Source: Affinundibacterium amnicola (lineage in GTDB: Bacteria; Pseudomonadota; Gammaproteobacteria; Burkholderiales; Burkholderiaceae_D). From it: 64,000 nucleotides of DNA. Of the stretch, positions 1-64,000 are shown one piece after another. The notes under the pieces were generated by a model. That model was not told where the DNA came from and did no database searches. It was given only the letters and a program-made list of their open reading frames with translations. Within the stretch, counting starts at the first letter, position 1, and each line of letters begins with the position of its first letter. The stretch lies in assembly GCF_014284275.1 (NCBI RefSeq), contig NZ_JACOFU010000006.1, forward strand, positions 186,001 to 250,000, written 5' to 3'. Both the position numbers and the translations under genes were made by a program.

Positions 1-966
1 GGCGCCTATCTGGTATGGCAGAATGAAATGAGCATCGGTAATCTGACCGCATTTAGTATGTATCTGGGGCAGTTGATTTGGCCGATGTTCGCGGCGGGTT
101 GGGTGCTGTCCTTGTTGGAACGGGGTAAAGCGGCATGGGGACGTTTGCGGCCCGTGCTGGAAGCGGATTTAGTGATTCAAGATTTGGGGAAATTACAGAC
201 CCAACCTGAAGGCGCGATACGGTTTGATAATCTGAGTTTTTCTTATCCCGGACAGGCGAATCTGGCTTTGAATCATTTGAGTTTTAACTTGGCTGCTGGT
301 CAAACGCTAGGCATTGTTGGTGCGACCGGTGCTGGAAAATCGAGTGTACTTAGATTGATATTGCGTCAATTTGAGACCACGCAAGGTCAGGTGTTGTGGG
401 GTGAGCATCGTATCGCTGCGTATCCTTTAGAACGCTTGCGCAATGCTATCAATTGGGTGGCGCAAGAGCCATTTTTATTTTCTGCATCGATTGCCAGCAA
501 TATCGCTTTATCGAATCCACAAGCTAGTCGTGGGCAAATTATGCATGCTGCTGAGTTGGCGGCAATCCATGAAGATATCCTGCGTTTTCCAGAGGGCTAT
601 GACACGCCAGTTGGCGAGCGTGGTGTGACTTTATCGGGCGGACAAAAGCAACGCGTTGCGATTGCGCGCGCTTTGTTAACAGAAAGCCCCTTATTGTTAT
701 TAGACGATGCTTTATCCGCAGTCGATACCGATACGGAAACTCGCATACTCAGGCATCTCGCCGAGTTACGTTTGGCACGACCCGAGCGTAGTGCGATTAT
801 TGTTAGTCACCGCTTAAGTGCAGTGGCTGAAGCCGATCATATTTTGGTTTTGCGCGAGGGCGCACTGATAGAACAAGGCACACATCAACAGCTATTGGCC
901 TTAGATGGCTGGTATGCAAGTCAGTGGAAATATCAACAGTTGGAGGCAGATTTAAATGCAGCCTAA
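1..966 (+). CDS. mdlA: MdlA-like ABC exporter half-transporter, 5' truncated by window edge
   Basis: The frame is open from base 1, so the gene starts outside the window and only its last 321 residues are visible. They hold the end of a transmembrane domain followed by a complete nucleotide-binding domain: Walker A GATGAGKSS, signature LSGGQKQR and Walker B LLLLDDALS, then the switch-histidine segment IIVSHRL. This is the C-terminal half of an exporter of the MdlA type, which pairs with MdlB as an inner-membrane heterodimer; the substrate is not established. The stop overlaps the start of the next gene by 11 bases, a normal sign of translational coupling. MdlA is preferred over other ABC exporters because the partner is so MdlB-like. 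Confidence 0.8.
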   Translation, partial: GAYLVWQNEMSIGNLTAFSMYLGQLIWPMFAAGWVLSLLERGKAAWGRLRPVLEADLVIQDLGKLQTQPEGAIRFDNLSFSYPGQANLALNHLSFNLAAGQTLGIVGATGAGKSSVLRLILRQFETTQGQVLWGEHRIAAYPLERLRNAINWVAQEPFLFSASIASNIALSNPQASRGQIMHAAELAAIHEDILRFPEGYDTPVGERGVTLSGGQKQRVAIARALLTESPLLLLDDALSAVDTDTETRILRHLAELRLARPERSAIIVSHRLSAVAEADHILVLREGALIEQGTHQQLLALDGWYASQWKYQQLEADLNAA

Positions 967-2722
967 AAATCCGCCTGAAATTGTGAAAGTATCAGAAAAA
1001 AAATTGGCTGTGCAACTCTTGGTGCAAGCAGCGAAACCAGAAAAACGTCATGTCATCTTGGGCATCGTATTTCTATTTTTAGCTTCAGGGCTTGAAGCCT
1101 TGGGACCGATCTTAGGCAAGGCTTTCATCGACCATTATTTGCTTCCTCGGAATAAGGATATTTGGATGATGGCAGGTTTGCTGCTCGCCTTCGTTCTGAC
1201 TGGCTGGTGGGCGACTTGGCTGCGCTATTTGCAGTTGACGCGATTGGCTGGTGTGGCGATGCGCTCGGTGCGTCGTTTGCGTGAGCAGGTGTATGCACAT
1301 GTGTTGCGATTGCCGATGGCCTTCTTTGATAAAGCCATCACTGGACAATTAGTTAGTCGTGTGACTAACGACACCGAGGCGGTGAAAAATCTGTACGTGC
1401 AAGTCTTGTTCGTGATGTTGGATAGTTCTATCGTGGTACTTGGTGCTTTGATTGCGATGGCGTGGCTCGATTGGCGTTTGATGTTGATCGTCTTGATGTT
1501 GGTGCCAGCAGTCGTGGTGATCGTTTGGTTTTATCAACGCTGGAGTGCGCCAGCCGTGACTCGTGCGCGGCAGATGCGTAGCGAGATCAATGCCCAGGTA
1601 GCTGAAAGTATTAACGGCATGAGTGCGCTGCAGGCCTGCAATGCGGAACGCGGTTTTGGTGAACGTTTTGAAGCGACCAATCAAAAACATTATGTGGCGC
1701 GTGTTGATGAGTTACGTGCAAATGCTTGGTTACTGCGACCCGCCTTAGATTTACTTAATTCCTTGTTGCTGGTGATCGTGATTTTTGTCTTTGGACAACG
1801 CAGTTTTTCTGGCTTAGAGATCGGTATCTTGTACGCATTTGTCAGTTATATCGCGCGCGTGGTTGATCCCTTGATACAAATTACTTTGCAGTTCGGACAA
1901 ATTCAGCAAGCGGTGGTGTCAGCAGCGCGGGTGAATACCTTGTTACAAGAATCGACGGCCGTAAGCAAACAAAACGATGCCGAAATCAGTGAGGGCGCTT
2001 TGCACTTGTCCAAGGTGCGTTTTGGCTACGATCCAGCACAAGTGATCTTGCATGAAATTGATTTGGATATTCCTGCAGGCAGTTTTTATGGCATCGTCGG
2101 GCATACGGGTAGTGGTAAATCGACACTGCTAAGTTTGTTATTGCGGTTTTATACGGCACAGAGTGGAAAGATTTTGATCGACAATCTTGACCTGCAAGAA
2201 TTGAGCGACGAACGCTTCCGTGCCAGTGTCGGTTTGGTTCCGCAAGAACCGTTTTTATTAGCCGCCAATGCACGCGAGAATATTGCGATGGGGCGTGATA
2301 TCAGTGAAGCCGATATTATTGCTGCGGCGAAGGCTGCGCGCGCCCATGATTTTATTTTGCAGCTAGAACACGGTTATCTGACGCCTTTGGGTGAAGGTGG
2401 TGCCAAGTTATCGACTGGTCAAAAGCAATTGATTGCGATTGCGCGTGCACTTGCAGGACAACCTAAAATTTTATTTTTAGATGAAGCGACGTCGCATATT
2501 GATAGTGAAACTGAACAAATTGTGCAGGTGGCATTAAACGAATTAAGAGGGCAAGTAACGATCGTAGCAATTGCGCACAGGCTTTCTACCATTCGTGATG
2601 CCGATAACATTATTGTCCTCAATCATGGCCGAATTGCCGAGCAAGGGCAACATGCTGACTTGATGGCAGTGGAAAACGGACTCTATCAAAAGCTGTATTT
2701 GTTGCAGACTTTGGAAGAGTAA
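956..2722 (+). CDS. mdlB: MdlB-like ABC exporter half-transporter
   Basis: A 588-residue fused permease-ATPase with about six membrane segments in the first 320 residues (type-1 exporter fold) and a C-terminal ATPase domain. Seen: Walker A GHTGSGKST, Walker B ILFLDEAT, H-loop AIAHRLST and a signature of the form LSTGQKQ in place of LSGGQ. A degenerate signature in one half and a canonical one in the other is common in heterodimeric exporters, and the upstream partner has the canonical form. Length and local sequence, such as SRVTNDTEAVKNLYV, fit E. coli MdlB closely. The start has a good ribosome site (GGAGG) lying inside the end of mdlA, so the two are one operon. Substrate unknown. Confidence 0.88.
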   Translation: MQPKNPPEIVKVSEKKLAVQLLVQAAKPEKRHVILGIVFLFLASGLEALGPILGKAFIDHYLLPRNKDIWMMAGLLLAFVLTGWWATWLRYLQLTRLAGVAMRSVRRLREQVYAHVLRLPMAFFDKAITGQLVSRVTNDTEAVKNLYVQVLFVMLDSSIVVLGALIAMAWLDWRLMLIVLMLVPAVVVIVWFYQRWSAPAVTRARQMRSEINAQVAESINGMSALQACNAERGFGERFEATNQKHYVARVDELRANAWLLRPALDLLNSLLLVIVIFVFGQRSFSGLEIGILYAFVSYIARVVDPLIQITLQFGQIQQAVVSAARVNTLLQESTAVSKQNDAEISEGALHLSKVRFGYDPAQVILHEIDLDIPAGSFYGIVGHTGSGKSTLLSLLLRFYTAQSGKILIDNLDLQELSDERFRASVGLVPQEPFLLAANARENIAMGRDISEADIIAAAKAARAHDFILQLEHGYLTPLGEGGAKLSTGQKQLIAIARALAGQPKILFLDEATSHIDSETEQIVQVALNELRGQVTIVAIAHRLSTIRDADNIIVLNHGRIAEQGQHADLMAVENGLYQKLYLLQTLEE

Positions 2723-2744
2723 GTTTTGACTGTGATTGCGGGTA

Positions 2745-3458
2745 TTAGCGCGGACAAATGACCGGCCGTGCTTCTGCCTGATGCAGATAGGTGCGTCCTG
2801 GGTCAGGTGCCTTAAAGCAGGAATTGCCTATTTTAGTGATTTGCGTACCATCTGCTGCCTTAAAAGTTTCCATCTGCAAGCCACGTGGTTTGCCAGCTTT
2901 CTCTATCTTGTGGGCGAGTTCTTCCCACTTATCTTTATACGGGTAATTTTGTTTCTGCCAATATTCTCTGGCAATTTGATTCGGCGGTTTTGCTGCTTCG
3001 ATTTTTTGTTGCTCGAATCTGAGATCACGCTCTAGGGATTTGGTGATGCTATTGAGATCCCGGTTTACGGGAGCGTTCGGACTGTTTTCAACAGGTGCAT
3101 TGGCGACAGCAGGATCGGCTAAAGTATTGCTTGCATCGGTCGATTGGGCTGAGATCGCTTCTGGAGTATTTTTCTTAAGCTGACTTTGCTTGCTCAGCTG
3201 GGAATTATTCTTTTGTTTGTTATTAGTGCTGTTGTCTTTTTCTGGTCGCTGAATCTTAACCACAGGAAGCTTGATAAAAACCATAGACATAGGTTGGTAT
3301 TTATCCAATCTGTTGGATACTGGGCTTGGATTTGATTGGTTTGATTGGTTTGATCGGTTTGATGAGTTAAGCATGAGGCTGTACAAAATGGCCAGATGCA
3401 AAATCAATACGATTAGGAGACGCAGTGATTTTGAACTGGTTTGTGAGCGTAAACGCAT
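2745..3458 (-). CDS. Hypothetical single-span (TonB-like layout) protein, unknown function
   Basis: I do not recognise this protein. From the ATG at 3458 it has 237 residues: a short basic N-terminus, one hydrophobic span (about residues 11-30, LRLLIVLILHLAILYSLML), an Asn/Ser repeat stretch, a segment VFIKLPVVK, a long Gln/Lys/Asn-rich low-complexity middle, and a folded-looking C-terminus with two cysteines. The order short cytoplasmic tail, anchor, disordered spacer and periplasmic end resembles TonB/TolA-type proteins, but no TonB C-terminal motif is evident. A longer version from a GTG at 3599 is possible, but it adds no recognisable domain and has no ribosome site. It converges on mdlB with a 22-bp gap and is divergent from mrcA. 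Confidence 0.65.
   Translation of the reverse strand: MRLRSQTSSKSLRLLIVLILHLAILYSLMLNSSNRSNQSNQSNPSPVSNRLDKYQPMSMVFIKLPVVKIQRPEKDNSTNNKQKNNSQLSKQSQLKKNTPEAISAQSTDASNTLADPAVANAPVENSPNAPVNRDLNSITKSLERDLRFEQQKIEAAKPPNQIAREYWQKQNYPYKDKWEELAHKIEKAGKPRGLQMETFKAADGTQITKIGNSCFKAPDPGRTYLHQAEARPVICPR
3315..3356. repeat. Short tandem 9-bp repeats inside the hypothetical gene
   Basis: The plus strand reads several back-to-back variants of TTGATTGGT / TTGATCGGT. In the minus-strand gene they encode a Ser-Asn-Arg/Gln repeat just after the membrane anchor. Such a repeat could vary in length by slippage and would change only the spacer. Confidence 0.6.
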
Positions 3459-3658
3459 AGGGTGACAGCCAATTTGTGGAAAACAATCGGCTAGTGTAGT
3501 TGAAACCGCTGCTAGCAAAGATGGCAGATTAGAGCGACGCAGAACATGCTCTAAATGGTACTGGATCGTAGTACCAGACAAAGAAAACGCTTGCAGCACG
3601 AGATAGTCCGTTTACACTGTGCGTTTTCATTCTACGCCAAGCTTCTTGGCCGCCTTCT

Positions 3659-5902
3659 ATGAAATGGTTACTCGCCTTAGCCGCCGCTAGCGTGGTGTTT
3701 ATTCTAGGTCTGCTCGCGTACATATTTCTGATTTTGGCTCCTGGTCTGCCCGAATTAACGGCGGTGACCGATTACAAGCCTAAGATTCCTTTACGAATTT
3801 ACACAGCCGACAATAATTTGATCGGTGAGTTTGGCGAAGAGCACAGGGATTTTGTCCCAATCAAAGATATCCCGGAGAAGATGAAAAAAGCGGTGCTGTC
3901 GATTGAGGATGCACGCTTTTATGAACATAGCGGGGTTGATTACATTGGTGTGGCACGTGCGGTGGTGGCGACCGCCACTGGTGGCGTACAACAAGGCGCA
4001 TCGACGATTACCATGCAAGTAGCGCGTAATTTCTTTTTAACCCGTGAAAAGTCTTTGACGCGTAAATTGCGTGAAATGATGTTGGCAAAGCGAATTGAAG
4101 ATGCCTTGTCGAAAGATCAGATTTTAGAGTTGTATATGAATCAGATTTATCTCGGTCAACGTACCCACGGTTTTTCTAGCGCGGCGCGTACTTACTTCAA
4201 TAAAACCTTAACGGAATTGACGATAGCGGAAACCGCAATGTTAGCGGGCATTCCACAAAATCCGGCACGACATAATCCAGCAGTGAATTTTGAACGCGCA
4301 AAAAAGCGTCAACTCTTAGTTTTAAAGAGCATGTTGAAACATGCCGCCATCACACAGACGCAATTCGATGTTGCCAGCAAAGAGCAACTACGTGTGACCA
4401 AAGTCGCTAAGTTTGAATCACATGCAGCGCACGTTGCAGAAATGGTGCGTCAACAAATCTATGCGCAATTTAAAGAAGATACCTATACGCTTGGCATTAA
4501 GGTGATTACGACTATCGATAGTGACGAACAAGATGCTGCTTATGAATCTTTGCGTCGCAATGTCTTGACTTACGATCAGCGGCATGGCTACCGTGGCCCC
4601 GAGGCGTTTATTGAATTGCCTACCGAGGAAAATTTGCGAGATGAAGCGATTGATGAGTTTCTACAAAAATTTCCATCCAGTGAAGGTTTGATTTCTGCTG
4701 TTGTGACTGCGGTATCGCCGAAACTGATTAAGGCAGATTTGGCTACTGGCGAATCCGTAGAAATCAGCGGCGAAGGCTTGCGTTTGGCGGCCTCTGCATT
4801 GCAAGCGAAAGCAAATCGCGATTTGAAGATTCGCGTTGGTGCTTTGATTCGTGTGATGCAAGATCGCAAAGGAAAATGGTCGGTTACACAAACGCCTGAA
4901 GTCGAAGCGGCTTATGTTTCTTTGAATGCGAATAATGGTGCTTATCGCGCTTTGGTCGGTGGCTTTGATTTTAATCGCAAGAAATTTAATCACGTCACCA
5001 GTGGGTGGCGTCAACCTGGTTCCTCGATCAAGCCTTTCGTTTATTCTGCTGCCTTAGAAAAAGGCTTTTCACCAGAAACTTTGATTAACGATGTGCCACT
5101 GTCTGAGACCACGGATGAGTTGTTGACTTGGGACCCTCGTAATGACGACGGTCAATACGATGGACCGATTGAAATGCAACAAGCCTTGGCGCAATCAAAG
5201 AACGTAGTATCCGTTCGAATTTTGAAGGCAATTGGTGCCAGCTACGGTAAAGATTTTCTCAGCCGATTTGGTTTTGATGCCAATAAACATCCACTTAATT
5301 TAACCATGGCCTTGGGGACTGGCAGTGTGACGCCATTGCAGTTGGCAGGTGCATATGCTGTGTTTGCAAATGGCGGTTATCAAGTGAAGCCATGGTTAAT
5401 TCAAAAAGTCATCGATGCAAAAGGCGCGGTTCTATTCGAAGCAAAAGTCGATGATTTTCCTAACGAAGAAGCGCGGGTTTTGGACAGTCGGAATGCCTTC
5501 GTTGTCGATAGTATGATGCGAGAAGTGGTGCGTTCAGGTACCGGTGCCGCGGCGATGCAAAAATTAGGGCGACGTGATTTGGCAGGTAAGACGGGAACCA
5601 CAAATGATGCGATTGATGGCTGGTTCGCTGGATATTCCGGCAATATTGTTGCGGTTTCTTGGATGGGATTTGATGATCCAAAATCTTTAGGTGGTAGGGA
5701 ATTTGGTTCTACCGTTGCGTTACCAATCTGGATTGATGCGATGCGACATGCATTGAAAGGCAAACCGGAATTTATTCGTCAGACACCTGAAAATCTGATC
5801 TTTTCAAATGGTAAATGGATGTATGCCGAATATGAAAATGGTGCAGGTGTCAAAACTCTGGACATTGAAGAACCACTAGGGACGATACAGCAAGAACAAT
5901 AA
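3659..5902 (+). CDS. mrcA: Penicillin-binding protein 1A (bifunctional transglycosylase/transpeptidase)
   Basis: A 747-residue class A PBP that polymerises and crosslinks peptidoglycan at the outer face of the inner membrane. In order: an N-terminal anchor (residues ~3-27); a GT51 glycosyltransferase domain with the catalytic-glutamate motif EDARFYEHSGVDY at ~83-95 and QGASTITMQ; an OB-like insert in the middle; and a transpeptidase domain with the SxxK motif SSIKPF (Ser ~455), SKN, and KTGTTND (~643). Length is in the usual range for PBP1a. The gene is divergent from the unknown anchored protein; in many betaproteobacteria the pil assembly operon occupies that place. No strong ribosome site precedes the ATG. 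Confidence 0.95.
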   Translation: MKWLLALAAASVVFILGLLAYIFLILAPGLPELTAVTDYKPKIPLRIYTADNNLIGEFGEEHRDFVPIKDIPEKMKKAVLSIEDARFYEHSGVDYIGVARAVVATATGGVQQGASTITMQVARNFFLTREKSLTRKLREMMLAKRIEDALSKDQILELYMNQIYLGQRTHGFSSAARTYFNKTLTELTIAETAMLAGIPQNPARHNPAVNFERAKKRQLLVLKSMLKHAAITQTQFDVASKEQLRVTKVAKFESHAAHVAEMVRQQIYAQFKEDTYTLGIKVITTIDSDEQDAAYESLRRNVLTYDQRHGYRGPEAFIELPTEENLRDEAIDEFLQKFPSSEGLISAVVTAVSPKLIKADLATGESVEISGEGLRLAASALQAKANRDLKIRVGALIRVMQDRKGKWSVTQTPEVEAAYVSLNANNGAYRALVGGFDFNRKKFNHVTSGWRQPGSSIKPFVYSAALEKGFSPETLINDVPLSETTDELLTWDPRNDDGQYDGPIEMQQALAQSKNVVSVRILKAIGASYGKDFLSRFGFDANKHPLNLTMALGTGSVTPLQLAGAYAVFANGGYQVKPWLIQKVIDAKGAVLFEAKVDDFPNEEARVLDSRNAFVVDSMMREVVRSGTGAAAMQKLGRRDLAGKTGTTNDAIDGWFAGYSGNIVAVSWMGFDDPKSLGGREFGSTVALPIWIDAMRHALKGKPEFIRQTPENLIFSNGKWMYAEYENGAGVKTLDIEEPLGTIQQEQ

Positions 5903-5921
5903 CCCAAGAATAATGCCGAGC

Positions 5922-5951
5922 AAAAAAAGAGCCCGCAAATCATTGCGGGCT
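5922..5951 (-). terminator. Rho-independent terminator for the DUF2242 gene
   Basis: A 9-bp stem AGCCCGCAA / TTGCGGGCT with a 4-nt loop. On the minus strand it is followed by a run of T (seen as the A-run at 5922-5928). It lies about 120 bp beyond the stop of the minus-strand lipoprotein gene. On the plus strand no T-run follows, so it is a poor terminator for mrcA, though the hairpin could still protect that transcript's 3' end. Confidence 0.7.
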
Positions 5952-6071
5952 AAATCCACACCCTTGGAGGAGTAGTCAGATGAGACTTCATCATAGTCAG
6001 ATATTATGACGAGGTGATGACGTGGATTTTCTTTTTAATTGAAGTGAATAGGCGTTGATGAAGCTTGACGC

Positions 6072-6677
6072 TTAGGTTTCTTCTTGCTGTGTTGCCGAGA
6101 CTGGTGCTGCTGTCGTTGGTTTCTCTAATACTTCCTCATCTGGTTTCACGTCGTCGAGATAACGTTCGACCAAGTCAAAGAAACGACCATAGAGTTTGGC
6201 ATCTGAAATCGTTTCACTCGCCACCTTCACCATAGAGTCATTGCTGGCACCAAATGGCAGTGAGATTGATCCAATGCCACCGACACCAAGACTGGCGCTA
6301 TTGGTGTTTTTCTTTAAAGAATAACGATCACGCACGGCATTGGCAAAAATTGTGGTGCTATTGCTGCCTTTGCTATTCGGTGCACAAACGACATTGAATT
6401 CAATTTCCACATGGGTTTCGTCATCAGACTGAAATTTTCGACGAGCTTTGACATTGTTCTCGTTAGCACCGCTAATAATATAGCCTTGGCTAAGTAAAGC
6501 ACGTCTTGATGCTTCGCAAGCTTCTTTTTCCGCACCAGGCACCGCGTAGGTGAACATTTCTGCCGTGCCAAATTCATCTTTGTGCAAAACTGTTTTCTTG
6601 GGCGTAGTGCAAGCAGCCAAGCTAAACACGCACAGCATAGAACTGATGAGGATGATGCGATTTTTCTGATCAAGCAT
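6072..6677 (-). CDS. DUF2242 family lipoprotein
   Basis: 201 residues with a lipoprotein signal: a hydrophobic stretch ending in the lipobox LAAC (Cys ~23), so it is predicted to be lipidated and anchored in the envelope. The mature part carries the pattern I associate with the betaproteobacterial DUF2242 family: CEASRRALLSQGY, a segment with VEIEFNVVCAP, then FANAVRDRYSLKK and SLPFGASNDSMVKVASETI. The biochemical role is unknown. The C-terminal tail after about 180 is Pro/Thr/Glu-rich. It is monocistronic as far as can be seen, with aroG upstream on the same strand behind a separate hairpin. Confidence 0.78.
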   Translation of the reverse strand: MLDQKNRIILISSMLCVFSLAACTTPKKTVLHKDEFGTAEMFTYAVPGAEKEACEASRRALLSQGYIISGANENNVKARRKFQSDDETHVEIEFNVVCAPNSKGSNSTTIFANAVRDRYSLKKNTNSASLGVGGIGSISLPFGASNDSMVKVASETISDAKLYGRFFDLVERYLDDVKPDEEVLEKPTTAAPVSATQQEET

Positions 6678-6749
6678 GGAATAGAAGATTCAAATTGGTA
6701 TTTGGGTAAATGTCTTAGTGCCAGATTGTCTGTATAAATTTTAACATTG

Positions 6750-6791
6750 CAGACCTCATTTTGTATGTGGATTATCACAATCTGAGGTCTG
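6750..6791. terminator. Inverted repeat just downstream of aroG
   Basis: Arms CAGACCTCA (6750-6758) and TGAGGTCTG (6783-6791), separated by 24 nt, begin 17 nt past the aroG stop. The T-run lies on the plus-strand side (GATTTTACC), not behind the hairpin in the aroG direction. It may therefore be a 3'-end stabiliser or weak terminator, not a classical one. Confidence 0.4.
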
Positions 6792-6807
6792 ATTTTACCA
6801 GTAACTT

Positions 6808-7872
6808 TTATTGCGTTGGACGATGACGCAGACGCGCCGCGGCATCACGTATCATCGTCTCGGTGGTCTGCCAATCAACGCAGGCATCAGTGACAGAACA
6901 TCCATAAGTTAATTGCGACAAATCTTCAGGAATTTTCTGATTTCCAGCGACGATATTCGACTCTATCATGACACCAACTAAGGCCTGATTGCCATTCACA
7001 ACTTGATTAATCACATCGGCCATCACCAAGGGTTGCAGCTCAGGTTTTTTGTAGCTATTGGCATGTGAACAATCGACGATGATGTTTGCCGCTAACTTAG
7101 CTTTCTTTAAGGCTTGTTCTGCCATCGCGACAGACACCGTATCGTAGTTAGGACGACCGTCACCACCACGTAATACAACATGACCATATTGATTGCCACG
7201 CGTGCGCACCACTGATACTTTGCCTTGCCCATTTAAGCCTAAGAATGAATGCGGATGAGAGGCAGAAAGAATCGCATTGATGGCAATACTAATATCGCCA
7301 TCTGTACCATTTTTAAAACCAACCGGGGTCGAAAGGCCAGACGACATTTCTCTATGGGTTTGTGATTCAGTTGTGCGTGCGCCTATCGCAGTCCAGCTAA
7401 TCAAGTCACCTAAATATTGCGGTGAAATTGGGTCGAGTGCTTCGGTTGCTGTCGGTAAACCAAGTTCACCAATATCTAATAAAAATTGACGCGCTTTCTC
7501 CATGCCGAGATCGACCTTGAATGAATCATCCATCAAAGGATCATTGATGTAGCCCTTCCAGCCTGTGGTGGTTCTTGGTTTTTCAAAATACACACGCATC
7601 ACCAACAACATGCTGTCTTTGACTTCTTCTTGTAAGCTTTTTAAACGGTGTGCATAGTCAAGCCCGGCGATGGGATCATGCATTGAGCACGGTCCCACGA
7701 CAACGATAAAGCGTGGATCTTTGCGATCTAAGATATTTTTTAAGGCCTCACGGCCTGCATCGACGACCGCTGCTGCATGCTCGGACAAAGGTAATTTCGC
7801 ATGCAATTCTTCTGGTGTCGGCATCGGTGCAAAGGAGCTGACGTTAATGTTTTCTAAATCTTGGCTGTTCAT
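6808..7872 (-). CDS. aroG: 3-deoxy-7-phosphoheptulonate (DAHP) synthase, class I
   Basis: 354 residues, full length for the AroG/AroF/AroH family, which condenses phosphoenolpyruvate and erythrose-4-phosphate in the first step of the shikimate pathway in the cytoplasm. Seen: VVVGPCSMHDP near residue 60, MRVYFEKPRTTTGWKGYINDP, TESQTHREMSSGLSTPVGFKNGTDG, and VDCSHANSYK supplying metal and substrate contacts. Which aromatic amino acid feeds back on this isozyme cannot be told safely by eye; AroG-type is assigned on overall similarity. The gene stands alone on the minus strand, with a TATAAT-like -10 about 65 bp upstream. Confidence 0.95.
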   Translation of the reverse strand: MNSQDLENINVSSFAPMPTPEELHAKLPLSEHAAAVVDAGREALKNILDRKDPRFIVVVGPCSMHDPIAGLDYAHRLKSLQEEVKDSMLLVMRVYFEKPRTTTGWKGYINDPLMDDSFKVDLGMEKARQFLLDIGELGLPTATEALDPISPQYLGDLISWTAIGARTTESQTHREMSSGLSTPVGFKNGTDGDISIAINAILSASHPHSFLGLNGQGKVSVVRTRGNQYGHVVLRGGDGRPNYDTVSVAMAEQALKKAKLAANIIVDCSHANSYKKPELQPLVMADVINQVVNGNQALVGVMIESNIVAGNQKIPEDLSQLTYGCSVTDACVDWQTTETMIRDAAARLRHRPTQ

Positions 7873-7936
7873 AATGGCAATCGCAAAGTAAATAAAGAGT
7901 AAAGAGTAAAAAGACTGGCGTTATTTGATGATGTCT

Positions 7937-7942
7937 ATTATA
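7937..7942 (-). promoter_or_regulatory. Candidate -10 element of aroG
   Basis: The minus strand reads a perfect TATAAT about 65 bp before the aroG ATG. At the expected -35 distance I see no good TTGACA match, so only the -10 is supported. No TyrR-like box was recognised with confidence. Confidence 0.45.
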
Positions 7943-8048
7943 GGGCAGTCGTCGGTTTTGGTTTGTGCCGAGAACCCATGCTTCCATGCAGAAATCGCCT
8001 GCTGTCATGATTCTTCATGCGGATTGCTTGTGTTCATCATTTCAAAAA

Positions 8049-8107
8049 TGCACGAACCTATTTGACGATATTTGCACTATAGAGAGGAAATAGGCGGTTT
8101 TCGTGCA
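8049..8107. repeat. Compound inverted repeat in the aroG / T5orf172 intergenic region
   Basis: Outer arms TGCACGAA (8049-8056) and TTCGTGCA (8100-8107) enclose inner arms CCTATTT (8057-8063) and AAATAGG (8088-8094). One side has a 5-nt bulge and the loop is 24 nt. It is the main structure in the 314-bp gap 7873-8186. It may be a regulator site or a structured leader for the gene starting at 8187; there is no T-run to make it a terminator. Confidence 0.5.
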
Positions 8108-8186
8108 CTTATTCGGCGGATTGTGATGCTGTGATATTTCTTACACTAAGCACTTCTACTTTGTTCGATAATTTTTGGGGTGCTTT

Positions 8187-8705
8187 ATGATGTCAACGTC
8201 GACTGCGCAGCAACGCGGAAAATACAGTGAGCAGAACCGCTTGCATGGCGTGCCAGGCAATGTGTATGTGTTGCGCAATTCTGGCTTGAAAGAAGGCCTT
8301 GTGCAAATTGGCTTAAGTCGCCGATCTGGTTGGGCTAAGGCTTTGGAATTGAATCGTGATAAAGCCAACATCATTCCAGGCAGTTTTGAGTGCGTTTTTG
8401 AACTACGCGCGCAAGACGGTGGCGGTGCAATTGAAGCGATTATGCAAGCATTGCAAAATGCGCGCTGCGGTCGTCGCGAACAAGATTTTTTTGAAATTGA
8501 TTTGCATCGTGCGGAGGCCATTATCACCCAATGTGTCCGTGATGCCGATTTGAAATTTCAGAATCGCTATCGCCAGGAATCCGCCTTACGTGAATATTTG
8601 GAAAAAGAACAAACACAAAACGCATCAGTCGAGCCAACTGAACCCGTCGTCCAGAATGGCATCTTCAAGAAGGCATTTTCTTGGGTGTCAAAAGCGATCA
8701 ATTGA
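8187..8705 (+). CDS. T5orf172 / GIY-YIG-like protein
   Basis: 172 residues from the ATG at 8187, preceded by GGGGTG as ribosome site; an in-frame TTG lies at 8175 and a second ATG at 8190. The segment from GNVYVLRNSG through VQIGLSRRSGWAKALELN to CGRREQDFFEID is typical of the T5orf172 branch of GIY-YIG domains, found in phage and bacterial proteins. These are assumed to be nuclease-related, but catalysis is unproven for most of them. The C-terminal ~50 residues are charged and then hydrophobic and look like a tail. The gene has no operon partner. It is separated from the convergent CocE-type gene by about 60 bp. Confidence 0.68.
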   Translation: MMSTSTAQQRGKYSEQNRLHGVPGNVYVLRNSGLKEGLVQIGLSRRSGWAKALELNRDKANIIPGSFECVFELRAQDGGGAIEAIMQALQNARCGRREQDFFEIDLHRAEAIITQCVRDADLKFQNRYRQESALREYLEKEQTQNASVEPTEPVVQNGIFKKAFSWVSKAIN

Positions 8706-8766
8706 ATGCCTCTTGTCGTTCGATAATTGATGTGATCGACTAAGTTTTATGTAGCTTGGTCTTTGA

Positions 8767-10503
8767 TCAGGACTTGGGTGTCGAACGCAGCACCGGAATC
8801 CGGATCACACTCTGCGCATACCACTTGACGATCAATTTTTCATTTGCGTCGAGTAGGGTTTCATCACTGACATCTTTGCCGCTCCCATAATTGAGCTGCG
8901 CAAACGCGTTCTTATTGATATTCAGATACGCCACAATACGGCTACCTTTTTTGAGTTGTTTGCTGACCATGCGTGTTGACGGCAATGTTAGTCGTGTTAT
9001 TTCATGTGGTTCGAGTAAATGTCTTTGACTGCGATCCTTGCTAAAACTAGCGCGATCAATCACATAAGATAAATGAAAATACTCGCCTTTGGAATTTAGC
9101 TCATACAAGGTAATGCCAAAATCCATATCGCGTCGATTGATGCTGGCGACAATTTCACCAGTAAAAGCACCGTTGATAATCATGTCTTCTTTCAGCGGCT
9201 CGCTGAAAAAGATCAAACCATTACTTGTGTCGATTTTCTTGCGAATGATAGGCGATGGATAATAATCGTTATTGCTGGTTTGTCGATCTTTGAAATCAAC
9301 CGTCTGCGTTAAGTATTGCTCTGCTGAGGGAAGTTTATCTTGTAAGCGATACTTGCTATTTTTCTTCGATGTGCTCAGATAAAATTGTAATTGCCCATTC
9401 GCCATGCCTGCTAAAGAAGCAGCGTGCCGCCATTGATTTTCTCCCATGACGAAGTAATTGATTTTGTCTTTGAGTATTTCAGGTTTCTTGGCATTTTTGA
9501 GGACGTAATCGAACCAATCGTAGGTAATTTTTTTGGTGTCGATCAGCGCATTCGATGGAACTTCCATCTCATTTAATATCTTCTCACCACCACGTTGCGC
9601 ACCGAAATGTCCATACGGGCCGATGATTAAATAATGCTCCGCGTTGGGCAGATATTTTGTATGCTCTCTCAGATAATAGAGGCCAGAAATTTGACTGTCA
9701 TTGTAGTAGCCGTCGATCGATAAAACTGGGATTTTAATTTGCGCAAAATCTGTTTGATAAGGCACCATGTTTTGCCAATAACTATCATAGGCAGGATGTT
9801 GCAACCATTTCTGTAATAAGGGATTGGGTGTGCCATCGATCTGATCAATTTCGCGATAGGCGCGACCTGAGTACCACCAGTCAAATTGCATTTTACGGAA
9901 GCGTTGACGATCATTATTGACTGCATCATCAAGCGTTTTATTATTGCTCACATAGAAGGTCCACTGATAATTAGGATTGATGAAGATATTGTTCTCCATC
10001 GGCAGCCCCATGCCAGGGCCGCCAGCAACATAAGGCACGATGGTCTTTAAAGCTGGGTGCAAATTCTTTGTCGCGGCCCATTGAGTGAATCCATTGTAAC
10101 TTCCACCGTACATCCCCACTGCGCCATTACTCCAGCTTTGTTTGCTGATCCAGTCGATGACGGCATTCGCATCTTTGCCATCATATTCATAAGGTGTGAT
10201 TGGGTCTGTGCTCAGATACTTGCCTCGACTGTAGGCCATGACGCCAACATAGCCATGATCTGCGGCTTCTTTCAAACTCAATAAATCGCGATCACGCACA
10301 TAGATCGTGAACTGCAATATGGTTGGCAAGGCTTGAGATAGATTTTTTTTGCGCACCATGATTGCCGAAATGTTAGCGCCATCACTGGTTTTGATGAGTA
10401 CCTTGTCATTGACTTCGTATTCGGCACCGAGGTCTGGTTTTTGCGCGTGTGCATGGCAGATGCATAGACTGAGTGTGAAGGTGATGAATAGTCGTATCAG
10501 CAT
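8767..10503 (-). CDS. Secreted CocE/NonD (S15-type) hydrolase
   Basis: 578 residues with a Sec signal peptide (about 1-20, ending AHA). The alpha/beta-hydrolase core carries the nucleophile motif GGSYNGF (Ser135) in the G-x-S-Y-x-G form used by cocaine esterase and X-Pro dipeptidyl-peptidase relatives. Further on, SIDGYYND, DWFDYVLK and the jelly-roll-like C-terminal half fit the X-Pro dipeptidyl-peptidase C-terminal domain. It is predicted to be a periplasmic or secreted acyl or peptide hydrolase; the natural substrate is unknown. The S41 peptidase gene lies upstream on the same strand, 110 bp away, and the two could be coexpressed in nutrient scavenging. Confidence 0.85.
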   Translation of the reverse strand: MLIRLFITFTLSLCICHAHAQKPDLGAEYEVNDKVLIKTSDGANISAIMVRKKNLSQALPTILQFTIYVRDRDLLSLKEAADHGYVGVMAYSRGKYLSTDPITPYEYDGKDANAVIDWISKQSWSNGAVGMYGGSYNGFTQWAATKNLHPALKTIVPYVAGGPGMGLPMENNIFINPNYQWTFYVSNNKTLDDAVNNDRQRFRKMQFDWWYSGRAYREIDQIDGTPNPLLQKWLQHPAYDSYWQNMVPYQTDFAQIKIPVLSIDGYYNDSQISGLYYLREHTKYLPNAEHYLIIGPYGHFGAQRGGEKILNEMEVPSNALIDTKKITYDWFDYVLKNAKKPEILKDKINYFVMGENQWRHAASLAGMANGQLQFYLSTSKKNSKYRLQDKLPSAEQYLTQTVDFKDRQTSNNDYYPSPIIRKKIDTSNGLIFFSEPLKEDMIINGAFTGEIVASINRRDMDFGITLYELNSKGEYFHLSYVIDRASFSKDRSQRHLLEPHEITRLTLPSTRMVSKQLKKGSRIVAYLNINKNAFAQLNYGSGKDVSDETLLDANEKLIVKWYAQSVIRIPVLRSTPKS

Positions 10504-10613
10504 ACAATACCTTTTGGTTTTTAATGGAAATGTGATTAATCAAAAAAAAGATTGGAGAATGGTGAAGTGAGCGAAGCAGGAGCGCCACCATTTTAGGCAT
10601 GACGAAGATGTAG

Positions 10614-11741
10614 TTATTTCACGCTGGCACTCTTCTCGTTCATGAGTTTATCTAAAGAGCGTTGGATATCCGCTTTTTTACCTGGATGTTTTTCTTTTGT
10701 CAGTAAATTTTCTAATGCTTTACGATGTGCGATGCCTAAGGCATCATTTGCATTCGTCAGAATATCTGGTTTTACACCCGTGCCTTCCCAATTGGTTTTG
10801 GTGATGGGATTAATCGAACGTCCAAAAGGAATGCTCGCCATGAAGTGTGGATGCAATCGCTGCCCGTCAACCGGATGAGCACCGCCGCCAGTGACTTCGC
10901 CGACTGTGATGCTACGCTTTAAACTCTGTAAGGTGTAGGTCAGATCTTCAGCAGCAGAAAAAGTGCGTTGACTCGTCAAGATATAGACTTGTTTGTGCTT
11001 ATCGTAGCGCGGACCTGCTGTGTATGGCGTGCTCCAGATTTGCGTTGTTTTGTTTTCTGCCCGGTTATAAATATCGTTGAGGTGGACTTCAGGATCGGTG
11101 AAATAACTCGCGATGAGTGCTACGGTTTGTGGTGAACCACCACCATTTTTTCTTAAATCAATAATCAGCGCATCGCTAGCATGTAACAGCGTCATCGCTG
11201 CACTGATCGCGTGCCCTACAATTTCAGTCGTGCCGAAGCCACGTAATTCGAAGTAACCGACGTTGCCACCCAAACGCTCAATTTTTTCAACACCGTAATT
11301 CACCGCTTGCATGAATTGACGTTCCTCTGCATCCAAACGGATTTTCTCTTCGGGGCTAGGTTCGCCATTCGCGTTACCAACGGGAATTTCATTGAGCTCG
11401 ACATGAATATTCAAATGCTTGTCTTTGGTTTGCAGTTGTAAATGTTCTGTCAGAGTTTTGGCGAATTCGCGAGCACTGGTGATTTGATCGTATTCACCAT
11501 TTTTTTGCCTTTGATTGAGCATGACATTGACCTTATCAGCGACTTCAGGGAACACGTATTTTTTCGACATGCTTTGCTGGAGTTCTTGAATGACAATCTG
11601 CTTATCTTTCGCGCTGATGTTTAGGTCTTTTTTTGTATTGGGCATTTGCGCTAGTGCATTAGCTGAAATGAAAAAGAGGCCGCTGATGGCGACGGATAAA
11701 GGCTTGAGGAAGTGCAGGGGCGAAGTGTTAAACGTGTGCAT
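10614..11741 (-). CDS. Secreted S41 family (tail-specific protease / IRBP-type) peptidase
   Basis: 375 residues with a signal peptide (about 11-31, ending ALA). The N-terminal helical region is followed by a S41 core: FELRGFG, LIIDLRKNGGGSP (~192-204), then the nucleophile region LTSQRTFSAAEDL with Ser262, and VGEVTGGGAHP. Unlike CtpA, no PDZ domain is evident between the N-terminal and catalytic parts, so it is closer to the short S41 proteins related to interphotoreceptor retinoid-binding protein. It is probably periplasmic. AAGGAA precedes the ATG. The strand matches the downstream CocE-like gene, but a shared promoter is only a possibility. Confidence 0.85.
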   Translation of the reverse strand: MHTFNTSPLHFLKPLSVAISGLFFISANALAQMPNTKKDLNISAKDKQIVIQELQQSMSKKYVFPEVADKVNVMLNQRQKNGEYDQITSAREFAKTLTEHLQLQTKDKHLNIHVELNEIPVGNANGEPSPEEKIRLDAEERQFMQAVNYGVEKIERLGGNVGYFELRGFGTTEIVGHAISAAMTLLHASDALIIDLRKNGGGSPQTVALIASYFTDPEVHLNDIYNRAENKTTQIWSTPYTAGPRYDKHKQVYILTSQRTFSAAEDLTYTLQSLKRSITVGEVTGGGAHPVDGQRLHPHFMASIPFGRSINPITKTNWEGTGVKPDILTNANDALGIAHRKALENLLTKEKHPGKKADIQRSLDKLMNEKSASVK

Positions 11742-11823
11742 AAGATTCCTTACTTAAATTGGATGTTGGATCTCCTACCCTGATCTGAGTAGGGGATCAT
11801 TTTTTGTGATTTGGTGGCCAGGA

Positions 11824-12225
11824 TTAGGATTGTTTGCGCTGGCGAATATGATCAATGTCGAGAATTATTTTCCCGTCACGTTTGATGCAAGTGCCACTGA
11901 ATTGTGTCGAATCACTTTGTTGTGCTTTGATCCTTGTACCCGCGGCTTTATCTGCGCAAATGGCATGAAGTGCTTCAGGAATATAGATTTCTGGCAGTGA
12001 CGGCAATTCTGGAGCTGGAGGTGGTGGGGGCGGTGCCGGTGGTGCTGGCGGTGCCGGTGGAGCAGGGACTTTCAGGCATCGATTGCTTATCGATTTTTCT
12101 TCACATTGAATGGTGATGACAGTGCTGTCCTTACTGCTGTCAGCCGATTTGATTTTGGATTGTGCAACACTCAGCCCGGCCGCGCCGACAGTAGCGAGTA
12201 AGAGTACGATAGCTACAGGTTTCAT
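11824..12225 (-). CDS. Small secreted proline-rich protein, unknown function
   Basis: From the ATG at 12225, chosen because AGGAG sits 5 nt upstream, the product has 133 residues. It has a signal peptide (1-21), a short linker, a proline tract at ~54-75 made of repeated Ala-Pro-Pro units ending in six consecutive prolines, and a C-terminal domain. Four cysteines at 41, 50, 90 and 113 of the exported protein could form two disulfides. I do not recognise a family. It lies 157 bp downstream of the BaeR-like regulator gene on the same strand, next to a kinase whose periplasmic loop has its own proline tract. That suggests it is a target or accessory of that system. Polyproline makes its translation dependent on EF-P. 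Confidence 0.7.
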   Translation of the reverse strand: MKPVAIVLLLATVGAAGLSVAQSKIKSADSSKDSTVITIQCEEKSISNRCLKVPAPPAPPAPPAPPPPPPAPELPSLPEIYIPEALHAICADKAAGTRIKAQQSDSTQFSGTCIKRDGKIILDIDHIRQRKQS

Positions 12226-12382
12226 GATTTCTCCTAGTGCGTTGTATGGATGAATTGGCGATGTTCCGTTAGCCAACGATGTCATCTTGAGGTGCAATTG
12301 TGGAGAAATAATGGCGAATATTGATGGTGGGTAGGAAAGCTTTATGAAGTTTGCTGCGGAGGTGAAATCATTGAATCGTATC

Positions 12383-13108
12383 CTAATTGCTGAAACCATC
12401 AAAACGATAACCTAGCCCATAGATCGCATGGATAGGATTGTCGTCCGGCCGTATTTGTGCAATCTTCTTGCGGATATTTTTAACATGACTGTCAATCGCA
12501 CGATCTGTTACTTCTAGATTATCTTGTGTGACGAAATCGAGTAATTGTGAGCGTGAAAAGACCTGGCCAGGGTGCGCGATGAAATGCTGAAGCAGCAAAA
12601 ATTCGCTACGGGTTAATTCCAATAATTGCTGATGCAAATAAATTTGAAAGGCCGCAGCATCGATTTGAACGACAGTCGGCTTTTCATCGTGTGTAGCCAT
12701 CACTGCTGTAGTAGATACGCGGCGTAAAATAACTTTGATGCGAGCCATTAATTCTCTTGGACTAAATGGTTTGCACATGTAGTCATCGGCACCAATTTCT
12801 AAACCTAGCAAGCGATCAATTTCTTCGACTTTTGCCGTGACCATGATAATTGGCACTTGCGAAAAAGTTCTGACTGCGCGGCACAAACTGATGCCATCTA
12901 ATTCCGGTAGCATTAGATCGAGCACGATCAAATCCGGTTCATGCTGCTTTATCTGCTCAAGTGCTAATCGACCATTGCCAATAATACTGCTTTGATAAGC
13001 CGAGGCGTGTGCGTAGTCTGCGATCAAAGACGCTAAATCGGGTTCATCTTCAATAATCAAGATTTGAGGAATATGAGTAGGCTTGTAGTTCGACTTATAG
13101 TTCTGCAT
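12383..13108 (-). CDS. OmpR-family response regulator (BaeR-like)
   Basis: 241 residues: a receiver domain with acidic pocket EDE (20-22), phospho-acceptor Asp64 in LIVLDLMLPELDG, and the conserved MVTAK and CKPF, followed by a winged-helix DNA-binding domain (SEFLLLQHFIAHPGQVFSR ... DSHVKNIRKKI). The cognate kinase gene is immediately upstream (45 bp gap), an unusual kinase-first order. The family resembles BaeR, which answers envelope stress in enterobacteria; equivalence of signal is inferred, not shown. The ATG has no good ribosome site, so coupling to kinase translation is possible. Confidence 0.9.
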   Translation of the reverse strand: MQNYKSNYKPTHIPQILIIEDEPDLASLIADYAHASAYQSSIIGNGRLALEQIKQHEPDLIVLDLMLPELDGISLCRAVRTFSQVPIIMVTAKVEEIDRLLGLEIGADDYMCKPFSPRELMARIKVILRRVSTTAVMATHDEKPTVVQIDAAAFQIYLHQQLLELTRSEFLLLQHFIAHPGQVFSRSQLLDFVTQDNLEVTDRAIDSHVKNIRKKIAQIRPDDNPIHAIYGLGYRFDGFSN

Positions 13109-13153
13109 ATAGTTTGTGGTCTATTCTATTGACATAGGTCTTTGCGACAAAAA

Positions 13154-14818
13154 TCAAGCTAACTTAAAACGGAGTTTGACGTGCAAACCACCTAGTTCCG
13201 ACGCTGAAAATTCAATGTCGGCGTGATGTGCTTCCATAATTCGACAGCATAAAGATAGACCTAAGCCTGAACCGCCATGTTCACGACTGCGCGAACTGTC
13301 TAGTCGATAGAAGCGCTGGCCTAATTTCGATAAAGCGTCTGCAGGAACCTCTGGTGCGCTGTCTTCAATGTGCATAATGAGAAATTGTTGATCGCTGTGA
13401 GCCTGAATTCGAATATGTCCACCTTGCGTCGTGTAGCGCACAGCGTTTTCTAGTAAATTGTGAATGACTTGGCGCATGCGTTCGATATCACCCTCGATAC
13501 GCCTATCTTGTGGTGCCGCAGCTACCGTCAGATGTAAGCCTGCTTTGTGAATTCTTTCTTGAAAATGCGCACTTTCTTCGACGAGCAAAGTCCAAATATC
13601 CATGTCTTGCATCTGATATTGCAAAGTGCCGATATCTGCCTTCGCTAAGACATATAGTTCGTCAATCAATTTATTGAGGGATAAGACCTGCCGTAACATC
13701 AAGGCCAAACTGTCAGAATTGAGCGGGCGCACGCCGTCTTGTAGCGCTTCTAGCTGCGCTCGTAACACCGCAATAGGTGTGCGTAATTCGTGCGAAGTAT
13801 CTGCCACCCATTGACGTCGGCTTTGTTCCGCTTGTGCTAGTTTCTCTGCCAGTTGATTAAAACTTGTTGCTAGCTCGCCTAATTCATCGCTACGTTGCAC
13901 CGCCAACCGCGTTTCAAAGTGACCTTGCTCTAATGCGCGTGCGCCGTCAACGAGTTTATGGATTGGTCGTCGGAAGTGCAAGGCAAGCAGTAACGCGGCT
14001 AAGCCACTTAGGCTGATACTAATCATGATAATTATCACGATCATATCGGCTTGCTCTTGTAAGAAATCTTTTGCCATCTCATCACTTGGTATGCGCGACT
14101 TCTGTACCGATAGATACCCGACGATTTTACCTTGATGATAAAGCGCACGTAATCCACTGGGGTGGTGTTGTAGCGGTCGTCCCGCCAAATAAGCTTGTCC
14201 TTCGTTAATCAGGCTGATACGGCTGTGTAAGCTCTGCAATTGGTCATCTTGCGAGACAGATGTGTCTGCATTACTAGGATTAAGTGCTTGCTCAGGTTTG
14301 GCTCCCAGTGGTGGCGGTAAAGGTGGCGGGGGTGGCAAAGGCGGCAGTGGTGGTGGTTTGGCTGCAACGGGTTTTGCTGGCGCAACTGGGTTGGCGGGCG
14401 CAGCATTCTTAGCCTGACTGATTTTGTGGTCTGTTCTGTGCTGAGTGGCCGCTGTTGCTTTTGCTGATATTGTGGTTTCAGTTGCTACAGAGGTGTTAGT
14501 CTTGATTTGATACAGGCGTATTAACTCCTGATTAATCCACAGTTTTTTTTGTGCTGGATCTGTTGGCAGAAATGACCAATCTCCATGCTGCTCGTATTGC
14601 TCTTGTATGGATTCGCTGATTTCTTGCAGCCTGTCTAATTCAATCTTGAGTGCATAGTCGGCAAAGCTGCTACTGACTTTTTCGCGCATCAACAGTAAAG
14701 CCACAATCACGATGGTGATGAGCGATAATAAAACAGCGAAAAATAAGCGCCAGCCAATAGAGAGTTTCACGATGCAGGTCGTTGAGGTAAAGCTGGCAGT
14801 GTAGAGCGAAGGATACAT
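13154..14818 (-). CDS. BaeS-like sensor histidine kinase with polyproline periplasmic loop
   Basis: 554 residues from the ATG at 14818 (an in-frame GTG at 14770 would remove 16 residues; neither has a clear ribosome site). Layout: membrane span ~24-44; a large periplasmic region ~45-258; a second span ~259-282; HAMP; the dimerisation/phosphoacceptor helix with His343 in DTSHELRTP; and a C-terminal ATPase domain (LLENAVRY, GGSGLGLSLC). The periplasmic loop contains an Ala/Pro/Lys-rich stretch (140-154) and a proline tract (155-171), absent from standard BaeS, between two more ordinary segments. It forms a pair with the regulator just downstream. The ligand is unknown. Confidence 0.88.
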   Translation of the reverse strand: MYPSLYTASFTSTTCIVKLSIGWRLFFAVLLSLITIVIVALLLMREKVSSSFADYALKIELDRLQEISESIQEQYEQHGDWSFLPTDPAQKKLWINQELIRLYQIKTNTSVATETTISAKATAATQHRTDHKISQAKNAAPANPVAPAKPVAAKPPPLPPLPPPPPLPPPLGAKPEQALNPSNADTSVSQDDQLQSLHSRISLINEGQAYLAGRPLQHHPSGLRALYHQGKIVGYLSVQKSRIPSDEMAKDFLQEQADMIVIIIMISISLSGLAALLLALHFRRPIHKLVDGARALEQGHFETRLAVQRSDELGELATSFNQLAEKLAQAEQSRRQWVADTSHELRTPIAVLRAQLEALQDGVRPLNSDSLALMLRQVLSLNKLIDELYVLAKADIGTLQYQMQDMDIWTLLVEESAHFQERIHKAGLHLTVAAAPQDRRIEGDIERMRQVIHNLLENAVRYTTQGGHIRIQAHSDQQFLIMHIEDSAPEVPADALSKLGQRFYRLDSSRSREHGGSGLGLSLCCRIMEAHHADIEFSASELGGLHVKLRFKLA

Positions 14819-15034
14819 TGCGCCAAGCGCTTTTTTTGTGGCCTTCAGCTTTTGTTGTGAACGCGGGGATTTATTTCATTTTATGATATGACTCCATCAT
14901 TTATCCATGATTAAGTGAGTAGGTGCAGCAGACTTTTGTTGTTAATCTCAATTGTAATTGCGTTGCGGCAATACCTTAATCTTGCTTGCACTTATAATTT
15001 AGGATTGAAAATCTTATCTATTCTGGAGTCCTGC

Positions 15035-16780
15035 ATGGAACATCAAGCTGGCTTGCCTTTTCTCAGGGAGACTTTACTCTTTCTGACCCTTGCTGGCATT
15101 TTGATCCCTTTGTTGCAGCGCTTTAAAATCAATCAAGTACTTGGGTTTTTAACGATAGGCGTGATCCTCGGGCCGTTCGGGCTCGCACATTTTTCTGAGC
15201 AATTGCCGTGGTTGAAAGTCATCGCATTTTCTGGTGATGCAGAAGTGCAGTCACTTGCCGAACTAGGGGTGATGTTTCTGATGTTTTTGATTGGCCTTGA
15301 ATTATCGGCAGAACGATTGTGGAGTTTGCGGCGTTGGGTGTTTTTGGGTGGCAGTGCGCAAGTCATATTGACCGCGTTGACCATAGGTAGTGTCGCTTAC
15401 TGGTTTGGTAATCGTTTAGAAATCGCTTTGCTTTTAGGCTTGGTGTTTTCATTGTCATCAACTGCGATTGTGATGCAACTATTAACGCAGCAAAGAGCGA
15501 TGGCGACTCCGATGGGGCAGGCCAGCTTTTCAATGTTGATGCTGCAGGATTTTGCTGTTGTGCCGCTCTTGATTCTTGTTGATTTATTGGGGCAAAAAAC
15601 GACGGATGATTTGAGCGTTGTGGTTGGCATCACACTACTAAAATCTTTGGGTGCCGTGTTGTTAATCTTTTTAGCTGGGCGCCGCGTGGTGGCTCCAGTG
15701 TTTCGCTATTTTGCCCAACAAAGACAACCAGAAGTGTTCATGGCGCTGACTTTGCTAGTGACGCTAGGTATTGCCGGAGCGACCGCAGCAGCAGGATTGT
15801 CTTTGGCCTTAGGTGCTTTTTTGGCCGGTTTATTACTCGCTGAAACCGAATATCGGCATGAAGTTGAAGTCACGATAGAACCCTTCAAAGGCTTATTGAT
15901 GGGATTGTTTTTTATGTCGGTTGGAATGGGAATTAATCTCGGTGCATTCGCGCAGAACTACATTTGGATTTTAAGCTCGGTATTTGGTTTGGTATTAATT
16001 AAGACGACGGTTATTTGCCTGATTATGCGTAAGGGAAGTTTGAGCTGGGGTAAATCTATAGAGGGCGGTTTTTTGTTGAGTCAGGGTGGTGAGTTTGCAT
16101 TTGTGATTATTGGCGTCGCAGCGACTACCAGTATTTTTCCACGTGATCTTGCACAGTTTATGTTGTTGGTCGTTAGTATCAGTTTGTTGCTCACACCATT
16201 TTTTGCCAAGGCCGGACATTTCCTCGGTCAATATGTAGAGAAAAAATTCTGTTCGCAGCAAGTACATGAGCAGGAAAATTTACCTGATGCCTTGAGCGGG
16301 CATGTGGTGATCGCGGGCTTCGGTCGTGTTGGACAATTACTCGCGGATATTTTAGAAAAGCAGGGTGTAACTTATGTCGCAGTAGAACATGACGCTCACG
16401 TGGTTGCTAATTTACGGAAGCAGGGACGTAAAGTCTTTTATGGCAATGCATCGCGTCCCGAATTATTGCGTAAGATGCATATGCAAGATGCTGCAGCTTT
16501 ATTGATAACCATGGATCAACCGGCTGCGGCGATGCATGCTGTGTTAGCGGCACGTAGTGAATATCCGAAACTGCCGATTTATGTGCGCTCCCGTGACGAA
16601 ATTCACGCTCTCGAATTACGCACTGCGGGAGCGACAGCGGTGGTGCCCGAAACTCTAGAAGCAGGATTGCAGTTATCGTTTTTTGCGTTGAATGCGCTCT
16701 CGATTCCTGAAGGGGAAATCAATCATATTCTTGATCAGGAGCGAGAGCTTAGAGTATCAAATCAGCGTCCAGCACGTTGA
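15035..16780 (+). CDS. Kef-type monovalent cation:proton antiporter (CPA2) with RCK/TrkA-N domain
   Basis: 581 residues from the ATG at 15035, chosen for its GGAG ribosome site 8 nt upstream; an earlier in-frame start at 14915 adds 40 residues without family support. About 12 membrane spans (residues ~1-380) form the CPA2 antiporter, including the motifs LGFLTIGVILGP and FSLSSTAIVMQLL. A soluble C-terminal TrkA-N domain follows, with the dinucleotide-binding motif VIAGFGRVGQLLAD. The protein probably exchanges potassium for protons across the inner membrane under nucleotide or glutathione control, as KefB/KefC do. No KefF/KefG ancillary gene is adjacent. KefB, KefC or YbaL-type identity cannot be settled by eye. 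Confidence 0.88.
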   Translation: MEHQAGLPFLRETLLFLTLAGILIPLLQRFKINQVLGFLTIGVILGPFGLAHFSEQLPWLKVIAFSGDAEVQSLAELGVMFLMFLIGLELSAERLWSLRRWVFLGGSAQVILTALTIGSVAYWFGNRLEIALLLGLVFSLSSTAIVMQLLTQQRAMATPMGQASFSMLMLQDFAVVPLLILVDLLGQKTTDDLSVVVGITLLKSLGAVLLIFLAGRRVVAPVFRYFAQQRQPEVFMALTLLVTLGIAGATAAAGLSLALGAFLAGLLLAETEYRHEVEVTIEPFKGLLMGLFFMSVGMGINLGAFAQNYIWILSSVFGLVLIKTTVICLIMRKGSLSWGKSIEGGFLLSQGGEFAFVIIGVAATTSIFPRDLAQFMLLVVSISLLLTPFFAKAGHFLGQYVEKKFCSQQVHEQENLPDALSGHVVIAGFGRVGQLLADILEKQGVTYVAVEHDAHVVANLRKQGRKVFYGNASRPELLRKMHMQDAAALLITMDQPAAAMHAVLAARSEYPKLPIYVRSRDEIHALELRTAGATAVVPETLEAGLQLSFFALNALSIPEGEINHILDQERELRVSNQRPAR

Positions 16781-16854
16781 ATTTATTGTCGCATTTGCTT
16801 GCTGAAGTCGGCCGTTGGATTGCAGTTCTCTTAAAGCTACTGCCAGGTGATTAT

Positions 16855-17646
16855 TTATTTGCCTGGCAATGGACGAAAACGATAATGTTCTTGCGAAAAT
16901 AAATCGATGCCACACTGCAGATTTTCTATCCAATCGAGAAATGCAGAAATGGCCTCGCCGGTTAAATAACGACCATGCTGAGGAACGAGCATGGCGACAT
17001 CCATTTGACGCACCATATTGACCCAGAAACGACAAACCTTATTTGACACCATATAGCGCTTATGAAAACCGCTCATGGTATGAAGTTGTTCATAGAATTC
17101 GGCTTTGGTCGTGATTGGTTTTGTGATGCTTTGCGCCTCAACCAGAGATGCTCCCATATCACCAGAAAACAGAATTTTCGAAGTGCTGTCATAAAATTGA
17201 AAATTGCCTTCTGCGTGCAGAAAGTGCGCGGGAACAGCATATAAAGTTGAACCTAGCATAGGTACAGGCATACCCTCGTCTGGAATCCCGATGATACGAC
17301 CATCAGCACGATTGAGATTGCAAAAATGTGGAACAAAGCGTGCCCATAGTTGCGATACATAGAGATGACATTCTGTGCTGTACAGCCACTTATCCAGAGC
17401 ACCGATAATGTCTGGATCTTGATGTGACGCAAACAAAAATTCCAGATTCTTTTTTGGCAGATATTTTTGCATCGCCAAGGTTAGTGCGTTGTAAGTGATA
17501 TTGCCCGAAGGGTCGATCAAAGCGCCTTGTCCATGCGAGACGATCAGAAATTGGTTAGCCTGTACCGCATCTTCGGCAGAGCCTGTGACCAGATCATTGA
17601 ACATGATGCAACTATGTTTGCCATTATTGAATAGTTCAATTGCCAC
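16855..17646 (-). CDS. ODP-type metallo-beta-lactamase-fold protein (flavodiiron-like, no flavodoxin domain)
   Basis: 263 residues starting at a GTG with CAGGAG upstream. The metallo-beta-lactamase ligand pattern is H75-x-D77-x-D79 (in SHQDPD), a histidine around 141-144, D163 (FSGDMG) and H224 (PQHG). This is the arrangement of the diiron 'ODP' proteins, related to the catalytic domain of flavodiiron oxygen/nitric-oxide reductases and linked to oxygen sensing in chemotaxis of spirochaetes. The protein has no flavodoxin or rubredoxin domain, so any reductase activity would need a separate electron donor. It is convergent with the Kef gene. It is monocistronic, and its substrate (O2, NO or none) is unknown. 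Confidence 0.75.
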   Translation of the reverse strand: MAIELFNNGKHSCIMFNDLVTGSAEDAVQANQFLIVSHGQGALIDPSGNITYNALTLAMQKYLPKKNLEFLFASHQDPDIIGALDKWLYSTECHLYVSQLWARFVPHFCNLNRADGRIIGIPDEGMPVPMLGSTLYAVPAHFLHAEGNFQFYDSTSKILFSGDMGASLVEAQSITKPITTKAEFYEQLHTMSGFHKRYMVSNKVCRFWVNMVRQMDVAMLVPQHGRYLTGEAISAFLDWIENLQCGIDLFSQEHYRFRPLPGK

Positions 17647-17809
17647 GAAGACTCCTGTTATTGGTCACTAAAAACTTATTTTAGATCAAGCAATAAAGGG
17701 AAATTTGATATGGATTAAGTTTGCGCTGCGATTGCACAAAAAATAGTCTGTAAAAACAGACAGTTAGTGACGATATGACAAAGTTATTGCGATCGTATGT
17801 AGTGGGCAA

Positions 17810-17851
17810 AGATACAGTGCAAGTATCGAGCTGCGTGTTTGCACTGTATCT
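17810..17851 (-). terminator. Hairpin downstream of ggt
   Basis: Perfect 13-bp arms AGATACAGTGCAA (17810-17822) and TTGCACTGTATCT (17839-17851) with a 16-nt loop, starting about 20 bp past the ggt stop. On the minus strand only a short TTT follows, so termination may be weak. Confidence 0.55.
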
Positions 17852-17869
17852 GCGTTAGCGACATAAAAC

Positions 17870-19657
17870 TTAGTAAGCTAATGCGCGTCCATCTGGATTG
17901 CGTGGATCAGCAAAAGCTTCTAAACCTTCGGCGGTGATTTTGATAGTCTGGGTGCGGCCCATTGAGCGACCAATTGAAAATTTATGGCCTTTCTGTTTTA
18001 AGATTTCTAATGTGTCAGCGTTAAAACCGCGTTCCATACGAATCACGTCAGGTTCCCATTGGTGGTGTAAACGCGGCGCGATAGTCGCTTCTGCTGGATT
18101 TAATTGATGATCGATAACATTCAGAATAATTTGCAAAGTAGTGGTAATGATGCGGCTGCCACCAGGACTGCCAGTGACTAAGAATGGTTTGCCGTCTTTC
18201 AATACCATGGTTGGTGTCATCGAGCTAAGTGGTCTTTTCTTTGCGGCCACTGAGTTCGCCTCGCCGCCAACCAAACCAAATGCGTTTGGAACGCCTGCTT
18301 TCACTGAGAAATCATCCATTTCATTGTTCAAGGTAATGCCAGTTCCTGTGGCGACGATGCCGCTACCAAATAGCAAATTGAGTGTATAGGTTGTCGCTAC
18401 CACATTGCCAAACTTGTCTGCGACTGAGTAGTGCGTAGTTTGATCACTTTCATATGGCAAGGGTTTGCCAGGTTTGATTTGTGCAGAGGGTGTTGCGCGA
18501 TCGGGATTGATATTGCGAACTAATTCATCCGCATATCTTTTTGAGGTTAAACCAGTCACCGGCACTTTGACAAAATCTGGATCGCCTAAATATTCAGCTC
18601 GATCAGCGTACGCTAGCTTCATTACTTCGGTTAATGTATGGATGTTTTGGGCGCTATTTAAACCTTGTTTGGCGATTGGAAAGTGTTCCAGCATATTCAG
18701 CATCTGTATGACATGTACACCGCCAGAGCTCGGTGGTGGCATTGAAACGACTTGATAGCCACGATAATTTCCGCTAACAGGCAAGCGTTCAATGGCTTTG
18801 TAATTCTTCATGTCGTCGGCACTAATCATGCCGCCATGCTTTTTCATTTCGGCGACAATTTTTTGTGCAATAGCACCCTCATAAAATGCCTTTGGGCCTT
18901 GCTGTGCGATCAAGCGCAAAGAATTCGCTAAATCTTTTTGCACCAATTTCTCACCTGCACGCAAAGGACGATCACCGTTAAAGAAAATGGCGCGGCTAGA
19001 TTCCCATTTGCCTAATTGATTGCGACTTGCTTCTAATAATTGCGCAAGATAGGGTGTCACTTCAAACCCTTGTTCGGCCAGTTTGATCGATGGTGTAATT
19101 AATTCTTTTAATGACATCGTGCCATATTGGCGTAAGGCTAGATCAAGACCAGCAACAGTGCCGGGAACACCAACCGCAAGATGAGAAGAGGTTGAACTAC
19201 CAGGAATGATTTTCCCATTGGTATCGAGAAACATATCGCGATGAGCGAGAGCCGGCGCTAGCTCGCGAAAATCTAAGGCAATATTTTTACCACTTTTAGC
19301 GTCGTGAATCAGCATAAAACCACCACCACCGATATTGCCCGCGTGAGGCAATACCACGGCAAGTGCAAAACCAACAGCAACCGCGGCATCGACAGCATTT
19401 CCTCCACGTTTTAAAACATCTAGGCCGACTTGGCTAGCTAACACCTGCTCGCTTGAAACGATGCCATTTTTTGCTCTGACTGGGCTGAGAATATCGTAGC
19501 TGGTGTCGTACTGAATCTGCGCACCGGTACCTTGTGCGTGGCTGAGATGAACAACACCAATTTGTGCGGCAGTGAAGACGGTTGCGAATAATGCGAGACG
19601 AATTTTTTTGAATGAAGACACAACTAGTTTCCTTATACGAACGAGGTAAGTCTGCAT
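17870..19657 (-). CDS. ggt: Gamma-glutamyltransferase
   Basis: 595 residues, usual length for the bacterial enzyme, with an N-terminal signal (hydrophobic ~19-38, ending SHAQG) sending it to the periplasm. It hydrolyses or transpeptidates glutathione and other gamma-glutamyl compounds. The precursor self-cleaves before the catalytic threonine, here Thr407, the first T of TTHYSVAD. Also visible: NIGGGGFMLIHD near the substrate-binding arginine region, VVSMPPPSSGGVH, LNNEMDDF, and SSMTPTMVLKDGKP with SPGGSRI. The gene is alone on its strand. Divergent from it, about 260 bp away, is the GspE-like ATPase gene. Confidence 0.95.
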   Translation of the reverse strand: MQTYLVRIRKLVVSSFKKIRLALFATVFTAAQIGVVHLSHAQGTGAQIQYDTSYDILSPVRAKNGIVSSEQVLASQVGLDVLKRGGNAVDAAVAVGFALAVVLPHAGNIGGGGFMLIHDAKSGKNIALDFRELAPALAHRDMFLDTNGKIIPGSSTSSHLAVGVPGTVAGLDLALRQYGTMSLKELITPSIKLAEQGFEVTPYLAQLLEASRNQLGKWESSRAIFFNGDRPLRAGEKLVQKDLANSLRLIAQQGPKAFYEGAIAQKIVAEMKKHGGMISADDMKNYKAIERLPVSGNYRGYQVVSMPPPSSGGVHVIQMLNMLEHFPIAKQGLNSAQNIHTLTEVMKLAYADRAEYLGDPDFVKVPVTGLTSKRYADELVRNINPDRATPSAQIKPGKPLPYESDQTTHYSVADKFGNVVATTYTLNLLFGSGIVATGTGITLNNEMDDFSVKAGVPNAFGLVGGEANSVAAKKRPLSSMTPTMVLKDGKPFLVTGSPGGSRIITTTLQIILNVIDHQLNPAEATIAPRLHHQWEPDVIRMERGFNADTLEILKQKGHKFSIGRSMGRTQTIKITAEGLEAFADPRNPDGRALAY

Positions 19658-19919
19658 CTAGACAATGGAAATGCAAATGCATGCCAGTCTTTGTAAGATT
19701 TTTACTTTGCAGAAACTTGATTGTCGCTAACTATGCTGAATATGTCGAGATTTGATTGGAAATAGTGTCTTAAGTAAAAGAGAAGAAAGTTCATTACCTA
19801 TCCTTGTTTTTGATTTTTATCGCAATTTATTTGTCTATTCGCACTGGTATTTTTCCTTCGAGAAACTACAATTCATTTCATATCGCCTCGTTGTTTCCTT
19901 CTTTTTGAAAGAAAATACA

Positions 19920-22355
19920 ATGAATAACGTATCTCAGAATTTGGCTCAGGCTCCTGCTGCCAGTTATCCCAATCTTAGCCGTGCACTTGCGCTATATGGT
20001 GTCGAAGCAAAGCAATTGGCGGCTCAATACCCACGCATTGTGACTATCATTGATAGTACTTGGGGAAGTGTCGATTGCCTGCATTATTTAGATAGTCTCT
20101 TATTTTCTGAACGTCCCGGCAGACAAGGTTTTCCTACCGATGTGTTAGATGAAATTGTTTTTATTAAAAACATTTTTGAATTTAGTCATCCGCAGTTTGC
20201 TGTTAGCCGGAACGATCCTATTAGTAAAAACAAGATTGAAGAGATTCGTGGGCACATACAAGAAATAGTCAGTGGTGTAGAAAGTGTGCCGGAAATTGCC
20301 AGCTTTTCTGATATGCACGCTAAGTTAAAAGGGCGCGTGTTGAATGAAAAGAAGCCTCAACATGAAATCGACTCGCATCAAACTTTACGCAATAACGTGT
20401 CGATGATGGAAAACAATGCTTATCCCAAAGGCGCCAAGCGTGAATTATTGGGACAGTATTTTTTAGAAAGCAATTTGTTGAGCGATTCTACTTTGGCTGA
20501 TGCACTTAATTTGCAAAGTAAATTACGCACCAGACATTTGTTAGGTGAGATTCTTATTGCAGATCACAGCATTACCGAAATGCAGCTCAATTGGGCGCTA
20601 AGCAGACAACGTGGAATTCCTATCGTGGATGTTTCAAATTTGGAGATTTCTGCTGAAGCAGTGCGCCTTATTCCGCTGAAAATCGCTCATGCGAAACATG
20701 CTATGCCGATCACTATTTTTGATAATCGTATCGTGGTGGCAGTCGCCAATCCATTTGATTCGGAAGTACAGCGTTATTTCTCATTCTTGTCTGGATATCG
20801 CACCATTCTGGTGTATTCCAGCTATGAACAAATTGAGACAGCTTTAAGTCGTTACACCGAATCGAAGCGTGGTGTCGTGAATCATACTGAATTGAATGGT
20901 ACGAAGAAAGATCATCGATTGGCTGGTAACGGTGCCGCCTCAGCAACCGAACTTGTCGCTAGTAAAAAAAGAATCAACGAATCAAATGGTATCGAAAAAT
21001 CAGATCGTCACGATCAAGCGCTCAACCAAACTGAAGACGACGATGCCGATGAACAAACAGATGACTTTTCGACTGCGATAAATGAGAGTCCCTTACTGAA
21101 AAAAATTGATGAGAACGATGAAACTGTCATTGGTTTGATTAATAAAACAATTAATGATGCGATACGTTTAGGTGCATCGGACATTCACTTCGAGGCATTC
21201 CCACGTACCAGAAATTCGCAAATTCGTTTTCGTAAAGATGGCAAATTAGAAGTCAGTGCGACTTATCCTATTAACTTTCATCCCGCTGTGGTGTCACGCA
21301 TCAAAATCATGGCTTCCTTGGATATTTCTGAAAAGAGAAAAGCCCAAGATGGGAAAATAACTTTTGGTTATGCGAATAAAAAACTTGATCTCAGAGTGTC
21401 TAGCATTCCAACCTCGAATGCGCTGGAAGTCGTCACTGTCAGGATACTCGGTGCTGGCAAACCACTTCCCTTGTCAAAAATTAGTATGCATCCAGAGTTA
21501 CTAGAAAAATTCAAACTGCAGATTAATAAGCCACATGGCTTGATCTTGGTATGTGGGCCAACCGGTAGTGGCAAAACAACGACTTTGCATTCGGTTTTGA
21601 GAGAGTTAAATAGTAGCGACAAGAAGATCTGGACTGCAGAAGATCCGGTGGAAATCGTACAAAAAAATATTTCACAAGTGCAGGTGTTACCTAAAATAGG
21701 TTGGACTTTCGCGAAGGCCTTGCGCTCTTTTCTTAGAGCGGATCCTGATGTCATTATGGTGGGAGAAATTCGTGACTCGGAGACAGCGAAAGTGGCAGTT
21801 GAAGCTTCAATGACCGGACATTTGGTGCTCTCGACTTTACATACGAATTCTGCGGCAGAAACATTGATGCGTATGATGGATCTTGATGTGCCAGCATTTA
21901 ATCTGGCAGACGCAACTCAAGCGATCTTATCGCAACGCTTAGCCCGACGTGTCTGTACTGAATGCGCAGAGCGCTTTGAGTTTAGCGCGGAAGAATTGGA
22001 GCAATTGGTGAATGAATATACGTTGAACACGATGGAGAAGTCTCTGAGCAAACAAGAGCGGCAAAAGATGATAACGCGCTGGCAGACAGAATTCGGTGAA
22101 AATTCCTGTATTTATGGCCGACGCGGCTTAGGATGCGCGGTTTGTCATGGTACTGGCTATAACGGTCGCATGGGAATACATGAGTTATTGGTGATGAGCA
22201 CCGAAATGCGGCGCTTGATCAGTTGTGGTGCCAGTAGTGCAGATATTTTCAAGTTAGCGGTAAAAGAGGGAATGAAAACTTTGCGTCAGGATGCGATTGA
22301 AAAAGTATTACAAGGAACAACAGATCTAGCGGAAATCCGTATGGTTTGTATTTAA
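19920..22355 (+). CDS. GspE/PilB-type secretion ATPase, stand-alone
   Basis: 811 residues from the ATG at 19920; a longer frame from 19752 looks non-coding. Layout: a unique N-terminal region (~1-160); an MshEN/T2SSE-N domain (GQYFLESNLLSDSTLADAL ... LIPLKIAHAKHAMPI); a charged low-complexity linker (~330-390); then a complete hexameric ATPase with Walker A GPTGSGKTT (~546-554), Asp box EDPVE, Walker B VIMVGEIRD and His box STLHTNSA. A zinc-binding tetracysteine module (CTEC ~680, CAVC ~739) is intact. This is an assembly ATPase of type II secretion or type IV pili, but no secretion or pilus gene lies nearby. The role could be an alternative pilus motor. The ribosome site is weak. Confidence 0.82.
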   Translation: MNNVSQNLAQAPAASYPNLSRALALYGVEAKQLAAQYPRIVTIIDSTWGSVDCLHYLDSLLFSERPGRQGFPTDVLDEIVFIKNIFEFSHPQFAVSRNDPISKNKIEEIRGHIQEIVSGVESVPEIASFSDMHAKLKGRVLNEKKPQHEIDSHQTLRNNVSMMENNAYPKGAKRELLGQYFLESNLLSDSTLADALNLQSKLRTRHLLGEILIADHSITEMQLNWALSRQRGIPIVDVSNLEISAEAVRLIPLKIAHAKHAMPITIFDNRIVVAVANPFDSEVQRYFSFLSGYRTILVYSSYEQIETALSRYTESKRGVVNHTELNGTKKDHRLAGNGAASATELVASKKRINESNGIEKSDRHDQALNQTEDDDADEQTDDFSTAINESPLLKKIDENDETVIGLINKTINDAIRLGASDIHFEAFPRTRNSQIRFRKDGKLEVSATYPINFHPAVVSRIKIMASLDISEKRKAQDGKITFGYANKKLDLRVSSIPTSNALEVVTVRILGAGKPLPLSKISMHPELLEKFKLQINKPHGLILVCGPTGSGKTTTLHSVLRELNSSDKKIWTAEDPVEIVQKNISQVQVLPKIGWTFAKALRSFLRADPDVIMVGEIRDSETAKVAVEASMTGHLVLSTLHTNSAAETLMRMMDLDVPAFNLADATQAILSQRLARRVCTECAERFEFSAEELEQLVNEYTLNTMEKSLSKQERQKMITRWQTEFGENSCIYGRRGLGCAVCHGTGYNGRMGIHELLVMSTEMRRLISCGASSADIFKLAVKEGMKTLRQDAIEKVLQGTTDLAEIRMVCI

Positions 22356-22520
22356 GACTTCTGCATAATCGTAGCGAGCGGTCGAAGTTTGCATTGAGGA
22401 ACGGACCTGCGCTCGAGTACAGCGAGCACCGGAAATTCAAAAACCGGTCGCGCAGTTGCTTGCGCAGAGGGCTTTATTTAGCACGATGAAATCAAGGCAA
22501 GCCCTGAAAAAGGTATAAAA

Positions 22521-22544
22521 AAAGCCACCTGCGAGGGTGGCTTT
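22521..22544 (-). terminator. Terminator of rplY
   Basis: A 9-bp stem AAAGCCACC / GGTGGCTTT with a 6-nt loop; on the minus strand it runs into a T-run (A-run at 22517-22523 on the plus strand). It is followed upstream by a second palindrome at 22548-22571. Confidence 0.8.
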
Positions 22545-22547
22545 CGA

Positions 22548-22571
22548 TTTAAAAGAGTAAGCTCTTTTAAA
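22548..22571. repeat. Palindrome abutting the rplY stop codon
   Basis: Perfect 10-bp arms TTTAAAAGAG (22548-22557) and CTCTTTTAAA (22562-22571) with a 4-nt loop, touching the stop codon at 22572. Together with the hairpin at 22521-22544 it forms a tandem 3' structure on the rplY transcript. Confidence 0.6.
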
Positions 22572-23159
22572 TTATTTTGCGTCAGCTTCTGCAGAAGTTG
22601 CGCCAGCTGGTTTAACAGCGATAGCAACAGTTGCGTCATCACCGTGTACTACAGCAGAAACGCCTTTTGGCAATTTCAATGCAGATACGTGTACGGATTG
22701 ACCAGCTTCAACTTTAGACAAATCAACTTCGATGAATTCTGGCAAGTCTGCTGGCAAGCATTCTACGTCCAATTCAACAGCAACATGGCTGATCACTGCA
22801 GCAGACAATTTCACTGCTGGAGAAACTTCAGCGTTGATGAAGTGCAAAGGTACTTTAACGTGGATCTTTTTGTTTGCATCGACGCGTTGGAAATCAGCGT
22901 GCAAAACTAATTGTTTAAACGCGTGCATCTGGAAATCACGCAACAATACTTTTTCTACTTTACCATCAACATCCATGTCGAGAATGGAAGAGTGGAATAC
23001 TTCTTTTTTCAATGCATGGAACAATGCATTGTGATCCAATGAGATGTTCACTGCTGGCTCTGTACCACCGTAGATGATGCCAGGTGTTTGACCAGCATTA
23101 CGCAGGCGGCGGCTCGCTCCGGTGCCCTGTTCTTTACGTGCAAATGCGACTACTTTCAT
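22572..23159 (-). CDS. rplY: 50S ribosomal protein L25 / general stress protein Ctc
   Basis: 195 residues, the long Ctc-type L25, which binds 5S rRNA. The N-terminal RNA-binding domain begins [18 protein letters not shown], with GIIYGG and [22 protein letters not shown]. The C-terminal TL5-like beta domain covers ~100-180, ending in an Ala-rich tail. It follows prs on the minus strand, a standard neighbour in betaproteobacteria. A 145-bp gap containing a small inverted repeat (CTTTCC / GGAAAG) separates it from prs. pth, which often follows, is not present here; the next gene is the convergent GspE-like ATPase. Confidence 0.95.
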
Positions 23160-23304
23160 TTTAATACTCCAAAATAAGCAAACTATTCATGATCATCACG
23201 AGCTAGCTTGCGTTGACTTTCCCGCGACCAGGAAAGTGAAAATGACCGATACGTACTTTGTACGCATCAGCCGAAAACAATACCGATTCTTTGTTCGCGA
23301 TTGA

Positions 23305-24261
23305 TTAATCTGAAAACAAAGAAATAACCGATTCGCCTTTAGTAATACGACGGAAGGTCTCCGCCAGCAAACTATCACAAGACAATTGACGAATCTTGGA
23401 ACACGCCTGCGCAGCGGCTGACAAAGGAATCGTATCTGTCACTACCAACTCATCGAGCGGAGAATTATTGATACGATCAATCGCCGGGCCAGACAAAACA
23501 GCATGCGTACAATACGCTAATACTTTTTTCGCGCCGCGCTCTTTCAATACTTCCGCCGCCTTGGTCAAAGTGCCTGCTGTATCAACCATGTCATCCATGA
23601 TCACGCAGTTACGGCCTTCAACTTCACCAATAATATTCATCACTTCAGATACATTGGCTTTTGGACGACGCTTGTCGATAATGGCCAAATCGCATCCTAA
23701 ACGTTTTGCCAAAGCACGGGCACGTACTACGCCACCAACGTCAGGAGAAACAACTAATAAATCTTCGTAATTTTTCGCTACCAAATCACCCAACAAAATC
23801 GGCGATGCATAGATATTATCAACTGGGATATCGAAGAAACCTTGGATTTGATCTGCATGCAAATCCATAATCAAAACACGACCAACACCAGCTTCTTCCA
23901 ACATATTCGCTACCACTTTGGCAGAAATCGCAACACGCGCAGAGCGCGGGCGGCGATCTTGACGTGCATAACCAAAATACGGAATAGCTGCGGTGATACG
24001 TCCAGCTGAAGCGCGCTTTAAGGCATCAACCATCAACATGATTTCCATCAAGTTGTCATTGGTTGGCGCACAAGTTGATTGCAAAACAAAAACGTCTTTA
24101 CCACGCACGTTTTCGTTGATTTCAACCATCACCTCGCCGTCAGAAAACTTGGATACGTCAGCCTTACCGAGACGAATGCCGAGTTGCTTTGCAACGCCTG
24201 CCGCTAAAGCAGGATTGGCATTACCAGTAAAGACCATCATGTTGTCGAGAGCGTGTGCCAT
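23305..24261 (-). CDS. prs: Ribose-phosphate pyrophosphokinase (PRPP synthetase)
   Basis: 318 residues, class I length. It transfers pyrophosphate from ATP to ribose-5-phosphate in the cytoplasm, giving PRPP for purine, pyrimidine, NAD, histidine and tryptophan synthesis. Seen: [20 protein letters not shown] at the N-terminus, [19 protein letters not shown], the flexible-loop arginines in [13 protein letters not shown], and the PRPP-binding loop [16 protein letters not shown]. It sits between tRNA-Gln and rplY, in the conserved order ispE-tRNA-Gln-prs-rplY. A hairpin with a T-run follows the tRNA, so prs probably also has its own promoter in the 24262-24360 gap. Confidence 0.97.
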
Positions 24262-24361
24262 GAGATCACCTAAGGGAATAAAAAAGCCACTTCAAGAGAA
24301 CAATACTCAGCATCACGGTTCAAATTCTTGTTGTAATGATTACTGAAAATACTGCCGTAAA

Positions 24362-24407
24362 AAACCGAAAAGCCGCCGCATCATTTTGTATGCGGCGGCT
24401 TGTAATC
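24362..24407 (-). terminator. Terminator downstream of tRNA-Gln
   Basis: A 12-bp stem AAGCCGCCGCAT (24370-24381) / ATGCGGCGGCTT (24390-24401) with an 8-nt loop, extended by weaker outer pairing AACCGA / TCGGTT. On the minus strand it ends in a T-run (GGTTTTTT). It separates the tRNA from prs. Confidence 0.8.
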
Positions 24408-24420
24408 GGTTTGTATCTTA

Positions 24421-24497
24421 TGGCAGGGGAAGAAGGATTCGAACCTTCGCATGCCGGAATCAAAATCCGGTGCCTTAACCAGCTTGGCGATTCCCCT
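24421..24497 (-). tRNA. tRNA-Gln (anticodon TTG)
   Basis: The minus strand folds into a complete cloverleaf. The acceptor stem is AGGGGAA / TTCCCCT with discriminator G and an encoded CCA (24421-24423). The anticodon stem is CCGGA / TCCGG around the 7-nt loop TTTTGAT, giving anticodon TTG. The T arm contains GGTTCGAATCC. 77 nt including CCA. Its place between ispE and prs is conserved in betaproteobacteria. Confidence 0.96.
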
Positions 24498-24598
24498 ACA
24501 CAACCGTTTATCAATTGCTTACTTCATTTTCGTTTGATAATCAGCGAAGCCGCTATTTTATCTTGAAATCAGCAATCAACCAAATTTTTTGTGATGCA

Positions 24599-25468
24599 CT
24601 ATAAATTAACTTTCAAATTTATAGGATGTTGTTGCAATGCTTTAGCAATCCATGATGTCCATTGGCTGGGTACTTGTTTGAATACTTTTTTTGCCGCTTC
24701 TTCGTTTGGAAAAGCACAAAAAACACAAGAGCCCGATCCCGTCATCTTGGCATCACCCTGATGAAGCTCAAATTGTTTTAGCCAATGAATGACCGCTGCA
24801 ATTTCTGGGTGTAAAGCACAAGCAACAGCTTGCATATCATTTTTCCACTCAACTTTCGCTGCATTGGAAAAGTCCGTTATTCTGACGGGCTTCGTGTTTC
24901 TTGTCAACTCTTTGGCGGAAAAAATTGTTGGTGTCGGTACATGGACACCTGGCTCTATCACGATAAACCATTGATCTGATGTCGACACAGCTTGCATCTG
25001 TTCGCCTATTCCTTCGACAAAGGCATTTTGACCATAAATAAAGAAGGGAACATCTGCACCAAGCTGTAAGCCTAATTGCATAAGTGTTTGTCGATTCAAA
25101 TTGCACTTCCATAAATGATTAAGTGCAATTAATGTTGTTGCCGCATCAGATGAACCGCCACCAAGGCCACCACCCATCGGTAGATTTTTATGCAGATGGA
25201 TTTCAGCACCTTGAAGAGTCCCTGTATAGCTTTGCAATAAACGCGCAGCTTTGATGACCAAATCATCTTGTTCCGGTACGCCATGAACTTGGTTTAAACG
25301 ATGTATCTCACCATCCTGGCGAACATAAAAATCTAAGCTGTCGCAGCGATCAATTAATTGAAATACGCTTTGTAGCAGATGATAACCATCTGCACGACGA
25401 CCAGTAATGTGTAGAAAAAGGTTTAGTTTGGCTGGTGCTGGGCAGTTTAGAAGTTGAGGTTGATGCAT
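24599..25468 (-). CDS. ispE: 4-diphosphocytidyl-2-C-methyl-D-erythritol kinase
   Basis: 289 residues from the ATG at 25468, preferred over an in-frame ATG at 25492 because GGAAG precedes it; the longer form would overlap lolB by 17 bp. A GHMP kinase: PAPAKLNLFLHITGRRADGYH at the N-terminus, the ATP-binding glycine-rich motif PMGGGLGGGSSDAAT, and the C-terminal TGSGSCVF. It phosphorylates CDP-methylerythritol in the non-mevalonate isoprenoid pathway (cytoplasm). It lies directly downstream of lolB and upstream of tRNA-Gln, the usual betaproteobacterial order. It is probably cotranscribed with lolB and the TPR gene. Confidence 0.95.
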   Translation of the reverse strand: MHQPQLLNCPAPAKLNLFLHITGRRADGYHLLQSVFQLIDRCDSLDFYVRQDGEIHRLNQVHGVPEQDDLVIKAARLLQSYTGTLQGAEIHLHKNLPMGGGLGGGSSDAATTLIALNHLWKCNLNRQTLMQLGLQLGADVPFFIYGQNAFVEGIGEQMQAVSTSDQWFIVIEPGVHVPTPTIFSAKELTRNTKPVRITDFSNAAKVEWKNDMQAVACALHPEIAAVIHWLKQFELHQGDAKMTGSGSCVFCAFPNEEAAKKVFKQVPSQWTSWIAKALQQHPINLKVNL

Positions 25469-25475
25469 TTCTCGA

Positions 25476-26114
25476 TCACTTCCATTCGTCAATCACAATG
25501 CGAATTTTTACTTCGCCTAACTCTTCAGTGTAACGCTGTAAATCGATACGCTTCGGATGAACAACACCAGCGTCTTCCTGCCAGCTTACAAACTGCAATT
25601 GCCAGCCTTGTGCTTGCAATTGGAAATAGTCTTGAACTGGCACTGCGACTGTTTTTCCGTTCGCTTGCACATCAAATCCTTGCAACCATCTTTTTAGTCC
25701 AATGACAGGAATAGACCACCCCAAACTGTCTGCGAGTAATTGTTCAATATCCGCAGCGGTACGTGGTTCTTGCTTGGCTTGTTCTAATTTGGCGCCCATC
25801 GGCGTTTGTTGAATTGTGGCGATGGTTTGTCCCAATGGGGAGCTTAGACTGATATGCAAGTCATGAGCAGCCTGTTGCCATTCAAAGCCAGCACTGATTG
25901 TTTCTGCTTGTTCTCGCTGTTGATATTGAATAGAAATGCGTCCAGTTAATTGCACTTGTTCTTGCCATACACGTGGTTTGCTAATTTGCGCACTGCTGAT
26001 GGTTGGCGTCGTACTACAAGCATTCAGTAGTGTGCTGAATGCAGCGAGTAGAAATAACTTAAGGTAAGTTGATTGCCTGAAGAAAGAGAGTAATTGCTGC
26101 CCGTTTTTTAGCAT
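25476..26114 (-). CDS. lolB: Outer-membrane lipoprotein receptor LolB
   Basis: 212 residues from the ATG at 26114; a longer frame needs a TTG at 26174 and pushes the signal peptide inward. The signal peptide ends in the lipobox LLNAC, so LolB is itself an outer-membrane lipoprotein. It accepts lipoproteins from LolA and inserts them into the outer membrane. The mature part shows the LolB features WQEQVQLTGRISIQYQ, AGFEWQQ ... LSSPLGQTIATI, and LLADSLGWSIPVIGLKRWLQG. It overlaps or abuts ispE downstream, and the TPR gene ends 66 bp upstream, consistent with one operon. Confidence 0.92.
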   Translation of the reverse strand: MLKNGQQLLSFFRQSTYLKLFLLAAFSTLLNACSTTPTISSAQISKPRVWQEQVQLTGRISIQYQQREQAETISAGFEWQQAAHDLHISLSSPLGQTIATIQQTPMGAKLEQAKQEPRTAADIEQLLADSLGWSIPVIGLKRWLQGFDVQANGKTVAVPVQDYFQLQAQGWQLQFVSWQEDAGVVHPKRIDLQRYTEELGEVKIRIVIDEWK

Positions 26115-26180
26115 GGAAGATAATCGTCGTTTAGAAACAAAAGTACAAGGTAAAAGTTGCTTGGGTAAGCACAAGTTTGA

Positions 26181-28016
26181 CTAAGGTAAATTGAGTTCCA
26201 ATCTTTGCAGCGTGCTTTTTAATAGCGCGTTGTCGGGATCTCGTTTGCGGGCTTCTGCAAATAATTGAAGCGCTTCTTCTTTTTTACTTTGTACCCATAA
26301 GATCTCGGCCAGATGTACGGAGACGTCAGCATCTTGTCGCATGCCTAATGATAGACGTAAATACTGTTCCGCATCGGCAAACTGTTTTAATCGATATTTT
26401 ACCCAACCTAAGCTATCTAAAATATAAGGATCGTTTGGATTTAATTGATTCGCTGCTTCGATTAAAGATAATGCCTCATCTAATTGCACATTGCGATCTG
26501 CGTATGAATAACCGAGTGCGTTATAGGCCAAGGCATTGTTAGGCGCAATTTGAATTAATTGTTTCAGCGCCATTTCCATATCGGGATACTGCTTCAATGA
26601 TTCTGCCAACATGGCGAAATCGTATAAAAGCTCCGCACTTCGCGGAAACTCAGATAATGCCATTTGTAGCAGGACGAAGGCTTCTGTACTTTGTCCTGCA
26701 TCGCGCATGATTTGCGCTTCTGTTTGTAATAGCAGAACTTGTTCGGAGTCAGCATTTGCCTTTACCGTTTGTAAGAACTGACGTGCCTCTAAAAATTTAC
26801 GATCACTTGCTAGCAACATGGCGCGCCGCATTTGTATCGTGAACCAAGCGGGATTTTTACCTTCATTTGATTCGATTTTACTGAGCCAAAAATCTGCTGT
26901 TTGTTTATCTTTTCTTTGCAAGGCAATTTGTGCCAGGCTGATATACGCGGTGCTATTGTCTTCGTCCTTGGCAACAGCACCCAAGACTTGTTTAAAGTAG
27001 CTTTCCGCCACATCAAGTTGCCCCATTTCTAGTTCGATACTGCCTAGGGTATGTAAGGTTTGCGCTTTTGAAAGTGGTGATTTATCGGGGTCTTGCAGAA
27101 AGCTGAGAAACGTTGCTTTGGCTAATGGCAGTTGTTTACTATCCATCAGCATGGTCGCATAAGCTAGTCTTACTTCTTTCGCGTTTGGATTGTTTTTTAG
27201 AAATTCTGCAACCAGCTCAAACGCTGCTGATTTTTCAGAGGCGTTGGCAAGCGTCAGGATGCCAAGTTCAGAGTTCGGATCGAGCGCTAAAGCGGCTTTC
27301 GCTTCTTGTTGTGCACGTTCGACGTCATTGGCTCGGTAAGCCGCTCGGGACAAAGCAATATGACCGTCAATACTATTTTTTTCGTCCCTTAGAATTTTTT
27401 CTAAACTAAGAAAAGCTGCTTGCTTATTACTGGTTCGATTTAAGCTTCGTTGCGCTTGATGAACGACACCGGGCTTTTCCTCAGGCGTGCTCTTTTTCAG
27501 CCATTCAGAATAAAATTTTTCTATCGCAGGGTAATCATTTTTAACTACCACCAAGCTTAAATAGTATTGATCTGCCTCTTGTGAATTTGGTGCTAACTCC
27601 CGCCACAAATGTACCGCGGACATGGATTCATCAATTTGCTGCGCAGACATCGCGATCTCAGCCGCGCGTTTTGCTAATCGAGGATCACGAGTCTGTTGTG
27701 CCAGTCCCATAATGGTAACAAACGGCCCTTGCCATTCTCCACGTTGAAGTGCGATGTCAGACGCTGTTAGTTTATATAGAATTTCTTTTGATAGTCCCGT
27801 CTCGCCTGCCTTACTTTGCGGATCTTGTGCTACGGCTGATTTTTCTTCAGTAAGAATCAGCTTAGGGCTGCCTGATGTTGCCTTTGTCTTGACTGGCTTG
27901 CTGTAAGGGATTTTTTCTGTCTTATTCGATGATTGTGCTAACGCTGGGTGAATAGAGATGCCGATCAGGCAAAGTGTTACCAGCAGTGGACTTGTGTAGT
28001 AATTGGTTATTTTCAT
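26181..28016 (-). CDS. Secreted/periplasmic tetratricopeptide-repeat protein
   Basis: 611 residues with a signal peptide (1-27, ending ALA). The mature protein is nearly all helical repeats of TPR type, for example LNPNDPYILDSLGWVKYRLKQF and the NALAYNALGYSYADRN unit before it. No enzymatic motif is seen. The gene heads the lolB-ispE group, where a TPR protein of this kind is usual in betaproteobacteria. It is a likely scaffold in envelope assembly; specific partners are unknown. It is divergent from mutM across 152 bp. Confidence 0.88.
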   Translation of the reverse strand: MKITNYYTSPLLVTLCLIGISIHPALAQSSNKTEKIPYSKPVKTKATSGSPKLILTEEKSAVAQDPQSKAGETGLSKEILYKLTASDIALQRGEWQGPFVTIMGLAQQTRDPRLAKRAAEIAMSAQQIDESMSAVHLWRELAPNSQEADQYYLSLVVVKNDYPAIEKFYSEWLKKSTPEEKPGVVHQAQRSLNRTSNKQAAFLSLEKILRDEKNSIDGHIALSRAAYRANDVERAQQEAKAALALDPNSELGILTLANASEKSAAFELVAEFLKNNPNAKEVRLAYATMLMDSKQLPLAKATFLSFLQDPDKSPLSKAQTLHTLGSIELEMGQLDVAESYFKQVLGAVAKDEDNSTAYISLAQIALQRKDKQTADFWLSKIESNEGKNPAWFTIQMRRAMLLASDRKFLEARQFLQTVKANADSEQVLLLQTEAQIMRDAGQSTEAFVLLQMALSEFPRSAELLYDFAMLAESLKQYPDMEMALKQLIQIAPNNALAYNALGYSYADRNVQLDEALSLIEAANQLNPNDPYILDSLGWVKYRLKQFADAEQYLRLSLGMRQDADVSVHLAEILWVQSKKEEALQLFAEARKRDPDNALLKSTLQRLELNLP

Positions 28017-28168
28017 TCGATTCTGGGATAAATGAGAGAATTGCTGAAGCTAGGTACAATAGTCCGTTAAGAAGATCTTGATGCAAATGATTTTACGCTG
28101 AAATGTAACGCGATTTGTGTCAACTTGTATATGCCCTGTAACGCTAAGTTTGCCGATGAGAGAGTTTT

Positions 28169-28990
28169 ATGCCGGAATTGCCCGAGGTTGAGGTCACACG
28201 ATTGGGAGTGCAACCCCATGTTGATGGGAAAAAAGTGAGTGAGGTGGTGCTAAGGCGAGATGGTCTGCGTTGGCCATTCCCTGCTAACTTAAGGGAACTG
28301 ATTCTGCATCAAACGATCTTAGCAACCGGTCGCCGTGGGAAATATTTACTACTGCATTTTGCACACGGTAGTTTATTAATCCATTTAGGGATGTCTGGAA
28401 ACTTGCGGATTATGCCTTCCAAAACGCCGCCGCAAAAGCATGATCATGTCGATATTTTGCTGGGTGAGCAAATGCTGCGTCTAACTGATCCGCGTCGATT
28501 TGGTGCCGTGCTTTGGCATGATAATGCGGATGGTTCGTTGGAAGAGCATTTATTGTTGCGTCGTTTAGGCGTGGAACCATTAACCGATCATTTCACCGCT
28601 GAATTCTTGTTTCAGCAGGCAAGGCAGCGCAATGCGGCTATTAAGCAAGTGCTATTAGCGGGCGATATTGTGGTCGGAGTTGGTAATATTTATGCATCAG
28701 AAAGCTTGTTTAGAGCGGGTATTAACCCAAAAACCGCAGCAAATCGTATCAGTCTAAAACGTTATCAGGCCCTGACTATTGCGATTCGAGAGGTGCTGGC
28801 ATTAGCGATTAGTCGCGGAGGTAGTAGCCTGAAGGATTTCGTCGGTGCCGATGGTAAAACCGGGTATTTTCAGCAATCTTATTTTGTTTATGACCGCGCA
28901 GGTGAGCCTTGCCGTGTTTGTCAAGGGACAATTAGACACATTGTACAAGGCCAACGTAGCAGCTTTTATTGTGTAAATTGTCAAAAATGA
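28169..28990 (+). CDS. mutM: Formamidopyrimidine-DNA glycosylase (MutM/Fpg)
   Basis: 273 residues. A bifunctional DNA glycosylase/AP lyase that removes 8-oxoguanine opposite cytosine and formamidopyrimidines. The N-terminal catalytic proline follows Met (MPELPEVEVTR). Also seen: the helix-two-turn-helix region with GVGNIYASE, the late SLKDFVGADGKTGYFQ, and a C-terminal zinc finger CxxC...CxxC (CRVC ... CVNC). GAGAG lies upstream of the ATG. mutY, encoding the adenine glycosylase acting on the mispair left by the same lesion, is two genes downstream on the same strand. Confidence 0.97.
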   Translation: MPELPEVEVTRLGVQPHVDGKKVSEVVLRRDGLRWPFPANLRELILHQTILATGRRGKYLLLHFAHGSLLIHLGMSGNLRIMPSKTPPQKHDHVDILLGEQMLRLTDPRRFGAVLWHDNADGSLEEHLLLRRLGVEPLTDHFTAEFLFQQARQRNAAIKQVLLAGDIVVGVGNIYASESLFRAGINPKTAANRISLKRYQALTIAIREVLALAISRGGSSLKDFVGADGKTGYFQQSYFVYDRAGEPCRVCQGTIRHIVQGQRSSFYCVNCQK

Positions 28991-29071
28991 GCCAGAATGT
29001 CGTATTGTTGAGTTTCTAGAAGAAAACAATCTGCCACTCGACGGCGCTAGAAGAATAATTTTGAGGATGCT

Positions 29072-30997
29072 ATGAGTAATTTGGTTCAGAACTTTGAAGA
29101 ATACAGTGGTTGGCGCTCAGGTGTTGCACAGGCGATTGAGCAATATCGTGCCTGGATTGCTGGTTCTGATTTTGCTGATGGCATTCTCGACCAGCGCATT
29201 ATGCGTTTGAAAGAACGTCTGGTTGACGATAAATTGACGATTGCGTTTGTGGCAGAGTTCTCTCGTGGTAAATCAGAGTTAATTAATGCGATTTTCTTTG
29301 CAGAGTATGGTCAACGTATCTTGCCATCTTCGGCTGGTCGTACCACCATGTGCCCGACTGAATTATTGTATGACGAGGGCATGCCACCTTGTATTCGCCT
29401 ATTGCCAATTGAAACGCGTAGCGAGACTTTAAGCACTACAGAATATAAAGGTCACCAGCATGTGTGGACGGTGCTGCCGCTTGATACGAAATCTGGCGAC
29501 GGTATGCTGGAAGCGTTTAAGCAAGTCAGCCTGACTAAGAAGGTGAGTAAAGAAGTTGCCAAGTCATATGGCTTGTATGACGAAAGCGATCCTGATGCGG
29601 CTTTGGAAGTGGATGAAGACGGCTTGGTTGAAATTTCTCAATGGCGTCATGCAATTGTGAATTTTCCACATCCATTATTAAAGCAAGGCTTGATCATTGT
29701 CGATACGCCGGGCCTAAACGCGATTGGTACCGAGCCAGAATTGACGTTGAATTTGATTCCGAATGCGCATGCTGTGTTGTTTATTTTGGCGGCAGATACC
29801 GGTGTAACGAAGAGCGATATTGAAGTGTGGCGCGATCATATCGGCAGTGGTGCTGGTCGTATGGTGGTCTTGAATAAGATTGACAGCATGTGGGATGAGC
29901 TGCGTACACCGGAAGAAATCGAAGCGCAAATTCAGCATCAGATTACCTCCGTTGCGCACACTTTGAGTTTAGAAGAGAAACAGATATTTCCTATCTCTGC
30001 GCAAAAAGGTTTGGTCGCAAAAATTAATAAGGATGCACCTTTGCTCGCCAAGAGCCGTTTGCCCAAGCTTGAATATGCGCTCTCTAAAGAACTGATCCCG
30101 TCTAAGAAAAATATTATTCGCGCTCAGTTAGCAAGTGATATCCAAGAGATTACCGATGGCCAATATGCAGTCATTAATGCGCGCGGCCGCGGCGTTAACG
30201 AACAACTACATGAATTAAAAAGTTTGCGCGGGAAAAATCAAAATGTGATCGAACACATGATGAAACGCGTGACTTTAGAGAAGCAAGAGTTTGATGCCAG
30301 CCTGATGAAGATGCAGGGCACGCGTGCCGTATTTACGCGTTTATCCACAGAGGTTTATACCAGCTTAGGCATGGATATTCTGAAGGAAGAAATTAAGACC
30401 GCCAGAGAAGATATGGAATCGAGCAGGTTTTCATTAGGCTTGAAAGAAGCGATTAAAAATTTCTTCACCCAGATTAAATTGAATTTGGAAGCGTCGAATC
30501 GTAAAACCGATGAAATTTCGGAGATGATGGCGATTATGTATCGTAAATTTTCGACAGAGCATGGCTTAGCGCTGACTGCACCGATGCCATTTTCTCTCGA
30601 TAAGTATATGCAAGAAATCACGGCGATTGAGTCTGTGTTTCAAAGGCAATTTAGCACCATTACTTTAATGACGACTTCGCAAAAAGTCTTGATGCAAAAG
30701 TTTTTTGATTCGATTTCTGCGCGCGTCAAACAAAGTTTTTCGCAAGCAAATCGTGATGTGGAAGCTTGGCAAAAAGTGGTCATGGCACCAATTGAAGCGC
30801 AGATTCGTGAGCATAAAAATCAATTGAAGAACCGTATGCAATCGATACAGAGAATTCACGTCGCAACAGACAGCTTGGAAGAAAAAATTTCTAGCTTTGA
30901 AGCGATGATGACGGAAGTGGATGCACAGAAAAAAACTTTAGAAGAATTGCGTCACAATATTCATAAAGCTTTGTCTGCTGAATTAAGCGCGGTGTAA
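29072..30997 (+). CDS. Dynamin-like large GTPase
   Basis: 641 residues. The N-terminal GTPase domain carries P-loop AEFSRGKS (61-68, Ala where Gly is usual), a threonine-rich switch region (SAGRTTMCPTE), G3 DTPGLNA and G4 LNKID. The rest (~330-641) is mostly long amphipathic helices and probable coiled coil, fitting the stalk of bacterial dynamin-like proteins. No transmembrane hairpin is evident, so membrane contact would be peripheral. Bacterial relatives remodel or protect membranes, but the role here is inferred. It lies between mutM and mutY. A GAGGA ribosome site precedes the ATG, and a strong terminator follows. Confidence 0.85.
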   Translation: MSNLVQNFEEYSGWRSGVAQAIEQYRAWIAGSDFADGILDQRIMRLKERLVDDKLTIAFVAEFSRGKSELINAIFFAEYGQRILPSSAGRTTMCPTELLYDEGMPPCIRLLPIETRSETLSTTEYKGHQHVWTVLPLDTKSGDGMLEAFKQVSLTKKVSKEVAKSYGLYDESDPDAALEVDEDGLVEISQWRHAIVNFPHPLLKQGLIIVDTPGLNAIGTEPELTLNLIPNAHAVLFILAADTGVTKSDIEVWRDHIGSGAGRMVVLNKIDSMWDELRTPEEIEAQIQHQITSVAHTLSLEEKQIFPISAQKGLVAKINKDAPLLAKSRLPKLEYALSKELIPSKKNIIRAQLASDIQEITDGQYAVINARGRGVNEQLHELKSLRGKNQNVIEHMMKRVTLEKQEFDASLMKMQGTRAVFTRLSTEVYTSLGMDILKEEIKTAREDMESSRFSLGLKEAIKNFFTQIKLNLEASNRKTDEISEMMAIMYRKFSTEHGLALTAPMPFSLDKYMQEITAIESVFQRQFSTITLMTTSQKVLMQKFFDSISARVKQSFSQANRDVEAWQKVVMAPIEAQIREHKNQLKNRMQSIQRIHVATDSLEEKISSFEAMMTEVDAQKKTLEELRHNIHKALSAELSAV

Positions 30998-31068
30998 TTA
31001 GATTTGCTCTGCATATTAACTTGTTAAAGTAAGATCGCTGAAGTGATTTGTACGCGATTGATATCTCA

Positions 31069-31098
31069 AACGCTGATAAAGTTTTTATCAGCGTTTTT
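31069..31098 (+). terminator. Terminator of the dynamin-like gene
   Basis: Stem AACGCTGATAAA / TTTATCAGCGTT with a tiny 3-nt loop, followed by TTT on the plus strand. It ends about 20 bp before the next gene's start, so that gene may be expressed partly by read-through. Confidence 0.75.
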
Positions 31099-31116
31099 CT
31101 ATTGAGGAGAAGAAAA

Positions 31117-32229
31117 ATGAAAAACCGTCACCCTGTTTATCTTCGTACGGTAACTCTCAGCAAAGGCATTTGCTTGGCGCTGAGTGGTTTTTTAGTGTCA
31201 GCATCAGTGTCGATGTCAGCATTTGCACAAGATGCTTGGAAAAAAATCGATGCAGGAATAACTGCTGAGTTACGTGGCTTGTCGGTGGTGAATCGTCATG
31301 TAGCTTGGGCGAGCGGCGCGAAAGGTACGGTGATTCGTACCGTCGACGGAGAAAATTGGCAAAACGTGTCGATTAGTTTGAAATTGCCAGAAGCGAGTCA
31401 ACTTGATTTTCGTGATATTCAGGGGATTGATAAATTCACTGCGATTGCCATGAGTGCAGGACCAGGTAAAGCTTCGACCATTTATAAAACGATCGATGGC
31501 GGCGCCACTTGGGAACTGATGATAGTCAATGGCGAAGCCAGTGGTTTTTGGGATGCAATTGATTTTTGGGATGCGAAAAATGGTGTGATTTTTGGTGATC
31601 CGATTGCAGGACAGTTCCAAGTGCTGATCACCAATGACGGTGGCAAGACTTGGAAAAATGCCGCAGCAGATTTAACTCAGTTAACGGCATTACCAAATGA
31701 GGGGGCATTTGCGGCGAGTGGTACTTGCGTTTCTGTGACTGGGAAAAATGATGTTTGGTTTGCGACCGGCGGTGCGGATAAGACACGCGTGTTTCATTCC
31801 GCAGATCGTGGTCAAAACTGGACTTTTTCAGAAACAGCAGTGGCCGCCGGTGCACCACCAAAAGGTTTGTTCTCGGTAGCCTTTAACCATGAAGGATTGG
31901 GTTTTGCGGTCGGTGGTGATTATCAAAAAGCGAAGGGTGATGGATTAAATGCGGTGATTAGTCGAGATAAAGGCAAAACTTGGATAGCCGCACCTGCCTT
32001 ACCTTTAGGCTTCTTATCTGTAGTCGTGACAGTGCCAGGCCAGGCGAAGACCTTTGTGGTGGGTGGATTAGCCGGATCTGGTGTGACCCGAAATGGCGGT
32101 CAGTCTTGGGAAGTGTTAAGTGAAACGCCTTTAAATGCGATGGGATTCGCTGATGCCTTACATGGCTGGGCTGTTGGTCCAAAAGGTTTAGTCATGAAAT
32201 ATGCGGGTAAGCGCTTGATCAGTGAATGA
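31117..32229 (+). CDS. YCF48-like / BNR-repeat beta-propeller secreted protein
   Basis: 370 residues from the ATG at 31117, preceded by GAGGAG; upstream in-frame codons overlap the terminator and are not used. The signal peptide runs to about residue 39 (AFAQ). The mature protein is built of beta-propeller blades with BNR/Asp-box-like turns (TSDGG-type): TIDGGATWE, TNDGGKTWK, SADRGQNWT, SRDKGKTWI and RNGGQSWE. Such proteins resemble YCF48/HCF136 (photosystem assembly) and oxidoreductase-associated propellers. In a heterotroph the role is unknown, probably a periplasmic binding scaffold. It is followed by mutY on the same strand. Confidence 0.85.
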   Translation: MKNRHPVYLRTVTLSKGICLALSGFLVSASVSMSAFAQDAWKKIDAGITAELRGLSVVNRHVAWASGAKGTVIRTVDGENWQNVSISLKLPEASQLDFRDIQGIDKFTAIAMSAGPGKASTIYKTIDGGATWELMIVNGEASGFWDAIDFWDAKNGVIFGDPIAGQFQVLITNDGGKTWKNAAADLTQLTALPNEGAFAASGTCVSVTGKNDVWFATGGADKTRVFHSADRGQNWTFSETAVAAGAPPKGLFSVAFNHEGLGFAVGGDYQKAKGDGLNAVISRDKGKTWIAAPALPLGFLSVVVTVPGQAKTFVVGGLAGSGVTRNGGQSWEVLSETPLNAMGFADALHGWAVGPKGLVMKYAGKRLISE

Positions 32230-32246
32230 TCTCGTACCAAGTTCGG

Positions 32247-32308
32247 AGGTGGCTTCTGAAGTCGAACGATTTAGGATCAGAACGACCTAGAATCAGAACC
32301 ACCTTTTA
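32247..32308 (+). terminator. Likely terminator of the YCF48-like gene
   Basis: Arms AGGTGGCTTCTGA (32247-32259) and TCAGAACCACCT (32293-32304), one bulged base, 33-nt loop, then TTTTATTTT on the plus strand. The long loop lowers confidence. Confidence 0.5.
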
Positions 32309-32329
32309 TTTTGCTTTGAATCGATATTC

Positions 32330-33514
32330 ATGAATAAAAAAATAGCGGTAAACTCGCAACTTCGTCCACGTAAAACGCCCGAGGACTCGATTTATTTTGA
32401 TCCAGAATTTTCTGCCGCATTAATTACCTGGCAAAAGCAGCATGGTCGCCATAGCTTGCCTTGGCAAAACACCAGTGATGCGTATCGTGTCTGGTTGTCT
32501 GAAATCATGTTGCAGCAAACTCAGGTAACTGCAGTTATTCCTTACTACTTACGGTTTCTTGAAAACTTCCCAACTGTGCATGATTTAGCCGCTGCACCCG
32601 TTGAGGAAGTAATGGCATTGTGGGCCGGTTTGGGTTATTACACCCGTGCGCGCAATTTGCATCAATGTGCGAAGCAAGTCGTGGAAAAGTATCAGGGTAT
32701 TTTTCCTAGTGACCCACAATTGCTGCAAGCCTTGCCTGGAATTGGTCGATCGACCGCGGCGGCAGTCGCTGCATTTTCTTACGGAACAGTAGCAGCAATT
32801 TTGGACGGTAATGTAAAACGTGTATTCGCTCGTGTCTTTGGTATTAATGCCTATCCCGGACTAAAACCAGTCGAAGACGATTTATGGTTACGTGCCGAAG
32901 CCTTATTACCTAAAGCTGGCATCGCTGCCTACACCCAAGGTTTGATGGACTTGGGCGCTACCCTTTGCACGCGTAGTAAACCCGATTGTTTGCGTTGTCC
33001 GTTTCAGCAACGATGTGTGGCTTTCGCTGAAGGGCGTACCGCTGAATTGCCAGTGCGTAAGCCAAAGAGTAAGCAAAAGGAAAAACATGTCATTATGCTT
33101 TTGCTAGAACATCAGGGAGAGGTCTTACTAGAGCAACGTCCGATGACCGGAATCTGGGGCGGCTTAGTTTCCTTGCCAGAATTAGATGGCATGCAAGAAG
33201 CGCGTGTGATCGCGACGGAGTCGCTTGAATCAATGACCATGTCGACCACCATATCGTCGCACGATCAGGTGCGTGCCCAGAGTATGGTAAATAATTTCGG
33301 TGAAATTAAATCGGCCATCGCGCTATCACCATTTATGCATACTTTTACGCATTTTAAATTGCACATTCGTGTAATTCATTTCATAATTTCACGCAGGTTT
33401 GAGTTCGTTGGTGAGAGCAATTTACGTTGGACTGATCTCAAGCAAGTGGAGCAACTCGCTTTACCCGCACCAGTGAAAACACTTTTACAAACCTTGACCG
33501 CCAATTTGATTTAG
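32330..33514 (+). CDS. mutY: Adenine DNA glycosylase (MutY)
   Basis: 394 residues. It removes adenine mispaired with 8-oxoguanine. Seen: the catalytic-region EIMLQQTQVTAVIPYY, the helix-hairpin-helix LPGIGRSTAAAVAAF with the later DGNVKRVFAR, the [4Fe-4S] ligand set C-x6-C-x2-C-x5-C (CTRSKPDCLRCPFQQRC), and a C-terminal NUDIX-like domain (GIWGGLVSLPE) that recognises 8-oxoG. The N-terminus has about 20 extra polar residues before the conserved core. No strong ribosome site precedes the ATG. Confidence 0.97.
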   Translation: MNKKIAVNSQLRPRKTPEDSIYFDPEFSAALITWQKQHGRHSLPWQNTSDAYRVWLSEIMLQQTQVTAVIPYYLRFLENFPTVHDLAAAPVEEVMALWAGLGYYTRARNLHQCAKQVVEKYQGIFPSDPQLLQALPGIGRSTAAAVAAFSYGTVAAILDGNVKRVFARVFGINAYPGLKPVEDDLWLRAEALLPKAGIAAYTQGLMDLGATLCTRSKPDCLRCPFQQRCVAFAEGRTAELPVRKPKSKQKEKHVIMLLLEHQGEVLLEQRPMTGIWGGLVSLPELDGMQEARVIATESLESMTMSTTISSHDQVRAQSMVNNFGEIKSAIALSPFMHTFTHFKLHIRVIHFIISRRFEFVGESNLRWTDLKQVEQLALPAPVKTLLQTLTANLI

Positions 33515-33556
33515 TTTGACTTAGTTTGACTTAAGGCGTCAGATGAAGATTAAATT

Positions 33557-33600
33557 TCATCCGTGATGATTCGTGTTTCATCGCGGATGACGGGTTTTTC
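33557..33600 (+). terminator. Terminator of mutY
   Basis: A 13-bp stem TCATCCGTGATGA (33557-33569) / TCATCGCGGATGA (33578-33590) with one G-U pair and an 8-nt loop, followed by CGGGTTTTT. Confidence 0.8.
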
Positions 33601-33704
33601 ATCACATCGTGGTTTACATCGTTTTATGCGTAAGCCACACTTGTTTCATCGTATGTTGTTGATGTTATTCAATTGCCGATGTTTTGCTTTGTTATGTTTT
33701 CGAA

Positions 33705-33734
33705 TTAATTCGGCTTAATTCGGTTTAATTCGAT
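33705..33734. repeat. Three tandem 10-bp units in the mutY / hydrolase gap
   Basis: Three adjacent copies of TTAATTCGG(C/T), the last one TTAATTCGAT. They are in the 347-bp gap 33515-33861, which also holds the mutY terminator; I see nothing else in it. They could be direct-repeat protein-binding sites upstream of the hydrolase-NatAB group. Confidence 0.55.
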
Positions 33735-33861
33735 TGAATCCAGATTTCTCAATAGGATTTGTGATGATGGACAAGCAGCCGCTGTCGTCACACAAATTGC
33801 ACCGCAAGTGTGCCTAAGAAAAAATCTGGAATTTAAAAGAACCCAATGAAAGGAGTTCATT

Positions 33862-35328
33862 TTGATTAGTCCTATTCTCGCTCGTTTACTCGGAATTGCT
33901 GCGCTTAGTATGCCTGCAATCGCACTTGCCGATACCAAACCCTGTCGTATTCCTAGCTTTCCACAGGAAGTAAAGTGTGGGCAGGTTCAAAGAGCACTTG
34001 ATCCTGCAAAACCAGATGGTAAGAAAATTGATGTGCACTATGTTGTGCTTCCATCGAAAGATAGAAATAAATTACCTGATGCTGTGTTTTTATTAGCTGG
34101 CGGTCCCGGCCAAAGTGCAGTGGAAGCTGCGTCCTTTGGCGATTCGATATTAGGTAAATTAAATCGTCGTCGTGATTTGGTTTTTGTGGATCAACGAGGA
34201 ACGGGAAAAAGCGCTTCATTGAAATGTGCAGAACTTGAAGTAACTGACAAAATTCTCGATAAAGAAAGTGCTTTTAAAGCGACATTGGATTGTATGCAGA
34301 GTTTGCAAAAGTTGCCGCATGGCGATTTGCAATTTTATAGCACCAGCATCGCGGTACAGGATTTAGAAGCGATTCGTGTTGCGCAGAATTACGGTGCAAT
34401 TAATTTGGTCGGCGTTTCTTATGGTACGCGTGTTGGCTTGGAGTATTTGCGTCAATATCCACAATCGGTACGCCGTTTGGTGATTGATGGCGTAGTACCG
34501 CCGGACTTGAGCCTACTTGCATCGGATGCGCAAGTTGCCTTGGATGGCGTGTTCAATGATTGTGCAAAAAATACGCGTTGTAACACGGCGTATCCAGATT
34601 TGGCGGGTACTTGGAAGCGTTTGTTAAATAACACACCGCGCCAATTTACTTTTACCAATTCTCGTTTGCTCACGACGATTAGTACAAAAATTATGCGTGA
34701 AGACTTGATTGGTATGGTGTTCAAGGCTTTGTATTCGCCCGCAATGACTTCGGTATTACCTTACGCGATTACGCAAGCAGAGAAAGGAAAATTAGATCCT
34801 TTGCTCAGCTTGAGCGGTAGTTTTAATCAACCAGGTCCTGGTGGTTTGACCTTGGGTATGCATTATTCAGTATGGTGTGGTGAAGCCTATGCTAAACCGC
34901 GTCCGGCAAGTGCAACGACCGATGAATTCACTGCCAGAACCGCGGAGATGTACGACAAAATTTGTGCAAGCTGGCCACGTGCAGAAATACCGAAAGAATT
35001 CTATACCGTGCCAGCATCGAAATCACCTGTGTTATTGCTGAGTGGTGGAATCGATCCAGTGACGCCAACCCGTAATGGTGATCAAGTTGCGAAGGCGTTG
35101 GGAGCGAAAGCACGTCACATTAGTATCGACAATGCTAGCCATGGTGTGTTGACACAAGGCTGCGTTCGTGAAGTCGCAAACAAATTTTTGGCGGCAAAAA
35201 CCGATGAAGAAGCACTAGCGGTGGATGCGAGTTGTGTGCGTCAAATTCCTCGTCCCTTGGTATGGTTGCCTCCTGTGACTAAAACAGATAATGCGGTAAG
35301 CGCCGACGTAAAGAAAGCAGGAGAATAA
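33862..35328 (+). CDS. Secreted alpha/beta hydrolase (S33, tripeptidyl-aminopeptidase-like)
   Basis: 488 residues from a TTG start: AGGAG lies 6 nt upstream, and the signal peptide (ending ALA at ~23) begins at once. Motifs: oxyanion-loop GGPGQSA, DQRGTGKS, the nucleophile GVSYGT with Ser186, acid in GGIDPVTP and histidine in ASHGVLTQG. The C-terminal half fits the TAP-like C-terminal domain of Streptomyces-type tripeptidyl aminopeptidases. It probably removes short peptides from N-termini in the periplasm. It ends 1 base before the natA-like gene, so it heads an operon with the ABC transporter. Confidence 0.88.
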   Translation: MISPILARLLGIAALSMPAIALADTKPCRIPSFPQEVKCGQVQRALDPAKPDGKKIDVHYVVLPSKDRNKLPDAVFLLAGGPGQSAVEAASFGDSILGKLNRRRDLVFVDQRGTGKSASLKCAELEVTDKILDKESAFKATLDCMQSLQKLPHGDLQFYSTSIAVQDLEAIRVAQNYGAINLVGVSYGTRVGLEYLRQYPQSVRRLVIDGVVPPDLSLLASDAQVALDGVFNDCAKNTRCNTAYPDLAGTWKRLLNNTPRQFTFTNSRLLTTISTKIMREDLIGMVFKALYSPAMTSVLPYAITQAEKGKLDPLLSLSGSFNQPGPGGLTLGMHYSVWCGEAYAKPRPASATTDEFTARTAEMYDKICASWPRAEIPKEFYTVPASKSPVLLLSGGIDPVTPTRNGDQVAKALGAKARHISIDNASHGVLTQGCVREVANKFLAAKTDEEALAVDASCVRQIPRPLVWLPPVTKTDNAVSADVKKAGE

Positions 35329-35329
35329 G

Positions 35330-36160
35330 ATGATTATTGTTGAAGATCTACACAAAGAATTCGTAAAGCTCGGCAAGCCAAAGTTTGGTATTGGTATGCG
35401 CACCGCAGAAAAAGTGAAGGCGGTCAATGGCGTTAGCTTTACGGCTCAAGACGGCGCAATTTTAGGTTTGTTAGGTGCCAATGGCGCTGGTAAAACTACT
35501 AGCTTGCGTATGGTGGCATCCATGTTAAAGATGGATAGCGGTTCGATTCAGATTGATGATGCGCAAGTGAAAGAAGGTCAAACAGCTTCGCAAGCGCGTC
35601 TGGGGATTTTGTCCGATGCACGTGGTTTGTATCCACGTTTAACTGCCCGCGAAAATATTCAGTACTACGGCAAATTACATGGCATGGATAAAACCACGAT
35701 AGAAAAGCGTATCGATCAATTAGCACACTGGCTAGAAATAAAAAACTTGCTGGATCGCCGCACTGAAGGTTTTAGTCAGGGTGAACGTATGAAGATTGCC
35801 TTAGCACGCGCCTTAATTCACGATCCTAAGAATATTATTTTGGATGAACCAACCAATGGTTTAGATGTGGTCGCCACACGTGCCTTAAGAGAATTTTTGC
35901 GTTGGTTACGAAGCCCCGAGGGCGGTGGTAAATGCATCGTTTTTTCTACGCACATTATGCAAGAAGTAGAGCGCTTGTGCGATACCGTAGTGATTGTCGC
36001 GCAAGGCAGAACAGTGACATCGGGTACGGTCGCTGAATTAATGGCGCAGGCACAAGAAGCCGATTTCGAAGATGCATTTGTGAAGCTGGCATTTTTGGAT
36101 AAGCCTGCTGCATCTAATACGAGTCATCACTCAACATTGAATCAAGGGAGTGTCGCATGA
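35330..36160 (+). CDS. natA: ABC transporter ATP-binding protein (NatA-like)
   Basis: 276 residues: Walker A GANGAGKTT, signature FSQGERMK in place of LSGGQ, Walker B IILDEPTNG and H-loop FSTHIM. The family, with a single ATPase and a separate membrane subunit with a large extracytoplasmic loop, is that of the NatAB sodium exporter and the ABC-2 exporters. The start has AGGAG just upstream inside the hydrolase stop region. The stop overlaps the permease start by 4 bases (ATGA), so the subunits are coupled. The NatA name is by similarity; sodium transport is not demonstrated. Confidence 0.85.
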   Translation: MIIVEDLHKEFVKLGKPKFGIGMRTAEKVKAVNGVSFTAQDGAILGLLGANGAGKTTSLRMVASMLKMDSGSIQIDDAQVKEGQTASQARLGILSDARGLYPRLTARENIQYYGKLHGMDKTTIEKRIDQLAHWLEIKNLLDRRTEGFSQGERMKIALARALIHDPKNIILDEPTNGLDVVATRALREFLRWLRSPEGGGKCIVFSTHIMQEVERLCDTVVIVAQGRTVTSGTVAELMAQAQEADFEDAFVKLAFLDKPAASNTSHHSTLNQGSVA

Positions 36161-37320
36161 GAGAAGTATTTGCAATTTACTGGAAAGAAATTTCAGATGC
36201 GATGCGCGATCGTCGTACTTTATTGATGGTCTTAACTAGCTCGCTATTGTTAGTTCCGGTGCTGTTATTTGTTTTTTCCACCGTGATGTCGCAGGTCGAA
36301 TCGCAAGCGGTTGATCGTAGTGTGATGGCTGTGAACATGAAAGATGCACCAGGTCTGGAAAATTACATTTTGCGCCAAGGTTACGAAATCAAATCTGCAC
36401 CCGTTGATTATGAAGAAAAATCACGCAGTAAAGAATTGATCAAGCCAGTCTTATTGGTTCCTGAAAATTTCGAACAAGATTTGTCATCAGCCAAACGCGT
36501 TGAATTGGAAATTGCTTACGACACGTCGAATCGTCAGGCAGAAATGGGACTTGGTCCGTTACGTCAATTGTTGAATGGTTACGTTCGTGAGCGTACCGGT
36601 TTAGATTTAATGATGCGCGGAATTTCGCCTGATCTGTTGCAGTCAATTTCTGTAAAAGAACGTCATATTAGTCGCCCCGATGAACGTCGTGTCACGATTA
36701 CTGCGATGCTACCTTTGGTCTTGATCATGGCCATTGTGATGGGCGGTATGTTTGCGGCAATTGACAGCACGGCTGGTGAGCGTGAGCGTGGCTCTTTGGA
36801 ACCATTGATGATGAATCCAGTGTCAGGATTCCAATTGGCAATCGGTAAAACTGCTGCGGTTGCTTCCGTGAGCGTGTTAATTGTGATTTTGACCGTCAGT
36901 AGTTTTTTTCCGGCGCAATCGATTATTGCAAACGAAGCCTTACGCGCTGAGTTTCAGTTTGGAATCAAAGATGCGCTTGCATTTATGATTGTGTTGATTC
37001 CACTCGCTGCCGCGCTATCTTCTTTGCAAGTGGCGTTGTCATTAACTTGTAAATCATTCAAAGAAGCTAATGTGCGTAATCAGTTATTAAGCTTGGCTGT
37101 ATCATTTATGCCGATGTTTTTTGTGATCAATCCCGGTAAAGAACCAGCTTGGTTGGGATGGGTTCCCGTCATGGCGCAAACACAGATGATGAACCAGGTT
37201 TTGAAAGGTGAGTTAGTGAGTTTGAACGCAATCGGTATTGCCTTACTGGTGTGCTGTGCCATCGTTGCTGCCAGCTTGTTGTTTGTCTCTCGCAAGATGC
37301 GTGAAGTTGTGATGGAATAA
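36157..37320 (+). CDS. natB: ABC transporter permease (NatB-like, ABC-2 type)
   Basis: 387 residues: one N-terminal span (~22-45), a large periplasmic domain (~46-185), then about five spans (~186-385). The short motif TAGERERGSLEPLMMNPVS before the later spans is typical of NatB/ABC-2 permeases. It pairs with the ATPase overlapping its start. Physiological substrate (Na+ or other) is unresolved. The preceding secreted peptidase might provide, or be linked to, the exported compound, which is inference from gene order only. Confidence 0.85.
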   Translation: MREVFAIYWKEISDAMRDRRTLLMVLTSSLLLVPVLLFVFSTVMSQVESQAVDRSVMAVNMKDAPGLENYILRQGYEIKSAPVDYEEKSRSKELIKPVLLVPENFEQDLSSAKRVELEIAYDTSNRQAEMGLGPLRQLLNGYVRERTGLDLMMRGISPDLLQSISVKERHISRPDERRVTITAMLPLVLIMAIVMGGMFAAIDSTAGERERGSLEPLMMNPVSGFQLAIGKTAAVASVSVLIVILTVSSFFPAQSIIANEALRAEFQFGIKDALAFMIVLIPLAAALSSLQVALSLTCKSFKEANVRNQLLSLAVSFMPMFFVINPGKEPAWLGWVPVMAQTQMMNQVLKGELVSLNAIGIALLVCCAIVAASLLFVSRKMREVVME

Positions 37321-37342
37321 TAGACTTCAATCATTGATGAAC

Positions 37343-37378
37343 AAAAAAACCGTTGATCGAAAGTTCAACGGTTTTTTT
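37343..37378. terminator. Bidirectional terminator between natB and rapZ
   Basis: A 14-bp perfect stem (37343-37356 / 37365-37378), with core CCGTTGA / TCAACGG flanked by seven A and seven T, and an 8-nt loop. It serves both the plus-strand natB and the minus-strand rapZ. Confidence 0.88.
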
Positions 37379-37427
37379 ATGCATTCATTTTTAGCAGAGC
37401 AAGCTTGGTTTGTTGATCTTTGAGGGA

Positions 37428-38291
37428 TCAGTGGTTTTGTCTGTGACGGATCAAAACCCGTTCTTGTTGCTGAAAATTTTTGGCTAGTTTTTCTACCATG
37501 TAAACTGAACGATGTTGCCCGCCGGTACAGCCTATTCCTATCGTCAGATAGCTGCGATTGTCTCGTTTGAATGATGGCAACCATTTGTCGATAAAGTTTT
37601 TGATGTCGTCAAATAACTCTAAGGCCATGGCTTGCGCTTCGAGGAAATCGACGACCGCCTGATCACGGCCAGTTAAGGGGCGCAAGGCGTGATCATAATG
37701 TGGGTTGGGTAAAATACGGACGTCAAAGACAAAGTCAACGTCAAGCGGCACACCTACTTTGAAGGCGAAGGACTCGAACATGAGAATCAGCGAAGCGTGT
37801 TCTACCGCGATCTCATCTTTAATCCAATTACGCAAATGGTTTGCGCTTAAATTTGACGTGTCTAGCACGTGTCCGAGAAATTGCAAGGGCGAGAGTAGTT
37901 CGCGTTCGGCTTGTATGCATTCGGTCAAGCTCAATGTGCAATCGGATATGCGCTCTGTTTGCAAATGATGTGACAGTGGGTGACTACGTCGGGTTTCGGA
38001 AAAGCGGGCGATTAAGGTTTCTGAGCTCGCTGTTAAAAACAGCACCTTCACTTCATGACCAAGTGCGCGTAATTTATCGATGGTAGCGGCGACACTTTGT
38101 AACTGATGTGCACTACGTGAATCAATCGCCATTGCTGCGTTTTTCACGCCTTCTAGTTCCAGTGTTTTTACCAGGTCAATCAATAAACTCGGTGGTAAAT
38201 TATCGACGCAATAGTAACCCGCGTCTTCAATCACGTTTAATGCCACCGATTTGCCGGAGCCTGAGATGCCTGATATTAATAGAATCCGCAT
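37428..38291 (-). CDS. rapZ: RNase adapter protein RapZ
   Basis: 287 residues. Walker A GISGSGKS at 8-15, then CVDNLPP and, in the C-terminal domain, TIGIGCTGGQHRSV with RHR. In enterobacteria RapZ binds small RNAs and guides RNase E to GlmZ; in betaproteobacteria the same nucleotide-binding protein is kept beside hprK. It lies 6 bp downstream of hprK on the same strand, so they form an operon. Confidence 0.95.
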   Translation of the reverse strand: MRILLISGISGSGKSVALNVIEDAGYYCVDNLPPSLLIDLVKTLELEGVKNAAMAIDSRSAHQLQSVAATIDKLRALGHEVKVLFLTASSETLIARFSETRRSHPLSHHLQTERISDCTLSLTECIQAERELLSPLQFLGHVLDTSNLSANHLRNWIKDEIAVEHASLILMFESFAFKVGVPLDVDFVFDVRILPNPHYDHALRPLTGRDQAVVDFLEAQAMALELFDDIKNFIDKWLPSFKRDNRSYLTIGIGCTGGQHRSVYMVEKLAKNFQQQERVLIRHRQNH

Positions 38292-38297
38292 GATGCT

Positions 38298-39242
38298 TTA
38301 TCCCAGCGTTTCATCCATAGCACGGCGTTGTCTGTCCATGAACTCTTCTAGAGTATTGATGCCGCGCAATTGCAAGATAGTATTGCGTACTGCAGCTTCC
38401 AATAGCACCGCGATATTGCGACCCGCAGCAACAGGAATCACGACTTTTTTGATTTGTAAACCAAGCACATCTTCGGATTGAGAATCGATAGGCAGACGTT
38501 CGTAGTTTTCTTCCAAAGTGCTGCGACGGACTAAATGCACAATTAATTTCAAGCGCATTTTACGACGCACGGAAGTTTCGCCAAAGATCGCTTTGATATC
38601 AAGTAGACCAAGACCACGCACTTCTAGCAGATTTTGTAAAATGGGCGGGCATCGGCCCTCAATCATGTTGGGTGCGATACGAGAAAACTCCACAGCATCG
38701 TCGGCAACCAGACCATGGCTACGTGAAATCAATTCCAAACCAAGTTCACTTTTACCCAAACCAGATTCGCCAGTGATGAGAACACCAACGCCTAGTACAT
38801 CCATAAAGACGCCATGCATCGTGACTTGTGGTGCAAGTTTTTTGGATAAATAGACACGTAAATAGTCAATTACTTGCGCGGCTGGTAGTGGTGTTGAAAA
38901 CAGCGGAATATTATTGTCATCACAAATGCTTAAAAAACTTTGTGGTGATTCCAGACCTTGTGCGACGATTAAAGCTGGTGGATTACCTGCGACCAGTTCT
39001 TTAATTAAATTCGCGCGGGAACCTGGAGATAAACGGTGAAAGTAATCAAGCTCTTGATGCCCAAGAACTTGTATGCGCCCCGGATGAATCAGATTTAAGT
39101 GACCTACCTGATCGGAAGATGCTGTTGCATCATCAGTAATTTGTTTGTCACCACCGGAGAATCCAGCGAACCAGCCAAGTTGCAGCGTATCGCGATTATC
39201 ATCAAAAATCTTTTGTATGGTTAATTCTGTGGTCAGTGGCAT
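38298..39242 (-). CDS. hprK: HPr kinase/phosphorylase
   Basis: 314 residues. Phosphorylates or dephosphorylates a serine of HPr, linking the phosphotransferase relay to carbon state. Seen: conserved histidine in TMHG (~143), Walker [10 protein letters not shown] (158-166), [11 protein letters not shown], and the signature [15 protein letters not shown]. The gene is joined to rapZ. ptsN is upstream on the same strand but separated by a ~316-bp gap that carries the long repeated element at 39297-39470, which may break the usual hpf-ptsN-hprK operon. Confidence 0.95.
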
Positions 39243-39296
39243 GAAGGTAGTTCCGATGTTGGTAAGATAGGAATCAAAGATCGATTACGATCAGTT

Positions 39297-39470
39297 TAAC
39301 CCAGAATTTCCATGAAGATTTGAGACGATGGCGGATACACTTTTCGAGGCAGTTTTTACGTGAATGAGGCGAAAATAGCGAGCTATTTGCAACGAAGAAC
39401 GAAAAAATGACCGAAAATGCGCCGCCAGCACTCAAATAGCGTCGAAGACGCGTCTAATGAACAATCTGAG
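39297..39470. repeat. Long dispersed repeat, copy 1
   Basis: About 174 bp filling most of the 316-bp gap between hprK and ptsN. Read on the plus strand it matches the reverse complement of 42898-43061 nearly throughout. Landmarks are CCAGAA, TTTGAGACGATGG, AGTTTTTACGT, the internal palindrome around AAATAGCGAGCTATTTGC, CAACGAAGAACG and ATGACCGAAAAT. Compared with copy 2 it carries an extra ~12 bp before AGTTTTTACG. It contains a short frame MTENAPPALK with no ribosome site. No transposase is present. Confidence 0.8.
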
Positions 39471-39558
39471 TTTATTCAGCAAGATCTATCTTAGCGCATT
39501 ACCGTACAGAATTTAAGCATATACCTGACGAGAACCGAATGAATGAGCAGGATAAGCG

Positions 39559-40023
39559 CTAAATAATTTTCGGTTCCCAACTAGTGATATGTTGGTAGAC
39601 CAGATTAGCGTCTGCTTCGATTTGCAAGTTGCTACGAAATTCATCATCAGACAACATTTCTGCAATTTCAGACAAAATCTCTAAGTGCTGCTGCGTGACG
39701 TTATCTGGCATCAACAAGAAAATCAGTAAGCTGACCGCTTGACCATCTGGCGATTCAAAAGGAATCGCTTCTTGTAAGCGCACGAAGGCGGCAATCGGAT
39801 TTTTTAAGCCTTTGATGCGACCATGCGGCACGGCGACACCATGACCGAGACCAGTTGAGCCTAAACGCTCGCGGGCAAAAAGATTTTCAGAAACAGTAGA
39901 GCGGGCAATGCCGCAATTGTTTTCAAATAAGAGTCCAGCTTGTTCAAATGCCCGTTTTTTACTCGATACATCTAAATCTAATAAAACATTTTCTTGGGGC
40001 AGAATTTTTGCAATATTTGTCAT
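39559..40023 (-). CDS. ptsN: Nitrogen PTS EIIA component (EIIA-Ntr)
   Basis: 154 residues. The phospho-accepting histidine is His67 in GHGVAVPHGRI. It takes phosphate from the PTS-Ntr relay and, in other proteobacteria, controls potassium transport and nitrogen or carbon balance by direct binding. Its place next to hprK-rapZ is conserved, but the ribosome-hibernation gene hpf, usually upstream, is missing here; the neighbour is a GGDEF/EAL gene. A TATAAT-like -10 about 100 bp upstream suggests its own promoter. Confidence 0.93.
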   Translation of the reverse strand: MTNIAKILPQENVLLDLDVSSKKRAFEQAGLLFENNCGIARSTVSENLFARERLGSTGLGHGVAVPHGRIKGLKNPIAAFVRLQEAIPFESPDGQAVSLLIFLLMPDNVTQQHLEILSEIAEMLSDDEFRSNLQIEADANLVYQHITSWEPKII

Positions 40024-40125
40024 ATGGCGGAAAGGCCTGTGCTCGTTGACTTAAATTTCTTCCAGCTGTGGTATTGACGCGTCTGTGTAGACGGTTTTCC
40101 CTGCCGCTGTCGATCTCAGAGCGCG

Positions 40126-40131
40126 ATTATA
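40126..40131 (-). promoter_or_regulatory. Candidate -10 element of ptsN
   Basis: A perfect TATAAT on the minus strand, about 100 bp before the ptsN ATG and inside the gap after the GGDEF/EAL gene. The -35 region is not close to consensus. Confidence 0.4.
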
Positions 40132-40196
40132 GGCTTCTTTTGTAGACGAAGCGAATTTCAGTGCAGGTTTGTGGCGGTTCCTGCCAGATTCAGGAC

Positions 40197-42854
40197 TTAG
40201 TGAGAAGCTTGGCTTAAAGCATGTTGCTTTAATAACTGAGAAAACTGCTCAACTGAAATTGGTTTGCTGAAATAAAAACCTTGAATTTCGTCGCAGCCAG
40301 CATCTTTTAAGAAATCCATTTGCTCAAGGTTTTCAACGCCTTCCGCGGTCACACTCATGCCTAGCGCGCTCGACATCGCAATAATTGCCTTGGTGAGCAC
40401 CACGGAATCTTGGTTCTCTGGAATCTCACGGATAAATGAACGATCTATTTTCAAATTATCTATCGGGAATCGTTGCAGATATGACAGTGAAGAAAAGCCA
40501 GTGCCAAAATCATCGAGAGAAATACTGATTCCCAAAGTTTTAATCGCATCAAATACAGAGCTTAGATGTTCTGCTTCAACCATCAAAAGACCTTCAGTAA
40601 TCTCTAATTGCAGGGCATGTGCTGGTAAGCCAGAAGCCAATAAGACTTCCAAAATGAATTGCGGTAATTTGGGATCTTGAAATTGTTTAGGTGAAATATT
40701 GACGCTGATTTTAAAGTCGGTATTAAATTCTTGGCGCCATTTCTGCGCTTGTTCGCAGGCTTTCGTCAATACCCAACGCCCCATTGGTACGATTAAGCCG
40801 ATTTCTTCCGCAAATGGAATAAATTCATTTGGTGCGATTAATCCCATCTCTGGCATTTGCCAACGGATCAAAGCCTCTGCACCGACGATGCTTCCATCAC
40901 TTAAACTTAATTTTGGCTGGTAATACAGCAGAAATTCATCATCGACTAAGGCGCGACGTAGGTTTCTTTCTAAGGTATAACGATGTTGCGCTCGGATCAT
41001 TAGATCGGACGTAAAAAACTGATAATTATTACGTCCAAGTTCCTTGGCCAGATACATCGCCGAGTCGGCACATCGTAACAAGGTCGGACCATCTGTACCA
41101 TCATGCGGAAACACGCTAATGCCAATCGATGTACCTAGATGATACTGGTGCTGATCAATGACAAACGGCTCACGCATTTTCGTCAAAATGCGGTCAGCCA
41201 ATTCTTTCAAATGCTGCGCTGTTTCAAATTCTTCGACCACGATCACAAATTCGTCACCACCTAAACGCGCCAGCATATCTGTGGCGCGAATACAAGAGCT
41301 GAGACGTTTCGCGACATCGCAAAGCAAGCCATCACCAGCAGCGTGGCCAGCTGTATCGTTGACGTTCTTAAAGTGATCCAGATCTAAAAAAATTACCGCC
41401 ACTTTTTGATCATAGGCATGTGCCAAGGCATTTGCTAGACGATGTTGTAACTGGTGACGATTCGCCAACCCAGTTAAAGCGTCGTGCGTTGCGATGTATT
41501 GCAATTGACGTTCGGTTTCCCTGACTTCTGTGGTGTCGGTAAAGGAAATGAGTACGGCCTCTGTTTTACTGTGACGTGAATGTTGAATCGGCTGAACATT
41601 AACTAACAACCAAACGGTTGAATTGTCATGTAACTGCATGCCTATCGATAAGTTAGAAATCGCTTCGCCAGTTCTTAAAACAATCGATGCAGGATCGTCA
41701 CCAATTTGGATTTCACTATTATCTTCACGGAAAATACGTTTGAAATAACGGTGACGTCGTCCTGTCGCCTCGATATCGTAAATTTTTAGAATACGCTTAG
41801 CACTTGGATTGCAGGTTAAGATTTTGCCACCTGGCGCAATCACCATAATTCCTTCGGTCAAATTGTTGACCACGGAGCGATAGCGATCTTCACTAGTCGC
41901 CAGGCTGTGCTCCATATTCTTTTTATCGATCGCCAATGCAATGACATGCATTGCATCCATGATCAAGGTTTGTTCGTCATCGTTCGGTTGGCGTTGATCG
42001 CGATGGTACAAATCGACAGTGCCCAATAAGGTATTAAAGGCAGTTTTGATTGGCACTGACCAACATGAATGCATGCCATAACGCAAAGGAGTTTGACGAT
42101 GCAGTTGCCAGATATCGCTGTTAGCAATGTCATCTACGATTTTGATTTTTTCTGTTTTAATCGCTACGCCGCACGACCAATTGCCTAAACCAATTTCCAG
42201 ATGATCCATTTCATTCAGAAATTCGGCCTCCATACTGGGCGCAGCGGCCATTCGGAGTTTTTGGGTGTCATGATCAAACAACATAATCGCGCACATAGAA
42301 CCATTATCGAGCAAGCGTTCCATGCGGTCACAAACGTCTTGCAAAATCTGTGTCAATGGATTGTCTAGCGCAATCATTTCCAAAATTTCTTTTTCATGAT
42401 GCAGGGCTTCATGGCTCAAGCTATTTTTGGGGATATTACTATGTGCGAGTTGACCTTGAAATGGCTTGGCAATGGGCTGAGTTTGCAAATGACGTAAGCG
42501 CAGCACGTACGCCGTGTTACGCAGCACTGGAAAGCTGTGCAGTCTGAGTTCTACTTCAGTCAATTCGCCCTGACGCGTTCTTAGTTGGCAGAACTCGGCG
42601 ATCGCGTTGGGTAATAAGCTACTTCCCGCCTGTAAATGGGTTTTGATTTGATTAGGATGACTAAACTCAAGAAACGCGTTCCAACGTAATCCCGTAATTT
42701 CATTGAGGTTTTTTGCCTGCAATAAGCCGATACCAAGTTGATTTGCGTGAACAATTGTTCCATCAACCAGAACGATGACAGCATCTTGCGTGTGCTGCTC
42801 TATGAGCATTTGCCAATTTACAGAATACATAAGGCCAATAAAATTAATAGACAA
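40197..42854 (-). CDS. PAS-GAF-PAS-GGDEF-EAL cyclic-di-GMP signalling protein
   Basis: 885 residues, cytoplasmic (no spans seen). Order: PAS-like ~12-125, GAF ~155-310, PAS ~318-435, GGDEF ~450-615, EAL ~625-875. The cyclase motif GGDEF (~530) is intact and preceded five residues earlier by the inhibitory-site motif RATD, so product feedback is likely. The EAL domain keeps EALIRW (~658), DDFGTGFSS and the later SVTAEGVE, so it may be a dual-function enzyme making and degrading c-di-GMP. It has an alternative start at 42830. It lies between inverted copies of the long repeat, in the place usually occupied by hpf. Confidence 0.9.
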   Translation of the reverse strand: MSINFIGLMYSVNWQMLIEQHTQDAVIVLVDGTIVHANQLGIGLLQAKNLNEITGLRWNAFLEFSHPNQIKTHLQAGSSLLPNAIAEFCQLRTRQGELTEVELRLHSFPVLRNTAYVLRLRHLQTQPIAKPFQGQLAHSNIPKNSLSHEALHHEKEILEMIALDNPLTQILQDVCDRMERLLDNGSMCAIMLFDHDTQKLRMAAAPSMEAEFLNEMDHLEIGLGNWSCGVAIKTEKIKIVDDIANSDIWQLHRQTPLRYGMHSCWSVPIKTAFNTLLGTVDLYHRDQRQPNDDEQTLIMDAMHVIALAIDKKNMEHSLATSEDRYRSVVNNLTEGIMVIAPGGKILTCNPSAKRILKIYDIEATGRRHRYFKRIFREDNSEIQIGDDPASIVLRTGEAISNLSIGMQLHDNSTVWLLVNVQPIQHSRHSKTEAVLISFTDTTEVRETERQLQYIATHDALTGLANRHQLQHRLANALAHAYDQKVAVIFLDLDHFKNVNDTAGHAAGDGLLCDVAKRLSSCIRATDMLARLGGDEFVIVVEEFETAQHLKELADRILTKMREPFVIDQHQYHLGTSIGISVFPHDGTDGPTLLRCADSAMYLAKELGRNNYQFFTSDLMIRAQHRYTLERNLRRALVDDEFLLYYQPKLSLSDGSIVGAEALIRWQMPEMGLIAPNEFIPFAEEIGLIVPMGRWVLTKACEQAQKWRQEFNTDFKISVNISPKQFQDPKLPQFILEVLLASGLPAHALQLEITEGLLMVEAEHLSSVFDAIKTLGISISLDDFGTGFSSLSYLQRFPIDNLKIDRSFIREIPENQDSVVLTKAIIAMSSALGMSVTAEGVENLEQMDFLKDAGCDEIQGFYFSKPISVEQFSQLLKQHALSQASH

Positions 42855-42897
42855 ATAAAACAGCTAAACGGCAAAAATCACAGATAAGCTAATTAAT

Positions 42898-43061
42898 CCC
42901 AGATTTTCCATTAGGCGCGCCTTCGATACTATTTGAGCGCTGGCGGCGTATTTTCGGTCATTTTTTTTCGTTCTTCGTTGCAAATAGCTCGCTATTTGCG
43001 CCTCATTTACGTAAAAACTGCATCCACCATCGTCTCAAATCCTTGTGGAAGTTCTGGGTTG
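42898..43061. repeat. Long dispersed repeat, copy 2 (inverted)
   Basis: About 164 bp in the 392-bp gap between the GGDEF/EAL gene and queF, inverted relative to copy 1 at 39297-39470. It keeps the same landmarks in reverse: CCATTAGGCGCGCCTTCG, ATTTTCGGTCATTTTTT, the palindrome AAATAGCTCGCTATTT, and CGTCTCAAATCC. The rest of the gap, 43062-43246, shows only a weak AGCAAG / CTTGCT pairing. Confidence 0.8.
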
Positions 43062-43246
43062 AAAAAAAGTAAATGTACTCTATGCTAAGTGACTGAGCAA
43101 GTCTGAATTTGTATTCGCTTGCTGAGCTTAGGATAATTACCTATTGGCTTATTTTAGTTTAGGACATCGCAGACATCGGACTTTGTTCTATCTCAGTAGT
43201 TGTCCCTTATCGAATAAGTAGTCTTTTTCTGTAAACTTTTATTCGC

Positions 43247-44107
43247 TTATTGGCGGGCGTTGCGTAAATTACTGGGCATTTTCCCCGTCGAGAAATTAGT
43301 CCGCCAAGGATTGATATCAAGCCCACCTCGACGGGTATACCGCGCATACACAGCAAGCTTTTGCGGTTTGCAATAGTGCATGATGTCGCAAAAAATTCTT
43401 TCCACACATTGTTCATGAAATTCATTGTGATTTCTAAAACCAATCAGATAACGTAACAAAGCTTCCTGATCAATCGGCGCCCCGACGTAGCGAATTTGCA
43501 CGCTAGCCCAATCGGGTTGACCTGTTACCAGACAATTGGATTTGAGTAAGTGCGATACTAAGGTTTCTTCGATTGCAGGCTGGCTGTGATCAGCACGTAG
43601 AATTTCTGGAATAGGGGAGTATTGGTCAACTTCTATATCCAAGCGATCTAGCAACATGCCATCGAGCTCTTGAAATCCCGCTTTACCGAATTGTTCTTGC
43701 GGCGTTATTGTGACCTGTACTGGCGCACCGAAACCAGTTGATAAATCAGTTTGCAATAAACTTAGTAGCGCATCAGCTCCCGCTAACTTGGTCTGATTAA
43801 ATGAATTCAGATAGAGCTTAAAGGATTTTGATTCGACGATATTGGGAGAATCCGCTGGCGCAAATACGCTGACAATCGCAACCTGAGGTTTGCCACGCAT
43901 ATTCAGCCACGAAACTTCATAAGCATTCCAAAAATCCATGCCGAAAAATGGCAAATTGATCGCTTTACCATCGACAATTTTTAAACCAATTTCGGCGCGT
44001 TTTTCAGCACGAGGAATTGGGAAAATTAGGCTAGGGTCATACTGTGTTTGATACGCAGAAGTCTTGCCTAGTTGTGATTGTTCAGGTGAATTATTGGAAG
44101 TGCTCAT
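43247..44107 (-). CDS. queF: NADPH-dependent 7-cyano-7-deazaguanine reductase (QueF, long form)
   Basis: 286 residues, the two-domain E. coli-like form. It reduces preQ0 to preQ1 in queuosine synthesis for tRNA modification. The nucleophile Cys192 sits in [14 protein letters not shown] with Asp199 following, and FRNHNEFHE in the C-terminal domain contributes substrate contacts. The QueF motif region [14 protein letters not shown] (~92-105) is clear. No queuosine partner gene is adjacent. There is no clear ribosome site. Confidence 0.95.
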
Positions 44108-44166
44108 AGTGCGTGTGTTTCAATCAAAAAATAAAGCTGGATAATGAATTTTAAGTTTAGGTACTC

Positions 44167-44252
44167 ATGTAGGGCGGGTGCAACCCGCGCCGCACATAGG
44201 TCGGTTAGCGTTGCGCTACGTTTTGGCGGCGCGGGTTGCACCCGCCCTACAT
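44167..44252. repeat. 27-bp perfect inverted repeat (REP/BIME-like hairpin)
   Basis: Arms 44167-44193 and 44226-44252 are perfect reverse complements over 27 bp, G+C-rich (core GGGCGGGTGCAACCCGCG), with a 32-bp spacer. They lie in the 182-bp gap between queF and ilvA. The form resembles the repeated GTAGGGYGGG-type palindromes of many proteobacteria. A related but different palindrome sits inside the MITE-like element at 47738-47920. Confidence 0.85.
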
Positions 44253-44289
44253 TTCTTAACTCAATAAGTCATACCCAGCGTCCCAGTTT

Positions 44290-45825
44290 TCATCCCAGGA
44301 AAAGTTTATAAACAGGATTATCGCTCTCATCCCAATAGCGATATCCGAGACCATTCAGAAATTCTTTAAACGCCTTCATTTCTTTCTTTGGTACTTGTAG
44401 GCCCACCAAAGTACGTCCATAGTCCGCACCATGATTGCGATAGTGGAATAGGCTGATATTCCAGTTCGGTGCCATGCTATTCAAGAAACGCATTAATGCG
44501 CCAGGGCGTTCTGGAAATTCAAAGCGATACAGTAATTCGTTTTCGGCCAATTCACTCTTGCCGCCAACTAAGTGACGAATGTGTAGTTTGGCTAATTCAT
44601 CGTCCGTTAAATCTAAAGTCGGGAAGCCGTGCTTGACAAAATTCTTGGCGATTTTGCTGGATTCCTCGCGGTTCGTGACTTGCACGCCGACGAAGATATG
44701 GGCTTCTTTTTTGTCGCTAATACGGTAATTAAATTCAGTCACATTGCGTGCGCCAACCAGTTCGCAAAAGCGTTTGAAACTGCCTTGCACTTCTGGAATC
44801 GTCACCGCAAAAACGGCTTCACGCGCTTCACCGACTTCCGCACGTTCCGCGACAAAACGCAGACGATCAAAATTCATGTTCGCGCCGCAGGCGATCGTTA
44901 CCATCGTTTCATTTTTCAAGGGTTTCTTATTCGCCTTGGCACGTTCAATATAGGCTTTGCATCCCGCGACAGCCAGCGCACCCGCAGGCTCTAAGATAGA
45001 GCGCGTATCTTGAAATACATCTTTAATCGCAGCACAGACTTCATCGGTATCGACCAAGATTACTTCGTCAACATACTGTTTCGCCAAACGGAAAGTTTCT
45101 TCGCCGACCAGTTTGACTGCCGTGCCATCTGAAAATAAACCGACATCCGTCAAGGTCACGCGTTTGCCAGCTTTCAAGCTGCGATACATACCGTCCGAAT
45201 CGACAGTTTGTACACCGATGATTTTGATATCAGGACGCACGGCTTTGACATACGCAGAAACACCAGCAATCAAGCCACCGCCACCAATCGCTACGAAAAT
45301 CGCATGGATAGGACCAGCGTGTTGACGCAAAATTTCCATACCGACCGTACCTTGACCAGCGATCACATCTGGATCATCAAACGGATGAACGAAAGTGAGT
45401 TTGCGTTTTTTTTCTAAAGTTAGAGCGTGGTCGTAGGCATCGGAATACGATTCACCATGCAAAACGATTTCTACTGCATCACCACCATGGGCACGCACTG
45501 CGTCAATCTTGACGGGTGGCGTGGTGGTCGGCATCACAATCACCGCTTTGCAGCCAACGCGTTTTGCACTCAACGCCACACCCTGTGCATGATTACCAGC
45601 AGAAGCGCAAATCACGCCATGTTTTAATTGCGCAGGAGTCAGATGTGCAATTTTGTTATACGCACCGCGCAACTTGAAGCTGAACACGCTTTGCATGTCT
45701 TCACGTTTAAAGTGAATTTGATTGTCCATACGTTTGGACAACGTAGGTGCTAATTCCAAAGGAGTTTCAAATGCCACGTCATAGACGCGGGCGGTGAGGA
45801 TTTTTTTGAGGTAATCGGTAGCCAT
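44290..45825 (-). CDS. ilvA: Threonine ammonia-lyase, biosynthetic (IlvA)
   Basis: 511 residues, the long biosynthetic type. The N-terminal pyridoxal-phosphate domain has the lysine Lys51 in SFKLRGAYNK, ASAGNHAQGVA and the phosphate loop IGGGGLIAG. The C-terminal ~175 residues hold two ACT-like regulatory subdomains (FAVTIPEVQGSFKRFCELVG and YRFEFPERPGALMRFL), which in relatives bind isoleucine and valine. It converts threonine to 2-oxobutanoate, the first isoleucine step. A MITE-like repeat at 45847-45949 starts 22 bp upstream of the ATG and therefore occupies the promoter or leader region. Confidence 0.95.
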   Translation of the reverse strand: MATDYLKKILTARVYDVAFETPLELAPTLSKRMDNQIHFKREDMQSVFSFKLRGAYNKIAHLTPAQLKHGVICASAGNHAQGVALSAKRVGCKAVIVMPTTTPPVKIDAVRAHGGDAVEIVLHGESYSDAYDHALTLEKKRKLTFVHPFDDPDVIAGQGTVGMEILRQHAGPIHAIFVAIGGGGLIAGVSAYVKAVRPDIKIIGVQTVDSDGMYRSLKAGKRVTLTDVGLFSDGTAVKLVGEETFRLAKQYVDEVILVDTDEVCAAIKDVFQDTRSILEPAGALAVAGCKAYIERAKANKKPLKNETMVTIACGANMNFDRLRFVAERAEVGEAREAVFAVTIPEVQGSFKRFCELVGARNVTEFNYRISDKKEAHIFVGVQVTNREESSKIAKNFVKHGFPTLDLTDDELAKLHIRHLVGGKSELAENELLYRFEFPERPGALMRFLNSMAPNWNISLFHYRNHGADYGRTLVGLQVPKKEMKAFKEFLNGLGYRYWDESDNPVYKLFLG

Positions 45826-45846
45826 GGATGAATTCTTTTTTAAAAT

Positions 45847-45949
45847 AGGACTTACGCAAAACAGACGCTGACGTCGTTGGGTTCGCCTCGCCGTACAACC
45901 GTACTGTCTTCGGCTCCCCGCCTAGTCAGCGCAATTTTGTGTAAGTCCT
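45847..45949. mobile_element. MITE-like element, copy A, in the ilvA upstream region
   Basis: 103 bp bounded by inverted ends AGGACTTACGCAAAA... and ...GTAAGTCCT. The inner parts of the two ends differ: one continues CAGACGCTGACG, the other (reverse complement) TTGCGCTGAC. The same two distinct ends are found in inverted order at 47738-47920, so both derive from one element. It codes for nothing. It lies in the 365-bp gap 45826-46190, whose remaining bases show no recognisable feature. No clear target duplication flanks this copy. Confidence 0.72.
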
Positions 45950-46190
45950 AAAACTATAGTCAAATGTCAAATTCGGACATCATGCAACAGCGCTTTTTTA
46001 GCGGATGTAGCGATTCTGCGTTGATAAGTACAGAATCGACCGTGTTGCCAGCGCGATGGCACTGGCTTTCAACCTATTTCGGCCTGCTGGCAAGGGTAGT
46101 GCACGGCAATGGCGATGAAATAAGTGCAAATTATTTAAGTCCCGTTCGAACCATTATAATGTATCCCTCTTCATCCTTAATGAAAAAGCC

Positions 46191-46682
46191 ATGATAGAAG
46201 CGGCTATTGCCTGGTTGTTTAGTGTTTTCGCTATTTCCAAAATCGGCTTGACGGCGGTTTTTGTGATTAGCTTTGTCTCAGCCACACTGCTGCCGCTTGG
46301 TTCGGAGCCAGTCGTATTTGCAATGATTAAGGCGAATCCAGAATTATTTTGGTTAACCATACTTGTAGCCACGGTCGGCAACACTTTAGGTGGAATGCTG
46401 AACTACTTCATTGGTTATGAGGCGAAACAAACCTTTGCGAAAGAACGCAGTAGTCGTTGGTTTGGCTGGTTAGAGCGCTACGGTGCCAAATCCATGTTGC
46501 TAGCCTGGTTGCCAGTGATAGGCGATCCGATTTGCGCATTGGGCGGGTGGTTAAAGTTGCCAGCTTTGCCTTGTATGTTGTATATGGCAATCGGCAAATT
46601 TTTACGTTATGTCACGATGACCTATTTGCTCCTAAGTGTTCCAGAGGGGTTCTGGCATGGCATTTCTTCATGGTTGGGCTGA
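46191..46682 (+). CDS. YqaA/DedA-related inner-membrane protein
   Basis: 163 residues with about four membrane segments. The stretch FVSATLLPLGSEPVVFAMIKANP ... LVATVGNTLGGMLNYFIGY is characteristic of the YqaA branch of the DedA/SNARE-associated family, including the Gly-rich turn and the later WLPVIGDPICALGGWLK. DedA proteins act in lipid-carrier translocation and membrane energetics; a specific role for YqaA is not known. There is no good ribosome site at the ATG. The gene lies between two MITE-like copies together with the convergent esterase gene. Confidence 0.85.
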   Translation: MIEAAIAWLFSVFAISKIGLTAVFVISFVSATLLPLGSEPVVFAMIKANPELFWLTILVATVGNTLGGMLNYFIGYEAKQTFAKERSSRWFGWLERYGAKSMLLAWLPVIGDPICALGGWLKLPALPCMLYMAIGKFLRYVTMTYLLLSVPEGFWHGISSWLG

Positions 46683-46727
46683 GTCGATTGTGTTTGTTAG
46701 TTACAAAGCGGCTTTGAAAATAACTCA

Positions 46728-47717
46728 TTAGTTGTTCTGCCGCGCAAAAAAGTCCCAAATTATTGCAGGACCATTTGGTGCCATAGGGGATGGACCAACT
46801 AGTCGCGGACGTTTCCAGTAGGGTTGCGGCATGCCGTGTCCACCGCCGTAGATCGTAACAAGCTCCACTTCCGTTTTACTCACATTTTTCCAAAGTGCGC
46901 GCTCAAATTTTGTTTTATCTTCACCATTCAGCAAGTCCGAACTTGTCACTGGATTGATCACAGGATCGCCGTCAATTTTATTCAGATCGGCAAAAAATTT
47001 TGCGGTATCTTGCGATGATCTGAGAATGCCGCCCTTGTAGAACAGACCCAATAGACTGGTTTCACCACCCTCATAATGAACGATGGGATCTTCCGTGCCA
47101 TTCATAATCATGACCGATGTGCTCTGCCCGGTAATGGTGCATTTGAAATTATCAGCGACTGGTAAATTAGCCGAGACCGCGGCCACCGAGCGAAAGCGAG
47201 CAGGTGCTTCTATGGCTAGGCGCAAGGACATAAAACCACCGGACGACACCCCCGTTGCAAAAACGCGTTGCGGATCGAATCCATTTTCTTTAATCAGTTT
47301 ATCGGTGAGCAGCGTCACAAATTTAACATGATCAAGCTCGTGCCCATCGACTTTAAAATCCCCGACTTTGCTACAGTCGTTCCAATCAAATGAACCTGCA
47401 CTGGGGTAGACCACGCCAAAACCATATTGATCCGCTAAGCGGTCAAATCCATATCCAGTCTCCAAGCGAATCTGTGATCCATTTTGGCCTGAACCATGCA
47501 TGACGATGATTAGGGGTGCACCTTTGGTCAAGTCTTTCGGCAGATAGGTGCGGTAAGTACGCTCTTTACCATCGATCTCAATGGTCGCTTTCGTCAGTAC
47601 GCCAGACAGTTGTGGCATGTCGGGATCTGGCGTATAGAGGAAATAAGCGAACAAGCCAGCCGCTAGCGCGACCAAACCAAGCAAAGTAAACAAACTTCTG
47701 AGTAGGATTTTTTTCAT
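46728..47717 (-). CDS. PHB-depolymerase/LpqC-type esterase
   Basis: 329 residues: an N-terminal membrane anchor or uncleaved signal (~5-29), then an alpha/beta hydrolase with the oxyanion motif MHGSGQNG, nucleophile GVSSGGF (Ser159), acid in NGTEDPIVHYEGG, and histidine in YGGGHGMPQP. Family: polyhydroxybutyrate depolymerase-like / feruloyl-esterase-like proteins; the natural ester is unknown. The N-terminal anchor suggests it works in the periplasm. Just upstream, at 47738-47920, sits a MITE-like element in the promoter region. Confidence 0.82.
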   Translation of the reverse strand: MKKILLRSLFTLLGLVALAAGLFAYFLYTPDPDMPQLSGVLTKATIEIDGKERTYRTYLPKDLTKGAPLIIVMHGSGQNGSQIRLETGYGFDRLADQYGFGVVYPSAGSFDWNDCSKVGDFKVDGHELDHVKFVTLLTDKLIKENGFDPQRVFATGVSSGGFMSLRLAIEAPARFRSVAAVSANLPVADNFKCTITGQSTSVMIMNGTEDPIVHYEGGETSLLGLFYKGGILRSSQDTAKFFADLNKIDGDPVINPVTSSDLLNGEDKTKFERALWKNVSKTEVELVTIYGGGHGMPQPYWKRPRLVGPSPMAPNGPAIIWDFFARQNN

Positions 47718-47737
47718 GATTCTATTTCTTTAAATTG

Positions 47738-47920
47738 CAGGACTTACGCAAAATTGCGCTGGTTAAAGCTTCATTGCGTAGGGTGCGCCGTGCGCACCAC
47801 ACACATTAGCTGCTTCGGTGCGCGCGGCGCACCCTAGCTTATTCCACTTATTTTTGAGCCTCTCCTTTATCGAGCACTACAAAGGAACACAACAACGCCA
47901 GCGTCTGTTTTGCGTAAGTC
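47738..47920. mobile_element. MITE-like element, copy B, with 8-bp flanking direct repeat
   Basis: 183 bp with inverted ends sharing GACTTACGCAAAA; orientation is opposite to copy A at 45847-45949. It is flanked on both sides by TTAAATTG (47730-47737 and 47921-47928), which looks like a target-site duplication. An internal 20-bp palindrome (47779-47798 / 47817-47836, one mismatch, core GGGTGCGCCGTGCGCACC) makes it longer than copy A. No coding capacity. It lies between the esterase gene and a small membrane-protein gene. Confidence 0.78.
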
Positions 47921-47958
47921 TTAAATTGGATGAGTTATGGAAAAATTGCTTAAATTTT

Positions 47959-48381
47959 TTACTTCACTTTGCGCCACTGATCACCCTGCTTTTTGACGTA
48001 GTGACGATACACATAAGGCCAAGGTATGGCGGCATACACAAGAATCACCAAACCAATCGCAAATACATTGGGCAATAACTTATCATCGAAGGTTCCGTTT
48101 AACCAGAGTGGCAAAGGTACGGCAATGAGCCAAACGGTTTTCCATATTAATTCCCACATCAGTATAGGTAATAACTGTAAGGGATAACGAATACCCAAGA
48201 CACACAGCAACCAAAACGCCGCCATCATAGCCGTTTCAACGCCACGGAAAAATTCCCAGGCTGCGAACGGTTTTTTGGATGCGATTACGTCTGGCCATAA
48301 GCTGAGTGCGAGCCCAACTACCACCAACAAGTACATCGCACGTAATACATAAAGACGGGTGAGTGAAACTTCATTCATCAT
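47959..48381 (-). CDS. Small four-span membrane protein, unknown
   Basis: 140 residues with four predicted spans (about 12-27, 50-66, 70-90, 104-124) and a basic C-terminus. I do not recognise a family beyond 'conserved small membrane protein'. The ATG at 48381 has GGAG 4 nt upstream. It is followed at a distance by the MITE-like element and the esterase gene. The TPR gene upstream ends 42 bp away on the same strand, so cotranscription with it is likely. Confidence 0.75.
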   Translation of the reverse strand: MMNEVSLTRLYVLRAMYLLVVVGLALSLWPDVIASKKPFAAWEFFRGVETAMMAAFWLLCVLGIRYPLQLLPILMWELIWKTVWLIAVPLPLWLNGTFDDKLLPNVFAIGLVILVYAAIPWPYVYRHYVKKQGDQWRKVK

Positions 48382-48423
48382 TGTTCTCCAAGTGTTTTTT
48401 CATTAAATTCTGTGGAATAGAAA

Positions 48424-49443
48424 TTACTTCAGTAGCTTCAATTGATCCTCTGCGTCAGCACGGGTTTTTGTGCCCAACGCTGGTGTGAAGGCCAGTGCTT
48501 TTTCGAAGAATGAAATAGCTTTGGCTTTATCGCCTAAAGCTTGCCATGTTTTACCGAGTCGATAAAACGCAGCGCCAGTTACTTCCATACTTAATGATTT
48601 TTCTAGATATGGCAGCGCCTCTTTCGCTTTTCCTTGCTCTTGCAATGACCTGCCAAGTCCCAGATAGGCGACTGAAGAATCAGGAAAGCGTTGTATCACT
48701 TCGCGAAACATTTTTTCTGCATCAACGAATTTTTTCTCTTTGATAAACGACTGTGCAATTTCTACAGCGATCTCGTTTTGTAACTGTGCGATGACAGCAT
48801 TGCCGCCGCTATTGACTGCCAAAGCACCGCTTTTGGCTTTTTCTACATTCTCATCCTTGAGATCAAACTTCGCTTGCAATAAACTAGCCGCCGCTGGGCT
48901 AACTTTATGCATTTCAGCAATCACGTCTTTGGCTTTTGAATTGCTCCCGCCCATTAAACCAGGCACTTCCAAATAAAAGGTCATCAAAGAGTTCGCTGTA
49001 TTAAAATTTCTTGGATCTAATTCGAGAGCTTTTTTGAAAGAATCACGAATTTTCCCCAGTGAACTAATGCCCGCCATCATGCCGCCTTTTTCTGCTTTGA
49101 TGCCGAGCACATTACCAAGTGCTTCATGACATTCTGAGTTCTTAGGATGGCTTGCAATGCACTGTTCCGCAAGCTTGACGCCTTCATCGAGTCGAGCGAC
49201 TTTTCCCTCGACTAGAATCAAATCGACTTTGGCTACTAAAGCATCGGCGTAATTCGCATCCGTCGCCAGTTTTGCTCCGATTGCGCGTTCTACCTCAGCA
49301 TATTTTCTTGCCTTGATCAGCGCGCTGTATTCATGAGCTTGCGCTGACTGCATGCCAAGCAAGGGCGTGAACAATGGAGCGATCAAGATTGAAGCCGTGA
49401 TGGCCCGGCGAATACGGGATGTTTGGTGAGAAAGGACAGTCAT
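48424..49443 (-). CDS. Secreted TPR-repeat protein
   Basis: 339 residues with a signal peptide (about 12-37, ending AHA). The mature part is TPR-like helical repeats, for instance SHPKNSECHEALGNVLG, FPDSSVAYLGLGRSLQEQGK and GAAFYRLGKTWQALGDKAKA. No enzymatic residues. AAGGAA precedes the start. It is probably an operon with the small membrane protein downstream. The upstream 393-bp gap 49444-49836, shared with the aminopeptidase gene, shows no clear gene or hairpin. Confidence 0.85.
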   Translation of the reverse strand: MTVLSHQTSRIRRAITASILIAPLFTPLLGMQSAQAHEYSALIKARKYAEVERAIGAKLATDANYADALVAKVDLILVEGKVARLDEGVKLAEQCIASHPKNSECHEALGNVLGIKAEKGGMMAGISSLGKIRDSFKKALELDPRNFNTANSLMTFYLEVPGLMGGSNSKAKDVIAEMHKVSPAAASLLQAKFDLKDENVEKAKSGALAVNSGGNAVIAQLQNEIAVEIAQSFIKEKKFVDAEKMFREVIQRFPDSSVAYLGLGRSLQEQGKAKEALPYLEKSLSMEVTGAAFYRLGKTWQALGDKAKAISFFEKALAFTPALGTKTRADAEDQLKLLK

Positions 49444-49836
49444 TTCATTTCCTTATTTAATTGGTCGGTATCAAGTGATCGAGACGATTTAAGCCGCAAT
49501 CGATGATGAAGTATCGGCTCTACCACTCTACGCTTTCTATCAAAATCGGACGGATTACGGTCTGATCACCATGACTTGCGGTAGAAGTGCGGTGAGTTAC
49601 ATACGGAAATTGAATTGCGGGGGAGGATGAGAGACTGTTGGTGCCTGAACTTTTCAGTGTTGTTTGGCAGATGAAAATTTGCAATTCAATAAAGATCTCA
49701 ATCCTCAGCACACCAGTATCTGAGTAAATTCATTGTTAGCGAATGGACTTTTGACGTAGGATGACGGGAGTCTATTTTCACATGCTAGTAAATGAGATTT
49801 AACGAGTTTTCTAGCCAATTAAGAATTGGAGTCCTC

Positions 49837-51282
49837 ATGATGTATCACCGTGTTTTTTCTCTGTCTGCATTGCTGTGCGTACTGACAGCGCCATTCTGTC
49901 TTAATAGTGTTGCCGCGCCAGCAGTCGCTGCCAAACAAAGTTTTCATGCTGCGCGTTTACCTGCTAGTTTCTTCGCTGGAAATCGTGCACGTTTATTAGA
50001 CGAACTCAAGAAAATGGGACCCGGCACGATTGCGGTGATTAAGTCGATGCCAGAGCAAAATCGCAATGGTGATAGTACACACATGTACCGGCAAGATTCT
50101 GATTTCTACTATTTGACTGGTGTCGAAGAAGCTGAAGCTGTGGCAGTTTTGGATGCTGATAGCAATCAAGCCTACACCTTGTATGTGCGCAAGCGCGACC
50201 CGCGTCGCGAAGCTTATGATGGCGCGCGGCTCGGCGTTGAAGGCGCATTAAAACTCGGCGCGAATAAAGCAGAATCATTCCCAGCAGCGGAAGCGAATCT
50301 AAAAAATCTTGTCAACAAAGCGCAGCGCGTCGTACTGGTGTCCAATTTTGATGAGGACTTCCGTAAAAAGATGTTGGATTGGGTCTACCCTTTCGGCAGC
50401 GACAATAATCACTCGTCTCACAAGCGTATCTTGGTCGATGGTCGCCACATCGTGGCAGAAATGCGCCTCATCAAACAAGCGGCAGAAATCGACATGTTGC
50501 AACGCGCAGTCGACGTCACTACTGCAGGGCATTTGGCCGCAATGAAAACGTCGCTCACTGCGACTAACGAGGGCGAAGTGGCTGGCAGTTTTCAAGGCAC
50601 TGCCCGCAGCATGGGTGCGAGATTTACTGGCTACGACACCATCGCAGGGGCGGGGCGCAATAGCTGTGTTTTACATTATCTGACCAACGATCACGACATC
50701 GAAGCAGGTTCACTGATGTTGCTTGATGCTGGTGCGGAAGTGGGCTACTACACAGCCGACGTCACGCGTACCTGGCCAGTGTCGGGTCAATTTTCTAAGG
50801 AACAAAAAGCGATCTACGAGCTAGTTTTAAAAGCGCAAAATGCCGCTATTGATTTAGTTAAACCTGGTCGCGTACATCATGAAGGCTTTGATGCCGCGAT
50901 GCGGATCTTGAGTGATGGCTTAGTCGATCTTGGCGTACTCCAAGGTGATAAAGACACCGTCTACAAAAGTGGTGCTTACAGCCGCTTCACCATGCATGGC
51001 ATTAGCCATTGGATAGGTCTCGATGTGCATGACACGGGCGATTATCAAATGGAAACTGGCAAACGCGGAGGGCGACGTGTCTTGGTACCTGGTATGGCAC
51101 TGACCGTAGAACCCGGCATTTACATCCCCAAAGATGCCAACGATGTAGACGCCAAATGGCGCGGCATTGGCGTGCGTATTGAAGACGTGATTTTGGTGAC
51201 GCCAGAAGGTAATCGCAACATGAGTGAGAAATTGCCGCGCGCTGTGAAAGATGTGGAAGCGGTTTTGATGAAACGTAATTGA
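49837..51282 (+). CDS. Secreted M24 Xaa-Pro aminopeptidase
   Basis: 481 residues from the ATG at 49837, chosen for the upstream GGAG; an earlier in-frame start at 49792 precedes no domain and would mask the signal peptide (~1-25, ending VAA). An AMP-N domain (~30-190: MYRQDSDFYYLTGVEE) is followed by the pita-bread metallopeptidase with the ligands Asp in LLLDAGAEVG, Asp in TADVTRTW, His in HGISHWIGLDVHD, and Glu in TVEPGIYI and VRIEDVIL. It removes N-terminal residues before proline. Cytoplasmic PepP has the same layout without a signal, so a periplasmic role is inferred from the leader. Confidence 0.9.
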   Translation: MMYHRVFSLSALLCVLTAPFCLNSVAAPAVAAKQSFHAARLPASFFAGNRARLLDELKKMGPGTIAVIKSMPEQNRNGDSTHMYRQDSDFYYLTGVEEAEAVAVLDADSNQAYTLYVRKRDPRREAYDGARLGVEGALKLGANKAESFPAAEANLKNLVNKAQRVVLVSNFDEDFRKKMLDWVYPFGSDNNHSSHKRILVDGRHIVAEMRLIKQAAEIDMLQRAVDVTTAGHLAAMKTSLTATNEGEVAGSFQGTARSMGARFTGYDTIAGAGRNSCVLHYLTNDHDIEAGSLMLLDAGAEVGYYTADVTRTWPVSGQFSKEQKAIYELVLKAQNAAIDLVKPGRVHHEGFDAAMRILSDGLVDLGVLQGDKDTVYKSGAYSRFTMHGISHWIGLDVHDTGDYQMETGKRGGRRVLVPGMALTVEPGIYIPKDANDVDAKWRGIGVRIEDVILVTPEGNRNMSEKLPRAVKDVEAVLMKRN

Positions 51283-51296
51283 TTCTCAATAGATGA

Positions 51297-51321
51297 GCAT
51301 CCCACAAGACTAGTGGGATGC
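51297..51321 (+). terminator. Hairpin downstream of the aminopeptidase gene
   Basis: Arms GCATCCCAC and GTGGGATGC with a 7-nt loop, 15 bp past the stop. The T-run is poor, so termination is uncertain. The rest of the 303-bp gap 51283-51585 shows nothing recognisable and leads into A+T-richer DNA. Confidence 0.5.
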
Positions 51322-51585
51322 GATAAAACTATTAGCGTGCGTTGGTGCCGGTCTTTACGCACCTCGCGACTGACAGGGGCGTAATACAGGTCAAAATAGG
51401 TCGTGACGATGGTCTCATTTCGAGTGCTGGCTTGCAGTAGAAGGATAATCGGGATCACACGTTAGGCGCGCTGCGAACGAGCATTGTTTGTTTAATTACC
51501 AAATGAAAGAAACGTAGCATTTTTTTTCGAAATGGATAATTTTTGTTGCGCAATAAGATTGGCGAATTCAAATTAAAAATACCAT

Positions 51586-52461
51586 TTACTTGCCTTTAAT
51601 TCGCCAACGAAATCGCATTAATGGTGTGATCGAGACAGTTTTTTCTTTGCCATTTACATATGACTTAATTAAGACGTTCTCATCAAATGGCAGCTTCCCC
51701 TTACGTCCATTGTTAAATTGATACTCCAATTGTTTTCCATCTGAGTTTAGTGCCTCAATACCGTATGGACTTAAATCCCATTTGCTAGTTGATATTTTTG
51801 ACAAAGCACATCGCAAAAATCCTTTTTTGTGAGTTGTTAGAATTCCCCACCTTGGCCAAATCGATACAAGCGTTGCCATTTGTTGGCCTGCTCCGACGAC
51901 ACCAACACGACTCGCATATATGTCTTCTATCGTTCGCGCTAACGTTCTCGTAGTACAAATGCAAGTATTTCTGTCCGACTCTGGTAATGTGTCAAAAGAA
52001 GTAGATGGCCCAAAGCATATAACTTTGTAAATTGGAATATGGCCTGAATAAAGTCGTTTTACTGGTACCCACGCTGCATCATTATCTATCAAGTCTTTTT
52101 TCATCCGCTCGGCTTTTTGTTGTAACTTAACTACTGGATTTGGAATCCATTTATTTGTCCGACCAGTCTGAATACATATTTTTTCGTCGAACAAATTAAA
52201 GAATGCAAAATTGCCGCCATATCGTTTTAGCTCTACAACAATCAGCACACTGTCAGTACAGCAAATCGCGTCAAATTCGCCTACGCCAGTTGGCGCGACG
52301 CGTTCTACGATGTGAATACCGAATTTGTGCTTTTTTGCTAAATCTCCCAAAATTTTTAAACCTGAATCCTCCGTTGAGGCACCTTTCTTTTCTCTCGGTG
52401 CGTCTTCAAATTCAAGGGAGTCAATTGAGCATAAATCAACTTTATTAATGTTATTCGTCAT
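51586..52461 (-). CDS. NERD-domain (nuclease-related) protein
   Basis: 291 residues. Residues ~28-140 carry a NERD-type restriction-endonuclease-like fold with the active-site pattern Asp64 (GVGEFDAI) and Glu77-x-Lys79 (VVELKRYGG). The C-terminal ~150 residues are unassigned and include a beta-rich end. NERD domains occur in uncharacterised proteins of mobile or defence-associated regions, where DNA cleavage or binding is presumed. It begins the accessory island at its left end and has no clear operon partner. Codon choice is A+T-richer than in the surrounding genes. Confidence 0.72.
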   Translation of the reverse strand: MTNNINKVDLCSIDSLEFEDAPREKKGASTEDSGLKILGDLAKKHKFGIHIVERVAPTGVGEFDAICCTDSVLIVVELKRYGGNFAFFNLFDEKICIQTGRTNKWIPNPVVKLQQKAERMKKDLIDNDAAWVPVKRLYSGHIPIYKVICFGPSTSFDTLPESDRNTCICTTRTLARTIEDIYASRVGVVGAGQQMATLVSIWPRWGILTTHKKGFLRCALSKISTSKWDLSPYGIEALNSDGKQLEYQFNNGRKGKLPFDENVLIKSYVNGKEKTVSITPLMRFRWRIKGK

Positions 52462-52621
52462 TCCACTTCTCCAAGTTAAACTTAAGGCTTCTCACCGAAC
52501 GAGTAATAAAACAATTGGTCAGTAATTTCAATTCTACAAAAACAGGTGAATTGCTAAATTCAAAATATCAACAACACAAGGGATATCGACTTGGATATTT
52601 GTTCTATGTTGTGGACACTAT

Positions 52622-53794
52622 TTAAGAAGTTGTACATAAGATAAAGTACCAAAAATCTTCGTCTTCAGCTGCGATTACTCTTTTACTTGATTGTAGACTT
52701 GCGTAATAGTTCTTTATGCGAGGTTGTATAACCTGATTAAATTCTCGATGGTGTAAATAGAGTGTTCTCGCCTGAATGGTGAACCCATGAAGCAGGAGTG
52801 TTTTGCTCACATCATCTGAAGAAGTTGCAGTATTTTTTCTACTTTCGTATATTTTTTTTGCTTCGTTGTTGAATTTTGCAATTACCAAATCGAATGCACC
52901 GATAATGCTAGGCCAAGCTGCCGCCGTGGCTTCATAAAAACGACTGTGTTTCCAAACTGTGCTGATTTGATTTAGAAATTGTGCCACATAGTCTCTTTCA
53001 AAAGCGTGATTGATAAGAAAGGCATGTATTGAATTGTCTGGAGGCTCCTTGTCGTAGAGCTTTTCCATCCATAGCTTACCAGCCTGTTGAATGAGTATTT
53101 TTTCGATGGGGGACTGTAACTTATCAATAACGTTGTCGAACAGCTGCTCAACTACGCGACGTGGTTTGCATCTTTCTGGTGATTTTGCTCGCCTTGTTTC
53201 TATTCGTGTCAACTTGAGTTCACAGAGCAACCCAATGCGGACAACGACTAATCTATGTTTTTCATGTGCTCTGGTGCCGACTTTATATTTTGCAGACGAG
53301 ATCGCTTCTGCTTCAACGAACCATTTAAGAGCACTCATTGCGGCGTTCGGGAATTCGTAAACCATACAGCGTTCCGTTAGACGAAATCGCACGGTTGCAG
53401 GGGCAGTTCGAAATTCAATACATAATTCCGTAGCTATGGTAAGTGCTGACTCAGCAACGTGTTTGCCTGTGCTTTTAGCTTTCGCGTTCACCATCGCACT
53501 AAAAAAGATCTTATTGTATTTCAGAACTTTTTCGTAAGTCTCTGCCTCGGAAAAACCTATTGAGTCCCCATCGCTTAAGAAAATTTCAAGATAGCACAGA
53601 ACGTAGTGCTTCATAATTTCAGCATCGATGCCAGACTGCCTCGTTGCTGCGACAGCAGCTTTGACACGTTCAAAAATCTTGCGAAGCCAGAAAACATCTT
53701 CTTCGCTGAAAACCGAATATACGAGTGCTTGGTTGAAGTGCAGCCAATCGAGTATGTCTAATGCTGCTGTTAGTTGTGGTGTTGGCCTAGCCAT
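52622..53794 (-). CDS. Hypothetical protein, helical, unknown function
   Basis: 390 residues with no family I recognise. It is soluble and probably largely alpha-helical, with a basic middle region (~190-240: RRAKSPERCKPRR) that could contact nucleic acid. No signal peptide, no spans, no classical catalytic motif. A good candidate promoter lies upstream at 53843-53871, so it is transcribed separately from the YaaW-like operon. The neighbour downstream on the same strand is the NERD protein, 160 bp away. An accessory, horizontally moving gene is a reasonable inference from its lack of known relatives and its A+T content. Confidence 0.68.
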   Translation of the reverse strand: MARPTPQLTAALDILDWLHFNQALVYSVFSEEDVFWLRKIFERVKAAVAATRQSGIDAEIMKHYVLCYLEIFLSDGDSIGFSEAETYEKVLKYNKIFFSAMVNAKAKSTGKHVAESALTIATELCIEFRTAPATVRFRLTERCMVYEFPNAAMSALKWFVEAEAISSAKYKVGTRAHEKHRLVVVRIGLLCELKLTRIETRRAKSPERCKPRRVVEQLFDNVIDKLQSPIEKILIQQAGKLWMEKLYDKEPPDNSIHAFLINHAFERDYVAQFLNQISTVWKHSRFYEATAAAWPSIIGAFDLVIAKFNNEAKKIYESRKNTATSSDDVSKTLLLHGFTIQARTLYLHHREFNQVIQPRIKNYYASLQSSKRVIAAEDEDFWYFILCTTS

Positions 53795-53842
53795 TGGGGT
53801 CGTTGCACGTCTCTTAGTCTGCGTAATCTTAGTAGCCTTTTT

Positions 53843-53871
53843 ATCCTACAGAACGAATCGAATGTGCGCAA
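53843..53871 (-). promoter_or_regulatory. Candidate sigma70 promoter of the 390-residue gene
   Basis: The minus strand reads TTGCGC (-35), 17 bp, TAGGAT (-10), about 50 bp before the ATG. Spacing is ideal; both hexamers match consensus at four of six positions. Confidence 0.5.
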
Positions 53872-53956
53872 AGTTGCATATATAGGAACATGACGACGGG
53901 AAGTCTCGCAATCCTAAATAGCGTGGACTCCCTTCTTTCTTCTTGTGATTATCTCG

Positions 53957-54193
53957 CTAATTTTTCAGCCATTTATACAAACCGTAGGCTGCTGCGCCGA
54001 CAGCTACAGGGGCGGCAGCGGTTATGATCAATCCCATTCCCATTCCTCCACCAACCACCGAACCGACGGCGGCAAGACCAGATGTAATCCCTGTCGCGCC
54101 CAACCCCGGTACGCCTAAGGCGGCTACAGCACCAACAGCCCCTACTCCACCAGTTGTCGCGCCGGCACCAACTACTTTTGTCTCGTTTTCCAT
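53957..54193 (-). CDS. 78-residue glycine/alanine-rich hydrophobic protein
   Basis: Only 78 residues: a short polar N-terminus (MENETKVVG), then repeated Gly/Ala-rich segments such as GATTGGVGAVGAVAALG and GLAAVGSVVGGGMGMG, and a C-terminal hydrophobic segment ending in YGLYKWLKN. Glycine-zipper patterns of this kind favour membrane insertion and helix packing. It resembles, in style only, small pore-forming or bacteriocin-like peptides; no leader or immunity gene is visible. A clear ribosome site (AAAGGAA) precedes the ATG. It is the last gene of the minus-strand YaaW-like operon. Confidence 0.72.
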   Translation of the reverse strand: MENETKVVGAGATTGGVGAVGAVAALGVPGLGATGITSGLAAVGSVVGGGMGMGLIITAAAPVAVGAAAYGLYKWLKN

Positions 54194-54467
54194 ATATTTC
54201 CTTTTGTGTCGTGAGTTGTTAATTGCAATACGTAAGTTAATTTTGTTGCTGAAAACTCGTTGTCAAAACAATCGCTCGATTGGCAACTTGGCGATTGAGA
54301 TGTATTCTAATAAAAAAAGTAATGCTGCACACAATTAAATTTGTACGTACTTTTTGTGTACCAGTTCAAATTAGCGAGTCCATCATTTTCGCAACGTTGG
54401 TCGTAAAATGTTTTAGCGCAGGCAAACTATGCTCGCTCTTCCGAGTTCTTCGTATAACTGAACTCAT

Positions 54468-55268
54468 TTATGTCGACATCTTATTACCACATTCGGGGCA
54501 AAACTTAACCGTAGTGTCTGGCAATATCGCACCACATTCTTTGCAACTCAATGCATTTAATTTTTTTCGCAACATTGCGACATGAATTACACACGGGATG
54601 GTAACCTTGAACGCTGGACCCGCCAGATCAATTGCTGTCCAAATACCTGAGATAGCCCAACCAATTGGCCCAGTTAATACTGATGCCCATCTTGCTATTG
54701 CAGCATTAGCTCCGATGCGTAAACCATGCCCTAAAATCATACGCGCAATTTGATTCGCAATAATTAATGTAAGTTGATATGAATAAAAACCACCTGCTCT
54801 GAATATAGCAATAAACGCTGCGGTACTAATTCCACCGCTATCAAGCCCACCTTTACTTCCCATCTCTTTAAGTAATTCTCTTTTTTCACCATCACTCATG
54901 TGATCAAGAGCTTTTTTTAAAATTGTCTCTAAAATGGCGTCTTCAATCTCATCAATTGAACGGTTTTCATTAAATGGTGCTTCCAGCTTTTTCGCAACAT
55001 CACAGACTATTTCATGATATGCAGGGCCTTCTCCACGTAATACATTGACAAATGAGTTGCCGCCCATATCTCTTATTTCACGTGCAATTAGATCTGCGTA
55101 TTGAGTATGATCAGGGTAACGCATCTTATACGCATCACTACTAGTTAAATTCTCTGAAATCTTATCTTTGACATAATCTACTAGTGGCTCAAGATCGTCC
55201 TTATCTGCTACTTCTAGAACGGGGTTTAAATTTTTGTCGAAAATAGATGTATTTTTCATGTTTATCAT
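54468..55268 (-). CDS. YaaW/UPF0174-like protein with C-terminal zinc ribbon
   Basis: 266 residues (an alternative start is 9 bases inward). The middle matches the pattern of E. coli YaaW (UPF0174, distantly like ubiquinol-cytochrome c chaperone): IAREIRDMGGNSFVNVLRG, GPAYHEIVCDVAKKL, then a hydrophobic Gly/Ala region (ILGHGLRIGANAAI ... LTGPIGWAISGIWTAIDLAGPAFKVTIPCVIHVAMLRKK). Added at the C-terminus is a zinc ribbon with Cys242, 245, 257 and 260 (CKEC ... CPEC), absent from E. coli YaaW. Function unknown in the family. It follows the small basic-protein gene by 6 bp and precedes the glycine-rich gene. Confidence 0.8.
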   Translation of the reverse strand: MINMKNTSIFDKNLNPVLEVADKDDLEPLVDYVKDKISENLTSSDAYKMRYPDHTQYADLIAREIRDMGGNSFVNVLRGEGPAYHEIVCDVAKKLEAPFNENRSIDEIEDAILETILKKALDHMSDGEKRELLKEMGSKGGLDSGGISTAAFIAIFRAGGFYSYQLTLIIANQIARMILGHGLRIGANAAIARWASVLTGPIGWAISGIWTAIDLAGPAFKVTIPCVIHVAMLRKKLNALSCKECGAILPDTTVKFCPECGNKMST

Positions 55269-55274
55269 TGCTAT

Positions 55275-55541
55275 TTAAGTTAGAAATTCAGAAACTATTT
55301 TTCTGATATATTTTCTTGTTGCCAGATCATTGTCGGAAAATACTAGCTCCGAACGAGAAGCAATTTTTTCTATGATTTCAGCAGACAATTCACCACCTTT
55401 TGCTAAGCTCTGAACCGCCAAAGCAATTCTTATGCGCTCATCAAACTCGCCACTTTCTCCTCTAACTAACAGGGGAGTCATTGATTCCTGCCTGAGCTTT
55501 GCGCGCCTTTTTTTCTGTCTTTCGGCTGCTGTCATTGCCAT
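55275..55541 (-). CDS. Small basic protein, probable autoregulator of its operon
   Basis: 88 residues. The N-terminal ~20 are strongly basic (TAAERQKKRRAKLRQ), followed by an acidic-to-neutral helical region ending RKYIRKIVSEFL. I do not recognise a DNA-binding fold by name. It is first in the operon, its start has an excellent ribosome site (GGAGGT), and the promoter immediately upstream carries two palindromic sites. Being the repressor of that promoter is the natural inference, though it could equally be a bystander. The gap to the YaaW-like gene is 6 bp. Confidence 0.75.
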   Translation of the reverse strand: MAMTAAERQKKRRAKLRQESMTPLLVRGESGEFDERIRIALAVQSLAKGGELSAEIIEKIASRSELVFSDNDLATRKYIRKIVSEFLT

Positions 55542-55552
55542 ATTACCTCCGA

Positions 55553-55594
55553 AAACGTGACAGTCACGAAATAATAAGTGTGACTGTCACGTTT
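55553..55594. promoter_or_regulatory. Twin palindromic operator
   Basis: A 15-bp perfect inverted repeat (AAACGTGACAGTCAC at 55553-55567, its complement at 55580-55594) with a 12-bp spacer. Each arm is itself a near-perfect palindrome, GTGAC-N-GTCAC, so two dimer sites lie with centres 23 bp apart (about two helical turns). One site lies between the -35 and -10 elements, the other just downstream of the -10. Confidence 0.82.
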
Positions 55595-55599
55595 GTAAA
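55571..55599 (-). promoter_or_regulatory. Strong sigma70-type promoter of the small-regulator/YaaW operon
   Basis: The minus strand reads TTTACA (-35, 55594-55599), a 17-bp spacer, and TATTAT (-10, 55571-55576), about 30 bp before the ATG at 55541. Hexamers are one mismatch each from consensus. The palindromes are placed to block it. Confidence 0.8.
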
Positions 55600-55770
55600 G
55601 AAAAATTTTTCTATTTTTGAACATTTAATCCAAGAGTGATTCTTAAAAAATACAAATTACAACTCTAAACAATGGGAGATGCAGAATTAGAAAATTTGCT
55701 ATGCTAGCGCCTCGCGATTATCCGGCAGTCTTGTCTTGGATAGTCAGCACTTATTTTATGAAAGCGTATT

Positions 55771-56307
55771 ATGGCGTCATTGCAGGATCAATTTTTAAAA
55801 GCGGGCTTAGTTGATAAAAACAAAGCGAAGAAACTTCATCAAGACAAGACCCAGCAGAAAAAAATCGAGCGTCGGACTGGCAGCGAGAGCGTCGATGAGG
55901 CGCGTTTGGCGGCGCTTGAGGTGCAGCGTAAAAATGCCGAGCGCGCGCGGGAACTCAATGCGCAACGTGATGCTGCTGCCGCGCAAAAAGCAATTTTTGC
56001 ACAGATCGTGCAGATGGTGCAAACGAATCGTCAGAGCAAAGGTGTGGGTGACATCGCCTATTACTATACGCATGGCACCAAGATCGATAAGATCTATGTG
56101 TCGGCAGAGGTGCAGAAACACGTAATTGCTGGCCGATTGGTGATCGTGTGCTTGGATGGCAAGACCGAACTAATTCCTCGGGCGATCGCCGATAAAATCG
56201 CCGAGCGTGATGAATCTTTGGTGGTGCGGGTGAAGAAGACATCGAACGAAATTGATGAGGATGATCCTTACGCTGCCTTTCAGATTCCGGATGACTTTAC
56301 ATGGTAG
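55771..56307 (+). CDS. DUF2058 (YaiL-like) protein
   Basis: 178 residues, cytoplasmic. Starts MASLQDQFLKAGLVDKNKAKK, has a charged coiled-coil-like middle rich in Arg, Glu and Gln (~25-80), then the conserved C-terminal pattern VGDIAYYYTHGTKIDKIYV, LVIVCLDGKTELIPR and DDPYAAFQIPDDFTW. This is the DUF2058/YaiL family, often annotated nucleoprotein/polynucleotide-associated; the function is not known with certainty. The Ala at position 2 and the position behind an extended -10-like TGCTATGCT upstream are consistent with a real, separately expressed gene. It marks the right border of the accessory island. Confidence 0.88.
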   Translation: MASLQDQFLKAGLVDKNKAKKLHQDKTQQKKIERRTGSESVDEARLAALEVQRKNAERARELNAQRDAAAAQKAIFAQIVQMVQTNRQSKGVGDIAYYYTHGTKIDKIYVSAEVQKHVIAGRLVIVCLDGKTELIPRAIADKIAERDESLVVRVKKTSNEIDEDDPYAAFQIPDDFTW

Positions 56308-56564
56308 TGATTTGAGAGTTCAACAAGGTGCAATTTTTTTCGTAAGGTGTATTGCGCGGTATGACGCCTAATCAAGGGGAAAGTGATTTTCTTTACTTTG
56401 TTTAATCACGACGTAAATTGCTGTGCTGTTGAGTACATGACCGTCGGACGGTGTAATACGCCTGTGGCACGCCTGTGGCTATTACAGCCTACTTATTGCA
56501 TAACCATCCCTTAGAGGCTTGTGATGCAGGTACTTAAATAGGCTGACAAATACCGGTTGGAAAA

Positions 56565-57350
56565 CTACATCTGTTTAAAATGATGTAAATAACTACGGCT
56601 CACCGGTAATTTATCAGCACGGCCTTTCATAAATACGCTGGCAGTTTCGTTTTCTCCGCGCGTCACATGACTCACCATATTGATATTCACGACCACCGAG
56701 CGATGCACTTGAATGAAGTGCGTGCCGTCGAGTTGATCTAGTAATTCTTTCAGAGAACTCCGAATTAAAGCTTCAGCGGGTTTGCCATCTTCGCCACGCC
56801 AAGCAATTAAGGTGTACTTTTCGTTCGAACGTAAAAAATCGATATCAGCGACGGGAATCATGCGTAAAGACTGACCGACCATGGCTTTAATCCAACGCAA
56901 GTGTTCAGGTGCCGCTTTCTTTTGCATTCGCGCTTCTAACTTATCCAACAACATTTCGATGTCTGGCGCTTCTTGTGATGTACCAAGACGTTCTCGTACG
57001 CGGGCAACTGTGTCAGCAAGGCGGCTTGGATCCACAGGTTTCACCAGATAATCTAAGGCACCTTGGGTGAAGGCTTCCACGGCATATTCACTATACGCCG
57101 TGACAAAAACTAAATGTACACCACGCCCCATTTGACGTGCCGCTTCTATACCCGTCATGCCTGGCATATGTACGTCGAGAAAACACACGGTTGGTTTAAG
57201 CGCTTGGTATTGTTCGACCGCTTCGCGTCCATTGCGCGCTTCTGCGACGATTTCTAATTCGGGCCAAGTTTGCGCCAACATACGGGTTAATGCGTTACGT
57301 AAGAGAGGTTCGTCATCGGCGATCAGTGCGGTAGGGTGAGTTGCGGTCAT
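56565..57350 (-). CDS. LytTR-type response regulator (AlgR/LytT-like)
   Basis: 261 residues. The receiver domain has phospho-acceptor Asp59 in CFLDVHMPGMTG with acidic residues DDE 12-14. The output is a LytTR DNA-binding domain (~155-260: LRSNEKYTLIAW ... FIQVHRSVVVNINMVSHV), which binds direct repeats. The kinase gene is 9 bp upstream, so they form an operon. Target genes are not visible. Relatives control autolysis, exopolysaccharide, virulence or quorum functions, which cannot be chosen between here. Confidence 0.92.
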   Translation of the reverse strand: MTATHPTALIADDEPLLRNALTRMLAQTWPELEIVAEARNGREAVEQYQALKPTVCFLDVHMPGMTGIEAARQMGRGVHLVFVTAYSEYAVEAFTQGALDYLVKPVDPSRLADTVARVRERLGTSQEAPDIEMLLDKLEARMQKKAAPEHLRWIKAMVGQSLRMIPVADIDFLRSNEKYTLIAWRGEDGKPAEALIRSSLKELLDQLDGTHFIQVHRSVVVNINMVSHVTRGENETASVFMKGRADKLPVSRSYLHHFKQM

Positions 57351-57359
57351 GTGAATCCC

Positions 57360-58463
57360 CTATGACAAATTGGTCGTTGTATTGTCCAGTTGCGCTGGAA
57401 AATTGATCTCTGCATGAAAGCCATGCGGTTTGATTGCCGTCAAACTGAGCTGTGCCTGATCGGCGAAAACTAATTGTAATCGTTCACGCAGATTTGCCAA
57501 GCCTGTGCCTAGGCCCTTACTCCCTTGACCGCCACTTAAGCCGATGCCAGTATCGCGCACTTGCGCCACACAACGATCATTTTGTAATCGCACCGTGACA
57601 TCAATACGACCCCCTTCTTCACTCGGATCAATCCCATGACGCACAGCATTTTCGACTAAAGTCAGCAAGCTCATCGGCGGGCACGGTATCTTTAGCGCAG
57701 CATCATCGACATGAAATGAAAACTGCAATCGGTCCGGCATACGCATGTGCATTAATTCTAGATAAGCGCGCACTAATTCCAACTCTTGTCCCAAAGTGCT
57801 TACTGCACTATTTAAATTGGGAACCGCTGCGCGCAAATAGGCAATTAAACTACCTAACACCCGCGATGCCTGAGATGAACCAGAATCCACCAACTCTCGG
57901 ACATTCGCCAAGGTATTAAAAAGAAAATGTGGCTCCACCTGCGCTTGCAATAAACGCAAACGTGAATCGAGTGCATCACGGGCAAACTCGCTTCGTTCCA
58001 ATTCAAATGATAACGCTTGCCTCTGCGCCTGACCGTTGATATGACGATATAGCGCTGACATCGCGATCCATGGTGAAAATAATAGACCTGCACCAATCAT
58101 CTCACCACAACCATCCAATTGTGCCTGCACTTTGTACCAAGGAATGGGCTCGCCTATGGTCGTCAATGTATAGGCGAGCGCTGCCGCAAATGGAACCACG
58201 ATCGCGACCGCTGCTAATTGAAGAACCCAACGGGCTATCCAACGGGGTAAACGTTTCGGCCAACGTTCAACAATTCCAAACGCCGTTAACTGAATCATAC
58301 CAATCAAGGCTAAACGAACAAAAATCGTAATCCACCAAGCCGTCCAAGTGAACTTCATCATCATACTAAGAATGAGAGTCGCCACTAAAACCACTTTGAT
58401 ACGCTGCCAACCGTACATTGGAGGTAGTGTCGACAAAGCGTTTGATAATTCTTTACTATCCAT
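57360..58463 (-). CDS. LytS/AlgZ-type sensor histidine kinase
   Basis: 367 residues. Four membrane spans lie in the N-terminal ~150 residues, without an obvious large periplasmic loop, so the signal is probably sensed in or near the membrane. His179 in QVEPHFLFNTL is the phosphoacceptor of the His_kinase family, and the ATPase motif is ENAVRHGIDP with GIGLSGG and GTGLANLRERL. It is coupled to the LytTR regulator 9 bp downstream. Confidence 0.92.
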   Translation of the reverse strand: MDSKELSNALSTLPPMYGWQRIKVVLVATLILSMMMKFTWTAWWITIFVRLALIGMIQLTAFGIVERWPKRLPRWIARWVLQLAAVAIVVPFAAALAYTLTTIGEPIPWYKVQAQLDGCGEMIGAGLLFSPWIAMSALYRHINGQAQRQALSFELERSEFARDALDSRLRLLQAQVEPHFLFNTLANVRELVDSGSSQASRVLGSLIAYLRAAVPNLNSAVSTLGQELELVRAYLELMHMRMPDRLQFSFHVDDAALKIPCPPMSLLTLVENAVRHGIDPSEEGGRIDVTVRLQNDRCVAQVRDTGIGLSGGQGSKGLGTGLANLRERLQLVFADQAQLSLTAIKPHGFHAEINFPAQLDNTTTNLS

Positions 58464-59113
58464 GATGTAAGCCTATACGAAGGATGAAAATTAGCTGCCC
58501 TTGTTGCCTTGAGTGCGAACTAAGATAGACAGAGTTTACCCTCCTTGTTTGGATAGGGCTATTTCTACTAGATGGTTGACGTTAGTCGATCGTCGAACGA
58601 CGGTATAGCTTGACCAACCGCGGCTATTAGGTCCGGCAATGATTCAAAGCGATGATATCGCGGGAGGAAATTTCTTGGCTTTGTGGCTGTTGTCTCAGCT
58701 TCATTGCTTTGTTTACTGCCAAGGCTTCGCCTTTACATCGTCAATTTGGAACTCGTCTCGGCATCATCACAAGTTAAAGGAATCAGAAAACTTTCCACCT
58801 TCTTTTAACTTTGTTCATTCGATCTGAGTGGCCCTCAACTGATTCTTTAAAATTAATCCCGTAGTTCTTGTTATAGATTTAATTTGAGCTGTTGTAAGGA
58901 ATTGGCGTTCAATATCTGGCAATAACAACATATTTCATACTAAACATTCAATGGTTTTGAGGAAATACGGAATTTCCTCAGGCTTTTTCACAAAAAATCA
59001 AAAGATACCCGCAAAAAAGTAAAGGCTGTTTCTGCGTGGTGCAGCGCAATACGCTAGAATGGATCTAAATAAAATCTAAGCCCATCCATCCAATACCGTC
59101 CAATCAATCGCAG
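58464..59113. other. 650-bp gap without a supportable protein gene
   Basis: The stretch between the kinase and the large flavoprotein gene has no convincing reading frame. A 62-codon frame at 58639-58827 lacks a ribosome site and family features. The only clear structure is the terminator-like hairpin at 58958-58987. A short small-RNA gene or long leader is possible but not shown. Confidence 0.6.
58958..58987 (+). terminator. Rho-independent terminator-like hairpin with no plus-strand gene before it
   Basis: Stem TGAGGAAAT (58958-58966) / ATTTCCTCA (58972-58980), 5-nt loop, then GGCTTTTT on the plus strand. The nearest plus-strand gene upstream ends at 56307, past two minus-strand genes. It either ends an unannotated short transcript or attenuates the transcript of the gene at 59114. 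Confidence 0.65.
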
Positions 59114-62100
59114 ATGAACGCTCCAGCCCACAATTTAGGCAGTCTTCCACCAGGCACTCCTTCATTTAATGATGATCATGCACCGCAAGCTGCTGCTCCT
59201 TCTCGTTTACGTGAAATTCCGTACAACTACACCTCGTTTTCCGACCGCGAAATTGTCATTCGTCTATTAGGTGAAGAAGCTTGGGCTTTGCTTGATAGTT
59301 TGCGCGGTAAACGTCAAACAGGGCGTTCGGCACGTATGTTGTATGAAGTGCTTGGCGATATCTGGGTCGTGCGTCGTAATCCGTACTTGCAAGACGATAT
59401 GCTGGAAAACCCCAAGCGCCGCCAGGCTTTGATCGATGCATTGGATCACCGTTTGCATGAAGTCGAGAAACGTCGGGTCGCTACTGACTCGATTAATTCT
59501 GAAGATGCAGACCGTAGCAATTCAGTTGAGATTCTGGTGAATGCAGCGCGTAAAGCGGTGGCGGATTTTTCTAAAGAATTCCGTGATACCTACGACTTGC
59601 GCAAAAAAGCCAATAAGCTGTTGGCCAAATACACGGCGAAAGACAATATCAAATTTGATGGATTGAGCCGCGTTTCTCACGTGACTGATGCGACCGATTG
59701 GCGGGTGGAATATCCGTTCGTCGTGTTGACGCCAGATACCGAAGATGAAATGGCAGGCTTGGTTAAATCCTGTATCACCCTGGGTTTAACGATCATTCCT
59801 CGCGGCGGCGGCACTGGCTATACCGGTGGTGCAATTCCATTGACGCCGATGTCGGCGGTGATTAATACCGAAAAACTGGAGCAATTAGGCGCAGTTGAAA
59901 TGATGCGCTTGCCCGGTGCTGATCGCGATTACGCGGTGATTTATTCCGGCGCCGGTGTGGTGACGAAACGGGTTTCCGATGCCGCGGATAAAGCGGGATT
60001 TGTATTCGCGGTTGATCCAACTTCTGCCGAAGCCTCCTGCATAGGCGGTAATGTCGCCATGAATGCTGGTGGTAAGAAAGCTGTGTTGTGGGGCACCGCG
60101 CTCGACAATTTAGCGTCTTGGCGCATGGTTGATCCGAATGGTGATTGGTTGGAAGTCACGCGCCTCGAACATAATTTCAGCAAAATTCATGATGTGGAAG
60201 TGGCGAAATTCCAATTGGAATGGACGCATCCCGGCGAGAAAACGCCGTTCAAAACCGAGCTATTAAATATCCCCGGACGCACCTTCCGCAAAGAAGGTTT
60301 GGGTAAAGACGTGACCGACAAATTCCTTGCGGGTTTGCCAGGTGTACAAAAAGAAGGCTGCGATGGTTTGATTACGTCAGCGCGCTGGATTTTGCATAAG
60401 ATGCCGAAGTTTGCGCGCACGGTTTGTTTGGAATTTTTTGGACAAGCACGCGATGCCATTCCTAGCATCGTTGAGATCAAAGATTACCTTGATGGCGAAA
60501 CCAAAAAAGGCGGCGCTATTCTTGCAGGTCTTGAACATCTCGATGAACGTTATTTAAAAGCGGTTGGTTACACCACCAAATCAAAACGTGGTGTGATTCC
60601 CAAAATGGCCTTGTTTGGCGACATCGTTGGCGATGACGAAAATGCAGTGGCACAAGCAGCTTCTGAAGTGATACGCATGGCGAATGCGCGGGTCGGTGAA
60701 GGTTTCGTTGCTGTCAGTCCGGAAGCACGTAAAAAATTCTGGTTAGATCGCGCAAAAACTGCCGCGATTTCTAAGCATACCAATGCGTTTAAGATCAACG
60801 AAGACGTGGTCATTCCGCTTGATCGTATGGGCGAATACACGGATGGTATTGAGCGCATCAATATTGAACTCTCGATCCAAAATAAGCTGGCCTGTATCGC
60901 CGCATTGAAAGAATTTGTCTTGCGTGGCAATCTACCTTTGGGTAAGAGCGAAGACGCCGATGGCGATGATATTCCAGCGGCAGAATTACTTGAAGACCGC
61001 GTCTCGCAAGCCGATCAATTGCTGAGTGAAATACAGGCAGGCTGGACTTATTTGTTGACGCAACTCGACCAGCCTTTGCGTGATGCGCGCGTTGAACTCA
61101 ACAAGCTTGGTCTCGATAAGCTTGATTTTGTGTTTGAACAACGCTTGCAAAAGCAGCCTGATGCGACTCTATTTGATGTGGTGCAAGACCGTACTATCCG
61201 CGTCTCTTGGAAAACCGAAGTACGCGCCTTGTTGCGTCAGATTTTCAATGGTGCGGCGTTCAAATTAATCTTGGATGAATGCACTGCGATTCATAAAAAA
61301 GTTTTGCGTAGTCGTGTCTTCGTTGCCTTGCATATGCATGCTGGCGACGGCAATGTGCATACGAATTTGCCAGTCAATTCAGATGATTACGACATGCTGC
61401 AAGTTGCTCATCATGCGGTCGCGCGCATCATGGTGTTGGCGCGTTCTTTGAACGGTGTGATTTCTGGTGAACATGGTATCGGCATTACCAAATTAGAATT
61501 TTTGACTGAAGATGAGATCAAAGATTTCCGTTCGTACAAATTGCGCATTGATCCAGAAGGGCGCTTCAACAAAGGTAAGCTCTTAAATCTGCCTGAGTTT
61601 GCTGCCGATTTGCGTAACGCGTACACGCCTTCGTTTGGTTTGATGGGACACGAGTCTCTGATCATGCAACAAAGTGATATCGGTGCGATTGCGAATAGCG
61701 TCAAAGATTGCCTGCGTTGCGGTAAGTGCAAACCGGTTTGCTCAACGCATGTGCCACGTGCAAATCTCTTGTATTCACCACGGAATAAAATTCTGGCGAC
61801 TTCTTTGTTGGTCGAAGCCTTCTTGTATGAAGAGCAAACGCGTCGCGGTATTTCGATTAAACATTGGGATGAATTTTCCGATGTGGCTGATCACTGCACG
61901 GTGTGTCATAAGTGTGCGAACCCTTGTCCCGTCGATATTGACTTTGGCGATGTGTCGATGAATATGCGCAATCTTTTGCGCAAAATGGGGCAGAAGAAAT
62001 TTAATCCGGGCACGGCTGCGTCGATGTTTTTCTTAAATGCGACCGACCCGGCGACGATTAATGCGACCCGCCAAGTGATGATAGGCTGGGGTTATAAAGC

Positions 62101-63121
62101 GCAGCGTTTTGGTCATGATTTTTTTAAGAAATTTGCCAAGTCGCAGACCAAAGCACCTCCAGCGACGGTTGGTAAAGCGCCTATTAAAGAGCAGGTTATT
62201 CATTTTATCAATAAGAAAATGCCGGGCAATTTGCCTAAGAAAACGGCACGTGCTTTGCTTGATATTGAAGACGATAAAATCGTACCGATTATCCGTAATC
62301 CGCAAACCACAACGGCGGATACCGAAGCCGTGTTTTATTTCCCTGGCTGCGGTTCTGAGCGTTTGTTCTCGCAAGTTGGTTTGGCAACGCAGGCGATGTT
62401 GTGGAATGTGGGCGTACAAACTGTTTTGCCACCGGGCTATTTGTGTTGTGGTTATCCGCAACGCGGTGCTGGGCAGTTTGATAAAGCCGAAAAGATGATG
62501 ACGGATAATCGCGTGCTGTTTCATCGTATGGCGAATACTTTGAATTATCTCGATATTAAAACGGTGGTCGTATCCTGTGGTACTTGTTACGATCAATTAG
62601 CTACCTACGAATTTGATAAGATATTCCCAGGTTGTCGCATTATTGATATCCATGAATTCTTGATGGAAAAGAACGTCAAGCTCGAAGGCGTGACAGGCAC
62701 GCGTTACATGTATCACGAGCCATGCCATAATCCTATGAAATTGCAGGAATCCGGTAAAACGATTAATAGCCTGATCACGACGGTCGATAATGTAAAGATA
62801 GAAAAGAACGAACGTTGCTGCGGTGAATCCGGTACTTTGGCAGTGAGTCGCCCTGACATTTCTACTCAAGTGCGTTTCCGCAAAGAAGAAGAGATGACCA
62901 AAGGCGCGGACAAATTGCGCAATGACGGATTTACTGGCGATGTCAAGATTTTGACTTCTTGCCCATCCTGTTTGCAAGGTTTGTCACGCTATAACGATGA
63001 TAGTGGTACGCAAGCCGATTACATCGTGGTCGAAATGGCGCGTCACATACTCGGTGAAAACTGGATGCCAGAATATGTGGCGAAAGCGAATAATGGCGGC
63101 ATAGAACGCGTTCTAGTTTGA
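59114..63121 (+). CDS. DUF3683 FAD-linked oxidase / Fe-S / CCG-domain oxidoreductase
   Basis: 1335 residues in one chain. An N-terminal DUF3683 domain (~30-130) is followed by an FAD-binding-4 domain (~210-390) with [15 protein letters not shown]. Next comes an FAD-linked oxidase C-terminal domain (~600-830) with [13 protein letters not shown], then two [4Fe-4S] motifs ([11 protein letters not shown] ~866, [11 protein letters not shown] ~927). Last are two CCG (heterodisulfide-reductase-B-like) cysteine domains (CCGYPQRG ~1111, CCGESG ~1234). The layout is a fusion of GlcD-type hydroxyacid dehydrogenase with GlcF-type electron-transfer chain, so it probably oxidises a D-2-hydroxy acid and passes electrons to quinone. 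The true substrate is unknown. The ribosome site is weak. It ends 22 bp before the HIT gene. Confidence 0.9.
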
Positions 63122-63142
63122 GGTAGATTAGGGTAGAAAGTG

Positions 63143-63562
63143 ATGACGATGAACTGTGAATTATGTACGGTCGACGGCGGCGAGCTGATCCTCAAAACCG
63201 ACAAGTTGCGCGTGGTACTAATCGATGATGCAAACTATCCGGGTTTTTGTCGTGTTATTTGGAATGCGCATGTCAAAGAAATGACGGATTTAGTCATCGC
63301 TGATCGCTCGACCATGATGCAAGCGGTTTGTAAAGTCGAACAAGCGATACGCGACGTGATGCAGCCGCATAAAATTAATTTGGCAAGTCTCGGCAATATG
63401 GTGCCGCATCTGCACTGGCATGTGATTCCACGTTATCAAGATGATGCGCATTTCCCGAACCCTGTGTGGGCAGCGGCGGACAGGGTTTCTGCTGAGCTTG
63501 ATGCAAAACGCGCCTTATTGCCCGCATTGCGTGAAGTTCTGCGACGTGAGTTTTCGGCTTAA
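63143..63562 (+). CDS. HIT-family nucleotide-binding/hydrolase protein
   Basis: 139 residues from the ATG at 63143 (alternatives: GTG 63140, ATG 63149). The histidine-triad motif H-x-H-x-H is seen in VPHLHWHVIPR, with the N-terminal CxxC-like pair (CELC). Bacterial HIT proteins of this sort hydrolyse nucleoside phosphoramidates or related nucleotides; the physiological target is unclear. It follows the DUF3683 gene within 21 bp and precedes the DUF971 gene, a cluster I associate with Burkholderiales. Confidence 0.88.
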   Translation: MTMNCELCTVDGGELILKTDKLRVVLIDDANYPGFCRVIWNAHVKEMTDLVIADRSTMMQAVCKVEQAIRDVMQPHKINLASLGNMVPHLHWHVIPRYQDDAHFPNPVWAAADRVSAELDAKRALLPALREVLRREFSA

Positions 63563-63589
63563 ATTATATTCAGAAAACATTAGGTGTCG

Positions 63590-63667
63590 CTCCTGCGAAG
63601 ACAGGAGCCCAGCGGCGTCGCTTGATTAACGCAAGACACTGGATTCCTGCTAAAAGCATGCAGGAAT
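63590..63667. repeat. Dispersed-repeat-like hairpins after the HIT gene
   Basis: Two adjoining inverted repeats, CTCCTG / CAGGAG (63590-63595 / 63602-63607) and ATTCCTGC / GCAGGAAT (63643-63650 / 63660-63667), lie between the HIT and DUF971 genes. Wording such as GACACTGGATTCCTGC is of the kind repeated many times in Gram-negative chromosomes. It could also serve as a terminator, but no T-run is present. Confidence 0.5.
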
Positions 63668-63722
63668 GACGGTAATGACGCTTGCATGAGATTCACTTAA
63701 TTTCCTATCAAATAAGAAAAAC

Positions 63723-64000
63723 ATGAACCATCTACCACCCCCAATATCCCACAAAGTTCACCCAACAGCACTCAACGCCAGAACAGTATCGCGCTTGTTA
63801 GAAGTCGAGTTCGACGACGGCAAACGTTTTGAGCTGCCGTTTGAATTAATGCGCGTGTACTCACCTTCTGCTGAAGTGCGCGGTCATGGCGAAGGTCAGG
63901 AAGTTTTGCAAATCGGTAAGCGCTTAGTCAGCATTACCGGCATAGAACCCGTCGGTAATTACGCGATTAAGCCGATTTTCACCGATGATCACAGCACAGG
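63723..64000 (+). CDS. DUF971 (gamma-butyrobetaine hydroxylase-like N-terminal domain) protein, 3' truncated by window edge
   Basis: The first 92 codons, from the ATG at 63723, are inside the window and still open at its end. The translated part includes VSRLLEVEFDDGKRFELPFE and then IGKRLVSITGIEPVGNYAIKP, typical of the short DUF971 proteins found next to ubiE in betaproteobacteria. They may bind metal or act with Fe-S biogenesis factors, but their function is not established. No start ambiguity is apparent. Confidence 0.85.
   Translation, partial: MNHLPPPISHKVHPTALNARTVSRLLEVEFDDGKRFELPFELMRVYSPSAEVRGHGEGQEVLQIGKRLVSITGIEPVGNYAIKPIFTDDHST

Follow-up and report, generated by a model that had tools for sequence, protein, structure and literature searches.

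How bacterial anti-phage systems are held in restraint is little understood. In the accessible sections of two papers, Juk (jumbo phage killer) is described as JukA with JukB or other effectors (PMC13282480, PMC12931631). According to the same portion of the first, the infection vesicle, a phage-made membrane vesicle, is where JukA detects early phage proteins; the partners of JukA are diverse effectors that include transcriptional regulators, and JukA sometimes protects alone (PMC13282480). The jukAB locus of PA14 is called constitutive in the available text of a further paper (PMC12571901). Regulators of defence operons are treated in the accessible part of a fourth, where BrxR/CapW and CapR appear as WYL and HTH regulators and RptR as a 79-aa autorepressor of a type I restriction-modification island; RptR is an experimentally tested precedent for a small autorepressor of this design (PMC12255303).

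The locus examined here lies in a stretch of 64,000 nucleotides from Affinundibacterium amnicola (hereafter the window). Its YaaW-like protein belongs to the JukA family, with homology spanning nearly the whole PDLC04111 model (Table 1), and judged by this homology it is JukA, the sensor of the known Juk defence against jumbo phages. Because JukA is already described, the statement in an earlier note on this DNA that its author knew of no described system with this composition finds no support. The same note had placed a YaaW-like gene with a zinc ribbon 6 bp behind the first gene, which we confirmed: the first ATG of jukA follows p88 by 6 bp, and the Pfam model Zn_ribbon_3 matched JukA with four Cys at E 1.1e-5 and 25.1 bits, just below its cutoff of 27. 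The E. coli YaaW/MsyB equivalog NF007593 scored 83.2 bits, under its curated cutoff of 395. The distribution of JukA was patchy, at 4 of 98 relatives and 3 of 369 genomes of the class, the genome itself included in both counts.

jukA was found within a 4.4-kb insertion that also holds a NERD gene, a 390-aa gene, a 78-aa gene and p88. G008, a genome from the genus of the host, has the pepP-like gene directly beside the DUF2058 gene, and this identifies window positions 51304-55677 as an insertion; the corresponding stretches of seven other relatives contain no pepP-like gene and hence have no bearing on it. The NERD-domain gene and the 390-aa gene, the latter of no known family, occupy 51586-53794 within the insertion and are perhaps further defence genes.

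Table 1. Features of the p88-jukA locus, in window coordinates.
Feature	Position	Strand	Basis
Insertion between pepP-like and DUF2058 genes	51304..55677	.	absent from L189 (G008); ~1 kb other DNA in L188 (G024)
78-aa glycine-zipper-like hydrophobic protein, Gly/Ala-rich	53957..54193	-	ORF; unit membership doubtful
JukA homologue, 266 aa (YaaW-like)	54468..55268	-	PADLOC PDLC04111 E 9.5e-73; PF03981 29.4 bits, cutoff 21.5
Cys4 zinc ribbon, JukA C terminus	54486..54545	-	Pfam and alignment with relatives
p88, 88-aa putative autorepressor	55275..55541	-	ORF; homologues in three relatives; no Pfam, NCBIfam or PADLOC match
Basic arm of p88 (TAAERQKKRRAKLR)	55491..55532	-	invariant residues in p88 alignment; arm comparisons
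Proximal operator (putative) CGTGACNGTCACG	55556..55568	.	12/12 specified bases invariant in 4 loci
-10 box TATTAT	55571..55576	-	motif match
Distal palindrome GTGACTGTCAC inside promoter spacer	55580..55590	.	distal copy also in L126, none in L127 or L128
-35 box TTTACA	55594..55599	-	motif match; 17-bp-spaced -35/-10 pairs also in L126, L127, L128

The sequence in front of jukA agreed with the earlier reading. The promoter described there as near-consensus, TTTACA/TATTAT on the - strand, matched the consensus at 10 of 12 positions with a spacing of 17; both GTGACNGTCAC palindromes were found, one in the spacer and the other just past the -10, with centres 23 bp apart; and the 88-residue ORF was recovered with its strong ribosome site, GGAGG ahead of the p88 ATG. 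The proximal palindrome, GTGACAGTCAC at 55557-55567, lies just 3' of the -10. Promoter matches of this kind are common (3 in 53000-57000 compared to 7.8 expected in shuffles), and what lends this promoter weight is only its recurrence in the loci of relatives. The two GTGACNGTCAC palindromes are the only ones in the whole window, where 0.03 were expected, and at least two appeared in none of 100 shuffles. The host genome (4.58 Mb) contains seven in all, compared to three for the reversed control word, and the remaining five all lie inside open frames, one of which is 158 codons long. The proximal site CGTGACNGTCACG is expected to cover the transcription start. An RNA hairpin formed by the two palindromes was considered and dropped, because transcription should, on this expectation, begin within the proximal site.

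Scanning genome contigs with a JukA alignment yielded 34 loci. In the closest three, from Thalassotalea (L126), Vibrio (L127) and Colwellia (L128), JukA was 71, 71 and 68% identical to that of the window and carried the same ribbon. Directly upstream of each jukA lies a p88 homologue (53, 52 and 55% identical, respectively), separated from it by 2, -4 and 3 nt. The p88-jukA pair is thus a conserved one, and the adjacency across genomes that the earlier note had proposed as a check is kept for these two genes in three further genera, with its third gene missing there. All four promoters, that of the window included, have a 17-bp spacing and a -10 that ends 29-33 nt before the ATG, and CGTGACNGTCACG stands beside the -10 in every one, its 12 bases all invariant within flanks that are 35% identical, so the operator sequence is conserved as well. 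An integrase lies downstream in L126, and L127 contains a ChlI-domain fragment, which is probably comM.

The palindrome was confined to these three among 35 loci compared. All 4 loci with p88 had the palindrome, which was present in none of 34 JukA loci without p88 (250,494 bases; Fisher p 1.4e-5, a value that treats loci as independent and ignores kinship). The 34-locus set omits L153, L156 and L158, which were covered by the 35-locus comparison and carried no palindrome; in L156 no jukA frame was found. In the JukA tree, built without L153, L156, L158 and L004 and with L157 in place of its duplicate L003, the kindred of JukA that is accompanied by p88 was modestly supported (fork 85/91).

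p88 itself gave no family match in Pfam, NCBIfam or PADLOC and matched neither HTH nor WYL models. For a ribbon-helix-helix domain, the window's p88 was without a Pfam match and the structure models were too weak to use, both AF2 models being of low confidence (pLDDT 62.5 and 64.2). Foldseek with the p88 model found nothing (best E 3.2). Among PDB sequences, the p88 profile had four matches, with the RptR entry 9R2Z not among them, although the set may not include 9R2Z. These searches detected no known DNA-binding domain or fold in p88. Away from JukA, no p88 was found in the plasmids, phages and viral contigs searched. The 294 family genomes gave the genome itself and four weak matches (E 0.004-0.008, 26-37% identity), which sit within frames of 328-667 aa and are taken as chance; beyond the known copy, there was none in 296 genomes around Vibrio or in 295 around Thalassotalea. 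No regulator like p88 was found named in the openly accessible part of the Juk literature, to which the original Juk paper does not belong, and p88 may be listed in subscription papers such as that one. Among the matches listed in a literature search with the palindrome strings, the papers were unrelated by title. The lack of a known DNA-binding fold would fit a reading in which another host factor binds the palindromes and p88 has a different role. The palindrome, however, tracks p88 through hosts of different families, and we regard such a factor as quite improbable.

We believe that the locus is probably an anti-phage unit of Juk type, gained by horizontal transfer and repressing itself via p88. 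In this model p88 would be made first from the promoter and, probably as a dimer, would bind CGTGACNGTCACG over the transcription start; in the window it would also occupy the second copy of the palindrome between the -35 and the -10. Bound p88 would block RNA polymerase, so that its own synthesis and that of JukA stay low. JukA with its added zinc ribbon would be, by homology, the sensor of the early phage infection structure. We infer autorepression by p88 from the pairing of gene and operator, the position of the operator and its conservation; relief of the repression and activity of the unit in defence likewise belong to what we infer. The proposal of the earlier note that the first protein represses a defence operon is supported to this extent, by a palindrome that tracks p88, and finds no support for the third gene as a member. 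Several points count against the model. p88 has no detectable DNA-binding domain and its structure models are weak, L127 and L128 carry one site, not two, there are just four p88 loci, whose form of JukA may be one kindred, and the PA14 jukAB locus is described as constitutive.

A zinc ribbon was present in 7 of the 38 JukA compared, and all seven are directly preceded by a regulator-type gene, p88 in four and an HTH gene in three; the three HTH genes overlap or abut the ribbon-bearing jukA from upstream. This arrangement would also suit p88 as a DNA-binding effector of JukA, which phage sensing releases or delivers, perhaps via the ribbon, the promoter sites then reflecting its specificity; as far as the available text goes, transcriptional regulators are indeed counted among JukA-associated effectors (PMC13282480). 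We consider this role unlikely, as the promoter at which the operator stands and is invariant is that of the operon itself, and some JukA that lack a ribbon (L147, L131, L011 and L009) likewise follow HTH or WYL genes. Other genes were seen in the same place. GTPase-like genes stand ahead of jukA in L144, L148, L151, L152 and L154 (assigned by eye, one confirmed in Pfam), and in Megasphaera (L131, 1638-3923) a 762-aa fusion of an HTH and a dynamin-type GTPase does so.

The third gene that the earlier note had included in a tight operon, encoding the 78-aa protein, begins 274 bp downstream of the jukA stop. No counterpart was found in the loci of the three relatives, and the protein was unmatched in Pfam, NCBIfam and PADLOC. 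It was at first considered to be JukB; this was rejected, as the JukB model PDLC04114 (323 positions) had no match anywhere in the host genome at E 10. The gap, the absence from three relatives and the unmatched JukB model together make the three-gene operon doubtful. A true three-gene Juk-like operon with the 78-aa protein as a new pore-type effector would be consistent with the common strand and order, and with the resemblance of the protein (52% identity over 71 residues) to part of a 155-aa, weakly BnzA-matching protein near jukA of L145. We hold it to be improbable in view of the 274-bp gap, the missing counterparts and a relative of the 78-aa protein that stands without jukA in the 3.2-kb locus L164. 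That relative, of 113 aa and also of glycine-zipper type (L164, 1492-1833), comes from the same bacterial family and is encoded close to a sensor-regulator pair. In L145 (3959-6601, Pseudomonas faucium), jukA is convergent with a two-gene set that matches the Bunzi defence (BnzB at E 1.8e-51 and, weakly, BnzA at 4.5e-8), and the stretch that resembles the 78-aa protein lies in the weakly BnzA-like protein.

A motif like the basic arm of p88 and the GTGAC words were also found together in phages. Viral contigs were scanned for paired palindromes, which yielded 103 stretches (L023-L125). The pairs were considered as operators of p88 relatives, a reading that was rejected. They looked at first like coding repeats, and inspection of the encoded proteins then brought out the link between arm and word. 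An arm-like motif, ER[QK][RK][RK]xR and variants, occurred at most 300 nt from the pair in 43 of the 103 stretches and twice elsewhere in the same DNA (0.686 compared to 0.002 per kb, counted only in open stretches of at least 100 codons). About 30 of the 43 belong to a single, closely similar group. In such genes the palindrome follows the motif by 25-138 nt in 91 of 97 cases and precedes it by 218-275 nt in the other six. Val-Thr-Val-Thr is the reading of 75 palindromes, and 22, spread over seven loci, fall in another frame; since they are read in two frames, it seems to be the DNA, not the protein alone, that is conserved. Seven such proteins, taken from the two viral sets, were scanned; six match a PHROG named replication initiation or replisome organiser, and that of L046 matches none. 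The lambda O gene contains an origin of replication. GTGAC/GTCAC words with the basic motif inside phage replication-type genes are candidate in-gene origins.

The association was then approached from the protein side. In a first reverse test with the motif ERQ..RRAK, the exact palindrome was found in 1 of 12 loci (L065, already in the DNA-fetched set), and half-sites were denser near the motif in some loci, near-duplicates included, a weak result. The second fetched 62 stretches by the protein motif AERKRxQR alone (L210-L269), and 52 of 62 motif places were kept; it includes near-duplicates, and two of the 62 (L089 and L122) were already in the DNA-fetched set. Within 300 nt downstream, GTCACG was the most enriched hexamer (25-fold, 87 places in 28 of 52 loci), with TGTCAC, GTGACA and CGTGAC enriched 21-, 15- and 10-fold and seven control words at 0.6 to 2.1. 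The purine-rich TAGAGA (24.2-fold) and AGAGAA (18.2-fold) came close to GTCACG. The full palindrome occurred five times, in three loci, compared to twice elsewhere. Where the motif was internal, 29 of 38 proteins had at least three half-sites downstream; where it lay close to the N terminus, 5 of 24 did. Only one of these 24 (L253) had a palindrome upstream, so a site cannot be predicted from the arm alone.

In L253, the palindrome adjoins a TATAAT ahead of a small protein (303-608) encoded beside a Zot-like gene. This protein matches phrog_6334 (E 3.3e-17), a family that in turn gave weak matches to three of the four p88 (best E 0.0015), the signal lying solely in the arm. Similar small arm-bearing proteins stand behind paired GTGACNGTCAC palindromes in L053 (5479-5796), L056 (5636-5947) and L061 (13-279, an arrangement that holds only if the contig is circular), all three from the 103 DNA-fetched loci. 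What these small phage proteins with a promoter palindrome share with p88 is its basic arm, AER[QK]. Full-length kinship of p88 with phrog_6334 was rejected, since control arm-bearing small proteins scored as well as the hhalign probability of 61% over 58 columns, and the regions after the arm gave 0.46%. The link between arm and word is a promising correlation with many near-duplicates, and it suggests a shared DNA-reading module. Tentatively, (A)AER[QK][RK][RK]xR could be a portable module that reads GTGAC half-sites in three settings, namely in-gene initiator sites, the own promoters of small phage proteins and the switch of the Juk operon, through which a phage regulator could act at sites of the defence operon and the defence regulator at those of phages. 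If the link of arm and GTGACNGTCAC is causal, it would mark candidate origins of replication within many phage genes, and possible cross-talk between phages and the defence operon would follow.

The locus thus represents a known defence protein in a new, probably self-repressed variant, a form of Juk with an exactly defined conserved operator and with a small putative regulator for which no relatives are known. Because both accompany jukA, control of JukA becomes directly testable. Compared to described Juk systems, the window shares a JukA homologue over almost the entire model and differs in having no JukB match, a zinc ribbon on JukA, and an unclassified p88 with a conserved operator in first place. 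Unlike PA14 jukAB, as characterised in the available text, this variant would not be constitutive if it represses itself. With BrxR/CapW and CapR, as covered in the accessible part of PMC12255303, it has in common a regulator gene ahead of defence genes, whereas p88 matches neither HTH nor WYL models. The small phage proteins of the phrog_6334 (L253) type share the basic arm and a GTGAC palindrome at the promoter, but outside the arm their kinship with p88 is undetectable. With RptR, as far as the same portion of PMC12255303 describes it, the p88 unit shares a small first-gene regulator and palindromic sites that overlap the promoter of a defence operon; the RptR site is TAGCTA, whereas that of the p88 unit is GTGACNGTCAC.
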